A model generated the notes under the pieces. That model saw only the letters and a list, made by a program, of their open reading frames with translations. It had not been told where the DNA came from and ran no database searches. From Oscillospiraceae bacterium (GTDB taxonomy: Bacteria; Bacillota; Clostridia; Oscillospirales; UBA644), in assembly GCA_015067305.1 (NCBI GenBank), contig SVMT01000003.1:55972-119971 (forward strand): a stretch of 64,000 nt of DNA, read 5' to 3'. The position numbers were made by a program, and so were the translations under genes. How positions within the stretch are numbered: position 1 is the stretch's first letter; each line of letters starts with the position of its first letter. Positions 1-64,000 of the stretch are shown here, in pieces.

Positions 1-1597
1 CATTACCAAGAGATTTTGACATTTTTCTACCCTGAGAGTCACGAACAAGACCGTGATAAAGTACTGTATCGAAAGGAGCTTTTCCTGTGTGTTCAATACC
101 TGAGAAGATCATTCTTGCAACCCAGAAGAAAATAATATCATAACCTGTAACAAGAACGCTTGTGGGATAGAAATAGTCAAGATCTTCTGTTTTATCAGGC
201 CAACCAAGTGTTGAGAATGGCCAAAGAGCTGAAGAAAACCATGTGTCAAGAACATCATCTTCCTGTCTCATGACTTTTCCGCACTTAGGACAAACGGGAG
301 CGTCTTCTTTTGTAACGATCATTTCACCGCAATCATCACAATAGAAAGCAGGAATTCGGTGACCCCACCAAAGCTGACGTGAAATACACCAGTCATGTAC
401 ATTTTCCATCCAGTTTGTATATACTTTAACAAGTCTTTCGGGCTTAAATTTGATAGTACCGTTCTGAACCACTTCAAGAGCAGGTTTAGCAAGAGGTTCC
501 ATTTTTACGAACCACTGGTCGGAAGTGAGTGGTTCAACAGTTGTACCGCAACGGTAACACTGACCAACATTGTGAGCATGCGGCTCAACTTTTACGAGGA
601 AACCTTCGTCTTCAAGATCTTTAACGATAGCCTTACGAGCATCGTATCTGTCCATACCTTTATATTTGCCGCCGAATCCGTTAATAGTTGCATCATCATT
701 CATTACGCGGATCTGTTCAAGATCATGTCTGAGGCCAACCTGGAAGTCGTTGGGGTCATGTGCAGGTGTGATCTTAACACAACCTGTACCGAATTCTTTA
801 TCAACATATTCATCTGCAATAACGGGAATTTCTCTGCCAACCAAAGGAAGAATAAGAGTTTTACCAACGAGATGTGTATATCTTTCATCTTCAGGATTTA
901 CAGCTACAGCTGTATCACCAAGAAGAGTTTCAGGACGAGTTGTAGCGATGACAACAAACTCATCGGAGTCCTTAACAGGATATTTGATATGCCAGAAGTT
1001 ACCGGGCTGTTCAGAGTATTCAACTTCAGCATCGGAAAGTGCTGTCATACAATGAGGACACCAGTTTATAATTCTGTGACCTCTGTAGATGAGACCTTTA
1101 TTATAAAGATTTACAAAGACTTCTTTGACAGCTTTAGAGCAACCTTCGTCCATAGTAAAACGAGTTCTGGACCAATCGCAAGAAGAACCAAGTTTTTTCA
1201 GCTGATTGATAATAGTATCGCCGTATTCCTTTTTCCAAGCCCATACTCTTTCAAGGAACTTTTCTCTTCCAAGGTCATATCTTGAAAGACCTTCTTTTTC
1301 ACGAAGTTCCTGTTCAACCTTGATCTGAGTAGCTATACCTGCATGGTCTGTACCCGGAAGCCAAAGTGCATTGTATCCACACATTCTCTTATAACGTGTA
1401 AGTACATCCTGAAGAGTCTCATCCATTGCGTGACCCATGTGGAGTTTACCTGTTACATTTGGTGGCGGAATAACGATAGTAAAAGGTTTCTTGGTTCTGT
1501 CCTCTGAGGGTTTGAAATAACCTTTATTATTCCATTCCTCATATATACGACCCTCAACCTGTGAAGGATCGTAGTTCTTTTCAAGTTCTTTTCTCAT
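1..1597 (-). CDS. valS: Valine--tRNA ligase, N-terminal part (runs off left edge)
   Basis: Reverse strand reads [30 protein letters not shown]...[21 protein letters not shown] (class I HIGH-type motif, ValRS-like); start codon CAT at 1595-1597; not in the ORF track because it is truncated. Confidence 0.93.
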
Positions 1598-1605
1598 AAT
1601 TTATA

Positions 1606-2826
1606 TCAATCCTTAATAATGATTTTTTTGAAGCTCTTCTTACCTTTTCTGATAAGTTGGCCGTTGATCTCATCTGCTGTATAAAAAACAGAGATAGAAC
1701 CAACCTTTTCGTCACCGACAAACACTCCGCCCTGATCTACCAAGCGGCGAGCTTCTCCCTTAGAAGGAGCCTGCTGAGTTTTGATAAGAAGTTCAAGAAT
1801 TGAGATCTTACCGTCTGTAAAATCAGCAGATGTCAATTCACAAGCAGGAGCATCTGCTGCTGCACCACCTGAGAAGAGAGCTCTTGCAGCCTGCTGAGCT
1901 TTAACAGCTTCATCTTCACCATGAACGAGCTTTGTAAGTTCATAAGCAAGAATTTCTTTCTTTTCATTGATTCGATTGTCTTCCCAGTGTTCCATTTCTT
2001 CAATAGTTTCAAGAGAAAGGAAGGTAAGCATTCTGATACATTTCATTACATCTGCATCACCCACATTTCTCCAATACTGGTAGAATTCATAAGGTGAAGT
2101 CTTTGCAGGATCAAGCCATACAGCATTACCTGCAGTTTTACCCATCTTTTTACCCTGAGAGTCTGTAAGAAGTGTAATTGTCATAGCATTTGCATCTTTA
2201 CCGAGTTTACGACGAATAAGTTCTGTACCGCCAAGCATGTTAGACCACTGGTCGTCACCACCGAACTGGAGATTGCAATCGTAATTCTTGAAGAGATAAT
2301 AGAAATCGTAAGACTGCATTATCATATAGTTAAATTCAAGGAATGAAAGTCCTTTTTCCATTCTCTGCTTATAGCATTCTGCACGAAGCATATTATTGAC
2401 GGAGAAACAAGCGCCAACTTCACGAAGCATATCAACATAATTAAGATTAAGAAGCCAGTCTGCATTGTTTATCATCATAGCTTTATCTTCGCCAAATTCG
2501 ATGAATTTTTCCATCTGACGTTTAAAACATTCTGCGTTATGATCGATATCTTCTTTTGTAAGCATTTTTCTCATATCTGTTCTTCCGGAAGGGTCACCGA
2601 TCATAGTTGTACCGCCCCCGATAAGAGCAATTGGTTTATTTCCTGCCATCTGAAGTCTCTTCATAAGTGTAAGAGCCATAAAATGACCTGCAGTAAGGCT
2701 ATCCGCTGTGCAGTCAAAACCGATGTAAAATTTAGCCTTACCATTATTGACGAGCTCTCGTATCTGAGGTTCGTCTGTTACTTGGGCTATCAGACCACGT
2801 GCCTGAAGTTCTTCATAAATTCCCAT
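1606..2826 (-). CDS. tyrS: Tyrosine--tRNA ligase
   Basis: 406 aa; FYIGFDCTADSLTAGHFMAL, QFGGDDQWSNMLGG and KMGKT motifs plus C-terminal S4-like domain. Confidence 0.96.
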   Translation of the reverse strand: MGIYEELQARGLIAQVTDEPQIRELVNNGKAKFYIGFDCTADSLTAGHFMALTLMKRLQMAGNKPIALIGGGTTMIGDPSGRTDMRKMLTKEDIDHNAECFKRQMEKFIEFGEDKAMMINNADWLLNLNYVDMLREVGACFSVNNMLRAECYKQRMEKGLSFLEFNYMIMQSYDFYYLFKNYDCNLQFGGDDQWSNMLGGTELIRRKLGKDANAMTITLLTDSQGKKMGKTAGNAVWLDPAKTSPYEFYQYWRNVGDADVMKCIRMLTFLSLETIEEMEHWEDNRINEKKEILAYELTKLVHGEDEAVKAQQAARALFSGGAAADAPACELTSADFTDGKISILELLIKTQQAPSKGEARRLVDQGGVFVGDEKVGSISVFYTADEINGQLIRKGKKSFKKIIIKD

Positions 2827-2839
2827 TGTAAAATCTCCT

Positions 2840-4501
2840 TTATATTGTGTGTGATGTTCGTAACATTTCGTCGGCTGTCGCTAAAAGCGACTCCGTAATA
2901 TTTATACCGCCCATTATTCGGGCAAGTTCCTGTCGTCTTTCTTCATGCGAAAGTTGAGTGAGAACTGTATGTGTACGGTCATTGACCGTTTCCTTAACTA
3001 TTTTAAAATGAGTATCTGCATATGCTGCGATCTGTGCAAGATGGGTAATAACCAATACTTGTCCACAGGCAGACATTTCTTTAAGTTTTATAGCAACTTT
3101 CTGAGCCGCTTTACCGCTGATACCTGTATCTACTTCGTCAAAGATCATAGTCTGAATAGAATTATCAGCCAAAACATTTTTGATGCTCAACATAATTCTG
3201 GAAAGTTCGCCGCCGGAGGCGATCTTATTCAAGGGTTTAAGATCTTCACCTACATTTGCCGAAAGCAAAAATTCAACTTCATCAGAGCCTGTCTTATCAA
3301 ATTTCTTGTTTCTGATATTTACAGCAAATCGAACCTTAGGCATTTCAAGGAAACTCAAAGTTTCAATCATTGCGATCTCAAGTTTAGCAGCAGCCTCAAC
3401 TCTCGTTGCAGTCAAAGCCTGAGATTTAGCTCTCATTTCAGCCTTTGCAATTTTGAATTCTTCAGTCAGATCCTGCAATAAAACATCTGAGAATTCAATA
3501 CTTTCCAACTCTTTCTGGGCTTTGGCAAGATAATCGAAAATTGCCTCAATTGAATCACCGTATTTCATTTTTAAGCGATGTATAAAATCCAAACGTTCTT
3601 CTATCAGATCCAATTCATTCGGGTCAAAATCCAATTTATCAGAATACTGATTAAGATTTTCGATTATTTCATTTATATTTTCGGATATATCAATAAGCTT
3701 TTCATTTACATAGTTCTGACTGTTATCATATCGGGAAAGAAGTTTGGATTCCCTGATGCAACTTGCAATCATATCGTGAACATTAACATCGTCGTTTGAT
3801 AACAGATTTCTAACAGCGTTCAGACTATCAAGAATCTTCTCACTGTTTGCCAGGATCTCCTGTCTTTTTTCTAACTGCTTATCTTCGTCCTCTTTAAGTG
3901 CCGCAGTTTCAATTTCATTTATATGATATTTAAGGATCTCTATCCTTTTCTCTTTTTCACTTTCATTTGCAGAAAGAGCTTCAATTTTACGTTTAATTCC
4001 GATTGCTTTACAATAAGCTTCATAATACTCGTTTTTTACAGCTTCATTTTTAGCGTATTTATCTAAATAATAAATATGTACTTCAGGGTCAAGCAAAGCA
4101 GTATTATCATGTTGTCCATGGATATTGACAAGCTTTGTACCAATCTCTCGTAATATCGAAACGCTTACAGGACGGCCGTTTATTCTTGCAACACTTTTTC
4201 CTTCAGCAGAAAGTTCTCTTGAAAGGATGACTTCAGGATCGGCTCCATAACCGAGTTCCTCCAACTTATTACAAATAGATTCGTCTATATCAGTAAATAC
4301 TGCGCTGACAAAAGCTTTCTTCTCCCCTGTTCGTACCATATCACGTGACACACGCTCACCAAGGAGCATATTTATTGCATCAATTATGATACTTTTACCT
4401 GCACCGGTTTCACCAGTCAACACAACGAACCCCGAAGTTATTTCAACATCGAGGCTATCAATAATTGCTATATTTTCAATGTGAAGATTGGTCAACATCA
4501 C
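2840..4501 (-). CDS. recN: DNA repair protein RecN
   Basis: SMC-like ATPase: MLTNLHIENIAIIDSLDVEITSGFVVLTGETGAGKSIIIDAI, LSGGE-like ASGGELSRIMLSIK, and FDEVDTGISG. Confidence 0.95.
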   Translation of the reverse strand: MMLTNLHIENIAIIDSLDVEITSGFVVLTGETGAGKSIIIDAINMLLGERVSRDMVRTGEKKAFVSAVFTDIDESICNKLEELGYGADPEVILSRELSAEGKSVARINGRPVSVSILREIGTKLVNIHGQHDNTALLDPEVHIYYLDKYAKNEAVKNEYYEAYCKAIGIKRKIEALSANESEKEKRIEILKYHINEIETAALKEDEDKQLEKRQEILANSEKILDSLNAVRNLLSNDDVNVHDMIASCIRESKLLSRYDNSQNYVNEKLIDISENINEIIENLNQYSDKLDFDPNELDLIEERLDFIHRLKMKYGDSIEAIFDYLAKAQKELESIEFSDVLLQDLTEEFKIAKAEMRAKSQALTATRVEAAAKLEIAMIETLSFLEMPKVRFAVNIRNKKFDKTGSDEVEFLLSANVGEDLKPLNKIASGGELSRIMLSIKNVLADNSIQTMIFDEVDTGISGKAAQKVAIKLKEMSACGQVLVITHLAQIAAYADTHFKIVKETVNDRTHTVLTQLSHEERRQELARIMGGINITESLLATADEMLRTSHTI

Positions 4502-4512
4502 TACTCACCGCT

Positions 4513-4980
4513 TTAAGCGTTTAAAATATTAGTTATATTATCTACGATAGACTTAGCAATATCTATCGATTTCGCAGCTATAAATATAGTATCATCACCG
4601 GCTATCGTTCCTACTATCTCACCGTTATCAAGCGTATCTATTGCAGCACAAGCCCCCTGGGCCATACCGGCAAAACATTTTACGACAACAAGATTCATTG
4701 CATTATCTACAGAAACGATACTATCTCTCATTATACTGTATGTTTTGGAAGGCATTGGCTTTTTGCCGTCCCCCTGAGAATCAGAACATTCATATCTATA
4801 CTTATTTTCATTAGTAAGAGTTTTATAGAGATGCAATTCTTTAATATCTCTTGAAACAGTTGCTTGAGTTGTTTGGAAACCGGATTGAATCAAAAGCTCC
4901 GTAAGCTCATCCTGGGTTTCGACGGGAGTTGATTTAATTATCTCAAGTATACGCGCATGGCGTTTTTCTTTATATTTCAC
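4513..4980 (-). CDS. argR: Arginine repressor
   Basis: 155 aa; QATVSRDIKELHL HTH motif and C-terminal GTIAGDDTIF motif. Confidence 0.93.
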   Translation of the reverse strand: MKYKEKRHARILEIIKSTPVETQDELTELLIQSGFQTTQATVSRDIKELHLYKTLTNENKYRYECSDSQGDGKKPMPSKTYSIMRDSIVSVDNAMNLVVVKCFAGMAQGACAAIDTLDNGEIVGTIAGDDTIFIAAKSIDIAKSIVDNITNILNA

Positions 4981-4990
4981 GACTGACCCC

Positions 4991-5821
4991 TTACTTTATT
5001 TTCTTGGAAAGTATATTATAAAATGAATCATTATCAAATGTAATAGTTTTTATTTTCTTTTCAGCTAAACGGACTTGTACTACATCATCAGCTTCAAGTT
5101 GGAAATTGTCAAGACCATCTATAGTTAGGTAGCCCACATTGCCTCTTCCAGGTGTTGAGGCTGCTTCAAGAACCGACGAGTCCTTAAAAAGAATACTTCT
5201 GCCATTAAATGAATGAGCACAAATTGGAGTTACTGCAATAGTTTCAAGCTCCGTATCTATTATTGGTCCCCCTGCTGAAAGGGAGTATGCTGTTGAGCCT
5301 GTAGGAGTTGAAAAAATCAATCCGTCTGCCCTGTAAGATGTTATTTCCTGACCGTTGCAATACAAATTTATATTCATAATCTGCGTCCAGTTACCGTGTG
5401 AAATTACTGCATCATTCAAAGCAATTACATCTTTACAGATAGTTCTGTTTTCATTTCCTGCCGAAATATTAAGCACCGATCTATACTGAATACTATACTC
5501 ACCACTGAACAAAGCATCTAATTTAAAGTATTCCGTGGGTTCCATTGAAGCCATATAACCTGTCGTACCCATATTTATACCGAGAATAGGCTTATCATAA
5601 GCATATGCCGATTTTACGACCTTAAGTATAGTGCCGTCGCCACCGACAGTTATGATAAAATCACATTCATTTATTGCATCATCAATCTTTGTAAAAACTG
5701 AACATCCAACAAAAGAATCAGACAAAACAACTGCGCCTTTAGATGTCAAATATTCAACTATTCTTGAAGATACTTCAAATCCTTTGTCTTTCTCTGGATT
5801 AGAAATCAATGCAATTTTCAT
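4991..5821 (-). CDS. nadK: NAD kinase
   Basis: TVGGDGTILKV (GGDG motif), LGINMGTTGYMA, STPTGSTAYSLSAGGPI. Start at internal Met (MKIALISNP) is more likely than the track start 5833. Confidence 0.93.
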   Translation of the reverse strand: MKIALISNPEKDKGFEVSSRIVEYLTSKGAVVLSDSFVGCSVFTKIDDAINECDFIITVGGDGTILKVVKSAYAYDKPILGINMGTTGYMASMEPTEYFKLDALFSGEYSIQYRSVLNISAGNENRTICKDVIALNDAVISHGNWTQIMNINLYCNGQEITSYRADGLIFSTPTGSTAYSLSAGGPIIDTELETIAVTPICAHSFNGRSILFKDSSVLEAASTPGRGNVGYLTIDGLDNFQLEADDVVQVRLAEKKIKTITFDNDSFYNILSKKIK

Positions 5822-5848
5822 TGTAATTCGCACTCCGTAAGTAATAAA

Positions 5849-6619
5849 TCACAGATTTTTTAATTCTGTATCAAATAAAGTCTTTATCAGTTCATTGATA
5901 GATCGCTTGTTTTCGGAATAACTGAAATACGAAATAAACTCTGTATTACCGTCTCCGCCTTTGATTGGAGAAACTGAAATACCATTCAAATTCAAACCAT
6001 ACCTTAAAAACTCTTCAGCAACATTGGAGATAACAGTTTTATATTGACTTTTATCTTTTACTATACCACTCTTATTTGTTTTGGCATTTTCAAATTGAGG
6101 CTTGATCAAACATATCAAATGAGTTGGCTTAAATTCAGCTATCTTATATGCAATCTTTTCAAGTGAAATAAAAGAAACGTCAACAACTATAATATCTACA
6201 GGATCAAAATCTGCAGGATCACAATCTTTTATATTTGTATTTTCAAGATTTACTACCCTATCATCATTTACAAGTTTTTCTGCAAGCTGACCATGTCCAA
6301 CATCTATGGAATATACTTTTGTAGCACCATTTTGAAGTAAACAATCAGTAAAACCGCCTGTTGAAGCACCAATATCCATCGCAATCGTGTCTTTAATATT
6401 TAAACCAAATACATTGATTGCTTTTTCAAGCTTAAGCCCACCACGTCCGACATATTTTAAATAATCGTTTATTTCAATGGAAACTTTTTCACATACTTCT
6501 AAAGAAGCTTTATTTACAACTGTTCCGTCAATAAAAACACAACCCTCTTTGATCAATGCCTGTGCATACTGACGGCTTTTTAATGAAAACTTTTCCTGAA
6601 TGTATTTATCTAATCTCAT
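5849..6619 (-). CDS. tlyA: TlyA family S4/FtsJ-type RNA methyltransferase
   Basis: N-terminal S4 (MRLDKYIQEKFSLKSRQYAQALIKEG), then AMDIGASTGGFTDCLLQNGA SAM-binding motif. Confidence 0.92.
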   Translation of the reverse strand: MRLDKYIQEKFSLKSRQYAQALIKEGCVFIDGTVVNKASLEVCEKVSIEINDYLKYVGRGGLKLEKAINVFGLNIKDTIAMDIGASTGGFTDCLLQNGATKVYSIDVGHGQLAEKLVNDDRVVNLENTNIKDCDPADFDPVDIIVVDVSFISLEKIAYKIAEFKPTHLICLIKPQFENAKTNKSGIVKDKSQYKTVISNVAEEFLRYGLNLNGISVSPIKGGDGNTEFISYFSYSENKRSINELIKTLFDTELKNL

Positions 6620-7218
6620 TTTTTATTTTTACTGAAGAATCTTTCCGGAACAATAAAACATAGTATCCTTCCGGCAATATATATTATGTTTTCGCAATAA
6701 TTCATAGCAAAATTCTTACCCAATGCCTTACCTCCAATGGTAAGAGCCGCATTAAAAGCAGTCATAAGCATCGCAGAAAGTATTTCAGGAATCGGCAGAA
6801 CAGCTGAAATTTCAACAGCTATTACTGCAGTCATCGTACCACTGATGATACCGCAAATATCGCCGACGACATCATTGCAAATATTTGATACCGTAGAAGC
6901 TTTAGTTACAAGATACAGACAAGCCTTTGCCCCTACGACCTTTCTGGCCGCCATTGAATTAAATGGCTTGGGGTCTGCGGCAGTTACAGCTGTACCAAGA
7001 AGGTCGAAAAGAATTCCCAAAAAAATAAACAGCAAAAGCAAGATAAAAGCGATAACAACATTTACTTCACTGAGTGCACTTTTTGAAATATATGATAAAG
7101 TCGCCGAAATACAGAACGACAACACCATTACTTTTATGACCCATGAATGATTACCGTTGCTCTTTTTTGTATCCTTTTGCTGCTTTTTAGGTCGGGGGGA
7201 ATTATCTGAATTTTCCAA
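6616..7218 (-). CDS. oapA: OapA-like (OLE-associated protein A) small multi-TM DUF21/CNNM-like membrane protein
   Basis: Multi-TM protein with core FDLLGTAVTAADPKPFNSMAARKVVGAKACLYLVTKASTVSNICNDVVGDICGIISGT. Lies directly downstream of the OLE-like RNA and overlaps tlyA. TTG start at 7218 has SD AAAGGTG (7225-7231) at 6-nt spacing; the track start (7326) lies inside the structured RNA. Confidence 0.8.
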   Translation of the reverse strand: MENSDNSPRPKKQQKDTKKSNGNHSWVIKVMVLSFCISATLSYISKSALSEVNVVIAFILLLLFIFLGILFDLLGTAVTAADPKPFNSMAARKVVGAKACLYLVTKASTVSNICNDVVGDICGIISGTMTAVIAVEISAVLPIPEILSAMLMTAFNAALTIGGKALGKNFAMNYCENIIYIAGRILCFIVPERFFSKNKK

Positions 7219-7254
7219 AACATTCACCTTTATGTATGATAATAAAATATAGAG

Positions 7255-7875
7255 ATGATAATATTCAAAGTAAATCTTGCGCCTTAGGTCAAGTAGGTTT
7301 CCCCATACCCTACCTGTTGTCGCCAATCAGGCAGTTTCCTTTTGAAGGGTACGGTACCGCGTTACCGACGATACGACTTGATTGCCACTTAGAACGCACT
7401 GCAATCCCTTGAATACAGAATAAATAATTCTCAGTCTAGGAGTTTTCCTCAACAGTATCATGATACTCTTAGTCTCTTTTGCAGATATGATTTCTTAACG
7501 CAAAGCACTATATACTGTGGCCGCAGTATATAGCCCGAACCGTTATCCGCCATATCCACTCAAGACAGGCTACTCTGCATACAACCGAACTCATACATCA
7601 GCACTTCTAATGCTGATGCGTAAATTGCTTCAAAGAGAACGACCGCATTGCAGGTTCAATCCTGAGTCGTGGTAAGCAAATCCACAAGTACAGGTCTCCG
7701 TGAGTGAAGGGACATTAACTGTATGCCATTACAGATGCCCGGCACTCTACCTTCCAGCACCCACCCCAGACTGGGCGTAAGAAGCAAGCACAAGAAGTTT
7801 CATCGATATGCCCTTCGGTTGATTTTTAGGCCAACCCTGGTAGTCCACAATACCGACTAGAATACTGTATCATCA
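7255..7875 (-). ncRNA. ole: OLE RNA (Ornate Large Extremophilic RNA)-like large structured non-coding RNA; ends approximate
   Basis: ~620 nt with no supported ORF, higher GC than flanking intergenic DNA, and many stems: 10-bp perfect CTATATACTG/CAGTATATAG (7508-7533), CATCAGCA/TGCTGATG (7596-7618), GGTTG/CAACC (7817-7836), GTAGG/CCTAC (7293-7313). Sits between the ispA-side unit and an OapA-like gene, the hallmark OLE context. Confidence 0.83.
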
Positions 7876-7881
7876 AAGATA

Positions 7882-7910
7882 ATTATAGCATAAAAAAACG
7901 TTTTATGCAA
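7882..7910 (-). promoter_or_regulatory. Sigma70/SigA-type promoter for the OLE-like RNA/oapA unit
   Basis: On minus strand TTGCAT (7905-7910), 17-nt spacer, TATAAT (7882-7887). Confidence 0.72.
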
Positions 7911-7980
7911 TAGAAAATTGTATATTTTAATTTTTGTTAAGATTTTTTCCGATTTTTTTATGCAAACATATTACAAAACA

Positions 7981-8013
7981 AGATCACTTCATACTTTCAG
8001 TATAAAGTGACCT
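7981..8013 (-). terminator. Intrinsic terminator downstream of the DUF212 gene
   Basis: Minus strand AGGTCACTT-TATACTGAAAGTATG-AAGTGATCT hairpin followed by TGTTTTGT; 6 nt after the 8020 CDS end. Confidence 0.65.
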
Positions 8014-8019
8014 CATATA

Positions 8020-8472
8020 TTATTTTAAAAATAAGATCCAATACAACAATGAAATGATACAACCAAGAACACAACCCATAGCAACTTCAAGTTTAGTATG
8101 CCCCATCAACTCTTTGAATCGTTTTGATCTGATCTCAAAATTGTCAACATTCCAGTTTTCGATGATCTGGTTTATTATCTTTGCCTGTTCTCCAACTTCA
8201 TAGCGTACATTTGCCGCATCATAAACAGTAATAAACGCAAATGATGCTGCTAAAGCAAATTCAACAGAGGCAAATCCTTTCAAGATAAATATCATCGAAA
8301 CCAAAGCGGAAACCAATGCACTGTGAGAACTGGGCATACCACCCGAACCGAAAAATCTGTCCAATCGAAGTTTTCGGTCAATTATACTCTCAGCTACGCC
8401 TTTGATCGCCTGTGCAAAAAACCACCCCAAAACAGCGCAATTAAGATAATGATTCGATAAAATTCCCAACAT
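8020..8472 (-). CDS. Divergent PAP2 family (DUF212, YuiD-like) membrane protein
   Basis: GSGGMPSSHSALVSALVS and DAANVRYEVGEQAKIINQ; 150 aa, multi-TM. Confidence 0.88.
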   Translation of the reverse strand: MLGILSNHYLNCAVLGWFFAQAIKGVAESIIDRKLRLDRFFGSGGMPSSHSALVSALVSMIFILKGFASVEFALAASFAFITVYDAANVRYEVGEQAKIINQIIENWNVDNFEIRSKRFKELMGHTKLEVAMGCVLGCIISLLYWILFLK

Positions 8473-8492
8473 ATAGCTCTCCCCTAATTTAA

Positions 8493-9374
8493 TCAGTTAT
8501 TTCTCGATGCCAAATATACCGCCAAGGTCTGAAGGAAACCGTTTTTATCATAAGGTTTTACAGCCTCTATCGCTTTTTGTGTATAATCTTCTACCAATTT
8601 TTGAGACTGATCCAACCCATATATATTAACAAATGTAGTTTTTTCTTCTGCGGCATCTTTACCGAGAGTTTTACCCATATCTTCAATTGTTCCCGAAACA
8701 TCAAGAATATCATCACGGATCTGGAATGCCAAACCAATATTATCAGAATATATTTCTGCTGCCTTAAAAACATCATCTGATGCGTCAGCCGCCAAACAAC
8801 CAAGTAAAGCAGAAGCTTTTAGCATTGCAGCTGTTTTCAAATTATGTATATTCAAAACTTCAGATTCAGTAAGTCCCGGCTTATTTTCAAGATCAAGGAC
8901 TTGTCCACGGACTATACCGTTTTTACCTGAGGCATCAAGAAGGATTCTGATACCTTCAATGATCTGTTTATCTGATAGACCTGTTTCATATCCGTCAGAA
9001 ATGATCCAAGAAAAAGCTTCACCGTAAAGTCCCATTGCCGCAAGAGCCGCCGTAGATTCTCCAAATACAACATGGTTCGTAGGAATTCCTCTGCGCAAAG
9101 AATCGTTATCCATAAACGGCATATCATCAAAGATAAGTGAATATGTATGAACCATTTCAAGCGCACAAGCAAAAGGTAAAGCCTTATCTGCATCATTTGA
9201 GACCATATCGCAAAATGCAAGACAGATAATAGGCCTTATTCTCTTTCCACCTGCAAAAATACTATACCTTAATGCGGAATCAAGTTTGTCACTCTTATTT
9301 TCAGGGAGATAACGTTCCAACGTACTGTTTATCTTCTCAGAATACATTTCAATATAATCATTCAACGTCTTCAT
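8493..9374 (-). CDS. ispA: Polyprenyl (farnesyl/geranyl) diphosphate synthase
   Basis: GGKRIRPIICLAF, SLIFDDMPFMDNDSLRRGIPTNH (FARM), IRDDILDVSG (SARM). Start MKTLNDYIEM chosen. Confidence 0.94.
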   Translation of the reverse strand: MKTLNDYIEMYSEKINSTLERYLPENKSDKLDSALRYSIFAGGKRIRPIICLAFCDMVSNDADKALPFACALEMVHTYSLIFDDMPFMDNDSLRRGIPTNHVVFGESTAALAAMGLYGEAFSWIISDGYETGLSDKQIIEGIRILLDASGKNGIVRGQVLDLENKPGLTESEVLNIHNLKTAAMLKASALLGCLAADASDDVFKAAEIYSDNIGLAFQIRDDILDVSGTIEDMGKTLGKDAAEEKTTFVNIYGLDQSQKLVEDYTQKAIEAVKPYDKNGFLQTLAVYLASRNN

Positions 9375-9588
9375 CTTCATCGACCTCCGTAACCATTTGG
9401 ATCCTTTGTTTGGCATTCTTTATTCTATCGGAACACAATTCAGCTAGTTTGGTACCTTCAGAAAAAAGTTCTAACGCTTCATCAAGTCCACATTCGCCCT
9501 TTGATAAAATCAAGTTTATTTCCTGTATGCGATTTAATGCATCTTCAAATTTTAATTCTTCAGTTTTTGATGATTTCCTCTGCGGCAC
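9358..9588 (-). CDS. xseB: Exodeoxyribonuclease VII small subunit
   Basis: 76 aa; FEDALNRIQEINLILSKGECGLDEALELFSEGTKLAELCSDRI; between xseA and ispA. Confidence 0.93.
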   Translation of the reverse strand: MPQRKSSKTEELKFEDALNRIQEINLILSKGECGLDEALELFSEGTKLAELCSDRIKNAKQRIQMVTEVDEDEDVE

Positions 9589-10756
9589 CTTTAACTACCC
9601 CATCTCTCATTTTCATTTCAAATTTTTCGCCTATAATAATATCATTTATACTTTTCAAAACCTTACCGTCCTTTGAGGGTAAGGCAAACCCCCTCATCAA
9701 CACCGAAAGAGGATTCAACGCTTCAAGTTTTTCACATTCATTTATTATTTCTCGCTCTTTGACATTGATCATATGCTTTATATATGAACCCAAATTAGCT
9801 TCTGCATTTTTAAACATTTGTTCTTTGGAAAAGATAACTGATGATATACTCAAGCCCGAAGAACAAATTTCTATCAGATGTTCATACTTATATACAAGAT
9901 CCTGAACAGCTCTTGCCATAGAAGTTTTTTGATATTCCAGTTCATCAAGAATTGAATCTCTGTGAGGCACGACCAATTCAGCAGCGGCAGAAGGTGTAGG
10001 GGCTCTGAGATCAGCAACAAAATCAATTATAGTAAAATCAATTTCATGTCCGACCGCACTGATTATAGGAATATCCGATTCAAAAACTGTCCAAGCAAGC
10101 TTTTCACTGTTAAACTCTATGAGATCTTCATATGAACCGCCGCCACGTGTAACGATTATAACATCCACATCTTTTGTTTCATTAAAATGATTTATCGCTT
10201 CTATTACAGTTTCTGCGGCACCAAGCCCTTGAACCTGACAAGGAAACAACACCGGAACTGCTAAAGGATAACGACGCTCAAGAATACTGATAACATCAAA
10301 GAATGCAGCACCTGTCGGAGAAGTAACGATTCCAATACGTTCCGGATATTCAGGAATCGGTTTTTTATACTGAGGATCAAAGAGTCCTAATTCTTCAAGT
10401 TTATCTTTGAGCTTATTGAATGCCGCCTGATATGCCCCAATACCGTCAGGTGCAATATCTTCCGCATACAGTTGATAAGTACCGTCACGTTCATAAAGGG
10501 ATACTCGTCCCTTTACAAAAACAGAGATTCCGTCCTCCAGAAAAAAAGCAAGCCTGTCTGCATTTGATTTAAACATTACTGTTTTGATTGCAGCATTTGA
10601 ATCTTTCAAAGTAAAGTAAACATGTCCGCTTTTCAAATGTCTGGTAAAATTAGATATCTCACCTTTTACAGTCACAGAACGAAGATTCATATCACTTTCG
10701 ATAAGAGAACGTGTATACATATTCAATTGTGAAACTGTAAGCGGTTTAGGATTCAT
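9560..10756 (-). CDS. xseA: Exodeoxyribonuclease VII large subunit
   Basis: VKGEISNFTRHLKSGHVYFTLKD OB fold, RIGIVTSPTGAAFFDVISILERRYP, TRGGGSYEDLIEFN. Confidence 0.95.
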   Translation of the reverse strand: MNPKPLTVSQLNMYTRSLIESDMNLRSVTVKGEISNFTRHLKSGHVYFTLKDSNAAIKTVMFKSNADRLAFFLEDGISVFVKGRVSLYERDGTYQLYAEDIAPDGIGAYQAAFNKLKDKLEELGLFDPQYKKPIPEYPERIGIVTSPTGAAFFDVISILERRYPLAVPVLFPCQVQGLGAAETVIEAINHFNETKDVDVIIVTRGGGSYEDLIEFNSEKLAWTVFESDIPIISAVGHEIDFTIIDFVADLRAPTPSAAAELVVPHRDSILDELEYQKTSMARAVQDLVYKYEHLIEICSSGLSISSVIFSKEQMFKNAEANLGSYIKHMINVKEREIINECEKLEALNPLSVLMRGFALPSKDGKVLKSINDIIIGEKFEMKMRDGVVKGAAEEIIKN

Positions 10757-11715
10757 ATTTCACCCTTATTAAACATTAAATTATTATATGCAAGATACGC
10801 AATGCCAACAGCATTATCACCGGAAAGCTCAACAGAAGCAAAATTCGGTGGTTCATAGTCGTTTTTACTAAAGGAATCGTTTATTATATTCTTAATGCGT
10901 TCATTCGCCATTACTCCGCCCGCACAAAGAACAGGTCTGGAATCTTGTTTCTGGAGAAACAACAGCATCTCAGAAAGTGTATAACCGCACACTTCTGTTA
11001 TATAAGAGGCAATATATTCGGAAGTTTTACCTTGATTTATGAAATCAGAAACTTTATTTTCATAACCTGAAAGACAGCAATCACCATCTTTAAGATTTAT
11101 TTTGATCTTAAATTTATCTTTACAGCCATCGGCCAGATTTTCAAGTTCCGGTCCGCTGGGAAAACTCAATCCGAGAGCTACACCTGTCCTATCTATGAGT
11201 TGTCCGATACTGATATCTCTGGTCTTTGCAGATATAGTAATATTCTCAATACCTGCGACAGATACGATTTCAGTCGTACCCCCTGAAGCATGAACAGCAT
11301 AAAAAGGATGTTCAAACAAATCCAAACGGCCGCAAGATACCAGTCCTGCGGCAATATGACCTTGTTGATGTGAAAATCTGAGACAAGGGACATTCATAGT
11401 ATGAGCTAAGGCTTCAGCAACAGAGCAACCAAATGAAAAGCAGGGCATATAAGACCCTGCAGTATTTCTTGGGGCAAATGAAACGCCGACACCCTTTATT
11501 ACTGTATTTTCAAGGTCCAATTTATCAAAAACCTCAGAAAACTGTTTTACATGGGCAAAGACGGCATCATTTTGTCTTAAACCTTTTTCTCCGAAAGGAA
11601 CAGGTAAAAGTTTTCGGGAACTGATATATGTACCATCAGTATAATATAAAGCCACAGAAGTACGATAATTTGAAGTATCTATGCCAAGGAAAGCTTCCCT
11701 ATTTATTTCTGACAT
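10753..11715 (-). CDS. TsaD-like / peptidase M22 family protein (Firmicutes paralogue)
   Basis: FLGIDTSNYRTSVALY, HQQGHIAAG, HASGGTTEIV, SFPSGPELENLA, CAGGVMANERI. Confidence 0.82.
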   Translation of the reverse strand: MSEINREAFLGIDTSNYRTSVALYYTDGTYISSRKLLPVPFGEKGLRQNDAVFAHVKQFSEVFDKLDLENTVIKGVGVSFAPRNTAGSYMPCFSFGCSVAEALAHTMNVPCLRFSHQQGHIAAGLVSCGRLDLFEHPFYAVHASGGTTEIVSVAGIENITISAKTRDISIGQLIDRTGVALGLSFPSGPELENLADGCKDKFKIKINLKDGDCCLSGYENKVSDFINQGKTSEYIASYITEVCGYTLSEMLLFLQKQDSRPVLCAGGVMANERIKNIINDSFSKNDYEPPNFASVELSGDNAVGIAYLAYNNLMFNKGEI

Positions 11716-12094
11716 ATGAGCCTAAAACTCCATTCACGTATGAAGCAGATTCCTGTGTATCATATTTTTTTACAAGATTTACAGCCTCATTTATAGCTAC
11801 AGACTCAGGTACATCATCCTGATCGGATATTTCATATACCGCAATTCTGAGCGCAGAGAGCGCAACTCTTGAAAGACGAGATATACTCCTGTTATTGAGA
11901 TACTTTTCAATGGAAGAATCAACTTCTGTTAATTTCCCATGAATCTCCTCAAAAGCATGTTTTGCATAATCGTCTATTTGAATTTCTCCCTCTTCGGTAG
12001 CATTTTCAATTATCTCATTAAAATCAGCGTCTTTATAAAAAGTTGACTGAAACATAAGAATAAACAATGCTTCTCTTGACTCGCTTCTTTTCAT
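11699..12094 (-). CDS. nusB: Transcription antitermination factor NusB
   Basis: MKRSESREALFILMFQSTFY...SRLSRVALSALRIAVYEI...VAINEAVNLVKKYDTQESASYVNGVLG. Confidence 0.94.
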   Translation of the reverse strand: MKRSESREALFILMFQSTFYKDADFNEIIENATEEGEIQIDDYAKHAFEEIHGKLTEVDSSIEKYLNNRSISRLSRVALSALRIAVYEISDQDDVPESVAINEAVNLVKKYDTQESASYVNGVLGSYVRNK

Positions 12095-12450
12095 TTTGTT
12101 TTTACTTTCTCCTCAGCCACACTAGTAACGATAACATTGACTCTCTTAATAACAAGACCTGTCATACCGGAAAGTGCATCAGCCACATTTTTCTGTACCT
12201 TCTGAGCAATTTCAGGAATGTTGAAACCGTGCTTAACTGTTATCTGAAGAGTGATATCCACACCGTCTTCAGAATTGATAATATTTACACCCTTAACAAT
12301 ATGTTTGAGTTGAGCGCTGATATTTTTTACTGAAGGAGACATTTTCTGATTCACCTTCAATACACCGTCGATCTCCAATGCGGCAGTTGTAGCTATTGAA
12401 GCAATAACCTCTTCTGAAATTTTAATTGTTCCGTTAATTTTTTCGTCCAT
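12091..12450 (-). CDS. Asp23/Gls24 family envelope stress response protein
   Basis: GTIKISEEVIASIATTAALEIDGV ... VDITLQITVKHGFNIPEIAQKVQKNV; internal start MDEKING. Confidence 0.88.
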   Translation of the reverse strand: MDEKINGTIKISEEVIASIATTAALEIDGVLKVNQKMSPSVKNISAQLKHIVKGVNIINSEDGVDITLQITVKHGFNIPEIAQKVQKNVADALSGMTGLVIKRVNVIVTSVAEEKVKTK

Positions 12451-12601
12451 GATAGACTCCGTTTCTCCGATCATATATATTTTACTCAATAACAATGCTG
12501 ATCGGGACATTGCCATATTTTAAAGAAATCGGCAGTAACGACATAAACTGTAACATCGAACTGTCATTTATTTTGTTATATACTTATTATAGCACATTTT
12601 T

Positions 12602-13135
12602 TTAATTTTGTATACTGCTAATTTCGATTATTTTTATGACATCGTTGGAAAATTTCGTTTCCGAAGAGGCAATATCCATAATTTGAGCCGCTTCATGAGC
12701 CTCTAAACCGTCACTTTCAACAACTATGCTTACGCTGTCAGTTCCGAGATATACTATGCAATCTGAAAAACCTTTTGCTGTAATGAGGTTTTCAAGTGTA
12801 GATTCAGTCTCTGTATTCTTCGCATAAACAGTTATTGCATCTGCGGCAGCCTTTTTGGCAGATTCATCAGCATCGTTATTGGATATAAGCTGATTCAAAA
12901 CTGAAACAGCGTCATCACGATTCTTTTTGCGTAAATACCTTGCATTATCGAAATATCCCTCAGCTTCAGCATTAACGTAAGAACTTTGACCAAGTATTTT
13001 TTCATACTCATCACATTCGTCATTTCCTGCAACAGTAAAAACATCATCACCGTCGCGAACAAACCACCAATTCAGATAAACCGCAACACTGATCATCAAT
13101 GTAAGTCCGAGAATAATCCATCTTGTTTTTTTCAT
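12602..13135 (-). CDS. spoIIIAH: Stage III sporulation protein AH
   Basis: Last gene of the spoIIIA operon; N-terminal TM and YscJ/FliF-like C-terminal ring domain. Confidence 0.85.
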   Translation of the reverse strand: MKKTRWIILGLTLMISVAVYLNWWFVRDGDDVFTVAGNDECDEYEKILGQSSYVNAEAEGYFDNARYLRKKNRDDAVSVLNQLISNNDADESAKKAAADAITVYAKNTETESTLENLITAKGFSDCIVYLGTDSVSIVVESDGLEAHEAAQIMDIASSETKFSNDVIKIIEISSIQN

Positions 13136-13183
13136 TTTTATTACTCCAATCTGATTCTTATTATTTTCCGTCACCGGAATTGA

Positions 13184-13564
13184 TCAACCTTTTGCATTTA
13201 TTGAAATTCTGCTCCCCGATATACCAAACAAACGGGTAAGAACGTCAACTATCATAGTTTTTACATTTATATCACCCCCGCCTTCACAAATTACGGCGAT
13301 TCCTGAAATATATTCTGAAACAGTAGCTGAAAAAGATGAAACTGAATCTGTTTCAGTAAACACAATAACATCGCACTCTCCTACTCCTTGTAGATTTGTC
13401 AGGAAAGATTCGAGCCTGACCTCAAGATCATCGCCGTTTTTAATTGCAGATCTATCATCTCTGAAATTTTCTGACAAAAACACAAGTAAAACCAGAGCAC
13501 TTATACCTATAGCTATTATAAAAAAATTTTTCCTGATGAAATTCGATATATTATTAAATTTCAT
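13184..13564 (-). CDS. spoIIIAG: Stage III sporulation protein AG
   Basis: N-terminal TM then RLESFLTNLQGVGECDVIVFTETD ... ISGIAVICEGGGDINVKTMIVDVLTRLFG. Confidence 0.9.
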   Translation of the reverse strand: MKFNNISNFIRKNFFIIAIGISALVLLVFLSENFRDDRSAIKNGDDLEVRLESFLTNLQGVGECDVIVFTETDSVSSFSATVSEYISGIAVICEGGGDINVKTMIVDVLTRLFGISGSRISINAKG

Positions 13565-13576
13565 ATTTAAATCTTC

Positions 13577-14026
13577 CTATTCATTTAGTTTGGAAATATA
13601 AACTTTACCTGTCAATTCAAGTTTCCTTTCAGCAAAATCCAGAATTTCTACAAGAGGAATATCAGCATCGACCGCAATAGTTATTTTCTGTATTTCATAA
13701 CCTTGTTCTCTCCAAAAGCCTTTAACCTTTACTTCAAGTTCCCTTACGGGAAATTCCTCTATTATGATTTTTTTCACATTATCACATATCAGCTCCTCAA
13801 TAACACTATCTACAATATCAGAACTATTATAGATTATTGATCCATCAGAATTACTGTAACTGAAATCTATGTTATTTAAATCCGAGGTAAAAGATATTAT
13901 AAATATAACTATTATCAAAGAACTCAAAGCTCTGATATTTCCTTTAAACTTATCACTGACAATTATTGACGACAATAGTGCTGTTCCGAAAGATACGGTG
14001 ATAAGAGATGATATAACTTCTTTCAT
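13577..14026 (-). CDS. spoIIIAF: Stage III sporulation protein AF
   Basis: Position in spoIIIA operon; N-terminal TM segments. Confidence 0.82.
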   Translation of the reverse strand: MKEVISSLITVSFGTALLSSIIVSDKFKGNIRALSSLIIVIFIISFTSDLNNIDFSYSNSDGSIIYNSSDIVDSVIEELICDNVKKIIIEEFPVRELEVKVKGFWREQGYEIQKITIAVDADIPLVEILDFAERKLELTGKVYISKLNE

Positions 14027-14029
14027 AAT

Positions 14030-15130
14030 CTATGAGACCTTTATTATAAAATAGAACAAGAGAACCGTCAATATAGTAACCGACAATGAGACACAAATCA
14101 AAATTGAAACGAGATCACGTACAGTATTTATAAATTCACTTAACCTGAAATTCTCAAAAAAACTCAAAACAAAGCAAACAACAGATAATACAAAAAACAG
14201 GATCAAAAGTTCAGAGATAGGAGCCAGGGACAATATAACTGATACAGTAATACCAAGAATTCCTATACTGTTTTTTACCCCGACAGCTGTAGTAAAAAAA
14301 GTATCAAGGCCATCTGAAACAAAACCGCCGAGAACAGGAAATCCTGATGAAACGATCTGTTTTACAGTTTTCTTGAATAACGTGTCTTTATTCATTGAAA
14401 TAACGGACTGTACAGACATGAGACCGCTGAAAAAAGACAAGAAAACAGCCAATATACTTATCAGAAAATTTCTGATAAAAACAGAAATTCTTCTGAGATT
14501 GAAATCTCCTGTCATCCCACCACTCATAGCCAAGGCTAAGTATGTATTCGAGAACGGAAACACAAAAGCATTACAAATATGATTATAGACAGAAACAAAA
14601 ACTGTACAAATTGAACCAAGGACCGTTGCTGTCCCTGCATAACCGGATGCTGACATTGAAGCCAATGCAGATACTGATACTGAAGAAATATAGCCTGATA
14701 TTTGAACATAACTTTCAATAAAACCGTTGATGATCTTTATCACGATTTCAAAGACAGAAATACCACATAAGAGTAAAACAACAATATCTGCAATTTCGGC
14801 TGTTTTCCCTTGGAATATATTTCCCAAAGATTGGTATATAAAAACTATGACGATAAGTAATACAAAACTCAAATATTCATTCTTATATTTAAAAAATGAT
14901 TCTGTTAACAGATCCATAAAAATTTTTATTATATTCAAATCAGACAAATAGTCATTAAAATCAATATCTTTATCAAATCCTTTTCCTGAAATCTCATAAA
15001 ACAGATCTGGAACCAAATCATATGCAGATTTTAAATCTTCATTCAATTTATCAGTAGGATTTGACAATGTCGGAACAGAAAACAGTATCAAAACAAGAAT
15101 AAAAATTACAATTTTCACACATCTTAGCAT
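14030..15130 (-). CDS. spoIIIAE: Stage III sporulation protein AE
   Basis: 366 aa polytopic protein; signal peptide; position in operon. Confidence 0.9.
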   Translation of the reverse strand: MLRCVKIVIFILVLILFSVPTLSNPTDKLNEDLKSAYDLVPDLFYEISGKGFDKDIDFNDYLSDLNIIKIFMDLLTESFFKYKNEYLSFVLLIVIVFIYQSLGNIFQGKTAEIADIVVLLLCGISVFEIVIKIINGFIESYVQISGYISSVSVSALASMSASGYAGTATVLGSICTVFVSVYNHICNAFVFPFSNTYLALAMSGGMTGDFNLRRISVFIRNFLISILAVFLSFFSGLMSVQSVISMNKDTLFKKTVKQIVSSGFPVLGGFVSDGLDTFFTTAVGVKNSIGILGITVSVILSLAPISELLILFFVLSVVCFVLSFFENFRLSEFINTVRDLVSILICVSLSVTILTVLLFYFIIKVS

Positions 15131-15145
15131 TTTATTTTTTCCTAT

Positions 15146-15523
15146 TCAAAATACATTTATGGTATCCAGTATCTTATCTATTAAAGGTACGCAAAGAGAT
15201 GTAAGATATACCTTCCCAAACATTTCAGTTTTTGATGCAACGGATTCAAGCCCGCAATCCCGACACAGTTCAGATATATACTGACATAAAAATGAAGCTC
15301 CGACAGCTTTATATAAAATCGTAAAACTATGATTTCCGATATTGGAACTCATCAAATCTGAAGTAAACCCTAAAACATCTCCGACAACAGGCATAACCTG
15401 AAGTAACAAATACACTCCTAACAAAATACTTGCTATAACAGCGTATTCAGGTTTGATCTCGCGTAATGGAATAATTATAAATATTCCTACAAGTACAGAG
15501 ATCATCACGGTGTAGATACTCAT
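15146..15523 (-). CDS. spoIIIAD: Stage III sporulation protein AD
   Basis: Small polytopic protein; position in operon; LCRDCGLESVASKTEMFGK. Confidence 0.9.
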   Translation of the reverse strand: MSIYTVMISVLVGIFIIIPLREIKPEYAVIASILLGVYLLLQVMPVVGDVLGFTSDLMSSNIGNHSFTILYKAVGASFLCQYISELCRDCGLESVASKTEMFGKVYLTSLCVPLIDKILDTINVF

Positions 15524-15525
15524 AG

Positions 15526-15720
15526 TCAGATTCTAAACGTCAAACGGATCGTATCAAAAAGTCTTCCGACCTCGCCGATTATCATTATCATAACCATAAC
15601 AAGCCCTGCTATAGTTACCATCAATGCATGTTCTCCATGGTCTGTTTTTGCAAGCAACTGATTCAATACTGCAACTATTATTCCAACTGCAGCTATTTGA
15701 AAAAGTATATCAGAATTCAT
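15526..15720 (-). CDS. spoIIIAC: Stage III sporulation protein AC
   Basis: 64 aa; IAAVGIIVAVLNQLLAKTDHGEHALMVTIAGLVMV. Confidence 0.92.
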   Translation of the reverse strand: MNSDILFQIAAVGIIVAVLNQLLAKTDHGEHALMVTIAGLVMVMIMIIGEVGRLFDTIRLTFRI

Positions 15721-15738
15721 TTTTGTTTTCCTCCGCTT

Positions 15739-16245
15739 TCAGATACATATCATTACAGCAAATAAACCTACGGCAATTCCGATTTTTACACTTACAGACC
15801 CCTTGGTTTCAAAATCCGAAACAGAATCATTTCGGTGTTTTACAAGTTCATTAATAACATTATCCAAAAGCTTTATCTGATCTTCTTCCTGAGTTTTACC
15901 CAACAAAGAAAACAAACGGTCCAAACACTGAATATCATCAACGGTCAATGAAGATGAATTCAAATAATTTGTTTTGACCTCGTCATATCTATCATATAGT
16001 TGAGTTTTTTCAGATGACGACAGATTACGGAAAAACTGCCCTAATTTTAATACTCTTTCATCATTTATTATAAGATTCAATGGGGTATTACGATAAAGTA
16101 TCTCATTTTTCACATACTCCGTAAAAATTATCATACATTCAAGTTCATCTTTCCGATTCTTAAGTTCTTGCCTTTTAATTACTCCCATTGCAGTACAGAT
16201 GACGAAGATCAAGCTCAAAAACAGACCCTTTAACATCACATTCAC
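15739..16245 (-). CDS. spoIIIAB: Stage III sporulation protein AB
   Basis: 168 aa; N-terminal TM; ELECMIIFTEYVKNEILYRNTPL; position in operon. Confidence 0.87.
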   Translation of the reverse strand: MNVMLKGLFLSLIFVICTAMGVIKRQELKNRKDELECMIIFTEYVKNEILYRNTPLNLIINDERVLKLGQFFRNLSSSEKTQLYDRYDEVKTNYLNSSSLTVDDIQCLDRLFSLLGKTQEEDQIKLLDNVINELVKHRNDSVSDFETKGSVSVKIGIAVGLFAVMICI

Positions 16246-17155
16246 CTTTTAAATATTTCACTTCATTGACCTTACCCATATCATATGAAACTACTACATC
16301 AACAGCTTTGATATCAATCAGCTTACGGACTACAGGCCTGCTCAACAACTCATTCAAACTCTTAGCATGTGCCGATGTTATGAAACTAACTCCGCAGTTT
16401 AATGTCGTTGCGATAGCTTCAGCCTCTAAGGAATTTCCCAACTCATCAAAAACAATTACATCCGGAGAAAGAGTTCTTACTGCACGCTCTATCCCCTCTG
16501 CTTTAGGAAAACCGTCAAGAACATCACAGTAACCAATATCAAATGTAGAATAACCGCAACTTTGTGCAGCTATCTCATGACGTTCATCGATGATCGAAAC
16601 TTTAAACCCCATTTTGGAAAGCTTACAGGCTGCATCACGCAAAACAGTAGTTTTACCTCTTCCAGGCGGTGAAGCTATTATAGTATTCAAAACAGATCCA
16701 TTAACAAGGATTTTTGGAAACAATGTATTTGAACAACCTATATACTCCTGCGCAATTCTGAAAAACAACCCATTGATCTCTTTCATGCCAACAATTTCGC
16801 CATTCTTCATAACTGCTGAACCACTTAATCCAACACGATGTCCGCCATCTGCAATAACATAACAATTTATGATCTGTTCATTATAAGCATAAACACTTTC
16901 ACAAGTAAGCATATTATATGTATATTCAACATCTTCCGCATAAACAATAACTCCCTCAGAAAGATCCGTCAATTTATTTTTCATTGAAACAGAATACAGC
17001 TTATTGCTAACCAATACAATGATTGGACACATTGTCTTCAAACGGATCTCTCTTATATGCTCAAGAATACCGATCTCCATATTTAAAAAAATATTGCGTA
17101 ACCTCAAAGGCATATATTTTATTATTTCTGCTATACTGCAATTCATAACGATCAT
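16175..17155 (-). CDS. spoIIIAA: Stage III sporulation protein AA (ATPase)
   Basis: SPPGRGKTTVLRDAACKLS Walker A, VIVFDELGN Walker B, EIRLK N-terminal motif. Confidence 0.94.
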   Translation of the reverse strand: MIVMNCSIAEIIKYMPLRLRNIFLNMEIGILEHIREIRLKTMCPIIVLVSNKLYSVSMKNKLTDLSEGVIVYAEDVEYTYNMLTCESVYAYNEQIINCYVIADGGHRVGLSGSAVMKNGEIVGMKEINGLFFRIAQEYIGCSNTLFPKILVNGSVLNTIIASPPGRGKTTVLRDAACKLSKMGFKVSIIDERHEIAAQSCGYSTFDIGYCDVLDGFPKAEGIERAVRTLSPDVIVFDELGNSLEAEAIATTLNCGVSFITSAHAKSLNELLSRPVVRKLIDIKAVDVVVSYDMGKVNEVKYLKGECDVKGSVFELDLRHLYCNGSN

Positions 17156-17243
17156 TCCTCACCTAAATTATAATCAACTCGTCCTTAATACAGTCTATTA
17201 GTGAAAATATAATAATATTACTATAAAAAAACTAAAAATCGTC

Positions 17244-17272
17244 TTGACAACTTCAAATCATTATGATAAAAT
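17244..17272 (+). promoter_or_regulatory. SigA-type promoter of the apbE operon
   Basis: TTGACA (17244-17249), 17 nt, TAAAAT (17267-17272). Confidence 0.75.
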
Positions 17273-17324
17273 TAATCTAAGCATTTCGGAGGTACAGTGT
17301 GAAAGAACACGCTGTGATAATATA

Positions 17325-18341
17325 ATGAAAAAAATTATTTCTTTAATTACGGTTATTGTTTTGTTAATGTCAACTTCTTGCACAAAACCAACATTCACAA
17401 AAGATTATTGGGTTATGGATACATATTGCACTGTAACTTTGTATGAAGGAGTATCTAAGGAAACAACGAAGATCGTTTCGGATATACTTAATGATTGCGA
17501 AGAAAGATTACTGATAAAAGATGATTCAAAATCATTTTTCGCTGAAACCGACAACTGTAGTATTCCTATACAAAATGATATTTACGAAATGCTTGAATTA
17601 TGTCTGAAAGTTTCTGATTTATCAGACGGAAAGTTTGACATAACAATAGCGCCACTCTCAGTACTTTGGGATATTCAAAACAGAAAAATGCCGCCTGAAA
17701 AAACGGATATCTATGAAGCCAAAAAACTTGTTGACCATAATAACATAATACTTACAGAAAACAGTTTAACCTTATTGAAAGAAGATACAGGAATTGATAT
17801 TGGTGCTGTAGGAAAAGGTTATGCGGGAGACAGAACTGCTGAATTGCTGAAAGAAAAAGGGTTCAACTCCGGATTATTGAATCTCGGTGGCAACATCACT
17901 GTCTTCGGAGAGAATCCAAACAGAGATGACGGTTATTTTATTATCGGTATAAAAGACCCCGTAAATACTTCATCGGTCTATGCCTCGTTAAAGATCCAAA
18001 ACACCAACATGGTAACCGCAGGAGGATACGAAAGGTATTTCGAATTCGAAGATCAGATATATCACCATATAATCGATCCCGAGACAGGTTACCCTGCAAA
18101 CAGCGGTATCAAAAGTTCAACAATTGTCTGTGAAAACGGAATTATAGCCGATGCCTTAGCTACTGCAATTTATGTAACAGGAGCTGAAAAAGGTATTGAG
18201 ATGTTAACTGTATTGAAAAATGAATACCCGAATATCGCCGCAGTTTTATACACAGACGATGGAAATATCATAACTTTCAACATAGCAAATTACGAGTTTA
18301 CCACATATAATTTTAATGGAGAAATATCATATTATGAGTAA
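17325..18341 (+). CDS. apbE: FAD:protein FMN transferase (ApbE), lipoprotein
   Basis: Lipobox LMSTSC; DIGAVGKGYAGDRTAELL; LNLGGNITVFG; HHIIDPETGYPA. Track start 17244 lies on the promoter. Confidence 0.92.
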   Translation: MKKIISLITVIVLLMSTSCTKPTFTKDYWVMDTYCTVTLYEGVSKETTKIVSDILNDCEERLLIKDDSKSFFAETDNCSIPIQNDIYEMLELCLKVSDLSDGKFDITIAPLSVLWDIQNRKMPPEKTDIYEAKKLVDHNNIILTENSLTLLKEDTGIDIGAVGKGYAGDRTAELLKEKGFNSGLLNLGGNITVFGENPNRDDGYFIIGIKDPVNTSSVYASLKIQNTNMVTAGGYERYFEFEDQIYHHIIDPETGYPANSGIKSSTIVCENGIIADALATAIYVTGAEKGIEMLTVLKNEYPNIAAVLYTDDGNIITFNIANYEFTTYNFNGEISYYE

Positions 18342-19251
18342 AAGCATAAAAGTATCTGTTTTTATACTTCAGGTATTATTGTTAATATCGTGCTCTTCAA
18401 ACGCCGCATTGGTAATGCCCTTTGAGGCAACATTTCACAAATTCGTATACACCTTGACTAAAGATCTGGAACAGATAGATTATTCAAATGATGCAGAATA
18501 CTTCACTCTGTGCGAAAGCAGTAATTATGCAGTAGCTATAAAAGAAGGAACTCTCGCATTTATTGACAAAGAAAATGAAGTCTTCATCGACACTTTTGGG
18601 AACGAACACTCAAATATGCCCGAGTCAGGATTAAATATTCGAATAACACAAGGTTCAGATTACGAACTCACATATAAAACAAGCCGATATTATAACTCCG
18701 AAACAGACGAACATATTGACTCTTTAACTGCTTTCAAACTCAATGAAAACACCGTAAGATTACTTATAATAACAGGTATTGATGAGTTCCAGATAATTGA
18801 CAAAATACCGATTGTTTTACCTCCAGAATTTGTTTCAGGTGATCCAAACCTCAAACAGTATTATTCCAATGAACCTCAAGCAAAAGAAAAAGCTTTGAGC
18901 CTGTATCCTTTACTTGCAGAGCGTTTTGATCTGCAAGACAATCTTTACTACCTCACCCAAGCCATCCCTGACAGCGAATTTGAAAGCCTTGGATTCACCA
19001 AGAATACAGCACGAGAGATCGCGCTTCAATTAAACTATGATTATTCGGCTGTTAAAATGATTTTAACAGTAGTTGATATAACCGTAAATGATGACGGCAT
19101 AATTTTTGATATAAGTAAAAACAGACAATTCAGATCTGAACTTATCAGAGACAAAAGCTTCAAGCATGAAATCTTTGAATTCGATATTGACTTTGTCGAA
19201 AAGACCGCATCTGAAAGCCCAAAGATAACTAACGCACAGAGTAAATACTGA
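18334..19251 (+). CDS. Hypothetical lipoprotein
   Basis: Lipobox-like LLLISCSS; ATG overlaps the apbE stop; continues to the next start at 19251. Confidence 0.6.
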   Translation: MSKSIKVSVFILQVLLLISCSSNAALVMPFEATFHKFVYTLTKDLEQIDYSNDAEYFTLCESSNYAVAIKEGTLAFIDKENEVFIDTFGNEHSNMPESGLNIRITQGSDYELTYKTSRYYNSETDEHIDSLTAFKLNENTVRLLIITGIDEFQIIDKIPIVLPPEFVSGDPNLKQYYSNEPQAKEKALSLYPLLAERFDLQDNLYYLTQAIPDSEFESLGFTKNTAREIALQLNYDYSAVKMILTVVDITVNDDGIIFDISKNRQFRSELIRDKSFKHEIFEFDIDFVEKTASESPKITNAQSKY

Positions 19252-19625
19252 TGGAAAACAAAATTAAAATCTGCGATCTCATATTTATCGCAATTCTTAT
19301 AATTATAGTTATCATTTCTTCAATTCTGATTTTTGCGATCAATTCAAAAGAGATTGGAAACAATGCAAAAGTCTATATTGAAGTAAACGGATCTCAACAT
19401 TCAGTTGTTCCGTTGAGTGAAGATACTGAAATAAATATAGAAAATGTCGGAACTGTAATAATTGAAGATAGTAAAGTTCGCATTGAAAATGCTTTATGTA
19501 ACGACAAAGTTTGTGAGCATATGGGGGAAATATCGAAATCCTATCAATCTATAATTTGTCTCCCCAACAGAACAATTATAAAGATCATTTCAAACTCGGA
19601 AGAATTCGACGATATTGCGGGGTAA
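19251..19625 (+). CDS. NusG domain II-containing small membrane protein
   Basis: N-terminal TM; VEVNG, CNDKVCEHMGEISKSYQSIICLPNRTIIKI (NusG_II-like), typical neighbour of Gx transporter. Confidence 0.8.
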   Translation: MENKIKICDLIFIAILIIIVIISSILIFAINSKEIGNNAKVYIEVNGSQHSVVPLSEDTEINIENVGTVIIEDSKVRIENALCNDKVCEHMGEISKSYQSIICLPNRTIIKIISNSEEFDDIAG

Positions 19626-19629
19626 ACAA

Positions 19630-20151
19630 ATGAACAGAAGAGAAAAAATCGTATACACCGCAATTCTCACAGCGACAGCGTTGATATTAGCATATGTCGA
19701 ATCAATTATATCGTTTGGAGTTATATTACCGGGGGTCAAGCTCGGATTATCCAATATTTCAGTTGTTGTAGCACTTTATACCATAGGTTTTCCATATGCA
19801 GTAGTTATCGGAATTTTAAAATGTTTTATATCTTTGATGATATTCGGCAGGCTGTCAGGACTATTCTATTCTCTTTCAGGAATTATTCTGGCAATCATAA
19901 CAATGTATTTACTGAAAAAAATAAAACATCTTTCACTTTTATCTGTCAATATAGGTGGCTCATTCTTTCATATTATCGGTCAACTGATTGCAGCATCTGT
20001 TATGCTTGGAAGTTCAGATGTCTGGACCCTGTTCCCTTTATTGGGAGCACTTTCAATCGTTTCAGGTGCAATAACTTATATACCGGAGCATATAACTTTA
20101 AATACTATTTTAAAAATCAAAACAAAAAGAGGTAAATTAAATGTTGAATGA
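19630..20151 (+). CDS. Gx transporter family protein (heptaprenyl diphosphate synthase component I-like)
   Basis: ESIISFGVILPGVKLGLSNISVVVALYTIGF; polytopic; likely start MNRREKIVYT at 19630. Confidence 0.85.
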   Translation: MNRREKIVYTAILTATALILAYVESIISFGVILPGVKLGLSNISVVVALYTIGFPYAVVIGILKCFISLMIFGRLSGLFYSLSGIILAIITMYLLKKIKHLSLLSVNIGGSFFHIIGQLIAASVMLGSSDVWTLFPLLGALSIVSGAITYIPEHITLNTILKIKTKRGKLNVE

Positions 20152-20692
20152 AATCAAAAGTACAGCTCTTACAGCAATTAAAGAGCTTGTTGAAATTGCA
20201 AAGCTTGAAAAAGGTGATATTTTGATCGTTGGATGTTCTTCAAGCGAGATGCTGGGCGAAAAAATAGGTTCACACTCAAGCATAGAAGCTGCAGAAGCCG
20301 CATTTGAAGGTATTTATCCATATCTCAAGGAAAGAGGAATATTCCTTGCTACACAATGCTGTGAACATCTGAACAGAGCAATAATCATTGAAAAAGAAGC
20401 TGCAAAAAAATACGGTTATGATATAGTAAATGTTGTTCCTCAACCTAAAGCAGGCGGATCATTTTCCACTACAGCATATAAGAATTTCAAAGAACCCGTT
20501 GCAGTTGAAAATATTAAGGCGCAAGCAGGAATCGATATTGGTGGTACACTTATCGGTATGCATCTTGCACCCGTTGCTGTCCCTGTACGCCTCTCAGTCA
20601 ATAAAATCGGAATGGCAAATATAATTTGCGCTAGAACAAGACCAAAGTTTATTGGCGGTTCACGCGCCGTATACAATGAAGAACTTCTTTAA
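20141..20692 (+). CDS. TIGR01440/DUF436 family protein
   Basis: VGCSSSEMLGEKIGSHSS, GIFLATQCCEHLNRA, GGTLIGMHLAPVAVPVR. Confidence 0.88.
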   Translation: MLNEIKSTALTAIKELVEIAKLEKGDILIVGCSSSEMLGEKIGSHSSIEAAEAAFEGIYPYLKERGIFLATQCCEHLNRAIIIEKEAAKKYGYDIVNVVPQPKAGGSFSTTAYKNFKEPVAVENIKAQAGIDIGGTLIGMHLAPVAVPVRLSVNKIGMANIICARTRPKFIGGSRAVYNEELL

Positions 20693-20710
20693 TCAGGAGG
20701 TAAATTATAA

Positions 20711-21013
20711 ATGAAAAAATTTATTATCATAATCTGTTCATTACTGATGACATTTTGTACAAGCTTTAATATGATTGCAAATGAGCCTGAAAATCAACCC
20801 CAAGAAAATGAAATAGTATCAATCGAAAATAACATATCAGAAGAGGAAGATGTAACACCGGAGAACGAATCCACTATGAATGAAATTTCAGAACAGCAAG
20901 AAAAAGCTCAAGAAAGATTGGTTCTGATCCTCATTATCATTGGCATGGTTATTTCACTCGGTACTCTTTACACATTAAAATATATATCATACAAAAAGGA
21001 GAATAACAAATGA
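20711..21013 (+). CDS. Hypothetical secreted/membrane protein
   Basis: Signal peptide, acidic middle, C-terminal TM; SD CAGGAGG upstream. Confidence 0.5.
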   Translation: MKKFIIIICSLLMTFCTSFNMIANEPENQPQENEIVSIENNISEEEDVTPENESTMNEISEQQEKAQERLVLILIIIGMVISLGTLYTLKYISYKKENNK

Positions 21014-21636
21014 GCTCATTCTTTAAATGGTTCGGACTCCCAGGTAGTTTTGTTTTAACGATCTTAATGTCACTTTTCGCCCTTGTTCTGTTTTTAGTTT
21101 TCCGTAAAAAGGATAGATTCATCTGCTTTATAGGTATGGTTGTATCTACAATCGGTGATATCATTCTTATGAATTTCAATGATATCGGTGACTTGCTTCC
21201 CATACCCTATTTTTATGTAGGAGCAGCATTCTTTATAATAGCGCACATAATTTACACATATGCATTTTTGTCCATGATTAAAGAAAATAAATTCAAATAT
21301 GTAAATCCCGGATTTTGGGTCTCAATTACGGTATCTGCTTTAACCGGAATAATCGTAACATATCTTTACTTTACAGGATCTAACCCGAATATTGTTATGT
21401 ATATACTTTGCATGGTTTATCTTGTTATTATTGCTACAAACTGTGCAACAATATTTTCTTTCTCATACTCAGTCAAAGATTACAGATGTATAGCTGCGGT
21501 CGGCGCACTTTCATTCTTTGTTTCAGACTTATTTATCGGTCTTGATAAACTTGCAGGAATATCAACTGATTTGCTTCAGGAATGTATTTGGTGGTTTTAT
21601 CCTATTGGACAAATATTACTCCTTATTGGTGGCTAA
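21010..21636 (+). CDS. Lysoplasmalogenase-like (YhhN/TMEM86 family) membrane protein
   Basis: SxxGDxxL-like VSTIGDIILM and SFFVSDLFIGLDKL motifs; 8-TM-like profile. Confidence 0.72.
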   Translation: MSSFFKWFGLPGSFVLTILMSLFALVLFLVFRKKDRFICFIGMVVSTIGDIILMNFNDIGDLLPIPYFYVGAAFFIIAHIIYTYAFLSMIKENKFKYVNPGFWVSITVSALTGIIVTYLYFTGSNPNIVMYILCMVYLVIIATNCATIFSFSYSVKDYRCIAAVGALSFFVSDLFIGLDKLAGISTDLLQECIWWFYPIGQILLLIGG

Positions 21637-21650
21637 TTATATTAAGTTTA

Positions 21651-21676
21651 GGGAATGTACCGTTATGTACATTCCC
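21651..21676 (+). terminator. Intrinsic terminator
   Basis: GGGAATGTAC-CGTTAT-GTACATTCCC then TGTTCTT. Confidence 0.7.
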
Positions 21677-21690
21677 TGTTCTTATATGTA

Positions 21691-22206
21691 TTAATATAAT
21701 TTATTACCATGCTCCTGCAGAGCTTCCAAAGATAATGAAGATTTATCCCCGAATTCCAACAGTTCTGTCAGTAGTTTTCTTGCCTCTTTATGAGTAGATA
21801 AAACTTCAAAGTAAATATAATAGCAACCATCATAAGAATAAAGCGATTTTGATTTAATTATTTCCTTATAAGTATCAAAGATGATATCAGAATCAAGAGT
21901 ATCATCCAATGTTGAAAACTTTACAGTTTGGCCGAACAGTTCCTGTTTTTCTTTTTCAGAAATCGGAATTTTGGATAAAAATAAAGTAACCGTTCCGTTC
22001 AGACCTTGTTTTGCCTCTACAAGAAGCTTTGAATCCCCCACAGAAAACCCAACCTCGTTTTTTGCTCGTTCCACAATACGTTCACATAGCTTTCTGGTGT
22101 TACAGTCACAATATGTCATTGTTTCATATGTAATACCGTATCTACGCTGTTCATCGGTGTCTACAACTACTTTGATCTTATTTTGATCTACTTGCTCTAT
22201 TATCAT
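21691..22206 (-). CDS. mecA: MecA-like adaptor protein
   Basis: MIIEQVDQNKIKVVVDTDE...; C-terminal YYIYFEVLSTHKEARKLLTELLEFG. Confidence 0.78.
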   Translation of the reverse strand: MIIEQVDQNKIKVVVDTDEQRRYGITYETMTYCDCNTRKLCERIVERAKNEVGFSVGDSKLLVEAKQGLNGTVTLFLSKIPISEKEKQELFGQTVKFSTLDDTLDSDIIFDTYKEIIKSKSLYSYDGCYYIYFEVLSTHKEARKLLTELLEFGDKSSLSLEALQEHGNKLY

Positions 22207-22300
22207 AATTAAGTCCCCCATTACGTTTATACCGTCTACTATTTATTATATAAAATAAAATGCGTTTTGACAATACAAAAAAAATGGAAATAATAAAAAA

Positions 22301-22323
22301 AGATGTCTCTTCATGAGACATCT
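22301..22323 (-). terminator. Intrinsic terminator overlapping the CotH-protein stop codon
   Basis: AGATGTCTC-TTCAT-GAGACATCT with A/T tracts on both sides; stop codon at 22311-22313 lies in the loop region. Confidence 0.75.
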
Positions 22324-25300
22324 TTTTCAATTTCTTCTATTTCAGTAAAATAATGATCAAAAGTAGCATCGTCAAGTTGGAATATTTGCCTGATCTCTTC
22401 CAATAATTGATCCTTACGGGTCATGCCCTTGCCATCTACATTAGTAACAAATTCAATCATTGACTGGATCTGCCAACTCCATGAAGCATAATTATACCCC
22501 CATTTATCAATGTTGCGTCTAATTTCAGGCTCAATGACAGATTTCAGTTCCATAATTTTTTCAGTAATACGATCAGCAGAAAAAGTATTATCAAGATGAT
22601 AATCAAATCTTGTAAGGAACATATCACGGAATTCCGCATTCATCAATAAAGAATTTATAAGATCCGTATTGAATTTTTTCATATATCCGGTTCCCTCAGG
22701 ATCTATCATGAACCATAGCCCATACGAAGGATCGTCTGCAAGAGCATAATCAAGGTCAAAAAGTATCCACCGCCATTTTCCGTCGATAAGATCACTCTTA
22801 TAAACCTTTGCGTTACCTGAATCTCGATTTCCGAAAAATGCCTGAGCAATTATGAAGTCCGCAAAAGATTCAACATCCATGATAGTTTTCATATATTCAT
22901 ATTTGGACGGATCACTGAGATCATAATTACGAGCGCACCATAAGAGACTGTAATAACCGTTAGGATCACCAAGAATAGCTTCTCCGTTCCCTCGTATCAT
23001 GCTGAAACTGTCACCATCAACATTATAAAGCGAAGAAAACCAATCCTCATCTATTTTTTCACGCATAAAGAATAATCCGTAATACTCGCCATTTATATAC
23101 AGAACACAAGGCTTATACGCCTGCGCTATCATATTCATATACCCCTCAGCCAAGGAAGTACATAACTCATCACGAATCATCGCTCTGCGGTAATCCTGAG
23201 ACCCTGAACGAAGGACAACAGTATCATAACGTGAAACCTCGGGACGAGTTTCAAAAAGAGGATAATATAAAGCAGACTCTCCGTATTTTTGTTTAAATTT
23301 TAACTGAAAGGACTTTTTGGCAAGTGTTCTGTTTGATTGTCCGAACAGCTTAAGCCCGCAATTTATATTAAAACTGCTCCCATCTGGTTCATACAGTTCG
23401 GCAGATGCGGCAAGTTCTATATTCTGATAAATATTAGCATCTGATGGGTAGACACCTTTTTCGTCAGGAACTCCCATTGAACACATTCCAACTTCTTCAT
23501 CCCAAAGGAGAACAGGATCAGCAGTAACACAAAGAACCGGAACGGTATGAGCCTCATTAAAAACATAACTGTAGGTTTTGATATCACTTGGAACCTGATC
23601 TTTTTTATAAGCAATGGTTTTTATTGATACCGTTTTTTCAATAGTAATAGGATCTGTATATTTCAATGAATCTTTATTTGGAATGCTTCCGTCAACCGTA
23701 TAGTAGATATCCCCTTCACCTTGTAATTCAACAAAGAAAGGGGTGGAATCGTTATAAACACCTGCAGAAACTGACGGAGTCGGAGTTTGTGTTATCTTCA
23801 GAAAACCATCGTTATTACTGTCATTAGGAGTCGGAATGTCAATATAAACAAACCAATCGTCAGAACCTCTGCCATATGAATAACCGTACGGAATATTTTT
23901 TAAGATACAACCATCGATATGATCAATATGTCCAGCATTATCCGGTTTGAAAATATAGAGACTTTCATACTCAGAATCAAGTCTGAAATTGCAATGGAAA
24001 TAAATATCCGTTGAATATTTATTCTCACCCGAAGCATACACAACATAGACTTCACCCGGAGCAAGTGTTATATGGGGAAGTTGCTGTCTCAATGGATTTT
24101 TTGTACTTGTTGCTAAATAGTATTCACTTAAAACTATAGGTTCGTTTGAATTGTTTTTCAATTCGATCCAATCATAATACTGCCCCTGATTCTGAACCAT
24201 AAACGAATCATTGTAAGTCATGACCTCATTGATTATAAGATCATTCCTCTTTTTAGTAAAATCTTTAAGAAACGATTTTATACCATTGTCATTATTAGGA
24301 TAACCGGGTGAAGGATAATCTGAAAACCTTAAACCAAGTCCGTCAGGGTCTCTTTCAAAAACAGAGTCTGATTCAAGACCCACATAAGAAACAGTATCTA
24401 TCAGAATTCCACCTTCTCGGCAAAGATAAATGTTCTCGCCTTCGCTGTCCAGATTAAATGAAAGATGAAGTTCTTCACCTGTTCTGAATTTATCCTTACC
24501 TGACGCAAATACAACGACAGACTCCCCAGATTTCAATTTTACGGACGGAAAATTCCATTTATATAAGTTTTGAGGATCATTTGATATCGTGAAATTCTCA
24601 AGGTCAACAGTTTCGTTACCGTAATTGGTAATTTCAATATAATCGGAAAAATCCCCATCTTTATCGGTGATCCAAATGGTATTTTTAGCCATGACCTCGG
24701 ATATTTTTACGGGGAAATCGTTATCGGTCCGGGATTGAATAAACATTGCTTTCCCTTCGTTGGAGTTGCTGTATCCGGGAGAAATATTTGCGCTTTCAAA
24801 AAGATTACCGTCTTCCCTGCGTTCAATTACGGAATTCTGTGACACCTCAAATGTCTGAACCCTGTCTATTACATTTCCATCTGCGTTTCTGAGATAGAAT
24901 ACTTGACCGCCTTCTTTGGAAAGTTTGAGATTAACATAATTCTTCCCCTGATTATCGCCACTGAAAAACAGGACAATATAGCCTTTTGGCTCGATTGTAA
25001 GTCCAGAAGGAAATACCCATGAAAGCTGAGATCTTTCATTATACAATTCAAAACCTTCAAGGTCAACAGTTGTATCTGTAGTATTATAAAGCTCACAATA
25101 ATCATAAAACTGACCTTTAGCATCAGGATATGCTCCGTCATTTGAAAGCATCAATTCATTAAACACAATACCCCCATAAAGAATGGTACCGTCATTTGTA
25201 ACGCCATCCTTTACGGGAGTATTATAATTTGTTGATCCGACACAAAGAACCACTGCGAGGATCAGAACAAGAGTTATGACCATCGCAATGATATATTGAA

Positions 25301-25325
25301 TTTTAGAATCGGATCGTTTTTTCAT
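22311..25325 (-). CDS. Multi-domain surface protein: N-terminal TM, ~3 lamin-tail domains, chitobiase/FN3-like segment, CotH kinase-like domain
   Basis: Repeated NELMLSNDGAYPD/SEVMAKNTIWITD/NEVMTYNDSFMVQ ... W..P.. .L..GE.VVV(Y/F)ASG(K/E)(D/N)K LTD pattern; FVELQGEGDIYYTVDGSIPNKDS; CotH part LRSGSQDYRRAMIRDELCTSL, YGLFFMREKIDEDW, WILFDLDYAL. Confidence 0.88.
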   Translation of the reverse strand: MKKRSDSKIQYIIAMVITLVLILAVVLCVGSTNYNTPVKDGVTNDGTILYGGIVFNELMLSNDGAYPDAKGQFYDYCELYNTTDTTVDLEGFELYNERSQLSWVFPSGLTIEPKGYIVLFFSGDNQGKNYVNLKLSKEGGQVFYLRNADGNVIDRVQTFEVSQNSVIERREDGNLFESANISPGYSNSNEGKAMFIQSRTDNDFPVKISEVMAKNTIWITDKDGDFSDYIEITNYGNETVDLENFTISNDPQNLYKWNFPSVKLKSGESVVVFASGKDKFRTGEELHLSFNLDSEGENIYLCREGGILIDTVSYVGLESDSVFERDPDGLGLRFSDYPSPGYPNNDNGIKSFLKDFTKKRNDLIINEVMTYNDSFMVQNQGQYYDWIELKNNSNEPIVLSEYYLATSTKNPLRQQLPHITLAPGEVYVVYASGENKYSTDIYFHCNFRLDSEYESLYIFKPDNAGHIDHIDGCILKNIPYGYSYGRGSDDWFVYIDIPTPNDSNNDGFLKITQTPTPSVSAGVYNDSTPFFVELQGEGDIYYTVDGSIPNKDSLKYTDPITIEKTVSIKTIAYKKDQVPSDIKTYSYVFNEAHTVPVLCVTADPVLLWDEEVGMCSMGVPDEKGVYPSDANIYQNIELAASAELYEPDGSSFNINCGLKLFGQSNRTLAKKSFQLKFKQKYGESALYYPLFETRPEVSRYDTVVLRSGSQDYRRAMIRDELCTSLAEGYMNMIAQAYKPCVLYINGEYYGLFFMREKIDEDWFSSLYNVDGDSFSMIRGNGEAILGDPNGYYSLLWCARNYDLSDPSKYEYMKTIMDVESFADFIIAQAFFGNRDSGNAKVYKSDLIDGKWRWILFDLDYALADDPSYGLWFMIDPEGTGYMKKFNTDLINSLLMNAEFRDMFLTRFDYHLDNTFSADRITEKIMELKSVIEPEIRRNIDKWGYNYASWSWQIQSMIEFVTNVDGKGMTRKDQLLEEIRQIFQLDDATFDHYFTEIEEIEKDVS

Positions 25326-25327
25326 TT

Positions 25328-26212
25328 TTATTCTTTGATATCAATGGAGAATCCTGCAGAATATGTCTCATCAGGTTGAAGTTTGAGGATAGCAGGTTTC
25401 TTTGTCAATTCTTCGTTATCCTTAACGCCTGAGGGCAGACCGTTCCAAGGTTCGATACAAATGTAAGGAGCATCGGAATGAGGTTTATGCCAAAGACCAA
25501 GATATGCAAAATCGGAGAAATCTACGGTTACGGATTTATCGCCGCCGACTTTTTTAAGAGTAACGATACGGGAATCCATAGAAGAAAGGATAATTGCATC
25601 ATTATCAAAAAGGTTATGGTTCAAACGAATGATTCTGTCGTCTTCAAGTTTATAAGGTGTGAACTGACCTGTAATAAAGCAGTTATCGCACACAACTTCA
25701 TTGGGATGACATTCGCCGTCAAATTCAATATAGTATTCAGAGAATTTATCTTCATCCTCAAAAGGAACATTGAATCCTGGATGTCCACCTACTGAGAAAT
25801 ACATTTCTTCAAGTGAATTATTCATTACATAGTAACGGCATGTAAGTTTTCCGCCATCAAGCTGATAATTGATATAGAAATCAAACTCAAAAGGATAAGA
25901 TTTAAGAGTTTCTTCACTTGATTTGAGATTGAAAACAAGTGTATTATCAGTATGTTCTGCGACGTCCATTTCGGAGATCTTAACAAAACCGTGAGGACTG
26001 TTTATAGCAAATTCTTCGCCCTTATATTTATATTTACCTTCTTTTACTCTGCCAACAATGGGGAAAAGATTTGTAGCTCTGCCTGTCCAATACTGAGGAG
26101 CACCCTGCCAAAGATATTCAATATCAGTTTTATTTGATTTGATGGAACGAATTTCTCCGCCAAGAGTAGAAAATTCAACAGTAAGAAGATCGTTTTTAAG
26201 AATAAGATTCAT
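25328..26212 (-). CDS. Aldose 1-epimerase family protein
   Basis: FSTLGGEIRSIKSNKTDIEYLWQG, SPHGFVK, GGHPGFNVPF, ICIEPWNGLP. Confidence 0.88.
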   Translation of the reverse strand: MNLILKNDLLTVEFSTLGGEIRSIKSNKTDIEYLWQGAPQYWTGRATNLFPIVGRVKEGKYKYKGEEFAINSPHGFVKISEMDVAEHTDNTLVFNLKSSEETLKSYPFEFDFYINYQLDGGKLTCRYYVMNNSLEEMYFSVGGHPGFNVPFEDEDKFSEYYIEFDGECHPNEVVCDNCFITGQFTPYKLEDDRIIRLNHNLFDNDAIILSSMDSRIVTLKKVGGDKSVTVDFSDFAYLGLWHKPHSDAPYICIEPWNGLPSGVKDNEELTKKPAILKLQPDETYSAGFSIDIKE

Positions 26213-26230
26213 ATATTCAAGCCCTTTCAA

Positions 26231-27109
26231 TTAAAGTGTTTTTACAAATTCTTTAAGATATGCTTTGAAATCTTCACCGATTTCTTTGTGTTTCAGAGCT
26301 CTTTCAACCTGAGCCTGCATAACACCGAGTTTATTACCCATATCATAACGTTTACCTATAAAGTCAACCGCGATCATGCCTTTTGTCTGAGAGAGTTCTT
26401 TCATTGCGTCAGTAAGATATATTTCACCGTTATGGAGTGGGGTGTGGTCTAATATTTCGTATATCTCTGCAGGAAGAACCATTCTGCCAAGCATAGAATA
26501 AAGAGACATGATCTCTTCAGGCTTCGGTTTTTCGATCATATCAGTAAGATCATAATGGTTATCAGCAATATGATCTACTTTCAAAGTGCAGTACATCTGA
26601 ATTTGTTCACGGGTAACAGCCTGAACACCTGCAACACCTTTTTCATATTTATCATAAGCATCAATAAGCTGTTTTGTAACAGGATAATCATCATTGATAA
26701 TTACATCATCACCGTAGCAAACGACAAAGGGATCATTGCCTGTAAATTCCCTTGCGCTGAAAAGGGCATGACCTGTACCGAGCATATGTTTCTGTCTTGC
26801 ATATACTATATCAGCAAGATTGGAGATTCTCTCAACTTCATCAAGTATTGCTTTTTTCTTTTCGCCTGCATCACGAAGTTTTTGTTCAAGTTCAAAAGAA
26901 ACATCAAAATGATCTTCAATCAGAGTTTTACCTCTGGAAATAATGATCATGATATGCTTGATTCCTGAATCAACAAGCTCTTCAACTATGTATTGAAGTG
27001 CAGGTTTATCAACGATTGGGAAAAGTTCCTTGGGAACAGCTTTTGTTGCAGGAAGCATTCTTGTTCCGAGACCCGCAGCAAGGATAACAGCTTTTTCTAC
27101 TTTACTCAT
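26231..27109 (-). CDS. galU: UTP--glucose-1-phosphate uridylyltransferase
   Basis: KAVILAAGLGTRMLPATKAVPKELFPIVDKPALQYIVEE; 292 aa. Confidence 0.95.
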   Translation of the reverse strand: MSKVEKAVILAAGLGTRMLPATKAVPKELFPIVDKPALQYIVEELVDSGIKHIMIIISRGKTLIEDHFDVSFELEQKLRDAGEKKKAILDEVERISNLADIVYARQKHMLGTGHALFSAREFTGNDPFVVCYGDDVIINDDYPVTKQLIDAYDKYEKGVAGVQAVTREQIQMYCTLKVDHIADNHYDLTDMIEKPKPEEIMSLYSMLGRMVLPAEIYEILDHTPLHNGEIYLTDAMKELSQTKGMIAVDFIGKRYDMGNKLGVMQAQVERALKHKEIGEDFKAYLKEFVKTL

Positions 27110-27140
27110 AATGATCGCTCCTTATATTTTAATAAATCTT

Positions 27141-27767
27141 TTATTCAAATTTTTCTCCGTTTGCCTTATAGAAGCAATGACGGATTATATTGAAATCATT
27201 GTCGTATTCTGAATATTCATCAAGAAAAGCTTTTGTCAAAAGAAGAGGGCTGAGATTCATATCTGTACCGCATGGGAGAGTAACTTTAAATGTATTACCT
27301 TCCTTTTCATACTTGATATGATCTTTAAGATTTACCTCAATAAAACCTTTTTTGGTCTTCTTTGAAATATTTATTTCATCTCTTTCAAGAAATTCGGTGA
27401 ATGACTTAATGCATGAATCCGGAAGCTCGATCGTATACAAAGCTGAAACGATCTCAGAGAAAGAATTATCAGCATTATATATCTTTTTAAACTCCAAGCC
27501 TCTTGGAGCCTCCTTGTTCATACGTTCACAAAGTTCATCAAAATCACATTCTTCAGTAAGTTTGATATCCAGAAATTCATTTTCACCTGTAATTCCGATT
27601 GGTAAAGCGGCACTGAACACCATATACGGATGAGGGTTAAAACCTTGTGTAAACCAAATGGGAACATCAGCTCTGGAAAACAGTCTTGACACGCAACGTG
27701 TCATATCAAGATGAGAAATATATGTCGCAAAGGAAGACTTTGAAAATACTATTCTGATCATGGACAA
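27141..27767 (-). CDS. TIGR03936 family radical-SAM-associated protein (DUF2344)
   Basis: RIVFSKSSFATYISHLDMTRCVSRLFSRADVPIWFTQGFNPHPYMVFSAALPIG. Confidence 0.9.
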   Translation of the reverse strand: MSMIRIVFSKSSFATYISHLDMTRCVSRLFSRADVPIWFTQGFNPHPYMVFSAALPIGITGENEFLDIKLTEECDFDELCERMNKEAPRGLEFKKIYNADNSFSEIVSALYTIELPDSCIKSFTEFLERDEINISKKTKKGFIEVNLKDHIKYEKEGNTFKVTLPCGTDMNLSPLLLTKAFLDEYSEYDNDFNIIRHCFYKANGEKFE

Positions 27768-29521
27768 AGATCCCCCTTACAATATTTATTTACACCGCAA
27801 CCCGCACATTTTTCAAGACAATTCGGTGTGGTAAGTCCCTTATAAGCTCTTTCGCGCTCACGCAAATGGAAAGATTTCGAAACTCCTACATTCACAAAAT
27901 CCCAAGGTAATGTCTCGTTGAGATCATAATCACGTTGTGAATACGTATCGAAGCCTATTCCATTTTCAGTCATGGCTTCACACCATGCATCGAAATTAAA
28001 ATGCTCACTCCATGCGTCAAGCTTACAGCCTTTCCTGTAGGCACTTTCAAGAACATGTGACAAACGTCTGTCGCCCCTCGCAAAAACACCCTCAAGAACG
28101 CTTGTAGTCCCGTCATGGTAATTCAGAGTTATCTTCCTGGATTTAATAAGACTTCTGAGATACTGTTGTTTTCTGTCTATCTCTTCAAGAGAAATTTGTC
28201 TCTCCCATTGGAATGGCGTATGAGGCTTCGGAACAAATGTAGCAAGAGATATAGTTACCTTGACACTGCCCTTTCTCGAAGGAGCATATTTGTAGTGGTA
28301 ATCTATAATCTTTTCCGCAGTTTCTGCAATTCCCGCAATATCCTCATCAGTTTCTGTCGGAAGACCGATCATGAAATAGAGTTTTACAGCACTTGCTCCG
28401 CCTTCAAAAGCAATTTTACAAGTATTCTCAATATCTTCATCGGTGACATTTTTATTTATTACATCACGAAGTCTCTGCGTTCCCGCCTCACATGCAAAAG
28501 TCAAGCCACTCTTTCGAACAGAAGTTACTTTTTCAAGCAGAGAATTTGTAAAGTTATCTACACGCAATGAAGGCAATGAAAGATTGATATGCTTAGGAAT
28601 ACAATAATCAAGAAGGTTGTCCGCAAGAGTTTCAAGTTTAGTATAGTCACTGGTAGATAATGACGTGAGAGAGATCTCATCGTATCCTGTGCTTTTACAA
28701 AGTTTTTTAGCATTTTCAATAAGGACCTCAGGAGATTTCTGTCTGTAGGGTCGATAGATCATACCTGCCTGACAAAAACGGCAACCTCGAATACATCCAC
28801 GCATGATCTCAAGCATGATCCTGTCATGAACAACATCAGCAAAAGGCACAACGAATTTATCGGGATAATAAAGCTCGTCCAGATTTTCAAACATGATCTT
28901 TTCGACTTCTCTGCCGTGGTCGATTTCGGGAATATAAATACCTTTGAGACTGCGGGCTTTTTCCAAAAATTCAGCTCTGTTTCTTCCGCATTCTTTGTAG
29001 AGATGCATAAGGTCAGGAAGGATCTCTTCACCTTCACCCATGATGATAAGATCAAAGAAATCTGCTATAGGTTCAGGGTTACAGCAACAGGGACCGCCTG
29101 CCATCAAAATAGGATCGCCTTGTTTACGGTCTTTGGATCTGAAAGGAATCTTTGCAAGATCCAACATTGCGAGAATATTTGTATAACAGAGTTCATACTG
29201 TAAAGTAAATCCGATAAAATCAAAATCATTAAGAGGAGATTTGCTTTCCAATGCAAACAACGGCATATCATGTTTACGCAAAAGTTCTTCCATGTCGGTG
29301 TTAGGCATAAAACATCTTTCACACCAGACATCAGATTCTTCATTAAGACGATGGTAAAGTATTTTTATACCCAAATGAGACATTCCGATATCATAGAGAT
29401 CGGGAAAACAAAATGCATATCTTACAAGATCATCCGTTATGGGTTTAACAACGCTGTTTAATTCATTTCCCGCATACCAGGACGGTTTTTGAACGGTTCT
29501 TAACAAAGTGTCTATAGTCAT
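27758..29521 (-). CDS. TIGR03960 family B12-binding-like radical SAM protein
   Basis: EIMRGCIRGCRFCQAGMIYRPYRQKSPE (CxxxCxxC), PSLRVDNF, FVPKPHTPFQW; 587 aa. Confidence 0.92.
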   Translation of the reverse strand: MTIDTLLRTVQKPSWYAGNELNSVVKPITDDLVRYAFCFPDLYDIGMSHLGIKILYHRLNEESDVWCERCFMPNTDMEELLRKHDMPLFALESKSPLNDFDFIGFTLQYELCYTNILAMLDLAKIPFRSKDRKQGDPILMAGGPCCCNPEPIADFFDLIIMGEGEEILPDLMHLYKECGRNRAEFLEKARSLKGIYIPEIDHGREVEKIMFENLDELYYPDKFVVPFADVVHDRIMLEIMRGCIRGCRFCQAGMIYRPYRQKSPEVLIENAKKLCKSTGYDEISLTSLSTSDYTKLETLADNLLDYCIPKHINLSLPSLRVDNFTNSLLEKVTSVRKSGLTFACEAGTQRLRDVINKNVTDEDIENTCKIAFEGGASAVKLYFMIGLPTETDEDIAGIAETAEKIIDYHYKYAPSRKGSVKVTISLATFVPKPHTPFQWERQISLEEIDRKQQYLRSLIKSRKITLNYHDGTTSVLEGVFARGDRRLSHVLESAYRKGCKLDAWSEHFNFDAWCEAMTENGIGFDTYSQRDYDLNETLPWDFVNVGVSKSFHLRERERAYKGLTTPNCLEKCAGCGVNKYCKGDLCP

Positions 29522-29614
29522 TTATATACTCCATATTAAACTGTATTCTATATAATTTTAATACATACTGAGCAAAAATTCAAGTAGGTTTACAAATTTG
29601 TCAAAACTAAAAGA

Positions 29615-30214
29615 TCAAAAACTGTCCAAAGAAGTGAAAATGTACAAAAAAAGATACATACCGATCAGTAAAACAGAAACATTGTATCCAGTTGTATAAT
29701 AAATATAAAAACCCAAAACAATAATAACTGCAGTTAAAATACAACTTATCGTTTTAATAACTACAGAACAAGTCCTTAATTTAAATTTTAATAACAATAC
29801 AAAATATAATATACGACCGCCGTCAAGAGGGATAACCGGGAGCATATTTAAAACAAAAAAAGCAAAATTACAATATATGAAATAGTCTGCACCTTTTATA
29901 AAAGATTCTGACATTAGGATAAATATTGCAGACAAAACAAGATTCATAAGAGGTCCGCAGAAAGCACAGAGTATCTCATCTTTACAAGTTAATCTGTCCG
30001 TTTTCCCTACAGACGCTGAAATACCGAAAGGTAATATTTCAAGAGATAAAACAGAAGCCCCGCAAGACAAATACGCCGCTATATGAGCAGCCTCATGCAA
30101 TGATGCACAAACAAAAGAACACAACATGAATTGAGCTTGACCGAAATACAATAAAAATAGCCAAACTATATAAGTTAAAGGATTTATCTTAACACTGATA
30201 TCAGATTTTAACAA
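29615..30214 (-). CDS. spoIVFB: M50 site-2 protease, SpoIVFB-like
   Basis: SLHEAAHIAAYLSCG (HExxH), NMLPVIPLDGGRIL (NPDG-like); downstream of M23 SpoIVFA-like gene. Confidence 0.82.
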   Translation of the reverse strand: MLKSDISVKINPLTYIVWLFLLYFGQAQFMLCSFVCASLHEAAHIAAYLSCGASVLSLEILPFGISASVGKTDRLTCKDEILCAFCGPLMNLVLSAIFILMSESFIKGADYFIYCNFAFFVLNMLPVIPLDGGRILYFVLLLKFKLRTCSVVIKTISCILTAVIIVLGFYIYYTTGYNVSVLLIGMYLFLYIFTSLDSF

Positions 30215-30223
30215 TCAGAATCA

Positions 30224-30847
30224 CTACCCCGGAGATTTTTCCCAAGTTTCAAAGTCTAAATAAACATTTGGATCAACGGGGGTGTTTTTATAATAAAACC
30301 CAAAATGCAAATGAGGTCCCGTAACGATACCGCTTTCACCTGAAAGTCCTATCACTTGACCTACAGATACTTCTTCACCTTTTTTCACTTTTATACTTGA
30401 AAGATGCCCATAATAACTTACAAAACCGTTATCGTGGCTGATCTTTATGTAGTTACCACCAATATCATCATATTCAGCATCTATAACTATACCGTTGGCT
30501 ATTGCGTAAACCTCCGAATTCTTCTTAACGGAAATATCTATTCCGTTATGCACCTCTATTTTTCCAGAGTCATTCAAAGGATCTTTTCTATATCCAAAAT
30601 CTGATGTGATATTTCCCGATTCAAGCGGTAAAATACAATCCATAAAAGTCGGAATCTCCAACAAAACAGGCTCGCAGATATCATTAAAATATACATTTTC
30701 TGCCATCAATGAAAACTCTGTCAAGCGATCAGAATCCTGCAAAAGCATTTTCTGTTTTTCTTCATTTGAAAACCTCCATAATGAAGTAAGAAACAACGAT
30801 GCTGTAAACAGATATATCAAAATTGCATTCTTTCTTTTTATTCTCAT
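30224..30847 (-). CDS. M23 family peptidase, SpoIVFA/SpoIIQ-like
   Basis: SDFGYRKDP, HNGIDISVKKNSEVYAIANGIV, YYGHLSSIKVKKGEEVSVGQVIGLSGESGIVTGPHLHF. Confidence 0.85.
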   Translation of the reverse strand: MRIKRKNAILIYLFTASLFLTSLWRFSNEEKQKMLLQDSDRLTEFSLMAENVYFNDICEPVLLEIPTFMDCILPLESGNITSDFGYRKDPLNDSGKIEVHNGIDISVKKNSEVYAIANGIVIDAEYDDIGGNYIKISHDNGFVSYYGHLSSIKVKKGEEVSVGQVIGLSGESGIVTGPHLHFGFYYKNTPVDPNVYLDFETWEKSPG

Positions 30848-30983
30848 TTTAACCTCCGTCTAATTACTAATGTTTTCTGTTTATATACGGTTAATAATAT
30901 TCAAATGATAGAATAAATATGACGTTTTACTTTATTTTGTACATTAAAGTTATGAATAAAAAATGATATTACATACTTCAACC

Positions 30984-31012
30984 TTGACATTAAAAAGATT
31001 TTATCGTATAAT
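30984..31012 (+). promoter_or_regulatory. SigA-type promoter of the rodA-like gene
   Basis: TTGACA (30984-30989), 17 nt, TATAAT (31007-31012). Confidence 0.78.
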
Positions 31013-31062
31013 ATATGTGTATACTTATATATATTGACTTTGATTGGAATACTCTAAATATA

Positions 31063-32208
31063 ATGAAAAAACAAGCTTCTTTTATACTTGAAGATATTGC
31101 TGATTTTTTTATAAAATTAGATAAAAAACTTATTTTCGCAACGCTCCTGCTGTCTTCTTTTGGCGTAGTAGCAATATCTTCAGCTACAAGCGGTGAAAGA
31201 TATGTGCCATTGCAAATATTTGGTATTGCGGTGGGCTTTGTTTTGATGCTTATAATTGCAAGGATCGACTACGAGGTTATGTGTGACCTTTATATACCGT
31301 TAATACTTGTCTGCTCTGCCCTGCTGTTGTTTACGGCTTTTGTTGCTGATAATATAGGCGGTAACCGAAATTGGCTCAATTTAGGTTTTATAAATATTCA
31401 GACATCAGAATTCACAAAAATGGCGTTTATCATTACGATTGCGGCTCACATCAATAAACTGGGAGATAAACTTAACAGACCAACATCATTATTATTACTC
31501 GGTGCCCATTTTTTGATGTATTTCATTCCTATCGTTTTGCAAGGCGACATCGGGTCTTCACTCATTTATATTTTCACCTTTATCGTAATGGTCTATATTG
31601 CAGGTCTCAAATACCGTTATTTTATATTTGGTATTGCAGCTGTTTTTGCTGCTGCTCCAATTATTTGGAGTGTTTTAAGAACTGACCAAAAGAAACGTTT
31701 AATATACGGTTTCCAGCCAGAACTCGACCCTTTAGGATACGGTTATCAACCTATTATTTCTAAAATCGCACTTGGTTCAGGACAGATGAAAGGTCTTGGA
31801 TATTTAAATGGCATTCAGACACAAAACGAACTTTTACCTGCAATGCATACAGACTTCATATATGCAGTAATTGGGGAAGAATTCGGTTTTATCGGATGTG
31901 TACTCACTTTAACACTCATTTTACTTGTAGTTTTTTTGATACTTTTCAATATACGAAAAGTCGATACATTGCACGGTAGACTCATATGTGTCGGTGTCGC
32001 GTGTATAATAATGTTTCAGACCATCATAAATCTGGGAATGGTTCTCGGGTTATCACCTGTTATTGGAGTAACACTTCCATTTGTAAGCTATGGCGGCTCT
32101 TCAGTTATGAGTCTGTTTATGGCTATCGGTCTGGTTTTAAGTGTCAGATATAAGTCACGCCAAACAAGAACTCTTTCATTCAACAGAAAAACAAAACATT
32201 ACAGATAA
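31063..32208 (+). CDS. rodA: FtsW/RodA/SpoVE family glycosyltransferase
   Basis: GGNRNWLNLGFINIQTSEFTKMAFI, LQGDIGSSLIY, MHTDFIYAVIGEEFGFIG, LPFVSYGGSSVMS. Track start 31015 is only 3 nt after the -10, so 31063 preferred. Confidence 0.92.
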   Translation: MKKQASFILEDIADFFIKLDKKLIFATLLLSSFGVVAISSATSGERYVPLQIFGIAVGFVLMLIIARIDYEVMCDLYIPLILVCSALLLFTAFVADNIGGNRNWLNLGFINIQTSEFTKMAFIITIAAHINKLGDKLNRPTSLLLLGAHFLMYFIPIVLQGDIGSSLIYIFTFIVMVYIAGLKYRYFIFGIAAVFAAAPIIWSVLRTDQKKRLIYGFQPELDPLGYGYQPIISKIALGSGQMKGLGYLNGIQTQNELLPAMHTDFIYAVIGEEFGFIGCVLTLTLILLVVFLILFNIRKVDTLHGRLICVGVACIIMFQTIINLGMVLGLSPVIGVTLPFVSYGGSSVMSLFMAIGLVLSVRYKSRQTRTLSFNRKTKHYR

Positions 32209-32249
32209 CATATATACCCTATCGGCTAAACTAATAGGAGGTAATTATA

Positions 32250-34202
32250 ATGAAAAATCTTCCATTTCGCGAAGTACATCTCGACTTCCATACATCGGAA
32301 TTGATCAAAGATATCGGTTCAGATTTCTCAAAAGAGAATTTCAAAGCAGCATTGATCAGAGGACATGTAAATTCCATAACAGTTTTTGCAAAATGCCATC
32401 ATGGTATGTTCTATTATCCGTCAATAAAATTCGCTACTCATCCGTATCTAAAAAGAAATCTTCTTAAGGAAATGATTGAAGCATGTCATGAAATCGGGGT
32501 AAGAGTCCCTGTATATATTAGTGCAGGTCTTGACGAACATAATGCAAGAAATCATCCCGAATGGTTAATTTCAGAAAAACACGGCGGTCAGAGCTTTTTG
32601 GATGCACATTATCATGTTATGTGCTTTAATACAGAATATCTGGACATGCTCGAAGAGCAAACAAAGGAAGTAGTTCGTACTTTTGATGCGGATGCAATAT
32701 TCTTTGACATCTGCGGCGAAAGAAGATGTTATTGTGCTAAATGCATAGCCGATATGCTTGAAAAGGGTTTAGATCCTCAAAATGACAATGACTGCGACGA
32801 AATGGCTCGTGAAGTCTACGCAAATTACTGCAATCGAATGGAAAAAGCTGTTCATTCGATTAAACCTGGTATTCCAATATTTCACAACAGCGGTCACATA
32901 ACCAGAGGCAGACGAGATCTTGCTGATTTTGATACACATCTTGAGCTTGAATCTCTCCCAACAGGTGGTTGGGGATACGATCACTTTCCCCTTTCTGCCA
33001 GATATGTACAACAGCTCGGAAAAGAGTATCTTGGCATGACAGGAAAATTCCACACAACATGGGGCGAATTCGGCGGATATAAACATCCAAACGCTTTAAT
33101 ATACGAAACTGCTCTCAGTATCGCAATGGGTGCAAAATGTTCAATAGGAGATCAACTTCACCCTAACGGTATGATGGATTATGCAACATATAATCTTATC
33201 GGAGAAGCATTCAGCCGTGTTGAAGAACGTGAAGAATGGTGCGATAACGTAACCAATATTGCAGATGTCGGTATTGTTTCTCAGGAAGCCATAACGGGAA
33301 AAAGAGATCAAAAAGGTGATACAGGAGCAAACAGAATAATGCTTGAAGGTAAATTCACCTATGACATTCTTGATCTCGAAAGCGATTTCACAAAATACAA
33401 GCTTCTTATTTTGCCTGACAATGTAAGAATAAGCCCTGAACTAAAGAAAAAATTAGACTATTTAATAAAATACGGAGGAAAACTCCTCTGTACGGGTGAA
33501 TCAGGATTGGATGATGAAAACAAATTCATATACGACATTGGAGCCGAATATATAAACGAAAGCCAATTTTCACCTGAATACGTTAAACCACTGTTTAACA
33601 TAGAAGCATTAGAAAATGCTTATTATGTTGTATATGCAAAAGGCATCAATATTCGTGCTACAGGTACTGTTTTGGCAGAAAAAGCCGAACCGTATTTTAA
33701 CAGGACATACTACTCTTTCAGCTCACATCAGCATGCACCTTACAACAAAAATAACGATCATTACCCCGCAATAACCGAAGGAGCAAACGGTATTTATATT
33801 TCATGGCCATTATTTACCGAATATGCAACTATAGGTTCTATCACAACTCAAAAGGTCCTTATATCGCTTATCAATAGATTGTTGGGTTATGACAAAACCA
33901 TATCAATAGATCTTCCGACCCAAGGTATAACGACCTTAATGCATCAGGAGAATAAGCACAGATATGTAAACCATATTCTTTACGCAACACCCGTAAGACG
34001 CGGTGAAAGAATTGAAATAATTGAAGATATCCCATCCCTTTACGGTATAAACGTAAAGATCAGAATGCCCCAGAGCGAAAAAGTAAAGAGTGTGTACATC
34101 GTTCCCGACAAAGCAGAAATTCCATTCACTCAGGAAGGATGCGAAGTATCATACAGAATTCCCCGACACTGGTGTCACACAATGGTAGTAATTGAATACT
34201 AA
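32250..34202 (+). CDS. Glycoside-hydrolase-like protein (hypothetical GHL6/TIM barrel plus beta-galactosidase trimerisation-like domain)
   Basis: DADAIFFDICGERRCYCAKC, HLELESLPTGGWGYDHFPLSARYVQQLGKEYLGMTGKFHTTWGEFGGYKHPNAL, YKLLILPDNVRISPELKKKLDYLIKYGGKLL. Confidence 0.75.
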   Translation: MKNLPFREVHLDFHTSELIKDIGSDFSKENFKAALIRGHVNSITVFAKCHHGMFYYPSIKFATHPYLKRNLLKEMIEACHEIGVRVPVYISAGLDEHNARNHPEWLISEKHGGQSFLDAHYHVMCFNTEYLDMLEEQTKEVVRTFDADAIFFDICGERRCYCAKCIADMLEKGLDPQNDNDCDEMAREVYANYCNRMEKAVHSIKPGIPIFHNSGHITRGRRDLADFDTHLELESLPTGGWGYDHFPLSARYVQQLGKEYLGMTGKFHTTWGEFGGYKHPNALIYETALSIAMGAKCSIGDQLHPNGMMDYATYNLIGEAFSRVEEREEWCDNVTNIADVGIVSQEAITGKRDQKGDTGANRIMLEGKFTYDILDLESDFTKYKLLILPDNVRISPELKKKLDYLIKYGGKLLCTGESGLDDENKFIYDIGAEYINESQFSPEYVKPLFNIEALENAYYVVYAKGINIRATGTVLAEKAEPYFNRTYYSFSSHQHAPYNKNNDHYPAITEGANGIYISWPLFTEYATIGSITTQKVLISLINRLLGYDKTISIDLPTQGITTLMHQENKHRYVNHILYATPVRRGERIEIIEDIPSLYGINVKIRMPQSEKVKSVYIVPDKAEIPFTQEGCEVSYRIPRHWCHTMVVIEY

Positions 34203-34244
34203 AAAGTATTTTAATAAATATATAATTTTAGGAGGACAAAGAAA

Positions 34245-35354
34245 ATGTCTAAAACAAATATCGTTGATTGGAAAACAATCACAAATTTCGTAATCGATTC
34301 TTTTGTAGGTTACGGCGTTCCCCGTGAAGACGCTGAAATTTGCGCTGATGTACTTCTCGAATCAGACAAACGCGGTATTGAATCCCATGGTTGCAACAGA
34401 TTTAAGCCCGTTTACCTTGACAGAATCAAGGCAGGCATCCAGAATCCTGTCACAAACTTTGAGATCATCAAAGAAACTGAAACAACAGCAGTTGTTGACG
34501 GTCATGACGGTATGGGTCAGGTAATTGGTCATAAAGCAATGAGTATGGCAATAGAAAAGGCTAAAAAATACGGTATGGGTATGGTCGTTGTACGTAACTC
34601 CTGCCACTACGGTATTGCAGGTTATTACACTTCAATGGCAACAAAAGCCGGTTGCATCGGTCTTACAGGTACAAATGCACGTCCTACTGTTGCTCCTACT
34701 TTTGGCGTACAGGGTGCATTCGGTACAAACCCATTGACATTGGGCGTTCCTACAGACGAAGCTTTTGATTTCAACTTTGACGCAGCATCCTCCACATATC
34801 AGAACGGAAAACTTGAATACTATGCACGTATCGGTAAGGACGCTCCCAAAGGCGCACTTGTAAACCTTGAAGGTGAAGCTTATGAAGGTACTTCTGAAGA
34901 TGCACTTAAGACTATGGCTCGCGGTGAAGCAGCACTCTGCACGCTTGGCGGCCCCGGCGAAGAAGGCTGCGGTTACAAGGGCTACGGTTTTGCAATGTTC
35001 GTTGAGCTCCTTTCTGCAGCGCTCCAGGACGGTCACTACGGTCAGTATCTGACAGGTAAAGACGAAAACGGTAACAAACGCCCCTTCGGTCTTGGACACT
35101 TCTTTATTGCTATTGATACAGAACACTTCCTTGGTGAAGAAGCTTGCCGTAAGAACGCAGGTGACATCATTCGTGAAGTTCGCTCTGTCAAGAAAGCTCC
35201 CGGAGCTGAAAGAATCTACTCCGCAGGCGAAAAAGAATACGAGATCCGTCTTGCTCGTCATGCAGGCGTTCCCATTAACGAATCTGTTCAGAAAGAATTC
35301 ATAGCTGTCAGAGACGAACTTGGCCTGGACTACAAGTTCCCCTTCGAAGACTAA
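34245..35354 (+). CDS. Ldh family (malate/L-lactate/ureidoglycolate-type) NAD(P)-dependent oxidoreductase
   Basis: ESDKRGIESHGCNRF, SCHYGIAGYYTSMA, GLTGTNARPTVAPTFG, FGTNPLTLGVPT, GPGEEGCGYKGYGFAMFVELL. Confidence 0.92.
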   Translation: MSKTNIVDWKTITNFVIDSFVGYGVPREDAEICADVLLESDKRGIESHGCNRFKPVYLDRIKAGIQNPVTNFEIIKETETTAVVDGHDGMGQVIGHKAMSMAIEKAKKYGMGMVVVRNSCHYGIAGYYTSMATKAGCIGLTGTNARPTVAPTFGVQGAFGTNPLTLGVPTDEAFDFNFDAASSTYQNGKLEYYARIGKDAPKGALVNLEGEAYEGTSEDALKTMARGEAALCTLGGPGEEGCGYKGYGFAMFVELLSAALQDGHYGQYLTGKDENGNKRPFGLGHFFIAIDTEHFLGEEACRKNAGDIIREVRSVKKAPGAERIYSAGEKEYEIRLARHAGVPINESVQKEFIAVRDELGLDYKFPFED

Positions 35355-35372
35355 TTAAAGGAGATCATAATA

Positions 35373-36551
35373 ATGACAATCAGAGAAGAATCCTTACAGA
35401 AACATTATGAATGGAATGGTAAGATCGAGGTCGTATCACGTGTTCCCGTTGAGAACCGTCAGGATCTCTCTCTTGCATACACCCCCGGTGTTGCTGAACC
35501 TTGCCTTGAAATTCAGAAAGACATTAACAAATCATATGAACTTACAAGACGTAAGAATCTTGTAGCTGTTATCACAGACGGTACAGCAGTTCTTGGTCTC
35601 GGAGATATCGGTCCTGAGGCAGGTATGCCAGTTATGGAAGGTAAATGCGTACTCTTCAAGGAATTTGCAGACGTTGACGCATTCCCCCTCTGCATCCGTT
35701 CTAAAGACGTAGATACTATCGTAAACACTATTACACTTCTCGCAGGAAGCTTCGGTGGAATCAACCTTGAAGATATTTCTGCCCCCAGATGTTTTGAAAT
35801 CGAACGCAGACTCAAGGAAACATGTGACATTCCCGTATTCCATGATGACCAGCACGGTACAGCTATCGTAGTTGCGGCAGCTCTTCTTAACGCACTTAAA
35901 GTCGTTAAGAAAAATCTCGGTGATGTACGTATCACAATGAGTGGCGCAGGTGCAGCAGGTATCTCCATTGCTAAACACCTCATCAATATGGGCGCTGATC
36001 CCAAGAAAATGCTCATGTGCGATATCAACGGTATTCTTTGCGAAGGCGATGAAAGAATGAATCCTGCACAGGCTGCAATGGCTGCTATTACAAATGCTGC
36101 CCACAAACAGGGAACGCTTGCAGACGCACTTGTTGGCGCTGACATCTTTGTAGGTGTTTCTGCTCCCGGCATCGTAACAAAAGAAATGATCGCATCCATG
36201 GCTCCTGATTCAATCGTATTCCCCATGGCTAACCCCACACCTGAGATCATGCCCGATCTTGCAAAAGAAGCAGGCGCTCGTATCGTTGGTACAGGACGCT
36301 CCGACTTCCCCAACCAGATCAACAATCTCCTCGCATTCCCCGGTATTTTCCGCGGTGCACTTGATTGCAGAGCTTCCTGCATCAATGATGAAATGAAAGT
36401 TGCTTCATCTCATGCTCTTGCATCACTCATTCCCGAAGAAGAGCTCAATGAAGAAAATATCATAGTTTCAGCTCTTAATAAGAACGTTGCTCCTGTAGTT
36501 GCTAAAGCTGTTATAGATGCGGCTCACGAAACAGGCGTTGCAAGAATATAG
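35373..36551 (+). CDS. NAD(P)-dependent malic enzyme
   Basis: DLSLAYTPGVAEPC, VITDGTAVLGLGDIGPEAGMPVMEGK, VFHDDQHGTAIV, SGAGAAGISIAKHL. Confidence 0.95.
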   Translation: MTIREESLQKHYEWNGKIEVVSRVPVENRQDLSLAYTPGVAEPCLEIQKDINKSYELTRRKNLVAVITDGTAVLGLGDIGPEAGMPVMEGKCVLFKEFADVDAFPLCIRSKDVDTIVNTITLLAGSFGGINLEDISAPRCFEIERRLKETCDIPVFHDDQHGTAIVVAAALLNALKVVKKNLGDVRITMSGAGAAGISIAKHLINMGADPKKMLMCDINGILCEGDERMNPAQAAMAAITNAAHKQGTLADALVGADIFVGVSAPGIVTKEMIASMAPDSIVFPMANPTPEIMPDLAKEAGARIVGTGRSDFPNQINNLLAFPGIFRGALDCRASCINDEMKVASSHALASLIPEEELNEENIIVSALNKNVAPVVAKAVIDAAHETGVARI

Positions 36552-36576
36552 TTTATTTTAATTAAAATATAATTAT

Positions 36577-36614
36577 GGGAAAACCTTATTTTCACGAAAA
36601 AATAAGGTTTTCCC
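36577..36614 (+). terminator. Intrinsic terminator after malic enzyme gene
   Basis: GGGAAAACCTTATTTT-CACG-AAAAAATAAGGTTTTCCC. Confidence 0.75.
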
Positions 36615-36625
36615 TAATTATATAT

Positions 36626-36755
36626 GAGTTAGTAGCGAATTCTCCTTCCACCGCAAATTGCGGTCCCCCTCCCTCCCGGAGGGAGGTTGTATTGAGCTCC
36701 CTCCAAGAGGGAGCTGGCGGCGTACGCCGACTGAGGGAGAATTCGTAATCAACTC
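36626..36755. mobile_element. MITE-like palindromic element (~130 bp)
   Basis: Terminal inverted repeats GAGTTAGTAGCGAATTCTCC (36626-36645) / GGAGAATTCGTAATCAACTC (36736-36755), 16/20 complementary; GC-rich interior with nested palindromes (CCTCCCGGGAGG-like, GAGCTCCCTCC/GGAGGGAGCT-like, GGCGTACGCC). Confidence 0.6.
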
Positions 36756-36796
36756 ACTTGCAAATCAGAATCTCAACTATATTACCAAACATCAAA

Positions 36797-36822
36797 AAGG
36801 ACTGTTCCGAAGAACAGTCCTT
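36797..36822 (-). terminator. Intrinsic terminator of the CBM9-like gene
   Basis: AAGGACTGTTC-(UUCG on minus strand)-GAACAGTCCTT followed by TTT on minus strand. Confidence 0.8.
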
Positions 36823-36860
36823 ATGATTAACTTACGTTAAATTTTAACCTTATTGGTTAA

Positions 36861-37850
36861 TTATTTTCTCTTGGAGATTGCAAGACCTGCAACTGCAGAG
36901 AGAGATGCAAGAGCGTAGAAGATAACGCTTACGTCAGCTGTACCGGGGTTAACGGGAGCTACAGGAGCGGGATCTACGGGTGCGGGATCTGCAGGAGCGG
37001 GAGCGGGATCAACAGGAGCGGGATCTACGGGTGCGGGATCTACAGGAGCGATTTCGCCTGTTGCGCTGAAGTAGCCAGCTTCACCAGAAGCGAGAAGTGT
37101 AGCTGTAGCGATGGGATGTGTCCATCTGTACATCTGAGAACCGAAGGGAGAAATTGTAACGTTACCTACACGGCCGCCTTCACCGTTTTCACCAGCAGCA
37201 GAAGCGTTTGTGAAACCAACTTCGAAACCAACTTTCATGCCGTCTTTAACTTCTACGAGTGTAGCAGGAACGGGAAGCTGAGCTTCATAGTAGATTTTAC
37301 CAGCATCGGAATCGATGATAGCTTTTGTCTGTGTGAGGTTGTAGAGGGGCATACCTTCCTGAACGAGGTGGTAACCTGTGAAGAAGTTAGAGTCGCCGTC
37401 AGCAGCAATGTTGATATAAACTACATTGTCACCGTTGTCATCATAGGAGTATCCGTATTCGATTGTTCTGTTGTAGTCGAAGTCGAACATGATACCGAGG
37501 TGGTCACCGGACCAGATGTCGCCAGCGTCGCCTTCATGGTCTGTCCAGATTTCAGCGTCGTTACATTCAGCATAGATGTAGATGTAAGCGCCGTCCCAGA
37601 TAACCCACATGTTAGCGTTTGTGTCGCAGGGAGATTCGTCCCAAGAGCTAAGGTTCTGTTCATTTACGAAGATAGCGGATGTTGCGTCGTAAGCAGCATC
37701 TTTCTTACCATCGATAACTACGGAACCAGCAGCTACTTTAACGATACCAACCTGTACGGGAGATTCGTCAAGTTCTGTAAGAGCAAATGCAGGAGCTGCA
37801 AGTGCAAGAGCCATAACGATTGCGATTGCGATTGCGAAAATCTTTTTCAT
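36861..37850 (-). CDS. Secreted CBM9-like (carbohydrate-binding/DOMON-fold) protein with PVDPAP repeats and C-terminal anchor-like TM
   Basis: Signal peptide; VIDGKKDAAYDATSAIFVNE...MWVIWDGAYIYIYAECNDAEIWTD...GDHLGIMFDFD; repeat PVDPAPVDPAPVDPAPAPADPAPVDPAPVAPVNPGTADVSVIFYALASLSAVAGLAISKRK. Confidence 0.8.
   Translation of the reverse strand: MKKIFAIAIAIVMALALAAPAFALTELDESPVQVGIVKVAAGSVVIDGKKDAAYDATSAIFVNEQNLSSWDESPCDTNANMWVIWDGAYIYIYAECNDAEIWTDHEGDAGDIWSGDHLGIMFDFDYNRTIEYGYSYDDNGDNVVYINIAADGDSNFFTGYHLVQEGMPLYNLTQTKAIIDSDAGKIYYEAQLPVPATLVEVKDGMKVGFEVGFTNASAAGENGEGGRVGNVTISPFGSQMYRWTHPIATATLLASGEAGYFSATGEIAPVDPAPVDPAPVDPAPAPADPAPVDPAPVAPVNPGTADVSVIFYALASLSAVAGLAISKRK
36955..37052 (-). repeat. 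In-frame tandem repeat coding PVDPAP-type linker
   Basis: Iterated ggatctacgggtgcgggatct / ggagcgggatcaacaggagcgggatctacgggtgcgggatctacaggagcg. Confidence 0.8.
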
Positions 37851-37905
37851 TTTCTTAACCTCTTTCTTTTTTTATAAAATTTTTAAACCTTTTAGGTTCG
37901 TTAGT

Positions 37906-37934
37906 ATTTTATCATAAAATCGCTCATACTTCAA
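37906..37934 (-). promoter_or_regulatory. SigA-type promoter of the CBM9-like gene
   Basis: Minus strand TTGAAG (37929-37934), 17 nt, TAAAAT (37906-37911). Confidence 0.6.
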
Positions 37935-37988
37935 TAGATTATATTATCACAAAGTAGTACTAATTTATCATTCTTGACTTTATGCTGC

Positions 37989-38900
37989 TTATTTCGCATT
38001 TATTCCACTTTTTTGTACTTTTTTTCTATAAGTCCTTGCATTTTCTCCTGTCATTTTTTTGAAGAGTCTGGAGAAATAGTTGGTATCGTCGAAACCTAAA
38101 CCTTGAGCAATTTCAGTAATCGAATAATCAGATTCAGCAAGTAAAGACTTAGCTTTCTTTATCTTAAGATCGTTCACATATTCGGTAAAACTCATTCCAA
38201 ACTCATTTTTTACAAGCCTGCAAAGATGTGCCTGACTGATACTCAACGCATCGGTTATATCCGAAAGTTTTATATGTTTGTCAAGATTTTTTTGTACATA
38301 ATATGCAAATTCGACCATCAAACTGCTCTTTGAGGCACTTATCAGACCGTTATCAACACAGATCGGCATAAAACGCTCCAACAAATTACAGAGAGAAACG
38401 ATGGAATCATCTGACATTATTCGCATTGAGTTAAATTCGGCAAACAGCTCTTCCCTATTATTATCTTCAAAAAAATCAGGATCAATATGGATTATTTTAT
38501 CACACAACTTGGTGAAATCGGGAAATCCAATGCTATTTTTCAACTGTCCGATAAAGCAGATAGCAACAACATTTCCATTTATCAAGATTGGGATCAATGC
38601 TTCTTTAAATCCGAAGTGACAAGTATAAATATATGTTTTTTTAGTATTTTCAACTATACGGATCGCGTCATTATCACAATTAAAACAAAGCTCGTCCACC
38701 TTTTTGCATTTTCTTACACTGCGACAAAAACATGGTGGCATTGTGGGAGGATATGAAACGCAGTTAAAAAAATGAAAGCTTGCATCGTTCAACGAATATC
38801 TTATCGGAGGTTCAAAAACAGAAACTCTGACACCTGTCACCATGTAAATATCATGAAATATTTTCGTTAAGGCTTTCTCATTAAATGTTATGTTAGACAT
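37989..38900 (-). CDS. AraC family regulator with N-terminal PocR-type sensory domain
   Basis: PocR-like region (FHDIYMVTGVRVSVFEPP...CFCRSVRKCKKVDELCFNCD...YTCHFGFKEALIPILINGNVVAICFIGQL) and C-terminal SYSITEIAQGLGFDDTNYFSRLFKKMTGENARTYRK. Confidence 0.9.
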   Translation of the reverse strand: MSNITFNEKALTKIFHDIYMVTGVRVSVFEPPIRYSLNDASFHFFNCVSYPPTMPPCFCRSVRKCKKVDELCFNCDNDAIRIVENTKKTYIYTCHFGFKEALIPILINGNVVAICFIGQLKNSIGFPDFTKLCDKIIHIDPDFFEDNNREELFAEFNSMRIMSDDSIVSLCNLLERFMPICVDNGLISASKSSLMVEFAYYVQKNLDKHIKLSDITDALSISQAHLCRLVKNEFGMSFTEYVNDLKIKKAKSLLAESDYSITEIAQGLGFDDTNYFSRLFKKMTGENARTYRKKVQKSGINAK

Positions 38901-39034
38901 TAAAACTACCCTTTCTATTAGTGTATAATACATTTAATCAATATATAATGATTGCCTGTAATTATTATATCACATTTTCACATAAATGTCAACAATATAT
39001 TTTACTCATTTTTTTCTTTTACACACATTCGGTA

Positions 39035-39063
39035 TTGATTTTTTACGAAATTTATGATATAAT
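39035..39063 (+). promoter_or_regulatory. SigA-type promoter
   Basis: TTGATT (39035-39040), 17 nt, TATAAT (39058-39063), upstream of the 39086 ATG. Confidence 0.65.
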
Positions 39064-39085
39064 TAATACGAAAGGAATGATACCG

Positions 39086-39802
39086 ATGGAATTCAGTGGG
39101 TTTTCAGACAAAACACTTAAATATTTAAATGATATCGTCGTAATGAACGATAGAAAATGGTATGAAGAACATAAACCTGATTACAATAAATATATAAAAG
39201 AACCTTTCTATGAATTGATCGAACTTCTTACACCTACAATAAGAAAAATTGACCCACAACTTATTACTGACCCTAAGAAGTGTCTTTCAAGGATATACAG
39301 GGACGCAAGAAGAGTTAAAGGCGGCTGTATGTACAGAGATCATGTTTGGCTCGTTTTCAAAAGGCAACAAAATGATACCCTTTTTGAAAATCCGTCTTTC
39401 TATTTCGAGATAACACCTTATGGCTGCAGTTGCGGAATGGGTTTCTACTGTGCGCATGCAAGGATAATGGAAAAATGGCGTAATTACATCGCAGAAAATC
39501 CAAGAGCTTTTGAGGAAGCAATAGACCCCATAGAAGAAAGTGAAATTCTTGACGCTCACGGACAATCATACGCACGCCCCAAACCTGACTGTCCCCCAGG
39601 ACTCGAAAAATGGTATAACTTCAAGACATTTTTCATAAATACTGATATGGATATCTCTTTCATAAAAAGTCCCGATCTGGCGGATTTTCTGGCTGAACAG
39701 TTCAATACCTGCGCTCCCCTTTATAAAATTCTCAGCGATGAGATATTGAACAAAGACAGTGAATTCAACGACACGGGTTACATCTATAATTTTAATATAT
39801 AA
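39086..39802 (+). CDS. DUF2461 family protein
   Basis: FSGFSDKTLKYLNDIVVMNDRKWYEEHKPDYNKYIKEPF..., SRIYRDARRVKGGCMYRDHVWLVFKR; SD AAAGGA before 39086. Confidence 0.88.
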   Translation: MEFSGFSDKTLKYLNDIVVMNDRKWYEEHKPDYNKYIKEPFYELIELLTPTIRKIDPQLITDPKKCLSRIYRDARRVKGGCMYRDHVWLVFKRQQNDTLFENPSFYFEITPYGCSCGMGFYCAHARIMEKWRNYIAENPRAFEEAIDPIEESEILDAHGQSYARPKPDCPPGLEKWYNFKTFFINTDMDISFIKSPDLADFLAEQFNTCAPLYKILSDEILNKDSEFNDTGYIYNFNI

Positions 39803-39814
39803 GGAGATGATACT

Positions 39815-40249
39815 ATGCCTGAAATCGGAACGATTTTTTGGTTAATACTTTTAATAGTATTTGTAGTAGCAGAATCAATTACAACAACACTTGTTTCCAT
39901 CTGGTTTGCTGCAGGATCACTGGTCGCATTGGTAATTGCGGGATTCAAAGGAGAAATATGGATACAAGTAGCAGCGTTTGTGGCTGTTTCAATCATTTTA
40001 CTTCTGGCAACAAGACCTTTGGCGAAGAAATACCTTGAGCCGAAAATAACAAAAACGAACTACGACAGAATCATCGGGGAAACATGCCTGGTTGAAGAAG
40101 AGATAAATAATCTCAATGAAACAGGATCTGTCAAGATCAAAGGTACAACATGGACAGCAAGAAGCTGTGACGACACGGTCATTCCCGAAGGTTCGACGGT
40201 TGAAATCAAAAGAATCGAAGGCGTTAAAGTCTTTGTTTCAATAAAATAA
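39815..40249 (+). CDS. NfeD family protein
   Basis: TM-rich N-terminus then IIGETCLVEEEINNLNETGSVKIKGTTWTARSCDDTVIPEGSTVEIKRIEGVKVFV. Confidence 0.9.
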   Translation: MPEIGTIFWLILLIVFVVAESITTTLVSIWFAAGSLVALVIAGFKGEIWIQVAAFVAVSIILLLATRPLAKKYLEPKITKTNYDRIIGETCLVEEEINNLNETGSVKIKGTTWTARSCDDTVIPEGSTVEIKRIEGVKVFVSIK

Positions 40250-40268
40250 ATAAACGGAGGTAACTCAA

Positions 40269-41219
40269 ATGTTATTACTTACACAACTCTCAACACCCAT
40301 CATTGTTGCTCTTGCCGTAATCATCCTTTTGTTCCTCATCATCGTAAGCAACATCAAAATCGTTTCTCAGGCTCAGGCACTTGTTGTGGAACGACTCGGC
40401 GCATATGTCAAAACATGGCATACAGGTCTTCATATCAAGATTCCGTTCATTGAGAAAGTGGCTAAATCCGTTACCTTGAAAGAACAGGTAGTGGACTTCG
40501 CACCACAGCCCGTTATCACAAAAGATAACGTAACTATGCAGATTGATACGGTCGTATATTTCCAGATAACAGACCCGAAGCTTTATGCATACGGTGTAGA
40601 CAATCCAATGTCCGCCATTGAAAATCTCACAGCCACTACACTCCGTAACATCATCGGCGATCTTGAACTTGATGCTACTCTGACTTCAAGAGATCTCATT
40701 AATACAAAAATGCGTTCTATCCTTGACGTAGCAACAGACCCCTGGGGCATTAAGATCAATCGTGTGGAATTGAAAAATATTATTCCGCCAAAAGAGATCC
40801 GTGATGCAATGGAAAAACAGATGAAAGCAGAACGTGAACGTAGAGAAGCGATCCTCAGAGCTGAAGGTGACAAGAAGAGTGCTATCCTTGTTGCAGAAGG
40901 TCAGAAACAGGCAGAGATCCTCAAGGCTGAAGCTGCAAAAGAAGCTCTCATTCTTGAAGCGGAAGCTCAGAAAGAAGCTCAGATCAAGAGAGCAGAAGGT
41001 GAAGCCGAAGCTATCCTCAAAGTTCAGAATGCACAGGCAGAAGGTCTCAGAATGCTTAATGAAGCAGCACCCACAGACAAGGTAATTGCTATAAAATCCC
41101 TTGAATCCTTTGAAAAAGCCGCTGACGGCAAAGCTACAAAGATCATTATCCCCTCTCAGATACAGTCCCTTGCAGGTCTTGCAACAAGCTTATCGGAATT
41201 GACAAAGGAAGATAAATAA
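40269..41219 (+). CDS. SPFH/stomatin/prohibitin family protein (QmcA-like)
   Basis: VSQAQALVVERLGAYVKTWHTGLHIKIPFIEKVAKSVTLKEQVVDFAPQPVITKDNVTMQIDTVVYFQI and Ala/Glu coiled coil. Confidence 0.93.
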   Translation: MLLLTQLSTPIIVALAVIILLFLIIVSNIKIVSQAQALVVERLGAYVKTWHTGLHIKIPFIEKVAKSVTLKEQVVDFAPQPVITKDNVTMQIDTVVYFQITDPKLYAYGVDNPMSAIENLTATTLRNIIGDLELDATLTSRDLINTKMRSILDVATDPWGIKINRVELKNIIPPKEIRDAMEKQMKAERERREAILRAEGDKKSAILVAEGQKQAEILKAEAAKEALILEAEAQKEAQIKRAEGEAEAILKVQNAQAEGLRMLNEAAPTDKVIAIKSLESFEKAADGKATKIIIPSQIQSLAGLATSLSELTKEDK

Positions 41220-41225
41220 TATATT

Positions 41226-41247
41226 CGGTACGGCAATTGCCGTACCG
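41226..41247 (+). terminator. Intrinsic terminator
   Basis: CGGTACGGCAATTGCCGTACCG then ATCTTTT. Confidence 0.78.
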
Positions 41248-41260
41248 ATCTTTTATATAA

Positions 41261-41289
41261 TGTGACCTATGCATATTTTTTGTCGTCTA
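41261..41289 (+). promoter_or_regulatory. ECF-type promoter (putatively autoregulatory) for the sigma factor gene
   Basis: -35-like TGTGACC (41261-41267), 16-nt spacer, -10-like CGTCTA (41284-41289). Confidence 0.55.
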
Positions 41290-41330
41290 TATAAGTGAAA
41301 GGCCTTATCAAACAAGAAAGGAGTAACAAA

Positions 41331-41891
41331 ATGGAAGACCATAATATCATTGAATTATTTTTTCAAAGATCTGAAAATGCTATTACAGAAACAGCTAAAA
41401 AATACGATAAATATTGCCGTAAAATAGCTTATAATATTCTTCAAAACAAAAGAGATACCGAAGAATGTTTGAATGACACCTACTTGAAAACATGGAACGC
41501 TATACCGCCACAAAAGCCCCTCAATTTAAGGGTATTCTTAGGTAAGATCACACGAAATCTTGCATTAGATAAATATAAAAACACCAATAGGTTAAAACGT
41601 GGAAACGGACAAGTAAATCAAGTTTTAGATGAAATCACTGAAATCTTACCATCAGAAATCAGGACTGAAAAAGTAATAGATGATATCGTAATTACTGAAA
41701 CCATAAACAGATTTTTAGCTTCTATTTCATTAGAGAACAGAACTATTTTCATGAGAAGGTATTGGTATATGGATACAATACAGGAAATCGCAAATGAATA
41801 TGGTTACAGTATTAGTAAAGTTAAAATGTCACTTATGAGATCAAGAAATGAACTTAAATTACTTTTAGAGAAAGAAGGAATTATTGTATGA
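41331..41891 (+). CDS. ECF-like sigma-70 family RNA polymerase sigma factor
   Basis: ITETAKKYDKYCRKIAYNILQNKRDTEECLNDTYLKTWNAIPP; RTIFMRRYWYMDTIQEIANEYGYSISKVKMSLMRSRNEL; SD AAAGGAG before 41331. Confidence 0.9.
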   Translation: MEDHNIIELFFQRSENAITETAKKYDKYCRKIAYNILQNKRDTEECLNDTYLKTWNAIPPQKPLNLRVFLGKITRNLALDKYKNTNRLKRGNGQVNQVLDEITEILPSEIRTEKVIDDIVITETINRFLASISLENRTIFMRRYWYMDTIQEIANEYGYSISKVKMSLMRSRNELKLLLEKEGIIV

Positions 41892-43222
41892 AATCTGAAA
41901 GATTACTTAATTGCATAGGTCAGATAGACGATAAATACATCGAAGAAGCCAAAGATATCGGAAACACAAAGAGTCGTTTTATAAAGACATCCATTTCGGT
42001 TGCGGCGTGTATTTGTCTTGTTATAGGTGCAATCACAGTTCCAAAGCTGTTAAATACTGTTGAGCCACCGATTGATATAATAGAAAAATATCCCCCGATT
42101 GATGACCCAATAGATATAATAGAAGAAGACCCCAAAACCGACAATGTCTCAGAAAAAGACCCTACACAATCAACCGATTCGGTTAATGTTCCCGATGACA
42201 GCACAGACCCGGATGTTCCCAAAACGGAAATTCAATACATTGACGGCCTGCAAGTGTTGAACATAAGCAAAAGTTATTCAGATATGGGATATGAAGGATA
42301 CGACGTCTATGATATATCCGAGTTGGGCTCAAACAATCCGTGGAATGAAGCAATTAACCTTGAATATCTTCCCGTATTCAAAAACAACCATGAATTGAAT
42401 AATCGGCACAGCATAGTAAATCCCAATACAGAAAAAATGACTGAACTGATGATTGATATCTGCACCCGTCTCGGACTTGATAGCAACACCTTGGAAATAA
42501 AGGACTATACAGACGGCAAAGACCCTCGCCACGGTATTGAATTGGAAGTGAAAACTGACGGTATTACGGTTAATGTATTCGCTGATTACAGTATCAAAAT
42601 CACGTTCGACCCCGCAATAGATATACCCGAAGACTACAACTTCAATTACCATTCATCATTGAATGAGATGCAAAAGGCCGCAACTTACATTGAAGAAGAA
42701 TATCAAGCCCTTATAGACATGGAATCAATACAGGAAAGTGTATCAAGCATAGGTTATAATATTTATCTGCAACTTTCTGTCGATTTGTACTTCTATGAAA
42801 GCGCAGGAACCGATTTGGACAGAATTCTCAACTATAATTTCAATAAAATCAAATTCAGCCCAAATGATAACGGTCAGCTTTGGATAATTTGGATATACAA
42901 TACGGACATATCTGAAAAGGTTGCGGATTACCCGATCATAACTGTCGAAGAAGCAATAAATCTGTTGGAAGCCGAACATTATTACACATCAGCACCAAGA
43001 GAGAATTTTCCGGGAGAAGAATATATAGGAAAGGTAGAACTTGTATATAATACAGACTACTATAACGAATTTTATATGCCATACTATAAATTGTACGTAG
43101 AACTCCCGCCCCCGGATGGCGCAGTCAACCCAAACGGGTTAAAGAATTATGGAACATATTATGTGCCTGCAATCAATCCCAAATGGATAGCGCAAGAATA
43201 TGTATCATACAGTGATTATTAA
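41888..43222 (+). CDS. Putative anti-sigma-like single-pass membrane protein
   Basis: Overlaps sigma gene by ATGA; N-terminal cytoplasmic segment, one TM (ISVAACICLVIGAITVPKLL), Pro/Asp-rich linker and large extracytoplasmic region. Confidence 0.65.
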   Translation: MKSERLLNCIGQIDDKYIEEAKDIGNTKSRFIKTSISVAACICLVIGAITVPKLLNTVEPPIDIIEKYPPIDDPIDIIEEDPKTDNVSEKDPTQSTDSVNVPDDSTDPDVPKTEIQYIDGLQVLNISKSYSDMGYEGYDVYDISELGSNNPWNEAINLEYLPVFKNNHELNNRHSIVNPNTEKMTELMIDICTRLGLDSNTLEIKDYTDGKDPRHGIELEVKTDGITVNVFADYSIKITFDPAIDIPEDYNFNYHSSLNEMQKAATYIEEEYQALIDMESIQESVSSIGYNIYLQLSVDLYFYESAGTDLDRILNYNFNKIKFSPNDNGQLWIIWIYNTDISEKVADYPIITVEEAINLLEAEHYYTSAPRENFPGEEYIGKVELVYNTDYYNEFYMPYYKLYVELPPPDGAVNPNGLKNYGTYYVPAINPKWIAQEYVSYSDY

Positions 43223-43224
43223 AA

Positions 43225-43252
43225 AGCGGTCAGGAGAAAATCCTGACCGCTT
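43225..43252 (+). terminator. Bidirectional intrinsic terminator
   Basis: AGCGGTCAGGAGAAAATCCTGACCGCTT flanked by A- and T-rich runs. Confidence 0.8.
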
Positions 43253-43266
43253 CATTTTTATACTTT

Positions 43267-43824
43267 TTAAATCATTATGTATTTCTTCGCTACTTTTTCC
43301 AGATGTTTGAAGAGAAGTCCTGTAACAACAGCATTTATACCGGCTTTCATAAAATTGAACGGCAATATTATGGGTAAGATCATTTCGAGAACAGCCGCAA
43401 CAGGTGTACCGTTAAACAAAGGAATAAATATAAGATTTAAAGGTATCATTATCAATGCCTGCGTCAAGCAACCCAAAGCAAGAGCCATTACAGAACCGAA
43501 AAACGATTTATTATATTTATACACAACGCCAGAAACAAGCACAAAGGCACTTGTAGCAAATATGTGCATAAGAATACCGTGTATACCGCTTCCAGCACTG
43601 ACTGTAAGCCCCTGAAGAAGCGAAACAATGACTGTAAGAGCTATCCCCCACCAAGGCCCGAAAACGAACGAGACGATGAATATGGGAATGTCAGCAGGGT
43701 CATATTCCAAAAAAGGCGCCGGCGGAAACGGAATATGTATGAAAAAAGCAAGTGCAATACTCAATGCTGCCATAACACCCAATGTCGTAATTTTCTTTAC
43801 GGTAATCTGTTGATTCTTTTGCAT
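43267..43824 (-). CDS. ribU: ECF transporter S component, RibU-like (riboflavin)
   Basis: Polytopic ECF-S protein (ITTLGVMAALSIALAFFIHIPFPPAPFLEYDPADIPIFIVSFVFGP) downstream of an FMN riboswitch. Confidence 0.88.
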   Translation of the reverse strand: MQKNQQITVKKITTLGVMAALSIALAFFIHIPFPPAPFLEYDPADIPIFIVSFVFGPWWGIALTVIVSLLQGLTVSAGSGIHGILMHIFATSAFVLVSGVVYKYNKSFFGSVMALALGCLTQALIMIPLNLIFIPLFNGTPVAAVLEMILPIILPFNFMKAGINAVVTGLLFKHLEKVAKKYIMI

Positions 43825-43847
43825 TATAAAACCCTCTTTAAATAAAA

Positions 43848-43873
43848 AAATTCCCCGAAAATAAATTCGGGGA
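43848..43873 (-). terminator. Riboswitch expression-platform terminator
   Basis: Minus strand TCCCCGAATTTATTTTCGGGGA followed by ATTTTTTT, between aptamer and ribU. Confidence 0.78.
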
Positions 43874-43919
43874 TAACATTACGCAGAAAACATACGAATA
43901 TAAAATCCATATGAACAAA

Positions 43920-44032
43920 AGTTTCTTTCATCCGGACTTTAACCGTCGGCACAGGAATCTCACCTGTTCGGCACCTGAAAAGTGTTAGCGGGCTTTACCG
44001 CCGGTAGAGAATTACACTCAACCCCAAAACTT
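43920..44032 (-). promoter_or_regulatory. FMN riboswitch (RFN element)
   Basis: Minus strand ...GGGGTTGAGTGTAATTCTCTACCGGCGGTAAAGCCCGCTAACACTTTTCAGGTGCCGAACAGGTGAGATTCCTGTGCCGACGGTTAAAGTCCGGATGAAAGAAAC matches RFN conserved core. Confidence 0.95.
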
Positions 44033-44081
44033 AAGTATATTATACTACATTATATGCAGTTTGTCAATACCTTGAGCAGAA

Positions 44082-44609
44082 TTATTTTAAAAATCTGAAA
44101 CCGCCTATAATGGGAAGTTCTTTAGCCTTGCCCTGAACAGCATTGATAATACCGATCACAATGAAAATAAATGAAACGATACCAACCAATGAGAATACAG
44201 CGCTGAGTAAGCCGCCAATGAAACTTGCAATGAAATAGCCTATTGTTGTTATGATAGAACTTGCAACACCGATAACTGCTTCAGCGATGAAAAGGATAAG
44301 TCCTTGATTTGCATGGAATTTAGCAAACTTAGACTGAGGTGCAGCAATCAGAGGAATAATGAACAGGAAACCGATATATGACAAGATAGACAAAGCCTTA
44401 TTCTTGTTTATATCATCAGGGTCAAAACCATCTGTTTCGTCTTTTGTATTTACAAAATCAGTAACAGCATCTTCGATCTTCTTCTGATACTCCTCTTTCT
44501 TTGCATCGTTGTTTACATTTTCATTTTTAGCTTCAGTTGCCTGACCGCATGAAGGACAAAATTTTGTTTCATCGGTAAGTTCTGCGCCGCATTTTGTACA
44601 GTATTTCAT
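44082..44609 (-). CDS. Zinc-ribbon domain-containing DUF4870-like membrane protein
   Basis: MKYCTKCGAELTDETKFCPSCG; three-TM-like C-terminal part KALSILSYIGFLFIIPLIAAPQSKFAKFHANQGLILFI. Confidence 0.85.
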   Translation of the reverse strand: MKYCTKCGAELTDETKFCPSCGQATEAKNENVNNDAKKEEYQKKIEDAVTDFVNTKDETDGFDPDDINKNKALSILSYIGFLFIIPLIAAPQSKFAKFHANQGLILFIAEAVIGVASSIITTIGYFIASFIGGLLSAVFSLVGIVSFIFIVIGIINAVQGKAKELPIIGGFRFLK

Positions 44610-44690
44610 ATGTATTACCTCCATATTTTTTCTTTATTATATTTTATCATGTTTCTTTCAATTTGTCAAGACCTTTTATAAAAACTTAAA

Positions 44691-45362
44691 CTATAAAAGA
44701 ACATCTTTATTTGTACCGTAAAAAATATCGTCTTTTCCGCTGATAAGTTTGCAGAATTCTTCTATTCTCTTCCACATACCGTCTTCGTGATCAAATTCAT
44801 ACGTATGACCCCAAATATAAAATATCTGCGGTGATTCTGGCTTAAGAGTGATAAACTTTTCTGCCAACTCAAAAAGCTTTTCGTCATTATGGTGTAATGT
44901 CGGTTCGAATCTTAAAAGATCTGTTTGAATTTCAAATTTATGAGTAGAATTAACTGTTCTGGAATATTTTACACCTGTATTCTTTTTAATAATATCCACT
45001 ACCCTGTCATTATATGTTCCGTAAGGATAAGCCATTCCTATAACTTCATATCCTGCAATATCGCTGAGTCGGAGTCTGTCTTCTTCGACCTCTTTAATTA
45101 TTTCAGCATCATTAAGTTTGGTAAGATCAGGATGTTTCAAAGTATGAACTGCTACTTCATGCCCTTCATATAAACTGCGAACCTCATTAGATTTTATATT
45201 GCTTTTTCTGTTTTCATTATCAGTAACATCACCAAGGAGCATTGTATTTATGTTAAATGTACCTTTCAATCCATATTTATTAAGTATTTCAATGAAACGC
45301 TTATCCTGTTTTACATTGTCATCGTAACTGAAAGTTACCGCTTTAAGCTTACCGTCAAACAT
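44691..45362 (-). CDS. Polysaccharide deacetylase family protein
   Basis: VTFSYDDNVKQDKRFIEILNKYGLKGTFNINT, EVAVHTLKHPDLT, MAYPYGTYNDRV. Confidence 0.88.
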   Translation of the reverse strand: MFDGKLKAVTFSYDDNVKQDKRFIEILNKYGLKGTFNINTMLLGDVTDNENRKSNIKSNEVRSLYEGHEVAVHTLKHPDLTKLNDAEIIKEVEEDRLRLSDIAGYEVIGMAYPYGTYNDRVVDIIKKNTGVKYSRTVNSTHKFEIQTDLLRFEPTLHHNDEKLFELAEKFITLKPESPQIFYIWGHTYEFDHEDGMWKRIEEFCKLISGKDDIFYGTNKDVLL

Positions 45363-46197
45363 CGTAAAAATTCTCCTTTAAATTATAAAATATTCTTTTT
45401 ATCAATCTTTTGAAGTTATCAGAAACTTTATTGGCAACAACTTTAACCTCTTCATGCGATAACGGACTTTCTGAAATTCCCGATGCTTTATTGGTAATAC
45501 AGCTTATGCCGCAAACACTCATTCCGCAATGTTTTGCAGCCATTGCCTCGCAAGCCGTACTCATTCCTACAGCGTCAGCACCTAAAAGTTTAAACATCCT
45601 GACCTCTTCCGGAGTTTCATAATTAGGTCCGGTAGTCTGTAAATAAACTCCTTTTGAAAGCGCTATATTTTCCTCATCTGCAGATTTTTCTATCATCATT
45701 TGTAATTCCTTATTGTAAATGTTTGACATATCAGGGAAACGTATACCCAATTCATCATGATTTTCCCCTATTAACGGTGAAGGTACAAAAGAACTTATAT
45801 GCCCTGTTATCATCATCAAAGTACCCGGATCCCAATTCTCATTCAATCCTCCTGCGGCATTAGTTAAAATGACCGTTTCAACTCCAAGAAGCCTCATAAG
45901 ACGTATAGGTTTCACCACATCAGTCATGGCATAGCCTTCATAATAATGGACCCTTCCCTGCATTAAAACAGCAGTAACACCATTAAACTCAACAAAAACA
46001 AACTGTCCTGAATGTCCGCTTACAGTAGATACAGGGAAATCTTTCAATTCAGAATAATGTACTCTTTCCGATAGAGGAAATTCATCGGCAAGAGAACCCA
46101 ATCCGGAGCCCAATACCAACGCAACTTTTGGAATAATTGATATTTTACTTTTGATATAAGCCGCATTTTCATACAAACTTTTCATGTAATCACTCAT
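45355..46197 (-). CDS. Purine-nucleoside phosphorylase (class I)
   Basis: LVLGSGLGSLADE, VSGHSGQFVF, MQGRVHYYEGY, LTNAAGGLN, TGPNYETPEEVRM, GADAVGMST. Confidence 0.93.
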   Translation of the reverse strand: MSDYMKSLYENAAYIKSKISIIPKVALVLGSGLGSLADEFPLSERVHYSELKDFPVSTVSGHSGQFVFVEFNGVTAVLMQGRVHYYEGYAMTDVVKPIRLMRLLGVETVILTNAAGGLNENWDPGTLMMITGHISSFVPSPLIGENHDELGIRFPDMSNIYNKELQMMIEKSADEENIALSKGVYLQTTGPNYETPEEVRMFKLLGADAVGMSTACEAMAAKHCGMSVCGISCITNKASGISESPLSHEEVKVVANKVSDNFKRLIKRIFYNLKENFYDV

Positions 46198-46410
46198 AAT
46201 AGACCTCTTTTCTTATATATTAAACTTGTGGATAGCAAAGAATTCACACTTTAGTCACCATAGCACAATAATCCAGTTTCATGCTATTATATTGTATATT
46301 TCATGTCAAAAGAAGTAAGACTTCTGTTTTTTGTTCACGTACAAATAAGCTATTATTAGACTATGATAAAATATCAATTAATATTTGAAACAATATGGCT
46401 AAATTGCGAT

Positions 46411-46439
46411 TTGCTAAAAATCCGTTTTTGATTTATAAT
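46411..46439 (+). promoter_or_regulatory. SigA-like promoter upstream of spo0A
   Basis: TTGCTA (46411-46416), 17 nt, TATAAT (46434-46439). Confidence 0.6.
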
Positions 46440-46468
46440 AAAATAAAAAACTCAAAGGAACAGACATC

Positions 46469-47281
46469 ATGGATAATTCAGTAAAAGCAGTAATAGTAGA
46501 GGGGGATATAGAATACAGGAAATTATACATCGACACGATCCAGTCTCTTGGAGCGCAAATAATATCTTCTACGGGAGATCCGATGGCAGCATTAAAAACC
46601 ATAATTGAAAAGCAACCAAAGATACTCATTATGGACATAGTATTACCAGGTATTGACGGAACAGAATACATAACAACTGTAAGGTCTTTAGCTCCTGCCA
46701 CAAATATCATAATCATAACTAATCTTATAAATGAAACCGTCATGAAGCAATGTAACAGTCTTGGAGTTGCAAGATATACAAACAAACCATTGAAACAGGA
46801 TATGATCTCATTCATTCTATCACAATACATAGGATTTGAATCAGTACGAAAAAATATAAAACCTATATCAGACATAATTGAAAATATGAGTAATGAAGCT
46901 TTGGAAAAAACATTGCTTGAATTGAAACTACCGTTTCATATAAAAGGAACCCTTTTCACAAGGTGCGCCTTGAGATTCATGATAAAACAAAATGTGCCTT
47001 TTGAAAAGATCCTTATCACAAAAGAAATATACCCTACAGTCGCAAAAGAATGTGATACCACACCTTCAAAAGTTGAACGAGGTATTCGATATTGTATTGA
47101 TTATATACTTGAAAATGAAACGATGGATATAATATCACCTGATAAATACGGAGTAAACATTGATGGAAATCATAAGTTATCGAACGCCAAATTTCTTATG
47201 ATACTCGCTCGTCACGTTTTGGATAAGCTGGAAGAAACAAATTCATGCGATGACATTGTCAGCATTAATGTACGCAGTTGA
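46469..47281 (+). CDS. spo0A: Sporulation transcription factor Spo0A
   Basis: Receiver (ILIMDIVLPGIDGTEYITTVRSLAP...YTNKPLKQDM) plus Spo0A-type effector domain HIKGTLFTRCALRFMIKQNVPFEKILITKEIYPTVAKECDTTPSKVERGIRYCIDY...KLSNAKFLMILARHVL. Confidence 0.9.
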   Translation: MDNSVKAVIVEGDIEYRKLYIDTIQSLGAQIISSTGDPMAALKTIIEKQPKILIMDIVLPGIDGTEYITTVRSLAPATNIIIITNLINETVMKQCNSLGVARYTNKPLKQDMISFILSQYIGFESVRKNIKPISDIIENMSNEALEKTLLELKLPFHIKGTLFTRCALRFMIKQNVPFEKILITKEIYPTVAKECDTTPSKVERGIRYCIDYILENETMDIISPDKYGVNIDGNHKLSNAKFLMILARHVLDKLEETNSCDDIVSINVRS

Positions 47282-47304
47282 TTTTTATTTTTTCAAAAAA
47301 ACAC

Positions 47305-47333
47305 TTGACTTTCATACCGAACTGATGTATAAT
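47305..47333 (+). promoter_or_regulatory. SigA-type promoter of the nitroreductase gene
   Basis: TTGACT (47305-47310), 17 nt, TATAAT (47328-47333). Confidence 0.7.
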
Positions 47334-47358
47334 AAAAGAAAAACATCGGAGGAAAATT

Positions 47359-47865
47359 ATGCAAACAAAAGAATGTATTCGCAAAAGACGAAGTATAAGA
47401 GGATATACAGACGAGCCTATCGAGTATTCAGTAATTGAAAAGCTTGTTGAAGATGCAACACTTGCACCATCGGGAATGAACAGACAGCCCTGGAAATTTT
47501 TAATTGTAAGCGATAAAAATAAAATAGAGAAAATTTCAGAGTTATCAGAATCCCAAGGTAATTGGATAAAAACCTCTAAATATCTGCTATTTGTTTTTCT
47601 TGACAAATCAGCATCATACAATTCAGAACGAGATCTTATGTCTATCGGGGCATCAATAGAAAACTTTATGCTATCCGCATGTGACGAAGGTATCGGAACG
47701 TGTTGGTTAGGAGGAATATTATCCTATACAGACGAAATTCTGAATATAATTGGATATGGTGATGACAACTTGTCACTTAAAGCAATTATTACATTGGGAA
47801 AATTTGAAGACAAAGAAATAGTTCCAAACAGAAAACCATTTGCAGATGTTTTAATAAAAATATAA
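47359..47865 (+). CDS. Nitroreductase family protein
   Basis: CIRKRRSIRGYTDEPIEYSVIEKLVEDATLAPSGMNRQPWKF; GIGTCWLGG. Confidence 0.9.
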   Translation: MQTKECIRKRRSIRGYTDEPIEYSVIEKLVEDATLAPSGMNRQPWKFLIVSDKNKIEKISELSESQGNWIKTSKYLLFVFLDKSASYNSERDLMSIGASIENFMLSACDEGIGTCWLGGILSYTDEILNIIGYGDDNLSLKAIITLGKFEDKEIVPNRKPFADVLIKI

Positions 47866-47977
47866 TATCAATAAAAGATGTATTCGAAAGTATTGCAGTC
47901 AGCATTGCAAATATCAAGAAAATTCTTTGATTTATTATAGCACATTTTTTTATTTAAGTCAATACATAACAGAAAAA

Positions 47978-48001
47978 GCACCTCAGAAAACTCTGAGGTG
48001 C
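47978..48001 (-). terminator. Intrinsic terminator of the NCS2 permease gene
   Basis: GCACCTCAGAGTTTTCTGAGGTGC followed by TTTTTC on minus strand. Confidence 0.8.
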
Positions 48002-48051
48002 AAATCTTTCGCAAAAAAACTTTCAATGTTGTTATTACTGTACAATTATGA

Positions 48052-49518
48052 TTACATTGTAACTGTTGCGAACTTGAAGATAAAGAGGATCGCAATGATT
48101 GTAATAACGATATCACGTTTAGAATACTTACCTGTAAGAAGAGTAAGAAGAACATAAGAAATCGCACCGATACCGATACCGTTTGAAATAGAATATGTCA
48201 AAGGCATCATGATAAGTGTAAGGAATGCAGGGATAGCAGCTCTCATATTTGTCATATCAACTTTAGCAAAGCTCTTAAGCATAAGAACGCCTACAAAGAT
48301 AAGCGCAGGAGCTGTTGCGCAAGAAGGAATGATACTTGCGAGAGGGCTGAGGAAGAGTGCTACAAAGAAACAAGCAGATGTTACAAGGCTTGCAAGACCT
48401 GTTCTTGCACCTGCAGCAACACCGGAAGCGGATTCAACGAATGTTGTACATGTAGAAGTACCGAGAACTGCACCTGTTACTGTACCTACAGAGTCACAAA
48501 GCATACATTTATCAACGTCAATGGGATCTCCGTTTTCATCAAGCATATTAGCCTCGGAAGCTGCACCGTAGAGAGTACCGATAGTATCGAACATATCAAC
48601 GAGACAGAAAGAGATAATAAGAATGATTGCAGAGAATACACCACCGATATAAGGAGCTGTAAATGCACTTGTCCAAGCTTCACCATTAAAAAGACCAAAG
48701 AGACCAACATCAGCAAAATCTTTGAAGGACTGACCTACCTGGCTCATATCAAAAGAAGGAACCTGAAGAGTCAGAACATAATAAAGAACAGAGCTGATAA
48801 GGATACTGATAATAACAGCACCTTTAACCTTGAAGTGTGTAAGAACACCAATAATGATGAGACCGATGAAAGCTACAAGTACAGGAGACATTTCTGCAAT
48901 AGCATTAGCCCATGTGAAGCCATCAACGCCAACTTTGGAAATAACACCGTGGAAATCAAAGAACTGAACCAATGTATACTGGTTTGTCTGAATGAGACCT
49001 ACGTTCTGGAATCCGATGAAAGCAATAAACATACCAATACCTGCAGGAATAGCCTGTTTAAGAGCTTCAGGGAGAGCTTTAGCTATATAAGAACGAAGAC
49101 CTGTTACGGAAAGAACAAGGAATACAATACCGGAAAGGAAGATTATAACCAAACCTGACTGATAACCGGTAACAACGTCTGAACCGGAGAAGAATGCACC
49201 GGATACAAAACATGTGCAGAAGAAAGCATTAAGACCCATACCGCAAGCCTGAGCAAAAGGCATACGAGCATAAAGAGCCATAAGAAGAGTACCAACGATT
49301 GCAACGAGGATAGAAGCGATATAAACCGCATTCCATATCTGTCCCATTACACCTGCGTCAGCACCTGCGCCAACGAGCCAACCGCCTGCGCCACCGGCAG
49401 CAACCTGATTGGGGTTAACGAAAATGATATACGCCATTGCGAAGAATGTTGTGAGACCGCCAATAACTTCAGCTCTCACACTGGATCCGCGTTCACGTAT
49501 TTTGAAAAACTTGTCCAT
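48052..49518 (-). CDS. NCS2 family (AzgA-like) adenine/guanine/hypoxanthine permease
   Basis: EVIGGLTTFFAMAYIIFVNPN, AQACGMGLNAFF, LGTSTCTTFVESASGVAAGARTGLASL. Confidence 0.94.
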   Translation of the reverse strand: MDKFFKIRERGSSVRAEVIGGLTTFFAMAYIIFVNPNQVAAGGAGGWLVGAGADAGVMGQIWNAVYIASILVAIVGTLLMALYARMPFAQACGMGLNAFFCTCFVSGAFFSGSDVVTGYQSGLVIIFLSGIVFLVLSVTGLRSYIAKALPEALKQAIPAGIGMFIAFIGFQNVGLIQTNQYTLVQFFDFHGVISKVGVDGFTWANAIAEMSPVLVAFIGLIIIGVLTHFKVKGAVIISILISSVLYYVLTLQVPSFDMSQVGQSFKDFADVGLFGLFNGEAWTSAFTAPYIGGVFSAIILIISFCLVDMFDTIGTLYGAASEANMLDENGDPIDVDKCMLCDSVGTVTGAVLGTSTCTTFVESASGVAAGARTGLASLVTSACFFVALFLSPLASIIPSCATAPALIFVGVLMLKSFAKVDMTNMRAAIPAFLTLIMMPLTYSISNGIGIGAISYVLLTLLTGKYSKRDIVITIIAILFIFKFATVTM

Positions 49519-49575
49519 ATTTTCTTTACCTCCTGAAAAATATTTATATAAGTATTTTTGCGAACAAATTAAAGA

Positions 49576-50607
49576 TTATATTGATAATTGCATTACTGCA
49601 ATATTTATAACCGTAGTAAAAAGATAAATAACAGTAAATAACCAAAATCCCCATGAATGCATAACAGCTGACAGAAAATCAGCTTTTGTATATCCAGGTG
49701 AATCTTTTGTATATTCTGCAATATTTACAGAATCAATCTGAAACATCGACACTTTATCTTTTTTCTCATGAACTGAAAGAATAATAAAAATAGCAAGAGC
49801 AAGTACAGACACCGCAACAAAGAAAATGTCAACGCATAATGAAATATTATTTAAAAGAGCATTGTCAACGTATTCCTGAAGAACCATAAACAAGCAGGCT
49901 ATAAAATTATTTATAAAATGCAGGACCATAGGAAGTACTATAGAATTGAATCTGATAGCAATATATCCGAGGAATAAACCTATCGCAAATGCAAAAGGAA
50001 TTTGCTGAACAGTTGCATGCATAAGACCGAATGCTATAGAAGATACCACAACAGCGCCGACTTTTCCATATTCAGAAAGACCTGTAAGAACAAATCCTCT
50101 GTATATGAGTTCTTCGCAAATAGCAGGGAGAACCGCCATTACAAAAAACAGCAAAAATATTTCGCCTAAACCATTCGGTGTCGGTATAGCTGAATTTATA
50201 TCCCCTACAGGTATGCCTATCATATTAAACAATTCGGATATCATGTAAGAAATATATGAAAATACCGTAGAAAGACCGGGAAAGATAAGCACGCTCAAAA
50301 GCGAATATACTACAGGAACTTTCTCTTTTTTAATACAGGACCTGAATTTGAACTTACCGATTACAGGTATCAAACACGCAAGCAGAGCTGTTGATATCGG
50401 AAGCAAAAACTGCGGAATGATAAACAAACAGTAAAAATTCGATTTGAGATATACAGCCTCCCCTAAAGAGAAACCGTCAATTATTATCTGAGCTATAAAA
50501 TATAGAATTGCAGAAATAATTGAAACAGCACCGGAAACTACTGAAAATAAAGATAAAATACCAAATGTTGAATTAAGTCTTGATTTTAATTCAAGCGTTT
50601 TTTCCAT
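49576..50607 (-). CDS. CPBP family intramembrane glutamic endopeptidase
   Basis: AICEELIYRGFVLTGL (EExxxR) and FGLMHATVQQIPFAFAIGLFLGYIAIR; FINN motif. Confidence 0.92.
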   Translation of the reverse strand: MEKTLELKSRLNSTFGILSLFSVVSGAVSIISAILYFIAQIIIDGFSLGEAVYLKSNFYCLFIIPQFLLPISTALLACLIPVIGKFKFRSCIKKEKVPVVYSLLSVLIFPGLSTVFSYISYMISELFNMIGIPVGDINSAIPTPNGLGEIFLLFFVMAVLPAICEELIYRGFVLTGLSEYGKVGAVVVSSIAFGLMHATVQQIPFAFAIGLFLGYIAIRFNSIVLPMVLHFINNFIACLFMVLQEYVDNALLNNISLCVDIFFVAVSVLALAIFIILSVHEKKDKVSMFQIDSVNIAEYTKDSPGYTKADFLSAVMHSWGFWLFTVIYLFTTVINIAVMQLSI

Positions 50608-50622
50608 TCAAAGAACTCCCCC

Positions 50623-51462
50623 TTAATCAACAAGAATAACACCGAGAGCATTACCTAAATGTCCGCCTTCATCAAGAAGTTTTCGAGCTTTGATCTGTAA
50701 TGATGTAAGAGGTGCCTTACTATCTTTAAACTTAGTATCAAAGATACGTTCAATAGCCTGACCGTCATTCTGGGCTTGATTTTCAATAATAGTAAAGCGT
50801 TTACCGAACTTGATTATATTTGATGTTTCGGGAAGAACCTGCGAAAGTCCAGGAGACAACAGCCATGAATGGCAAATAAAACCCTTAAAATCATATTCAG
50901 GGAAATATTTACGGTAAAATGTTTTCGCCAACTCAAGAGACTCACCGCAAAGTTCATCGGTGAAAGAACCTTCCTGTTGAATATGTACATCCAACATTTT
51001 ATCGCCGTTCTTTAAACCGACTGAAATGTCATGGGATGAGCTTTCGGTAAATTCAGTAAAGTTATATTGAAGTCTGCCCAATTTAAATCTGAACAAAACA
51101 ACACTTCCGTTGACCCAAGCTAAATCGGAAAGTCCCAATTTACCATATACTCGTCTGTAATTGTATGCCCAGACTTTAATATCAGACATTGTGTCCTTAT
51201 AAATATCATAAGAGATTCCACGTTTTTCATACTCAGACCAAGCTAATAATGCTTTGCAGAGCATTGCAACGAGTGCTGCCATTCCGTATGTAGTATCATC
51301 ACAAACCTTAGAATTTAAAGATTCACAGTCATCTTTCATTAAATGAAACATTGCAAAATCACGAAACTCTCTTGTATTTTCATCAGAAGAAAAGCTCATA
51401 ATTTCATTTTTTTCGTCTTGTGTGAAACCAATTTCAGTTATCAATTTTTCAAAAGTCATCAT
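50623..51462 (-). CDS. Acyltransferase-domain/GNAT-like hypothetical protein (DUF5596-like)
   Basis: KVWAYNYRRVYGKLGLSDLAWVNGSVVLFRFKLGRLQYNF; LDVHIQQEGSFTDE; FKGFICHSWLLSPGLSQVLPETSNII. Confidence 0.65.
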   Translation of the reverse strand: MMTFEKLITEIGFTQDEKNEIMSFSSDENTREFRDFAMFHLMKDDCESLNSKVCDDTTYGMAALVAMLCKALLAWSEYEKRGISYDIYKDTMSDIKVWAYNYRRVYGKLGLSDLAWVNGSVVLFRFKLGRLQYNFTEFTESSSHDISVGLKNGDKMLDVHIQQEGSFTDELCGESLELAKTFYRKYFPEYDFKGFICHSWLLSPGLSQVLPETSNIIKFGKRFTIIENQAQNDGQAIERIFDTKFKDSKAPLTSLQIKARKLLDEGGHLGNALGVILVD

Positions 51463-51638
51463 AAGACACCACCGTTCATAATAATACATACATATTTTAG
51501 CAGAAAATGAAAGAAAAATCAAGATGTTTCTTTCATAAATATTTGATAAATTTATTTGCTGAATTTGTCAACTTTGACTATTTGATTAAACTTCACCATA
51601 AAAATGCAGTTTGGAAGAAAAAATTTTCTTTTAAACTA

Positions 51639-51667
51639 TTGACTTTTTTAAAGTTAAGTTGTATAAT
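51639..51667 (+). promoter_or_regulatory. SigA-type promoter
   Basis: TTGACT (51639-51644), 17 nt, TATAAT (51662-51667). Confidence 0.72.
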
Positions 51668-51684
51668 ATATAGGATACAATAAA

Positions 51685-52644
51685 ATGATTGGAGTATTTA
51701 CCCAAATGAAAACAAAACATTACATAAAATTACTTGCACCGATATGTGTATTCGGTTTCATTTTCAGAGTTCTCGAAATAATGTTCGCAATCGAACCTGA
51801 GACAGGATATTTCGTAACAGGAAGTGTTATCCCTCTTCTGTTCAATATTTACATTATACTTGCGGTGCTGTTCTTCATGTCAGTGATATTTTTCACAAAA
51901 ACAGAGCAAAAACCAGTCAAGAACAGATTTGTTAAATTTACATTTACAGACAATGTCTTCACGATGCTCAGCGCTGTCTTTATTTTAGCAGGCAGTTTGC
52001 AGACATTTGTAAACAAATACTTTATTGACGGAACCCTGACAGATTTCAAGGTGCTTTTCAGCGATATTACTTTCTACACCATAGTTGCCGCTGTTCTTTC
52101 TACATTCTTCCTTGTACAGTTTGCAACATCTCCCAAATCTGTAGCAAAATCAGGTTTTTATACAGTTCTTTCACTTTCAGTTCCCATTTACTATGTGCTC
52201 AGACTTTTTGTGGAATTCACAGATATGTCCAACATACTCTCTCATTCTTACGGTACATATACTATTGTGTTCCTCAGTTTCCTTACATTGGCATTTATAA
52301 ATCTTTCAAAAGTACTTGCAGGTTCACTTTGCAGGAAATATCTGATGGCATTTTCTCTCTGTTCAGTATTCATGGGTGCTATCCACCTTGCAGAATGTGT
52401 TCTTGCATTTATTCCCGGTAACCCTTACAATATTTCGATAAATCTCCTCACATATCTTGCAGACCTGTTCATTTGTCTCATGCTTGTTGCTATTTTCATG
52501 AAAGTATCAAAGAAACAGAAGATCTCTGCAAAAGCAGAAAAAGAACCTGAAGTAACAGAAAAGCTCCCATCTGAGGAAACGATTGAAGACTCCCCTGAAG
52601 CAGAAGAAAAACCTTCTGAAGAAATAAAAGAAGAAAACAACTAA
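51685..52644 (+). CDS. Hypothetical polytopic membrane protein with acidic C-terminal tail
   Basis: Multiple TM segments; EKEPEVTEKLPSEETIEDSPEAEEKPSEEIKEENN tail. Confidence 0.6.
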   Translation: MIGVFTQMKTKHYIKLLAPICVFGFIFRVLEIMFAIEPETGYFVTGSVIPLLFNIYIILAVLFFMSVIFFTKTEQKPVKNRFVKFTFTDNVFTMLSAVFILAGSLQTFVNKYFIDGTLTDFKVLFSDITFYTIVAAVLSTFFLVQFATSPKSVAKSGFYTVLSLSVPIYYVLRLFVEFTDMSNILSHSYGTYTIVFLSFLTLAFINLSKVLAGSLCRKYLMAFSLCSVFMGAIHLAECVLAFIPGNPYNISINLLTYLADLFICLMLVAIFMKVSKKQKISAKAEKEPEVTEKLPSEETIEDSPEAEEKPSEEIKEENN

Positions 52645-52650
52645 ATATCT

Positions 52651-52674
52651 GTCCTCCGAAAGAATTCGGAGGAC
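52651..52674. terminator. Bidirectional intrinsic terminator
   Basis: GTCCTCCGAAAGAATTCGGAGGAC followed by ATTTTTT. Confidence 0.8.
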
Positions 52675-52679
52675 ATTTT

Positions 52680-52955
52680 TTAATCTTTCAGTTTATTACC
52701 GTTCTTGATAAGATCCATTTCAGTTAACAACTGATCTATAAACTCTTTATCATTAAGCTCCGTATTGAAATGAGATGCAAATCCTTTTTTGATAAAAATA
52801 CCATTCATTTCCTCAGCAACGGATCTCAATTCAGTTACCGCTTTATCATCTTGTTTATCCTTCACAAAGAAAACACGTGACAACTTCATAAACAGCTGCC
52901 AGCATTTAAAACGGTCTGAACCTTCAAGCTTATTTATAATATCCATACAAGTCAT
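52680..52955 (-). CDS. Hypothetical small protein
   Basis: 91 aa open frame between terminator and intergenic region; SD-like AAAGG upstream. Confidence 0.5.
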   Translation of the reverse strand: MTCMDIINKLEGSDRFKCWQLFMKLSRVFFVKDKQDDKAVTELRSVAEEMNGIFIKKGFASHFNTELNDKEFIDQLLTEMDLIKNGNKLKD

Positions 52956-53080
52956 ATAATCAAACCTTTCACATTAATTACTTACCCGAAAATTATATCA
53001 CATATTGAAACAAAAATCAAGCATTTTCCCTGTCAATTTAAGATGTTAAAGTTATTTCAAACAAAAAAAACATATAGCTC

Positions 53081-53109
53081 TTTACAAATCGACAATAAAT
53101 TGATATAAT
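53081..53109 (+). promoter_or_regulatory. SigA-type promoter of glyA
   Basis: TTTACA (53081-53086), 17 nt, TATAAT (53104-53109). Confidence 0.72.
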
Positions 53110-53148
53110 ATAGAATATTATAATAATTTATACAAATGGAGAACACTA

Positions 53149-54396
53149 ATGAGAAACATTGATTACGTAAAAAGATTTGATCCCGAAGTCGGCGCTGCTA
53201 TGGACAGCGAACTTGAAAGACAGCAGGGTAATATTGAGCTTATAGCTTCAGAAAATATTGTATCCGAAGCTGTTATGGCAGCTATGGGCACAGTGCTCAC
53301 AAACAAATATGCTGAAGGTTATCCCGGAAAAAGATATTATGGCGGTTGTGAAAAAGTAGATATCGTTGAAGATATTGCCAGAGACAGAGCCAAAAAGCTT
53401 TTCGGCGCTGAACACGCAAATGTACAGCCCCACAGCGGTGCTCAGGCAAACACGGCTGTATATTTTTCTTTCCTTAAACCAGGAGATACGATCATGGGTA
53501 TGAACCTTGCACACGGTGGTCACCTTACACACGGTTCTCCCGTAAATATGTCCGGCTCTTATTTCAATATCGTACCTTACGGCGTAGATGATGTAACACA
53601 CAGAATCGACTATGATCAGGTAGAAGCTCTCGCAAAACAGCACAAACCCAAAATCATTGTAGCAGGCGCAAGTGCTTACCCCAGATTTATTGATTTTGAA
53701 AAATTCGCACAGATCGCTCATTCTGTAGGCGCACTTCTTATGGTAGACATGGCTCATATTGCAGGTCTCGTTGCCGCCGGTCTCCATCCCTCTCCTGTTC
53801 CTTACGCAGACATCGTTACAACAACAACTCATAAAACACTCAGAGGTCCCAGAGGCGGTATGATCCTTTGTAAAGAAGAATACGCAAAGGCTATTGATCA
53901 AGCTATATTCCCGGGAACACAGGGTGGTCCCCTCATGCACGTTATTGCATCTAAGGCAGTTTGCTTCGGCGAAGCACTCAAGCCTGAATTCAAAGAATAT
54001 CAGACTCAAGTAGTTAAGAATGCAGCAGCTCTTGCAAACGGACTTGTTGAAAAAGGCTTTGATCTTGTTTCAGGCGGTACAGATAACCACCTCATGCTCG
54101 TTGACCTCAGAAAGTTCAACATCACAGGCAAAGACCTTGAAAAGAAACTTGATGAAGTTCGTATCACAGCAAATAAGAATGCTATTCCCAACGATCCTCA
54201 GACACCCTTCATCACAAGCGGTGTAAGACTTGGCTCTCCCGCAGTTACAAGCAGAGGCTTTAAAGAAGAAGATATGAAACTTGTAGCAGATCTTATTTAC
54301 AAAACAGCTTCCGATTTTGAAGCAAACGCAGAAGAAGTACGTGCAGCAGTTGCAGGTCTCTGCGCAAAATATCCTATCTACGCAAATATTGACTAA
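53149..54396 (+). CDS. glyA: Serine hydroxymethyltransferase
   Basis: [58 protein letters not shown]. Confidence 0.97.
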
Positions 54397-54405
54397 TCAC
54401 TTAAC

Positions 54406-54432
54406 ACCCGTCTGCCAAGTCGGTAGACGGGT
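54406..54432 (+). terminator. Intrinsic terminator of glyA
   Basis: ACCCGTCTGCCAAGTCGGTAGACGGGT then ATTTT. Confidence 0.78.
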
Positions 54433-54460
54433 ATTTTCTACATAAACGGAGTTTTATTAT

Positions 54461-55726
54461 ATGTATTCACCATTAGCGGCAAGGCTTCGTCCCACGTCTC
54501 TTGATGATTTCGTAGGACAAAAGCACCTTGTAGGTCCCGGAAAACCGTTACGTAAAATAATCGAAAGCGGAATAATTCCAAACATGATATTTTACGGTTA
54601 TTCAGGTATCGGAAAAACAACACTTGCAAAAATAATCGCAGACAGAACAAACAAAACACTTTATGTTCTCAATGCGACAACAGCATCCACAGGAGATATC
54701 AAACAAATAATTTCTGACCTTGATTCTCTGGCAGGTCAGAACGGTGTTATTCTGTATTTGGATGAGATCCAGTATTTCAACAAAAAACAACAGCAGATAC
54801 TTCTGGAATTTATTGAAAACGGTTCCATAACACTTATTGCATCAACGACCGAAAACCCGTATTTTTACGTTTACAATGCCATACTCAGCCGTTCAACAGT
54901 TTTTGAGTTTAAACCTGTTGACAGATACGAAGTGATCAAAGCGGTAAACAGAGCATTTGAAATTGTAAAAAGTGAAAATGCTGAAGTTGAATATACCATA
55001 GAAAAAGGTGTTTCCGAACATATTTCTCAGACCTGCGGTGGTGATGTACGAAAAGCAATGAATTCGGTAGAGCTTCTGACGGCTCTGAAAGTCGGACAGA
55101 CATCGGTAAATATAACCCTTGAAGACGCAAAGGCAATATCTCAAAAAAGCAATATGCGTTACGACAGAGACGGAGACGCACATTATGATATCCTTTCAGC
55201 CTTCCAGAAGTCTATAAGAGGTTCAGATGAAAATGCCGCATTGCATTACCTTGCACGCCTTCTTGAGGGTGGAGACTTAGCTTCAATATGCAGAAGACTT
55301 CTTGTTATCGCTTCCGAAGATATAGGTCTTGCATACCCTCAAGCCGCTTCAATAGTAAAATCCTGCGTAGATTCTTCTTTACAGTTGGGTCTTCCGGAAG
55401 CAAGGATACCCTTAGCTCAAGCAGTAATACTGTTAGCGACTGCACCGAAGTCTAACTCAGTCGTTTGTGCAATAGACGCAGCTATTGAAAAAGTAAGAAC
55501 CGGTGAATATGGTGATATTCCCGACCATCTCAAGGACTCGCATTATGCAGGTGCAGAGAAAATGGGACGGGGAACTGAATACAAATATCCTCATTCATAC
55601 GAAAATAACTATATTAAACAGCAATATTTACCTGATAAAATTAAATATGACATTTATTACAGCTACGGCAACAATAAAAATGAACAGGCGGCGAAAGCAT
55701 ATTGGGACAAAATAAAGAAAAAATGA
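54461..55726 (+). CDS. rarA: Replication-associated recombination protein A (RarA/MgsA AAA ATPase)
   Basis: LAARLRPTSLDDFVGQKHLVG, YGYSGIGKTTLAKII, LYLDEIQYFNKKQQQILL, STTENPYF. Confidence 0.94.
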   Translation: MYSPLAARLRPTSLDDFVGQKHLVGPGKPLRKIIESGIIPNMIFYGYSGIGKTTLAKIIADRTNKTLYVLNATTASTGDIKQIISDLDSLAGQNGVILYLDEIQYFNKKQQQILLEFIENGSITLIASTTENPYFYVYNAILSRSTVFEFKPVDRYEVIKAVNRAFEIVKSENAEVEYTIEKGVSEHISQTCGGDVRKAMNSVELLTALKVGQTSVNITLEDAKAISQKSNMRYDRDGDAHYDILSAFQKSIRGSDENAALHYLARLLEGGDLASICRRLLVIASEDIGLAYPQAASIVKSCVDSSLQLGLPEARIPLAQAVILLATAPKSNSVVCAIDAAIEKVRTGEYGDIPDHLKDSHYAGAEKMGRGTEYKYPHSYENNYIKQQYLPDKIKYDIYYSYGNNKNEQAAKAYWDKIKKK

Positions 55727-56379
55727 TGCTGATCTCAAAGGAAACAGCATTGGAAATACATAAAAGACTTCTGGAACTGTATCCGGAACGAAAATGCGCT
55801 CTTAATTTCAAATCCCCTTATGAATTACTTGTAGCTTCAAGGTTATCAGCACAATGCACTGACATCAGAGTAAATATAGTGACCGAAGAACTTTTCAAAA
55901 AATATCCTACAGAAAAGGAACTATCGGAAGCTGATTTTGAAGATGTTGCTTCCATAATAAAATCATGCGGTCTGGGTAACACAAAAGCACGCGATATCAT
56001 TACGGCATCAAAACAACTTTGCGAACTCAACGGGATTTTACCCGACACAAAGGAAGGATTGTTAAAGATCAAAGGGGTTGGAAGAAAGATCGCAAATCTG
56101 CTTTTAGGTGAGATATATCATCAGGACGGAGTTGTAATAGTAGATACTCACTGTATCAGATTAACAAACAGAATGGGCTTCTGCGACGAGGAAAACCCTA
56201 AAAAAATCGAAGACATTCTAAGAACTGTTATACCTGCTAAAGAAAGCCTTGATTTTTGCCATGCGATAGTATTCCATGGCAGACAGATTTGTAAAGCACA
56301 AAAACCTAATTGCAATGAATGTATTCTAAATGATATATGCTTAAAGAATTTCAAAGAGAAAGGAAAGAATAAAAAATGA
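55723..56379 (+). CDS. nth: Endonuclease III
   Basis: LSAQCTDIRVN, LKIKGVGRKIANLLLGE HhH, VDTHCIRLTNRMGF, C-terminal Fe-S CKAQKPNCNECILNDIC. Confidence 0.95.
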   Translation: MMLISKETALEIHKRLLELYPERKCALNFKSPYELLVASRLSAQCTDIRVNIVTEELFKKYPTEKELSEADFEDVASIIKSCGLGNTKARDIITASKQLCELNGILPDTKEGLLKIKGVGRKIANLLLGEIYHQDGVVIVDTHCIRLTNRMGFCDEENPKKIEDILRTVIPAKESLDFCHAIVFHGRQICKAQKPNCNECILNDICLKNFKEKGKNKK

Positions 56380-57314
56380 AATACAACGAATTACTCATAA
56401 AAATAAGTTCCGTTGACGGAGAAAAAGCTTCTGCCATAGCTGCAATGCTTGATATAGGAGGACTTTATCTCGAAGATTATTCCGATATGATGGATTGTGA
56501 CCTCGTAAAGCAGATTGGTCTTATTGACGAGGAACTTCTCGCAAAGGACACAACGAAAGCTACACTTCATGTATATCTCCCTGAAAATATCAGCGTGGAC
56601 GAAGCCTCCGCATATCTTGAAGAAAGATTTACAAGTGAAAATGTTAAATACGAACTATCTCACGAACTTATCGATGAAGAAGCGTATGCAAATTCCTGGA
56701 AAAAATATTATAAACCACTTAAGATAGGCGAAAAGATCGTAGTATGTCCTCTTTGGGAAAACTACGACCTTAAAGACGGAGAAGTCATGCTTAAAATTGA
56801 TCCCGGAATGGCATTCGGAACAGGAACTCATGAGACAACAAGTCTTTGTATTGAATATCTGCAGAAAGTTGTAAAAGAAGGAGATAAAATACTCGATGTG
56901 GGTTGTGGAAGTGGAATACTTTCTATCACTTCCCTGCTTTGCGGTGCAAGGGAAGCCCTCGCTTTGGATATTGACCCCAACGCAGTAAGAGTATCTTATG
57001 AAAACGCCGAACTCAATAAATATGACGGGAAATTCGAAGCTGTTTGCGACAATATACTCGATCCCGAAAGCGATATAAGAAAGAAACTTAACGGTAAAAA
57101 ATACGATGTTATCGTTGCCAATATTGTAGCCGACATAATAATCAGACTTTCTGATTTCATTCAAGAATATCTTGAAGATAACGGAACTTTTATCGTTTCA
57201 GGCATAATAACAGAGCGTGAAAACGATGTTCTCGACGCACTTGCTAAAAACGGTTTTAAAGTGCTTGACCGCAGCGAAAAGAAAGGCTGGGTCTGTATTA
57301 AAAACGGCAGATAA
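56376..57314 (+). CDS. prmA: Ribosomal protein L11 methyltransferase
   Basis: DPGMAFGTGTHETTSLCIEYL, ILDVGCGSGILSI, DVIVANIVADIII. Confidence 0.95.
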   Translation: MKYNELLIKISSVDGEKASAIAAMLDIGGLYLEDYSDMMDCDLVKQIGLIDEELLAKDTTKATLHVYLPENISVDEASAYLEERFTSENVKYELSHELIDEEAYANSWKKYYKPLKIGEKIVVCPLWENYDLKDGEVMLKIDPGMAFGTGTHETTSLCIEYLQKVVKEGDKILDVGCGSGILSITSLLCGAREALALDIDPNAVRVSYENAELNKYDGKFEAVCDNILDPESDIRKKLNGKKYDVIVANIVADIIIRLSDFIQEYLEDNGTFIVSGIITERENDVLDALAKNGFKVLDRSEKKGWVCIKNGR

Positions 57315-57317
57315 TAT

Positions 57318-57992
57318 TTAATTTAGATTCCAATCAATGGGTTCCATACCGTGTTCGGTAAGGAACTCATTTGTTTTTGAAAAGTGCTTACATCCAAAGA
57401 AACCGTTATATGCAGAAAGAGGACTCGGATGTGCAGCAGTTAAAATACAATGATGTTTATTTTTAATTATCTTAGCTTTCTCCTTGGCGTTAGCACCCCA
57501 AAGAATAAAAACGACAGGTTTTTCACGTTGGTCAAGGAGCTCAATAACTTTATCTGTAAAATATTCCCAACCAACCCCCCTATGGCTGTTTGCCTGACCT
57601 GCACGAACCGTAAGAACATTGTTCAAGAGAAGAACTCCGTTATCTGCCCAACGGGTCAATGTACCGCCTGCAGGAGGTCTGATACCAAGATCGGATTCTA
57701 TCTCTTTATATATATTTACCAGCGACGGAGGCGTTTGTATGCCCTCACGCACGGAAAAACAGAACCCATGAGCCTGACCTGGACCGTGATATGGGTCCTG
57801 ACCGATTATAACAGCTTTTACATTACTGTAAGAAGTGTGTTTCAAGGCGTTAAAAATATCATACATATTGGGATATATCCGTCTTGTACTGTATTCCTGT
57901 TTTAAAAACTCCCTGAGCTTAAGATAGTATGGTTTTTCAAATTCATCCTTAAGAAGAGCATCCCATTCGTTGCCAAGATTTACCATTGTCAT
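57318..57992 (-). CDS. ung: Uracil-DNA glycosylase
   Basis: VKAVIIGQDPYHGPGQAHGFCFSV; ILTAAHPSPLSAYNGFFGCKHFSKTNEFL. Confidence 0.97.
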   Translation of the reverse strand: MTMVNLGNEWDALLKDEFEKPYYLKLREFLKQEYSTRRIYPNMYDIFNALKHTSYSNVKAVIIGQDPYHGPGQAHGFCFSVREGIQTPPSLVNIYKEIESDLGIRPPAGGTLTRWADNGVLLLNNVLTVRAGQANSHRGVGWEYFTDKVIELLDQREKPVVFILWGANAKEKAKIIKNKHHCILTAAHPSPLSAYNGFFGCKHFSKTNEFLTEHGMEPIDWNLN

Positions 57993-59332
57993 TCTCCTTT
58001 ATATTCTGCTGCCTTTTGCAGAAGACTATTCTTATCATTAGGTATTCTGTTCTCAATAACATTTTCAAGAAGATCGTTCAATATTCTGCCGATCAGCTTC
58101 CCTTTTGGTATTCCCAGAGAGATCAGATCATTGCCATTAACTGCAAGATCTGCCAAAGAAAAACAAGCTTTTTCTGCAAGTATTCTTTTTGCCGTTTCTT
58201 CAACAGCATCAAATCGAGATTTTCTATGAAAAACAATTTCAGACTGCGCAGCATTATCTGCCCGCTGTAAAGCAATCAGTCTGAAAAATTGTTCCTCACC
58301 TAAATTTCTTAAAAGTTTTTTTATCCGTTTTTCATCGTTTTCTATCGGTGCATCATGATATTTTATCAATGTCACAACGTATGATCTGAAATTATTATCA
58401 AAACGAAGCTTTTTCATTATTTCATCTGTAATTTCCATACTTCGCTGTGCATGACCGTAAAAATGTCCGACACCTGCCGAATCAGTAAAAAAACATTCAG
58501 GCTTACCGATATCATGAAAATACAATGCGGTTCTTAATATTTTATCTTCCTTATCTGCGGCAGCAACCGCTTTTACGGAATGAGTATATACATCATATTT
58601 ATGATACGGAGTATGCTGTTCGAAATCAAACATCTCGGAGATCTTGGGAACAAAAACAGTAAAAACATCACGATAATCAAGTAATATTTTTTCAGAATAT
58701 TCACCGCAAAGAAGCTTAATAAATTCTGTAGTTATTCTTTCTATTGAAATATTTTCAAGCAAATGAGCTTTCTTATGAATCTGAGAAGAAGTATTTTCTT
58801 CTATCTCAAATCCAAGTATCGAAGAAAAACGTAAAGCCCTTAAAATACGAAGAGAATCCTCTTCAAATCTCACAGCAGGATCCCCTACACATCGAATCAC
58901 ACCGTTATCAAGATCATCAAGTCCGTTAACATGATCTTTAAATCCATGCTTTGGCGAATATGCCATTGAGTTTATTGTGAAATCACGACGAAGAACATCT
59001 TCTTTAAGCTCTGGGGAAAACCGAACGACCTCAGGATGTCTGTTGTCAGAATAGTCTCCGTCAACACGGTATGTAGTAACTTCCACCGAAACATGATCTT
59101 TTATGACAGTAACCGTACCGTGCTTAAGTCCTGTAGCTACCAAATGAGCAGAATCCTTGAAAATTTCGATGATCGTTTCTGGACGGGCGTTTGTTGTCAC
59201 ATCGAAATCCGACGGTGTTTTACCTAAAAGATAGTCTCTGACACATCCACCGACAAGATATGACTCATAACCGTATTCGTTTATTTTATCAAGTACAAAA
59301 CTGACCTCTGAAGGGATCTTAAACTCTCTCAT
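57989..59332 (-). CDS. cca: CCA tRNA nucleotidyltransferase / polyA polymerase family with HD domain
   Basis: GYESYLVGGCVRDYLLGKTPSDFDVTTNA; DVLRRDFTINSMAY; FHDIGKP HD motif. Confidence 0.94.
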   Translation of the reverse strand: MREFKIPSEVSFVLDKINEYGYESYLVGGCVRDYLLGKTPSDFDVTTNARPETIIEIFKDSAHLVATGLKHGTVTVIKDHVSVEVTTYRVDGDYSDNRHPEVVRFSPELKEDVLRRDFTINSMAYSPKHGFKDHVNGLDDLDNGVIRCVGDPAVRFEEDSLRILRALRFSSILGFEIEENTSSQIHKKAHLLENISIERITTEFIKLLCGEYSEKILLDYRDVFTVFVPKISEMFDFEQHTPYHKYDVYTHSVKAVAAADKEDKILRTALYFHDIGKPECFFTDSAGVGHFYGHAQRSMEITDEIMKKLRFDNNFRSYVVTLIKYHDAPIENDEKRIKKLLRNLGEEQFFRLIALQRADNAAQSEIVFHRKSRFDAVEETAKRILAEKACFSLADLAVNGNDLISLGIPKGKLIGRILNDLLENVIENRIPNDKNSLLQKAAEYKGE

Positions 59333-59341
59333 ATTTTCAAC

Positions 59342-59593
59342 CTAATTCTTTTTGTAAATATCGTTTATCTCACATAAGATATAAAAAGTCGAACAGTTGA
59401 TACTGAATACCCCCAAAGAACCCAACAATAGTTCTTTAGCAGAAAGAAGCAATTCATAATTATAATTCAAACAGTAAATAAACATACATAACAAAGCAGA
59501 AAGTATCATAAGTATTGATATAATCTGCAATACATTAAAAAATACATATTTAAATTTATCTGTTTTTTTGATCATCTCAAAGATTTTATTCAT
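59342..59593 (-). CDS. Hypothetical small membrane protein
   Basis: 83 aa, two TM segments, CAACCTCC-like SD complement upstream of 59593. Confidence 0.5.
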   Translation of the reverse strand: MNKIFEMIKKTDKFKYVFFNVLQIISILMILSALLCMFIYCLNYNYELLLSAKELLLGSLGVFSINCSTFYILCEINDIYKKN

Positions 59594-59682
59594 TTATACA
59601 ACCTCCAATTATTGAATACACAATAATTATAGCATATAAATGCAGAAAACTCAACCGCTAAAAAATGGAACTATATGATAAA

Positions 59683-59707
59683 GTCCCACATATACAAAAT
59701 GTGGGAC
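59683..59707 (-). terminator. Intrinsic terminator of the S1-domain gene
   Basis: GTCCCACATTTTGTATATGTGGGAC then TTTATC on minus strand. Confidence 0.7.
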
Positions 59708-59715
59708 AAATATTA

Positions 59716-60129
59716 TCATTTACGGGAACGTTTTTCGTAGTTTGCCTTACGGCTTTCTTTTTGTCCTTTGACATCGGAAAACTTCTCGTCACTATCCTGC
59801 TTAAATTTCTGAAGCATATCTTCAAAAGAAACAGTTTTCTTCGGAGTATGTACCGGTGGAGGTGGAGGCGCTGAAGTTTTTACAGGTGCGGGATTATCCA
59901 TTGCCTTTTTGATTGAAAGGCTGATGCGTCCCTTTTCATCAACGGAAAGTATTTTTACTTTTACCTCTTGTCCTTCGGAAAGATGATCTTTGATCTCAGA
60001 AATATAATTATTTGAAATTTCCGAAATATGTACCATGCCGCTTTTGCCGGTTTCCATCTTAACAAAAGCTCCGAATTTCGTGATACCTGTTACGGTACCT
60101 TTAACGATTTGTCCCAATTCAACATTCAT
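59716..60129 (-). CDS. S1 RNA-binding domain protein (YabR/YugI-like)
   Basis: VELGQIVKGTVTGITKFGAFVKMETGKSGMVHISEISNNYISEIKDHLSEGQEVKVKILSVDEKGRISLSIKKA. Confidence 0.92.
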   Translation of the reverse strand: MNVELGQIVKGTVTGITKFGAFVKMETGKSGMVHISEISNNYISEIKDHLSEGQEVKVKILSVDEKGRISLSIKKAMDNPAPVKTSAPPPPPVHTPKKTVSFEDMLQKFKQDSDEKFSDVKGQKESRKANYEKRSRK

Positions 60130-60152
60130 AAATTGCTTGGTTCCCCCTAAAT

Positions 60153-60428
60153 TCAGTGACCTGAAATATCTATATATATTTTTTCATCGCGAGATGCATA
60201 ACCGAGTTCACTTTCAGCAACATCTCTGTAAAAATCATCGGTGTTTGCATCTGCGAGGATATCCTCGTATTCTTCATTACGAAGTTTCTGTTCTATTATC
60301 TGTCTGTTGATATCTGCGATCTGTTCTTCAGTAGCGGCGATATCTGCACGCATAGTTATAAGGTTGACAATAAAAACAGATGTTGTCAACATAAGCGCTA
60401 TAAGTATCGCCAATCTAAACTTTGACAT
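60153..60428 (-). CDS. divIC: Septum formation initiator family protein (FtsB/DivIC)
   Basis: One TM then coiled coil EEQIADINRQIIEQKLRNEEYEDIL...YRDVAESELGYASRDEKIYIDI. Confidence 0.85.
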   Translation of the reverse strand: MSKFRLAILIALMLTTSVFIVNLITMRADIAATEEQIADINRQIIEQKLRNEEYEDILADANTDDFYRDVAESELGYASRDEKIYIDISGH

Positions 60429-60542
60429 AATGGTTTCAGCCTACTCCCTTTAAAGCAAATACTATCTCATTTTTCTATCCCTTATATTATATCACGTTTT
60501 TCTCCGAAATGCAAGCCCTTTCGACAAATTTTTTTAGTTTTT

Positions 60543-60857
60543 TTATTGTTGTTTTCGACATTTTTTGATTACAAAATTTGTAAGTTTCCCGTAAGTGTGA
60601 AAACCAAGCATCCAACCGAGAAAAATTCCACCTAAAATATATATCTGAACATCCCCATTATTGACCGCAAACACAAATATCAATACTGAAATGACCAACA
60701 TAAAAAAATATAAAAAATCCTGAATAAAGACAGACAAAACCCCACAGTGAAATACAGACCGTATTATACGAAACATATCAAAAAGTATAAAAGCCGCAAA
60801 ACCGAACAGTAAAGACCTGAAAAAGTTCAAAACCTGCATAGAAATATCAAGTTCCAT
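60543..60857 (-). CDS. yabQ: Spore cortex biosynthesis protein YabQ
   Basis: Polytopic; FLRSLLFGFAAFILFDMFRIIRSVF; between yabP and divIC. Confidence 0.82.
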   Translation of the reverse strand: MELDISMQVLNFFRSLLFGFAAFILFDMFRIIRSVFHCGVLSVFIQDFLYFFMLVISVLIFVFAVNNGDVQIYILGGIFLGWMLGFHTYGKLTNFVIKKCRKQQ

Positions 60858-60860
60858 ATA

Positions 60861-61166
60861 CTACCCTAACAATTTAGAAATAAAGCTTTCATTTTTCTTT
60901 TTAATTCTGCTTTTATCATATTCCAATGAATTTATATTTCCTTCGATCATAACCTCACCTTCAAGTTCAGTAATCTCAAGTTTTGTTATGTTCAAAGCTT
61001 CACCTTTTATACTGAGTTTTCCCAATTCAGTATACAAAACAACGGAACTTTCATCAAACTTTTCAACATCAAGAACTCCTGTCAATTCAAGATGTTTTCT
61101 GTCTTTCAAATACGCATTGTGAGACATGATCTCTTCGTTTTTAATCTCAGGCATAAAAAACTCCAT
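60861..61166 (-). CDS. yabP: Sporulation protein YabP
   Basis: SHNAYLKDRKHLELTGVLDVEKFDESSVVLYTELGKLSIKGEALNITKLEITELEGEVMIEGNINSLEY. Confidence 0.93.
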   Translation of the reverse strand: MEFFMPEIKNEEIMSHNAYLKDRKHLELTGVLDVEKFDESSVVLYTELGKLSIKGEALNITKLEITELEGEVMIEGNINSLEYDKSRIKKKNESFISKLLG

Positions 61167-61284
61167 TCTGCCGCTACAAAATCAGCGTATATAAAATAAA
61201 ATCTCCAATCAGCGGCTTATGGAGACTTATACATGCCGCAATACCTATTATATGAGAGTTTTTATCTACTTAGAACTCAAACAC

Positions 61285-61313
61285 TTGACAAAACAAATGT
61301 TTAATGTTATAAT
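61285..61313 (+). promoter_or_regulatory. SigA-type promoter of the WYL regulator gene
   Basis: TTGACA (61285-61290), 17 nt, TATAAT (61308-61313). Confidence 0.8.
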
Positions 61314-61351
61314 ATATATGTCAGTTTGAATGAAAGGCTTGTAAATTATAA

Positions 61352-62338
61352 ATGGAAAAACAAAACGGAAAACTGAAACTTCTTCATTTATTGAGGATAC
61401 TTATCACAGAATCCGATAAGGATCACCCTGTAACCATAGGATACATAATAAATGAACTTGCCCAATTAGGTATTTCAGCAGAAAGAAAGTCGCTGTACAG
61501 CGATTTTGCAGCCTTAAAAGAATGTGGTTATGATGTAAAAACCATAAGAAGCAAGGATGTCGGATACTATCTTGAAGACTGTCCTCTCTCATATGAAGAT
61601 GCCGAAGATTTTTGGGATATGCTCCATGCTCAGAATATTTTCGATGAAGATAAAGTCAATTATCTCAAACGGAAACTCGAAAGCTGTATCAGCCTCAATG
61701 AAAAAAAGAAACTGCGAAACAGAATATATACTACAGATAGGGTTTCAATGAAGAGCGACAACTTCAAAAGAAATCTTGACATTATACATGATGCTGTAGC
61801 TTCTAAAAAGAAAATATCATTCATTTATGCAGATCCAATACTAACATTTGAAGAAACACGAAAGAAAAAACACACATATGTCGTAAGCCCATATGTTATA
61901 TCATGCAATGACGGAAGGTTTTTTCTGATTGCAGGAAGTGAAGAAATTGAAGGACTCAGCCACTTCTATATCGACAGGATCGAGAATATCCAGATAACAA
62001 AGCAATACGCAACAGACGTAAGAGTTATTGCCGGAGATCTTGACTTTGACCTGAACTGCTATTCAAAAGGGCTGTTTGATGAATACTCAAAAGTCACACA
62101 GTCTGTGACTCTAAGCTGCGACAAATCAATACTTACAACAGTAACCGCACTTTTCAATGTGTCTGACATGAAATATACAGGAGAAGACAGATACGACGTT
62201 ACATTTGAAATGGAAATAACCGAAGAATTCCTTGCCTGGTTATTCGTAAATCATAGTGCAGTTAAGATACTCTCACCAAAAACGCTTACGGAATCAATGG
62301 CAAATGCCGCAAAAAGCATATATATTTCATATATTTAA
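61352..62338 (+). CDS. WYL domain-containing transcriptional regulator
   Basis: N-terminal HTH (KLLHLLRILITESDKDHPVTIGYIINELAQLGISAERKSLYSDFAAL), WYL region KKKHTYVVSPYVISCNDGRFFLIA. Confidence 0.9.
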   Translation: MEKQNGKLKLLHLLRILITESDKDHPVTIGYIINELAQLGISAERKSLYSDFAALKECGYDVKTIRSKDVGYYLEDCPLSYEDAEDFWDMLHAQNIFDEDKVNYLKRKLESCISLNEKKKLRNRIYTTDRVSMKSDNFKRNLDIIHDAVASKKKISFIYADPILTFEETRKKKHTYVVSPYVISCNDGRFFLIAGSEEIEGLSHFYIDRIENIQITKQYATDVRVIAGDLDFDLNCYSKGLFDEYSKVTQSVTLSCDKSILTTVTALFNVSDMKYTGEDRYDVTFEMEITEEFLAWLFVNHSAVKILSPKTLTESMANAAKSIYISYI

Positions 62339-62348
62339 GAGTCAAAAC

Positions 62349-62376
62349 GCATCCCGTCTTAAATCAAACGGGATGC
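62349..62376. terminator. Intrinsic terminator between convergent genes
   Basis: GCATCCCGT-CTTAAATCAA-ACGGGATGC then ATTT. Confidence 0.7.
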
Positions 62377-62395
62377 ATTTACTATATTTTATATT

Positions 62396-63076
62396 CTATT
62401 TTTCTTTTGGGACATCAAAGGAGAAAGTTACGGGCATATTTCCGTTCCTTGCCCTGAGTTTATCCATAAGTTCTTTCCTATCGACATTTTTATCAAGTCT
62501 AACTGCAAACATCAGTTCTACCATGGAACCGAAATCTGTGGATCTTATTCTTACGAGTCTGTAAGATTTAGTGTACTCGGAAAGAACTTCTTCAAATGGA
62601 TCAGGCATTTCCATATCTTCCGGAACAACGATCTTAAGGTTCATTCCAACCGTACCACCGTCACCGAAATTCAAAGCTGTGAGAATTATGATGACAGCAG
62701 AGAGAAGAACTGCGAAAAGTAAAGAATAATGTATGTACCCGATACCGCAAGTAAGACCTATACCCATACAAACAAAAATAAATGCAAGATCCTTGGGGCT
62801 GGTTTGTTCGCTTCTGTATCTTACGAGTGTAAACACCCCTGCCAAACTGAACGCCGTAGCAACATTGTTACCAACAAACATAACGACTATTGCGGTCATT
62901 GTAGTAACTACCACAAGAGTCAATGCAAAACCTCTTGTCAGACCTGTTTTCTTTGAAGTAAATATATATACCCAACTGACAAGAAGTCCTAAAAGACAAG
63001 CGGAAAGTGCTATTATTACAGCTTTTGTCATTGTCATAGTAGTTGAAGATTGAAGCATTGTTAAAATTTCTGTCAT
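62396..63076 (-). CDS. DUF4956 domain-containing membrane protein
   Basis: Four-TM-like N-terminal half with FSLAGVFTLVRYRSEQTSPKDLAFIFVCMGIGLTCGIGY. Confidence 0.88.
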   Translation of the reverse strand: MTEILTMLQSSTTMTMTKAVIIALSACLLGLLVSWVYIFTSKKTGLTRGFALTLVVVTTMTAIVVMFVGNNVATAFSLAGVFTLVRYRSEQTSPKDLAFIFVCMGIGLTCGIGYIHYSLLFAVLLSAVIIILTALNFGDGGTVGMNLKIVVPEDMEMPDPFEEVLSEYTKSYRLVRIRSTDFGSMVELMFAVRLDKNVDRKELMDKLRARNGNMPVTFSFDVPKEK

Positions 63077-63840
63077 TTTAGATTTATCTCCTTTGAAATA
63101 TCAGATTCAAAATCGTTTGAAAACATTTTATATTCGTTTCCATATTTAGAAAAAGGTCTCATTCTCATTTCTTCAGACGAAAGAGCCTTGACTAACCACA
63201 GGGGAAATGAATTGCTGACTTTTATTTCTATCAGACGAGGATCAACTATATCCAACTTTTTATATTTCACCCATTTAGCAAGGAGATCCTCTCCATGGTC
63301 TCCTCTATCCAGTCTGAGCTCTGTTCTGCGGGTTCGTATGTTTCGGTCAATAGAAATTCTTATGGATCTGTCTTCGTTAGCAAAATAAGCAGTTCGGTCA
63401 TATGCAATAAATATCTTAGGCTTAACCTTATGACACTCAAGATAATAATCAATTTCGGAAAGTACCTGCTTATTTATATATTTTAAATCCTCAGGTCTTT
63501 CACCCGTTTCAAAATATCTGTACATTTGCTGAAGAGTCATTTTGGCTCTGCGTTTTAATGTAAGCCCATTTACCTTCTTCTTAAGTTCCACATATACTAC
63601 AGAATCATCATCGGGAATCCCATAAGATCTGACTCTTAATTTTTCTTTATATTTAGGTTTTGAAAGCGAATGCTCAATAACCGTATTGTTGTCATCGTCA
63701 AAATAGATATTGGATATGGAATATTCCTTACCGCCAATGCAATAAGGATCTGCAGTAACGTACGGAGATACCTTTTCAACAAAACGACGAGCCGCTTCAG
63801 CTGAAACCAAAAACTTTTTTTCATACCGACAAAAAGACAT
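63073..63840 (-). CDS. Polyphosphate polymerase (VTC/CYTH-like) domain protein
   Basis: RYEKKFLVSAEAARRFVEKV, SISNIYFDDDNNTVIEHSLSKPKYKEKLRVRSYG, VYVELKKKVNGLTLKRR, IEIKVSNSFPLWL. Confidence 0.88.
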   Translation of the reverse strand: MSFCRYEKKFLVSAEAARRFVEKVSPYVTADPYCIGGKEYSISNIYFDDDNNTVIEHSLSKPKYKEKLRVRSYGIPDDDSVVYVELKKKVNGLTLKRRAKMTLQQMYRYFETGERPEDLKYINKQVLSEIDYYLECHKVKPKIFIAYDRTAYFANEDRSIRISIDRNIRTRRTELRLDRGDHGEDLLAKWVKYKKLDIVDPRLIEIKVSNSFPLWLVKALSSEEMRMRPFSKYGNEYKMFSNDFESDISKEINLK

Positions 63841-63910
63841 TATCGCCATATCCATACCCTCCTTTATTATGATTATAATGATTATAGAAATTCGAAATTG
63901 TATTTCAATA

Positions 63911-63993
63911 GGGTTGGCTCCATTTTAAAGGTGCTTAAACAGCCTAGTTAGTGCTAAAAGAGCCAATCCCATCAAATTTTCCTTGAAAATTTG
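63911..63993. repeat. Two consecutive inverted repeats at the window edge
   Basis: GGGTTGGCTC (63911-63920)/GAGCCAATCCC (63960-63970) and CAAATTTTC-CTT-GAAAATTTG (63973-63993). Confidence 0.45.
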
Positions 63994-64000
63994 TCTATAC

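Follow-up and report, generated by a model that had tools for sequence, protein, structure and literature searches.

A full-length OLE RNA gene and its partner gene oapA in an Oscillospiraceae bacterium, with a comparative view of the OLE particle in its order

OLE RNAs are among the largest and least understood of the structured bacterial RNAs. The stretch of DNA considered here, referred to as the window, comprises 64,000 nucleotides of a draft genome of an Oscillospiraceae bacterium, and within it a non-coding RNA gene and the coding sequences around it are read from the minus strand in the order xseA-xseB-ispA-DUF212-OLE-oapA-tlyA-nadK-argR-recN. The features of this cluster are as follows.

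9560-10756, minus strand: xseA (TIGR00237)
9358-9588, minus strand: xseB (TIGR01280)
8493-9416, minus strand: ispA, farnesyl diphosphate synthase (NF045485, over cut-off)
8020-8472, minus strand: DUF212 (divergent PAP2) gene directly upstream of ole (PF02681, E 3.2e-44)
7978-8016, minus strand: terminator-like hairpin 3' of the DUF212 gene and before ole (pattern scan)
7882-7890, minus strand: predicted extended -10 promoter of ole, TGcTATAAT (from sequence)
7245-7874, minus strand: OLE RNA gene, ole (RF01071 match 7239-7889; transcript limits deduced from the promoter and P1)
6616-7218, minus strand: oapA, encoding the 200-aa membrane protein OapA (TTG start; Shine-Dalgarno AAGGTGA at 7224-7230)
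5849-6619, minus strand: tlyA (TIGR00478, over cut-off)
4991-5833, minus strand: nadK (NAD kinase family matches, none over equivalog cut-offs)
4513-4980, minus strand: argR (TIGR01529)
2840-4501, minus strand: recN (TIGR00634)

When the whole window was searched with cmscan against Rfam 15, two matches exceeded their gathering scores. The OLE model (RF01071, gathering score 50 bits) matched 7889-7239 on the minus strand over model positions 1-616, with 444 bits and an E-value of 4.4e-127, and the same covariance-model search of the whole assembly gave a single OLE copy. An FMN riboswitch (RF00050) is found at 43916-44035 on the minus strand (103 bits, E 7.7e-23). An earlier sequence-only reading of the window had proposed a structured non-coding RNA of the OLE type at this place and on this strand, with limits at 7255-7875, and had named a full-length covariance-model match as the check; the RF01071 match runs from end to end, and the proposed limits agree within one base with those derived from P1 and the promoter. 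That reading had also described the segment as free of credible open reading frames and locally richer in G and C, and both descriptions hold: the longest frames inside the RNA reach at most 58 aa if one sets aside a TTG-initiated extension of oapA that runs into it from its upstream side, and the RNA has 45% G+C where the whole window has 37%. We therefore hold with high confidence that 7245-7874 on the minus strand is a full-length OLE RNA gene accompanied by its partner gene oapA. Membership in the OLE class is essentially certain; the class, the partner, the neighbourhood and the occurrence in such Clostridia were all known before.

The RNA would be transcribed from its own promoter, starting near 7874 and extending for roughly 625 nt, because a TATAAT box with a preceding TG is located at 7882-7890. 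Of 116 related OLE loci, 82 have the pattern TGnTAnnnT at the corresponding place. Terminator-like sites such as the hairpin at 7978-8016 were located by a pattern scan whose count did not rise above the shuffle mean. Only about 20 nt separate the 3' end of the RNA from the start codon of oapA, whose ribosome-binding site is thus close by, which is the arrangement to be expected if the element were a cis-regulatory leader of oapA instead of a trans-acting RNA. The size and complexity of the element, its conserved dimer contacts and its OapC site fit a trans-acting OLE particle, and OLE in Halalkalibacterium halodurans is a separate and very abundant RNA (PMC9723947), so that a leader is, in our estimation, highly unlikely. 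The RNA is built from the following elements.

7868-7874, minus strand: 5' strand of P1, GAUGAUA (perfect 7-bp complement of 7254-7260)
7842-7855, minus strand: 5' strand of P3 (14-pair duplex with 7453-7472; covariation)
7817-7836, minus strand: P4 hairpin with the conserved CUAAAAAU loop and A-rich L4 (dimer bridge B1 by homology)
7797-7809, minus strand: J4a/5 with the kink-turn bulge AUC-GAU-GAA (canonical GAU triplet; OapC site by homology)
7757-7791, minus strand: P5/P5.1 hairpin (loop ACGCCCAGU at 7770-7778, kissing partner of L6)
7722-7731, minus strand: L6/P6.1 loop UAAUGGCAUA (kissing partner of L5)
7693-7704, minus strand: J6/7 CUCACGGAGACC, the other strand of kink-turn 1b (GGAG in J6/7)
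7508-7533, minus strand: P9.3, a 10-bp stem with a self-complementary GGCC loop (symmetric kissing loop, bridge B3)
7453-7472, minus strand: 3' strand of P3, including the palindrome 7454-7467 (duplex with 7842-7855)
7319-7366, minus strand: P13/P14 region with GGUAAC and GGCGAC loops (OapB-binding region by homology)
7254-7260, minus strand: 3' strand of P1, UAUCAUC (pairs with 7868-7874)

The stems listed in the sequence-only reading can now be assigned in part. The stem at 7508-7533 is P9.3 and that at 7817-7836 is P4, while the palindrome at 7454-7467 belongs to the 3' strand of P3 and pairs with about 7842-7855. The stem at 7596-7618 falls in a variable insert of the OLE model. The one proposed at 7293-7313 was rejected as a consensus helix, since the model alignment uses its two strands in other helices.

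P3 is the helix that has been proposed to cross the membrane (PMC12265935). It is left unpaired in the Rfam OLE model, and was examined here by exchanging partner strands among homologous loci. In this comparison (95 unique pairs, 30 swaps) the mean duplex energy is -15.5 kcal/mol for true partners versus -7.0 kcal/mol for swapped ones, which bears out the covariation that an OLE assignment implied. The 5' strand is 17-19 nt long in all 113 of 113 RNAs and forms 10-16 pairs; across the 116 OLE RNAs of the order, P3 co-varies strongly at a near-constant length. The elements of the dimer contacts, namely the A-run of L4, the L5 and L6 loops and the P9.3 loop, are likewise present and conserved, and dimerisation is predicted from them. 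For example, L9.3 stays self-complementary at its core across the 116 RNAs, the core being GGCC or AGCT in 104 of them (GGCC in 92, AGCT in 12), and both the self-complementary L9.3 dimer loop and the L5-L6 kissing interaction have been described in the cryo-EM dimer (PMC12286853). The kink-turn elements for OapC are present as well, with AUC-GAU-GAA in J4a/5 and GGAG in J6/7.

The small, multi-TM, DUF21-like gene that the sequence-only reading placed directly after the RNA is indeed found there, and its product can be identified as OapA. OapA homologues directly follow OLE in all 19 of the 19 related loci with enough flanking sequence, and nine chosen homologues are 38-49% identical to the OapA of the window. 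The motif CNDVxGD is kept, C-N-D-x-x-G-D being invariant among the homologues, and the spacing of D116 and D120 equals that of D100 and D104 in the H. halodurans PM1 mutant. The OapA of the window is left unnamed by Pfam and NCBIfam at an E-value of 0.001, and a sequence search against solved structures gave no credible match. A CNNM profile matches eight of ten OapA members (best E 2.4e-7), the OapA of the window alone reaching an E-value of 0.069. In an AlphaFold2 model with a mean pLDDT of 80, the five best fold matches are all CNNM/CorC Mg2+ transporters, the best of them at a weak E-value of 0.04 and with query TM-scores of at most 0.56. Profile and model thus point to a CNNM-related transmembrane fold, one predicted to be without CBS and CorC_HlyC domains; the relation of OapA to CNNM has been published (PMC11332333).

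The neighbourhood expected for OLE is reproduced in its xseA-xseB-ispA and tlyA-nadK-argR-recN parts, while dxs, which had been expected too, lies outside the cluster. In other families of the order (loci L005, L007, L010, L014, L015 and L018) dxs directly follows oapA. In the window tlyA directly follows oapA, as it does in two loci of the same family (L009 and L011). Two genomes (L259 and L288) encode a relative of OapA with no OLE found in the fetched flank, at loci of more than 6 kb; these may be cases of oapA that lacks an OLE partner, or else their RNA may have diverged strongly.

The sequence-only reading had called for a search of the genome for OapB and OapC, and the latter was recovered. 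OapC is YbxF (PMC9723947), and an 80-aa gene for it lies between rpoC and rpsL (G000:C29:48307-48546; L033:1808-2050, plus strand), with a profile E-value of 1.8e-28 and with YbxF as the nearest solved structure (E 2.7e-6). The gene is kept here, whereas the remaining OLE carriers in this labelled genus and family have none at the rpoC-rpsL locus. A search for OapB in the 84.7% complete assembly found none, but infA and rplX, its neighbours in relatives, are missing too, so that its locus falls in an assembly gap; the search for rplX gave only a NusG-like KOW match. In most relatives an OapB orthologue lies between map and infA, and the best match of one such copy is PDB 7K9B, "OLE-associated protein B" (E 0.003). 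Among the OapB-like KOW proteins (L035-L064 and L077-L084), a longer C-terminal part with the pattern K-x-x-G-x-x-x-x-N-S/A-E-I/V-R-K-A tends to go with OLE carriers as opposed to non-carriers.

A further partner, bS21, binds a CCUCC anti-Shine-Dalgarno mimic in P6 in H. halodurans (PMC12054373). The genome encodes bS21. The mimic is absent from P6 of the window RNA, so binding of bS21 by this RNA is doubtful, and it is absent from 156 of the 165 OLE RNAs examined, so the mimic is not a defining feature in this order; the bS21 contact may be limited to lineages outside it. The missing mimic, together with the OapB gene not found in the assembly, is what might suggest a decayed OLE copy without function, one not built into a working particle any more. 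Relatives lack the mimic as well, however, and the RNA keeps all its conserved loops and junctions along with its compensated helices; oapA is undamaged, ole has a promoter, and the genome has no MpfA that could stand in, all of which makes decay very improbable. Least probable of all is one of the shortened forms described by Fernando and Breaker, variant 1 or variant 2 (P7-P9 shortened, or P7/P8 lost), with fewer protein partners: variants do occur in gut symbionts (PMC11332333) and this is an uncultured-type genome of about 2.3 Mb, but the match over positions 1-616, the presence of P7, P8 and P9, the long P9.3 and the OapC gene refute it almost completely. The RNA is thus best treated as an intact, full-length OLE RNA.

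The OapC site of this RNA was compared across the order. In 100 of 116 OLE RNAs the J4a/5 kink-turn bulge is GAU, the standard form that the window RNA also has, and in the other 16 it is UGU, GUU, UAU or UUU. All 16 RNAs with an altered bulge have a J5/6 of 28-47 nt with a hairpin, compared with the usual 13-17 nt. OapC is missing from 14 of these 16 genomes. In a wider set of 50 genomes, all eight altered RNAs without the hairpin come from genomes that lack OapC, and OapC is present with 11 of 20 altered RNAs, all 11 of them with the hairpin. Stratified by hairpin, Fisher's test of bulge against OapC gives p 1e-6 (no hairpin) and p 0.03 (hairpin). On a tree built without the bulge and hairpin columns, the bulge changes 8 times, OapC 20 times and the hairpin 4 times; the five supported independent pairs are too few for significance in a test of the OapC-bulge link, and independent pairs on the tree rarely go the opposite way. 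It is important to note that the calls of OapC absence rest on draft genomes.

Loss of OapC as a strict cause of both the bulge change and the J5/6 hairpin is rejected, given the 11 of 20 altered RNAs with OapC. A recent loss of OapC in a sister species is not claimed either, because the OLE of this genome is only 70-71% identical to that of OapC-less species of the labelled genus, a value as low as that between genera of the family. There is a small chance that the kink-turn is an evolving module in which OapC is lost in some lineages, the bulge changes and a J5/6 hairpin grows, and in which the hairpin may take over OapC's job of holding the kink. If so, the window species, with OapC, GAU and a short J5/6, would represent the ancestral state, and other members of the labelled genus the derived one. 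The association between OapC and the bulge is unproven, and we regard it as a lead and not as a result.

Of 59 relatives, 32 carry OLE, as do 117 of the 398 genomes sampled from the order. Since OLE is already listed in 2,822 Bacillota genomes (PMC11332333), the suggestion that a copy in a gut-type Clostridia genome would add to its distribution carries little weight. More informative is the relation to the Mg2+ exporter MpfA, for which a CorC_HlyC domain over cut-off served as the marker. This domain is encoded by 23 of 27 OLE-less relatives versus 2 of 32 OLE carriers, and the four OLE-less relatives without it are at most 77% complete; the present genome, which is 84.7% complete, has none. 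Within its own family, the OLE carriers have zero CorC_HlyC domains and the OLE-less genera (g3 and g7) have two or three. The mutual exclusion of OLE and MpfA is a published rule (PMC11332333), and it is reproduced here within a single family.

By homology with the OLE RNAs of H. halodurans and of clostridia, two OLE RNAs would dimerise by contacts of L4, of L5 with L6 and of the P9.3 GGCC loop, and an OapA dimer would sit beside P3/P4a and keep the RNA at the membrane or across it. The kink-turn at the P5 base would be the site of OapC, and the P12.2/P13 region that of OapB. Such a particle would help against membrane, cold, alcohol, energy and magnesium stress, and would do some or all of the work that the CNNM/CorC-type Mg2+ exporter MpfA does elsewhere. 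As the mechanism we consider it likeliest, and somewhat probable, that the particle controls Mg2+ and membrane functions in response to stress; by homology, the reading with the best support is that it stands in for MpfA in regulating stress, the membrane and Mg2+ balance.

OLE ranks among the largest bacterial RNAs for which no chemical function is known, in any species, and one more carrier among gut Clostridia leaves that function as it was before. The comparative set supports P3 as a covarying helix of near-constant length, as the membrane-crossing model needs, and the occurrence of OLE carriers with and without OapC in one labelled genus allows the role of OapC to be compared between relatives.

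Compared with known systems, the window RNA shares with the full-length OLE class (RF01071) the match over 616 positions, P1, P3, the A-run of L4, the L5/L6 loops, the kink-turn bulge, the GGCC loop of P9.3, the GGNRAC hairpins, the adjacent oapA and the gene neighbourhood. It differs from that class in a J5/6 of 13 nt without the consensus UUAAGG, in a P6 without the CCUCC mimic, in an insert of about 52 nt in the P8 region and in a cluster from which dxs is absent. Among the proteins, the locus of OapB/YbzG, the KOW protein of PDB 7K9B, is unassembled in this genome. OapC shares with OapC/YbxF, an L7Ae-type kink-turn binder, the rpoC-rpsL location and the RNA-binding motif GLKQSLKA, while being 28-43% identical to its orthologues. 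OapA, which differs from MpfA in being without the CBS and CorC_HlyC domains, has in common with OapA proteins and the CNNM transmembrane domain (PF01595) that it is a small multi-helix membrane protein with the CNDVxGD motif and a CNNM-like predicted fold.
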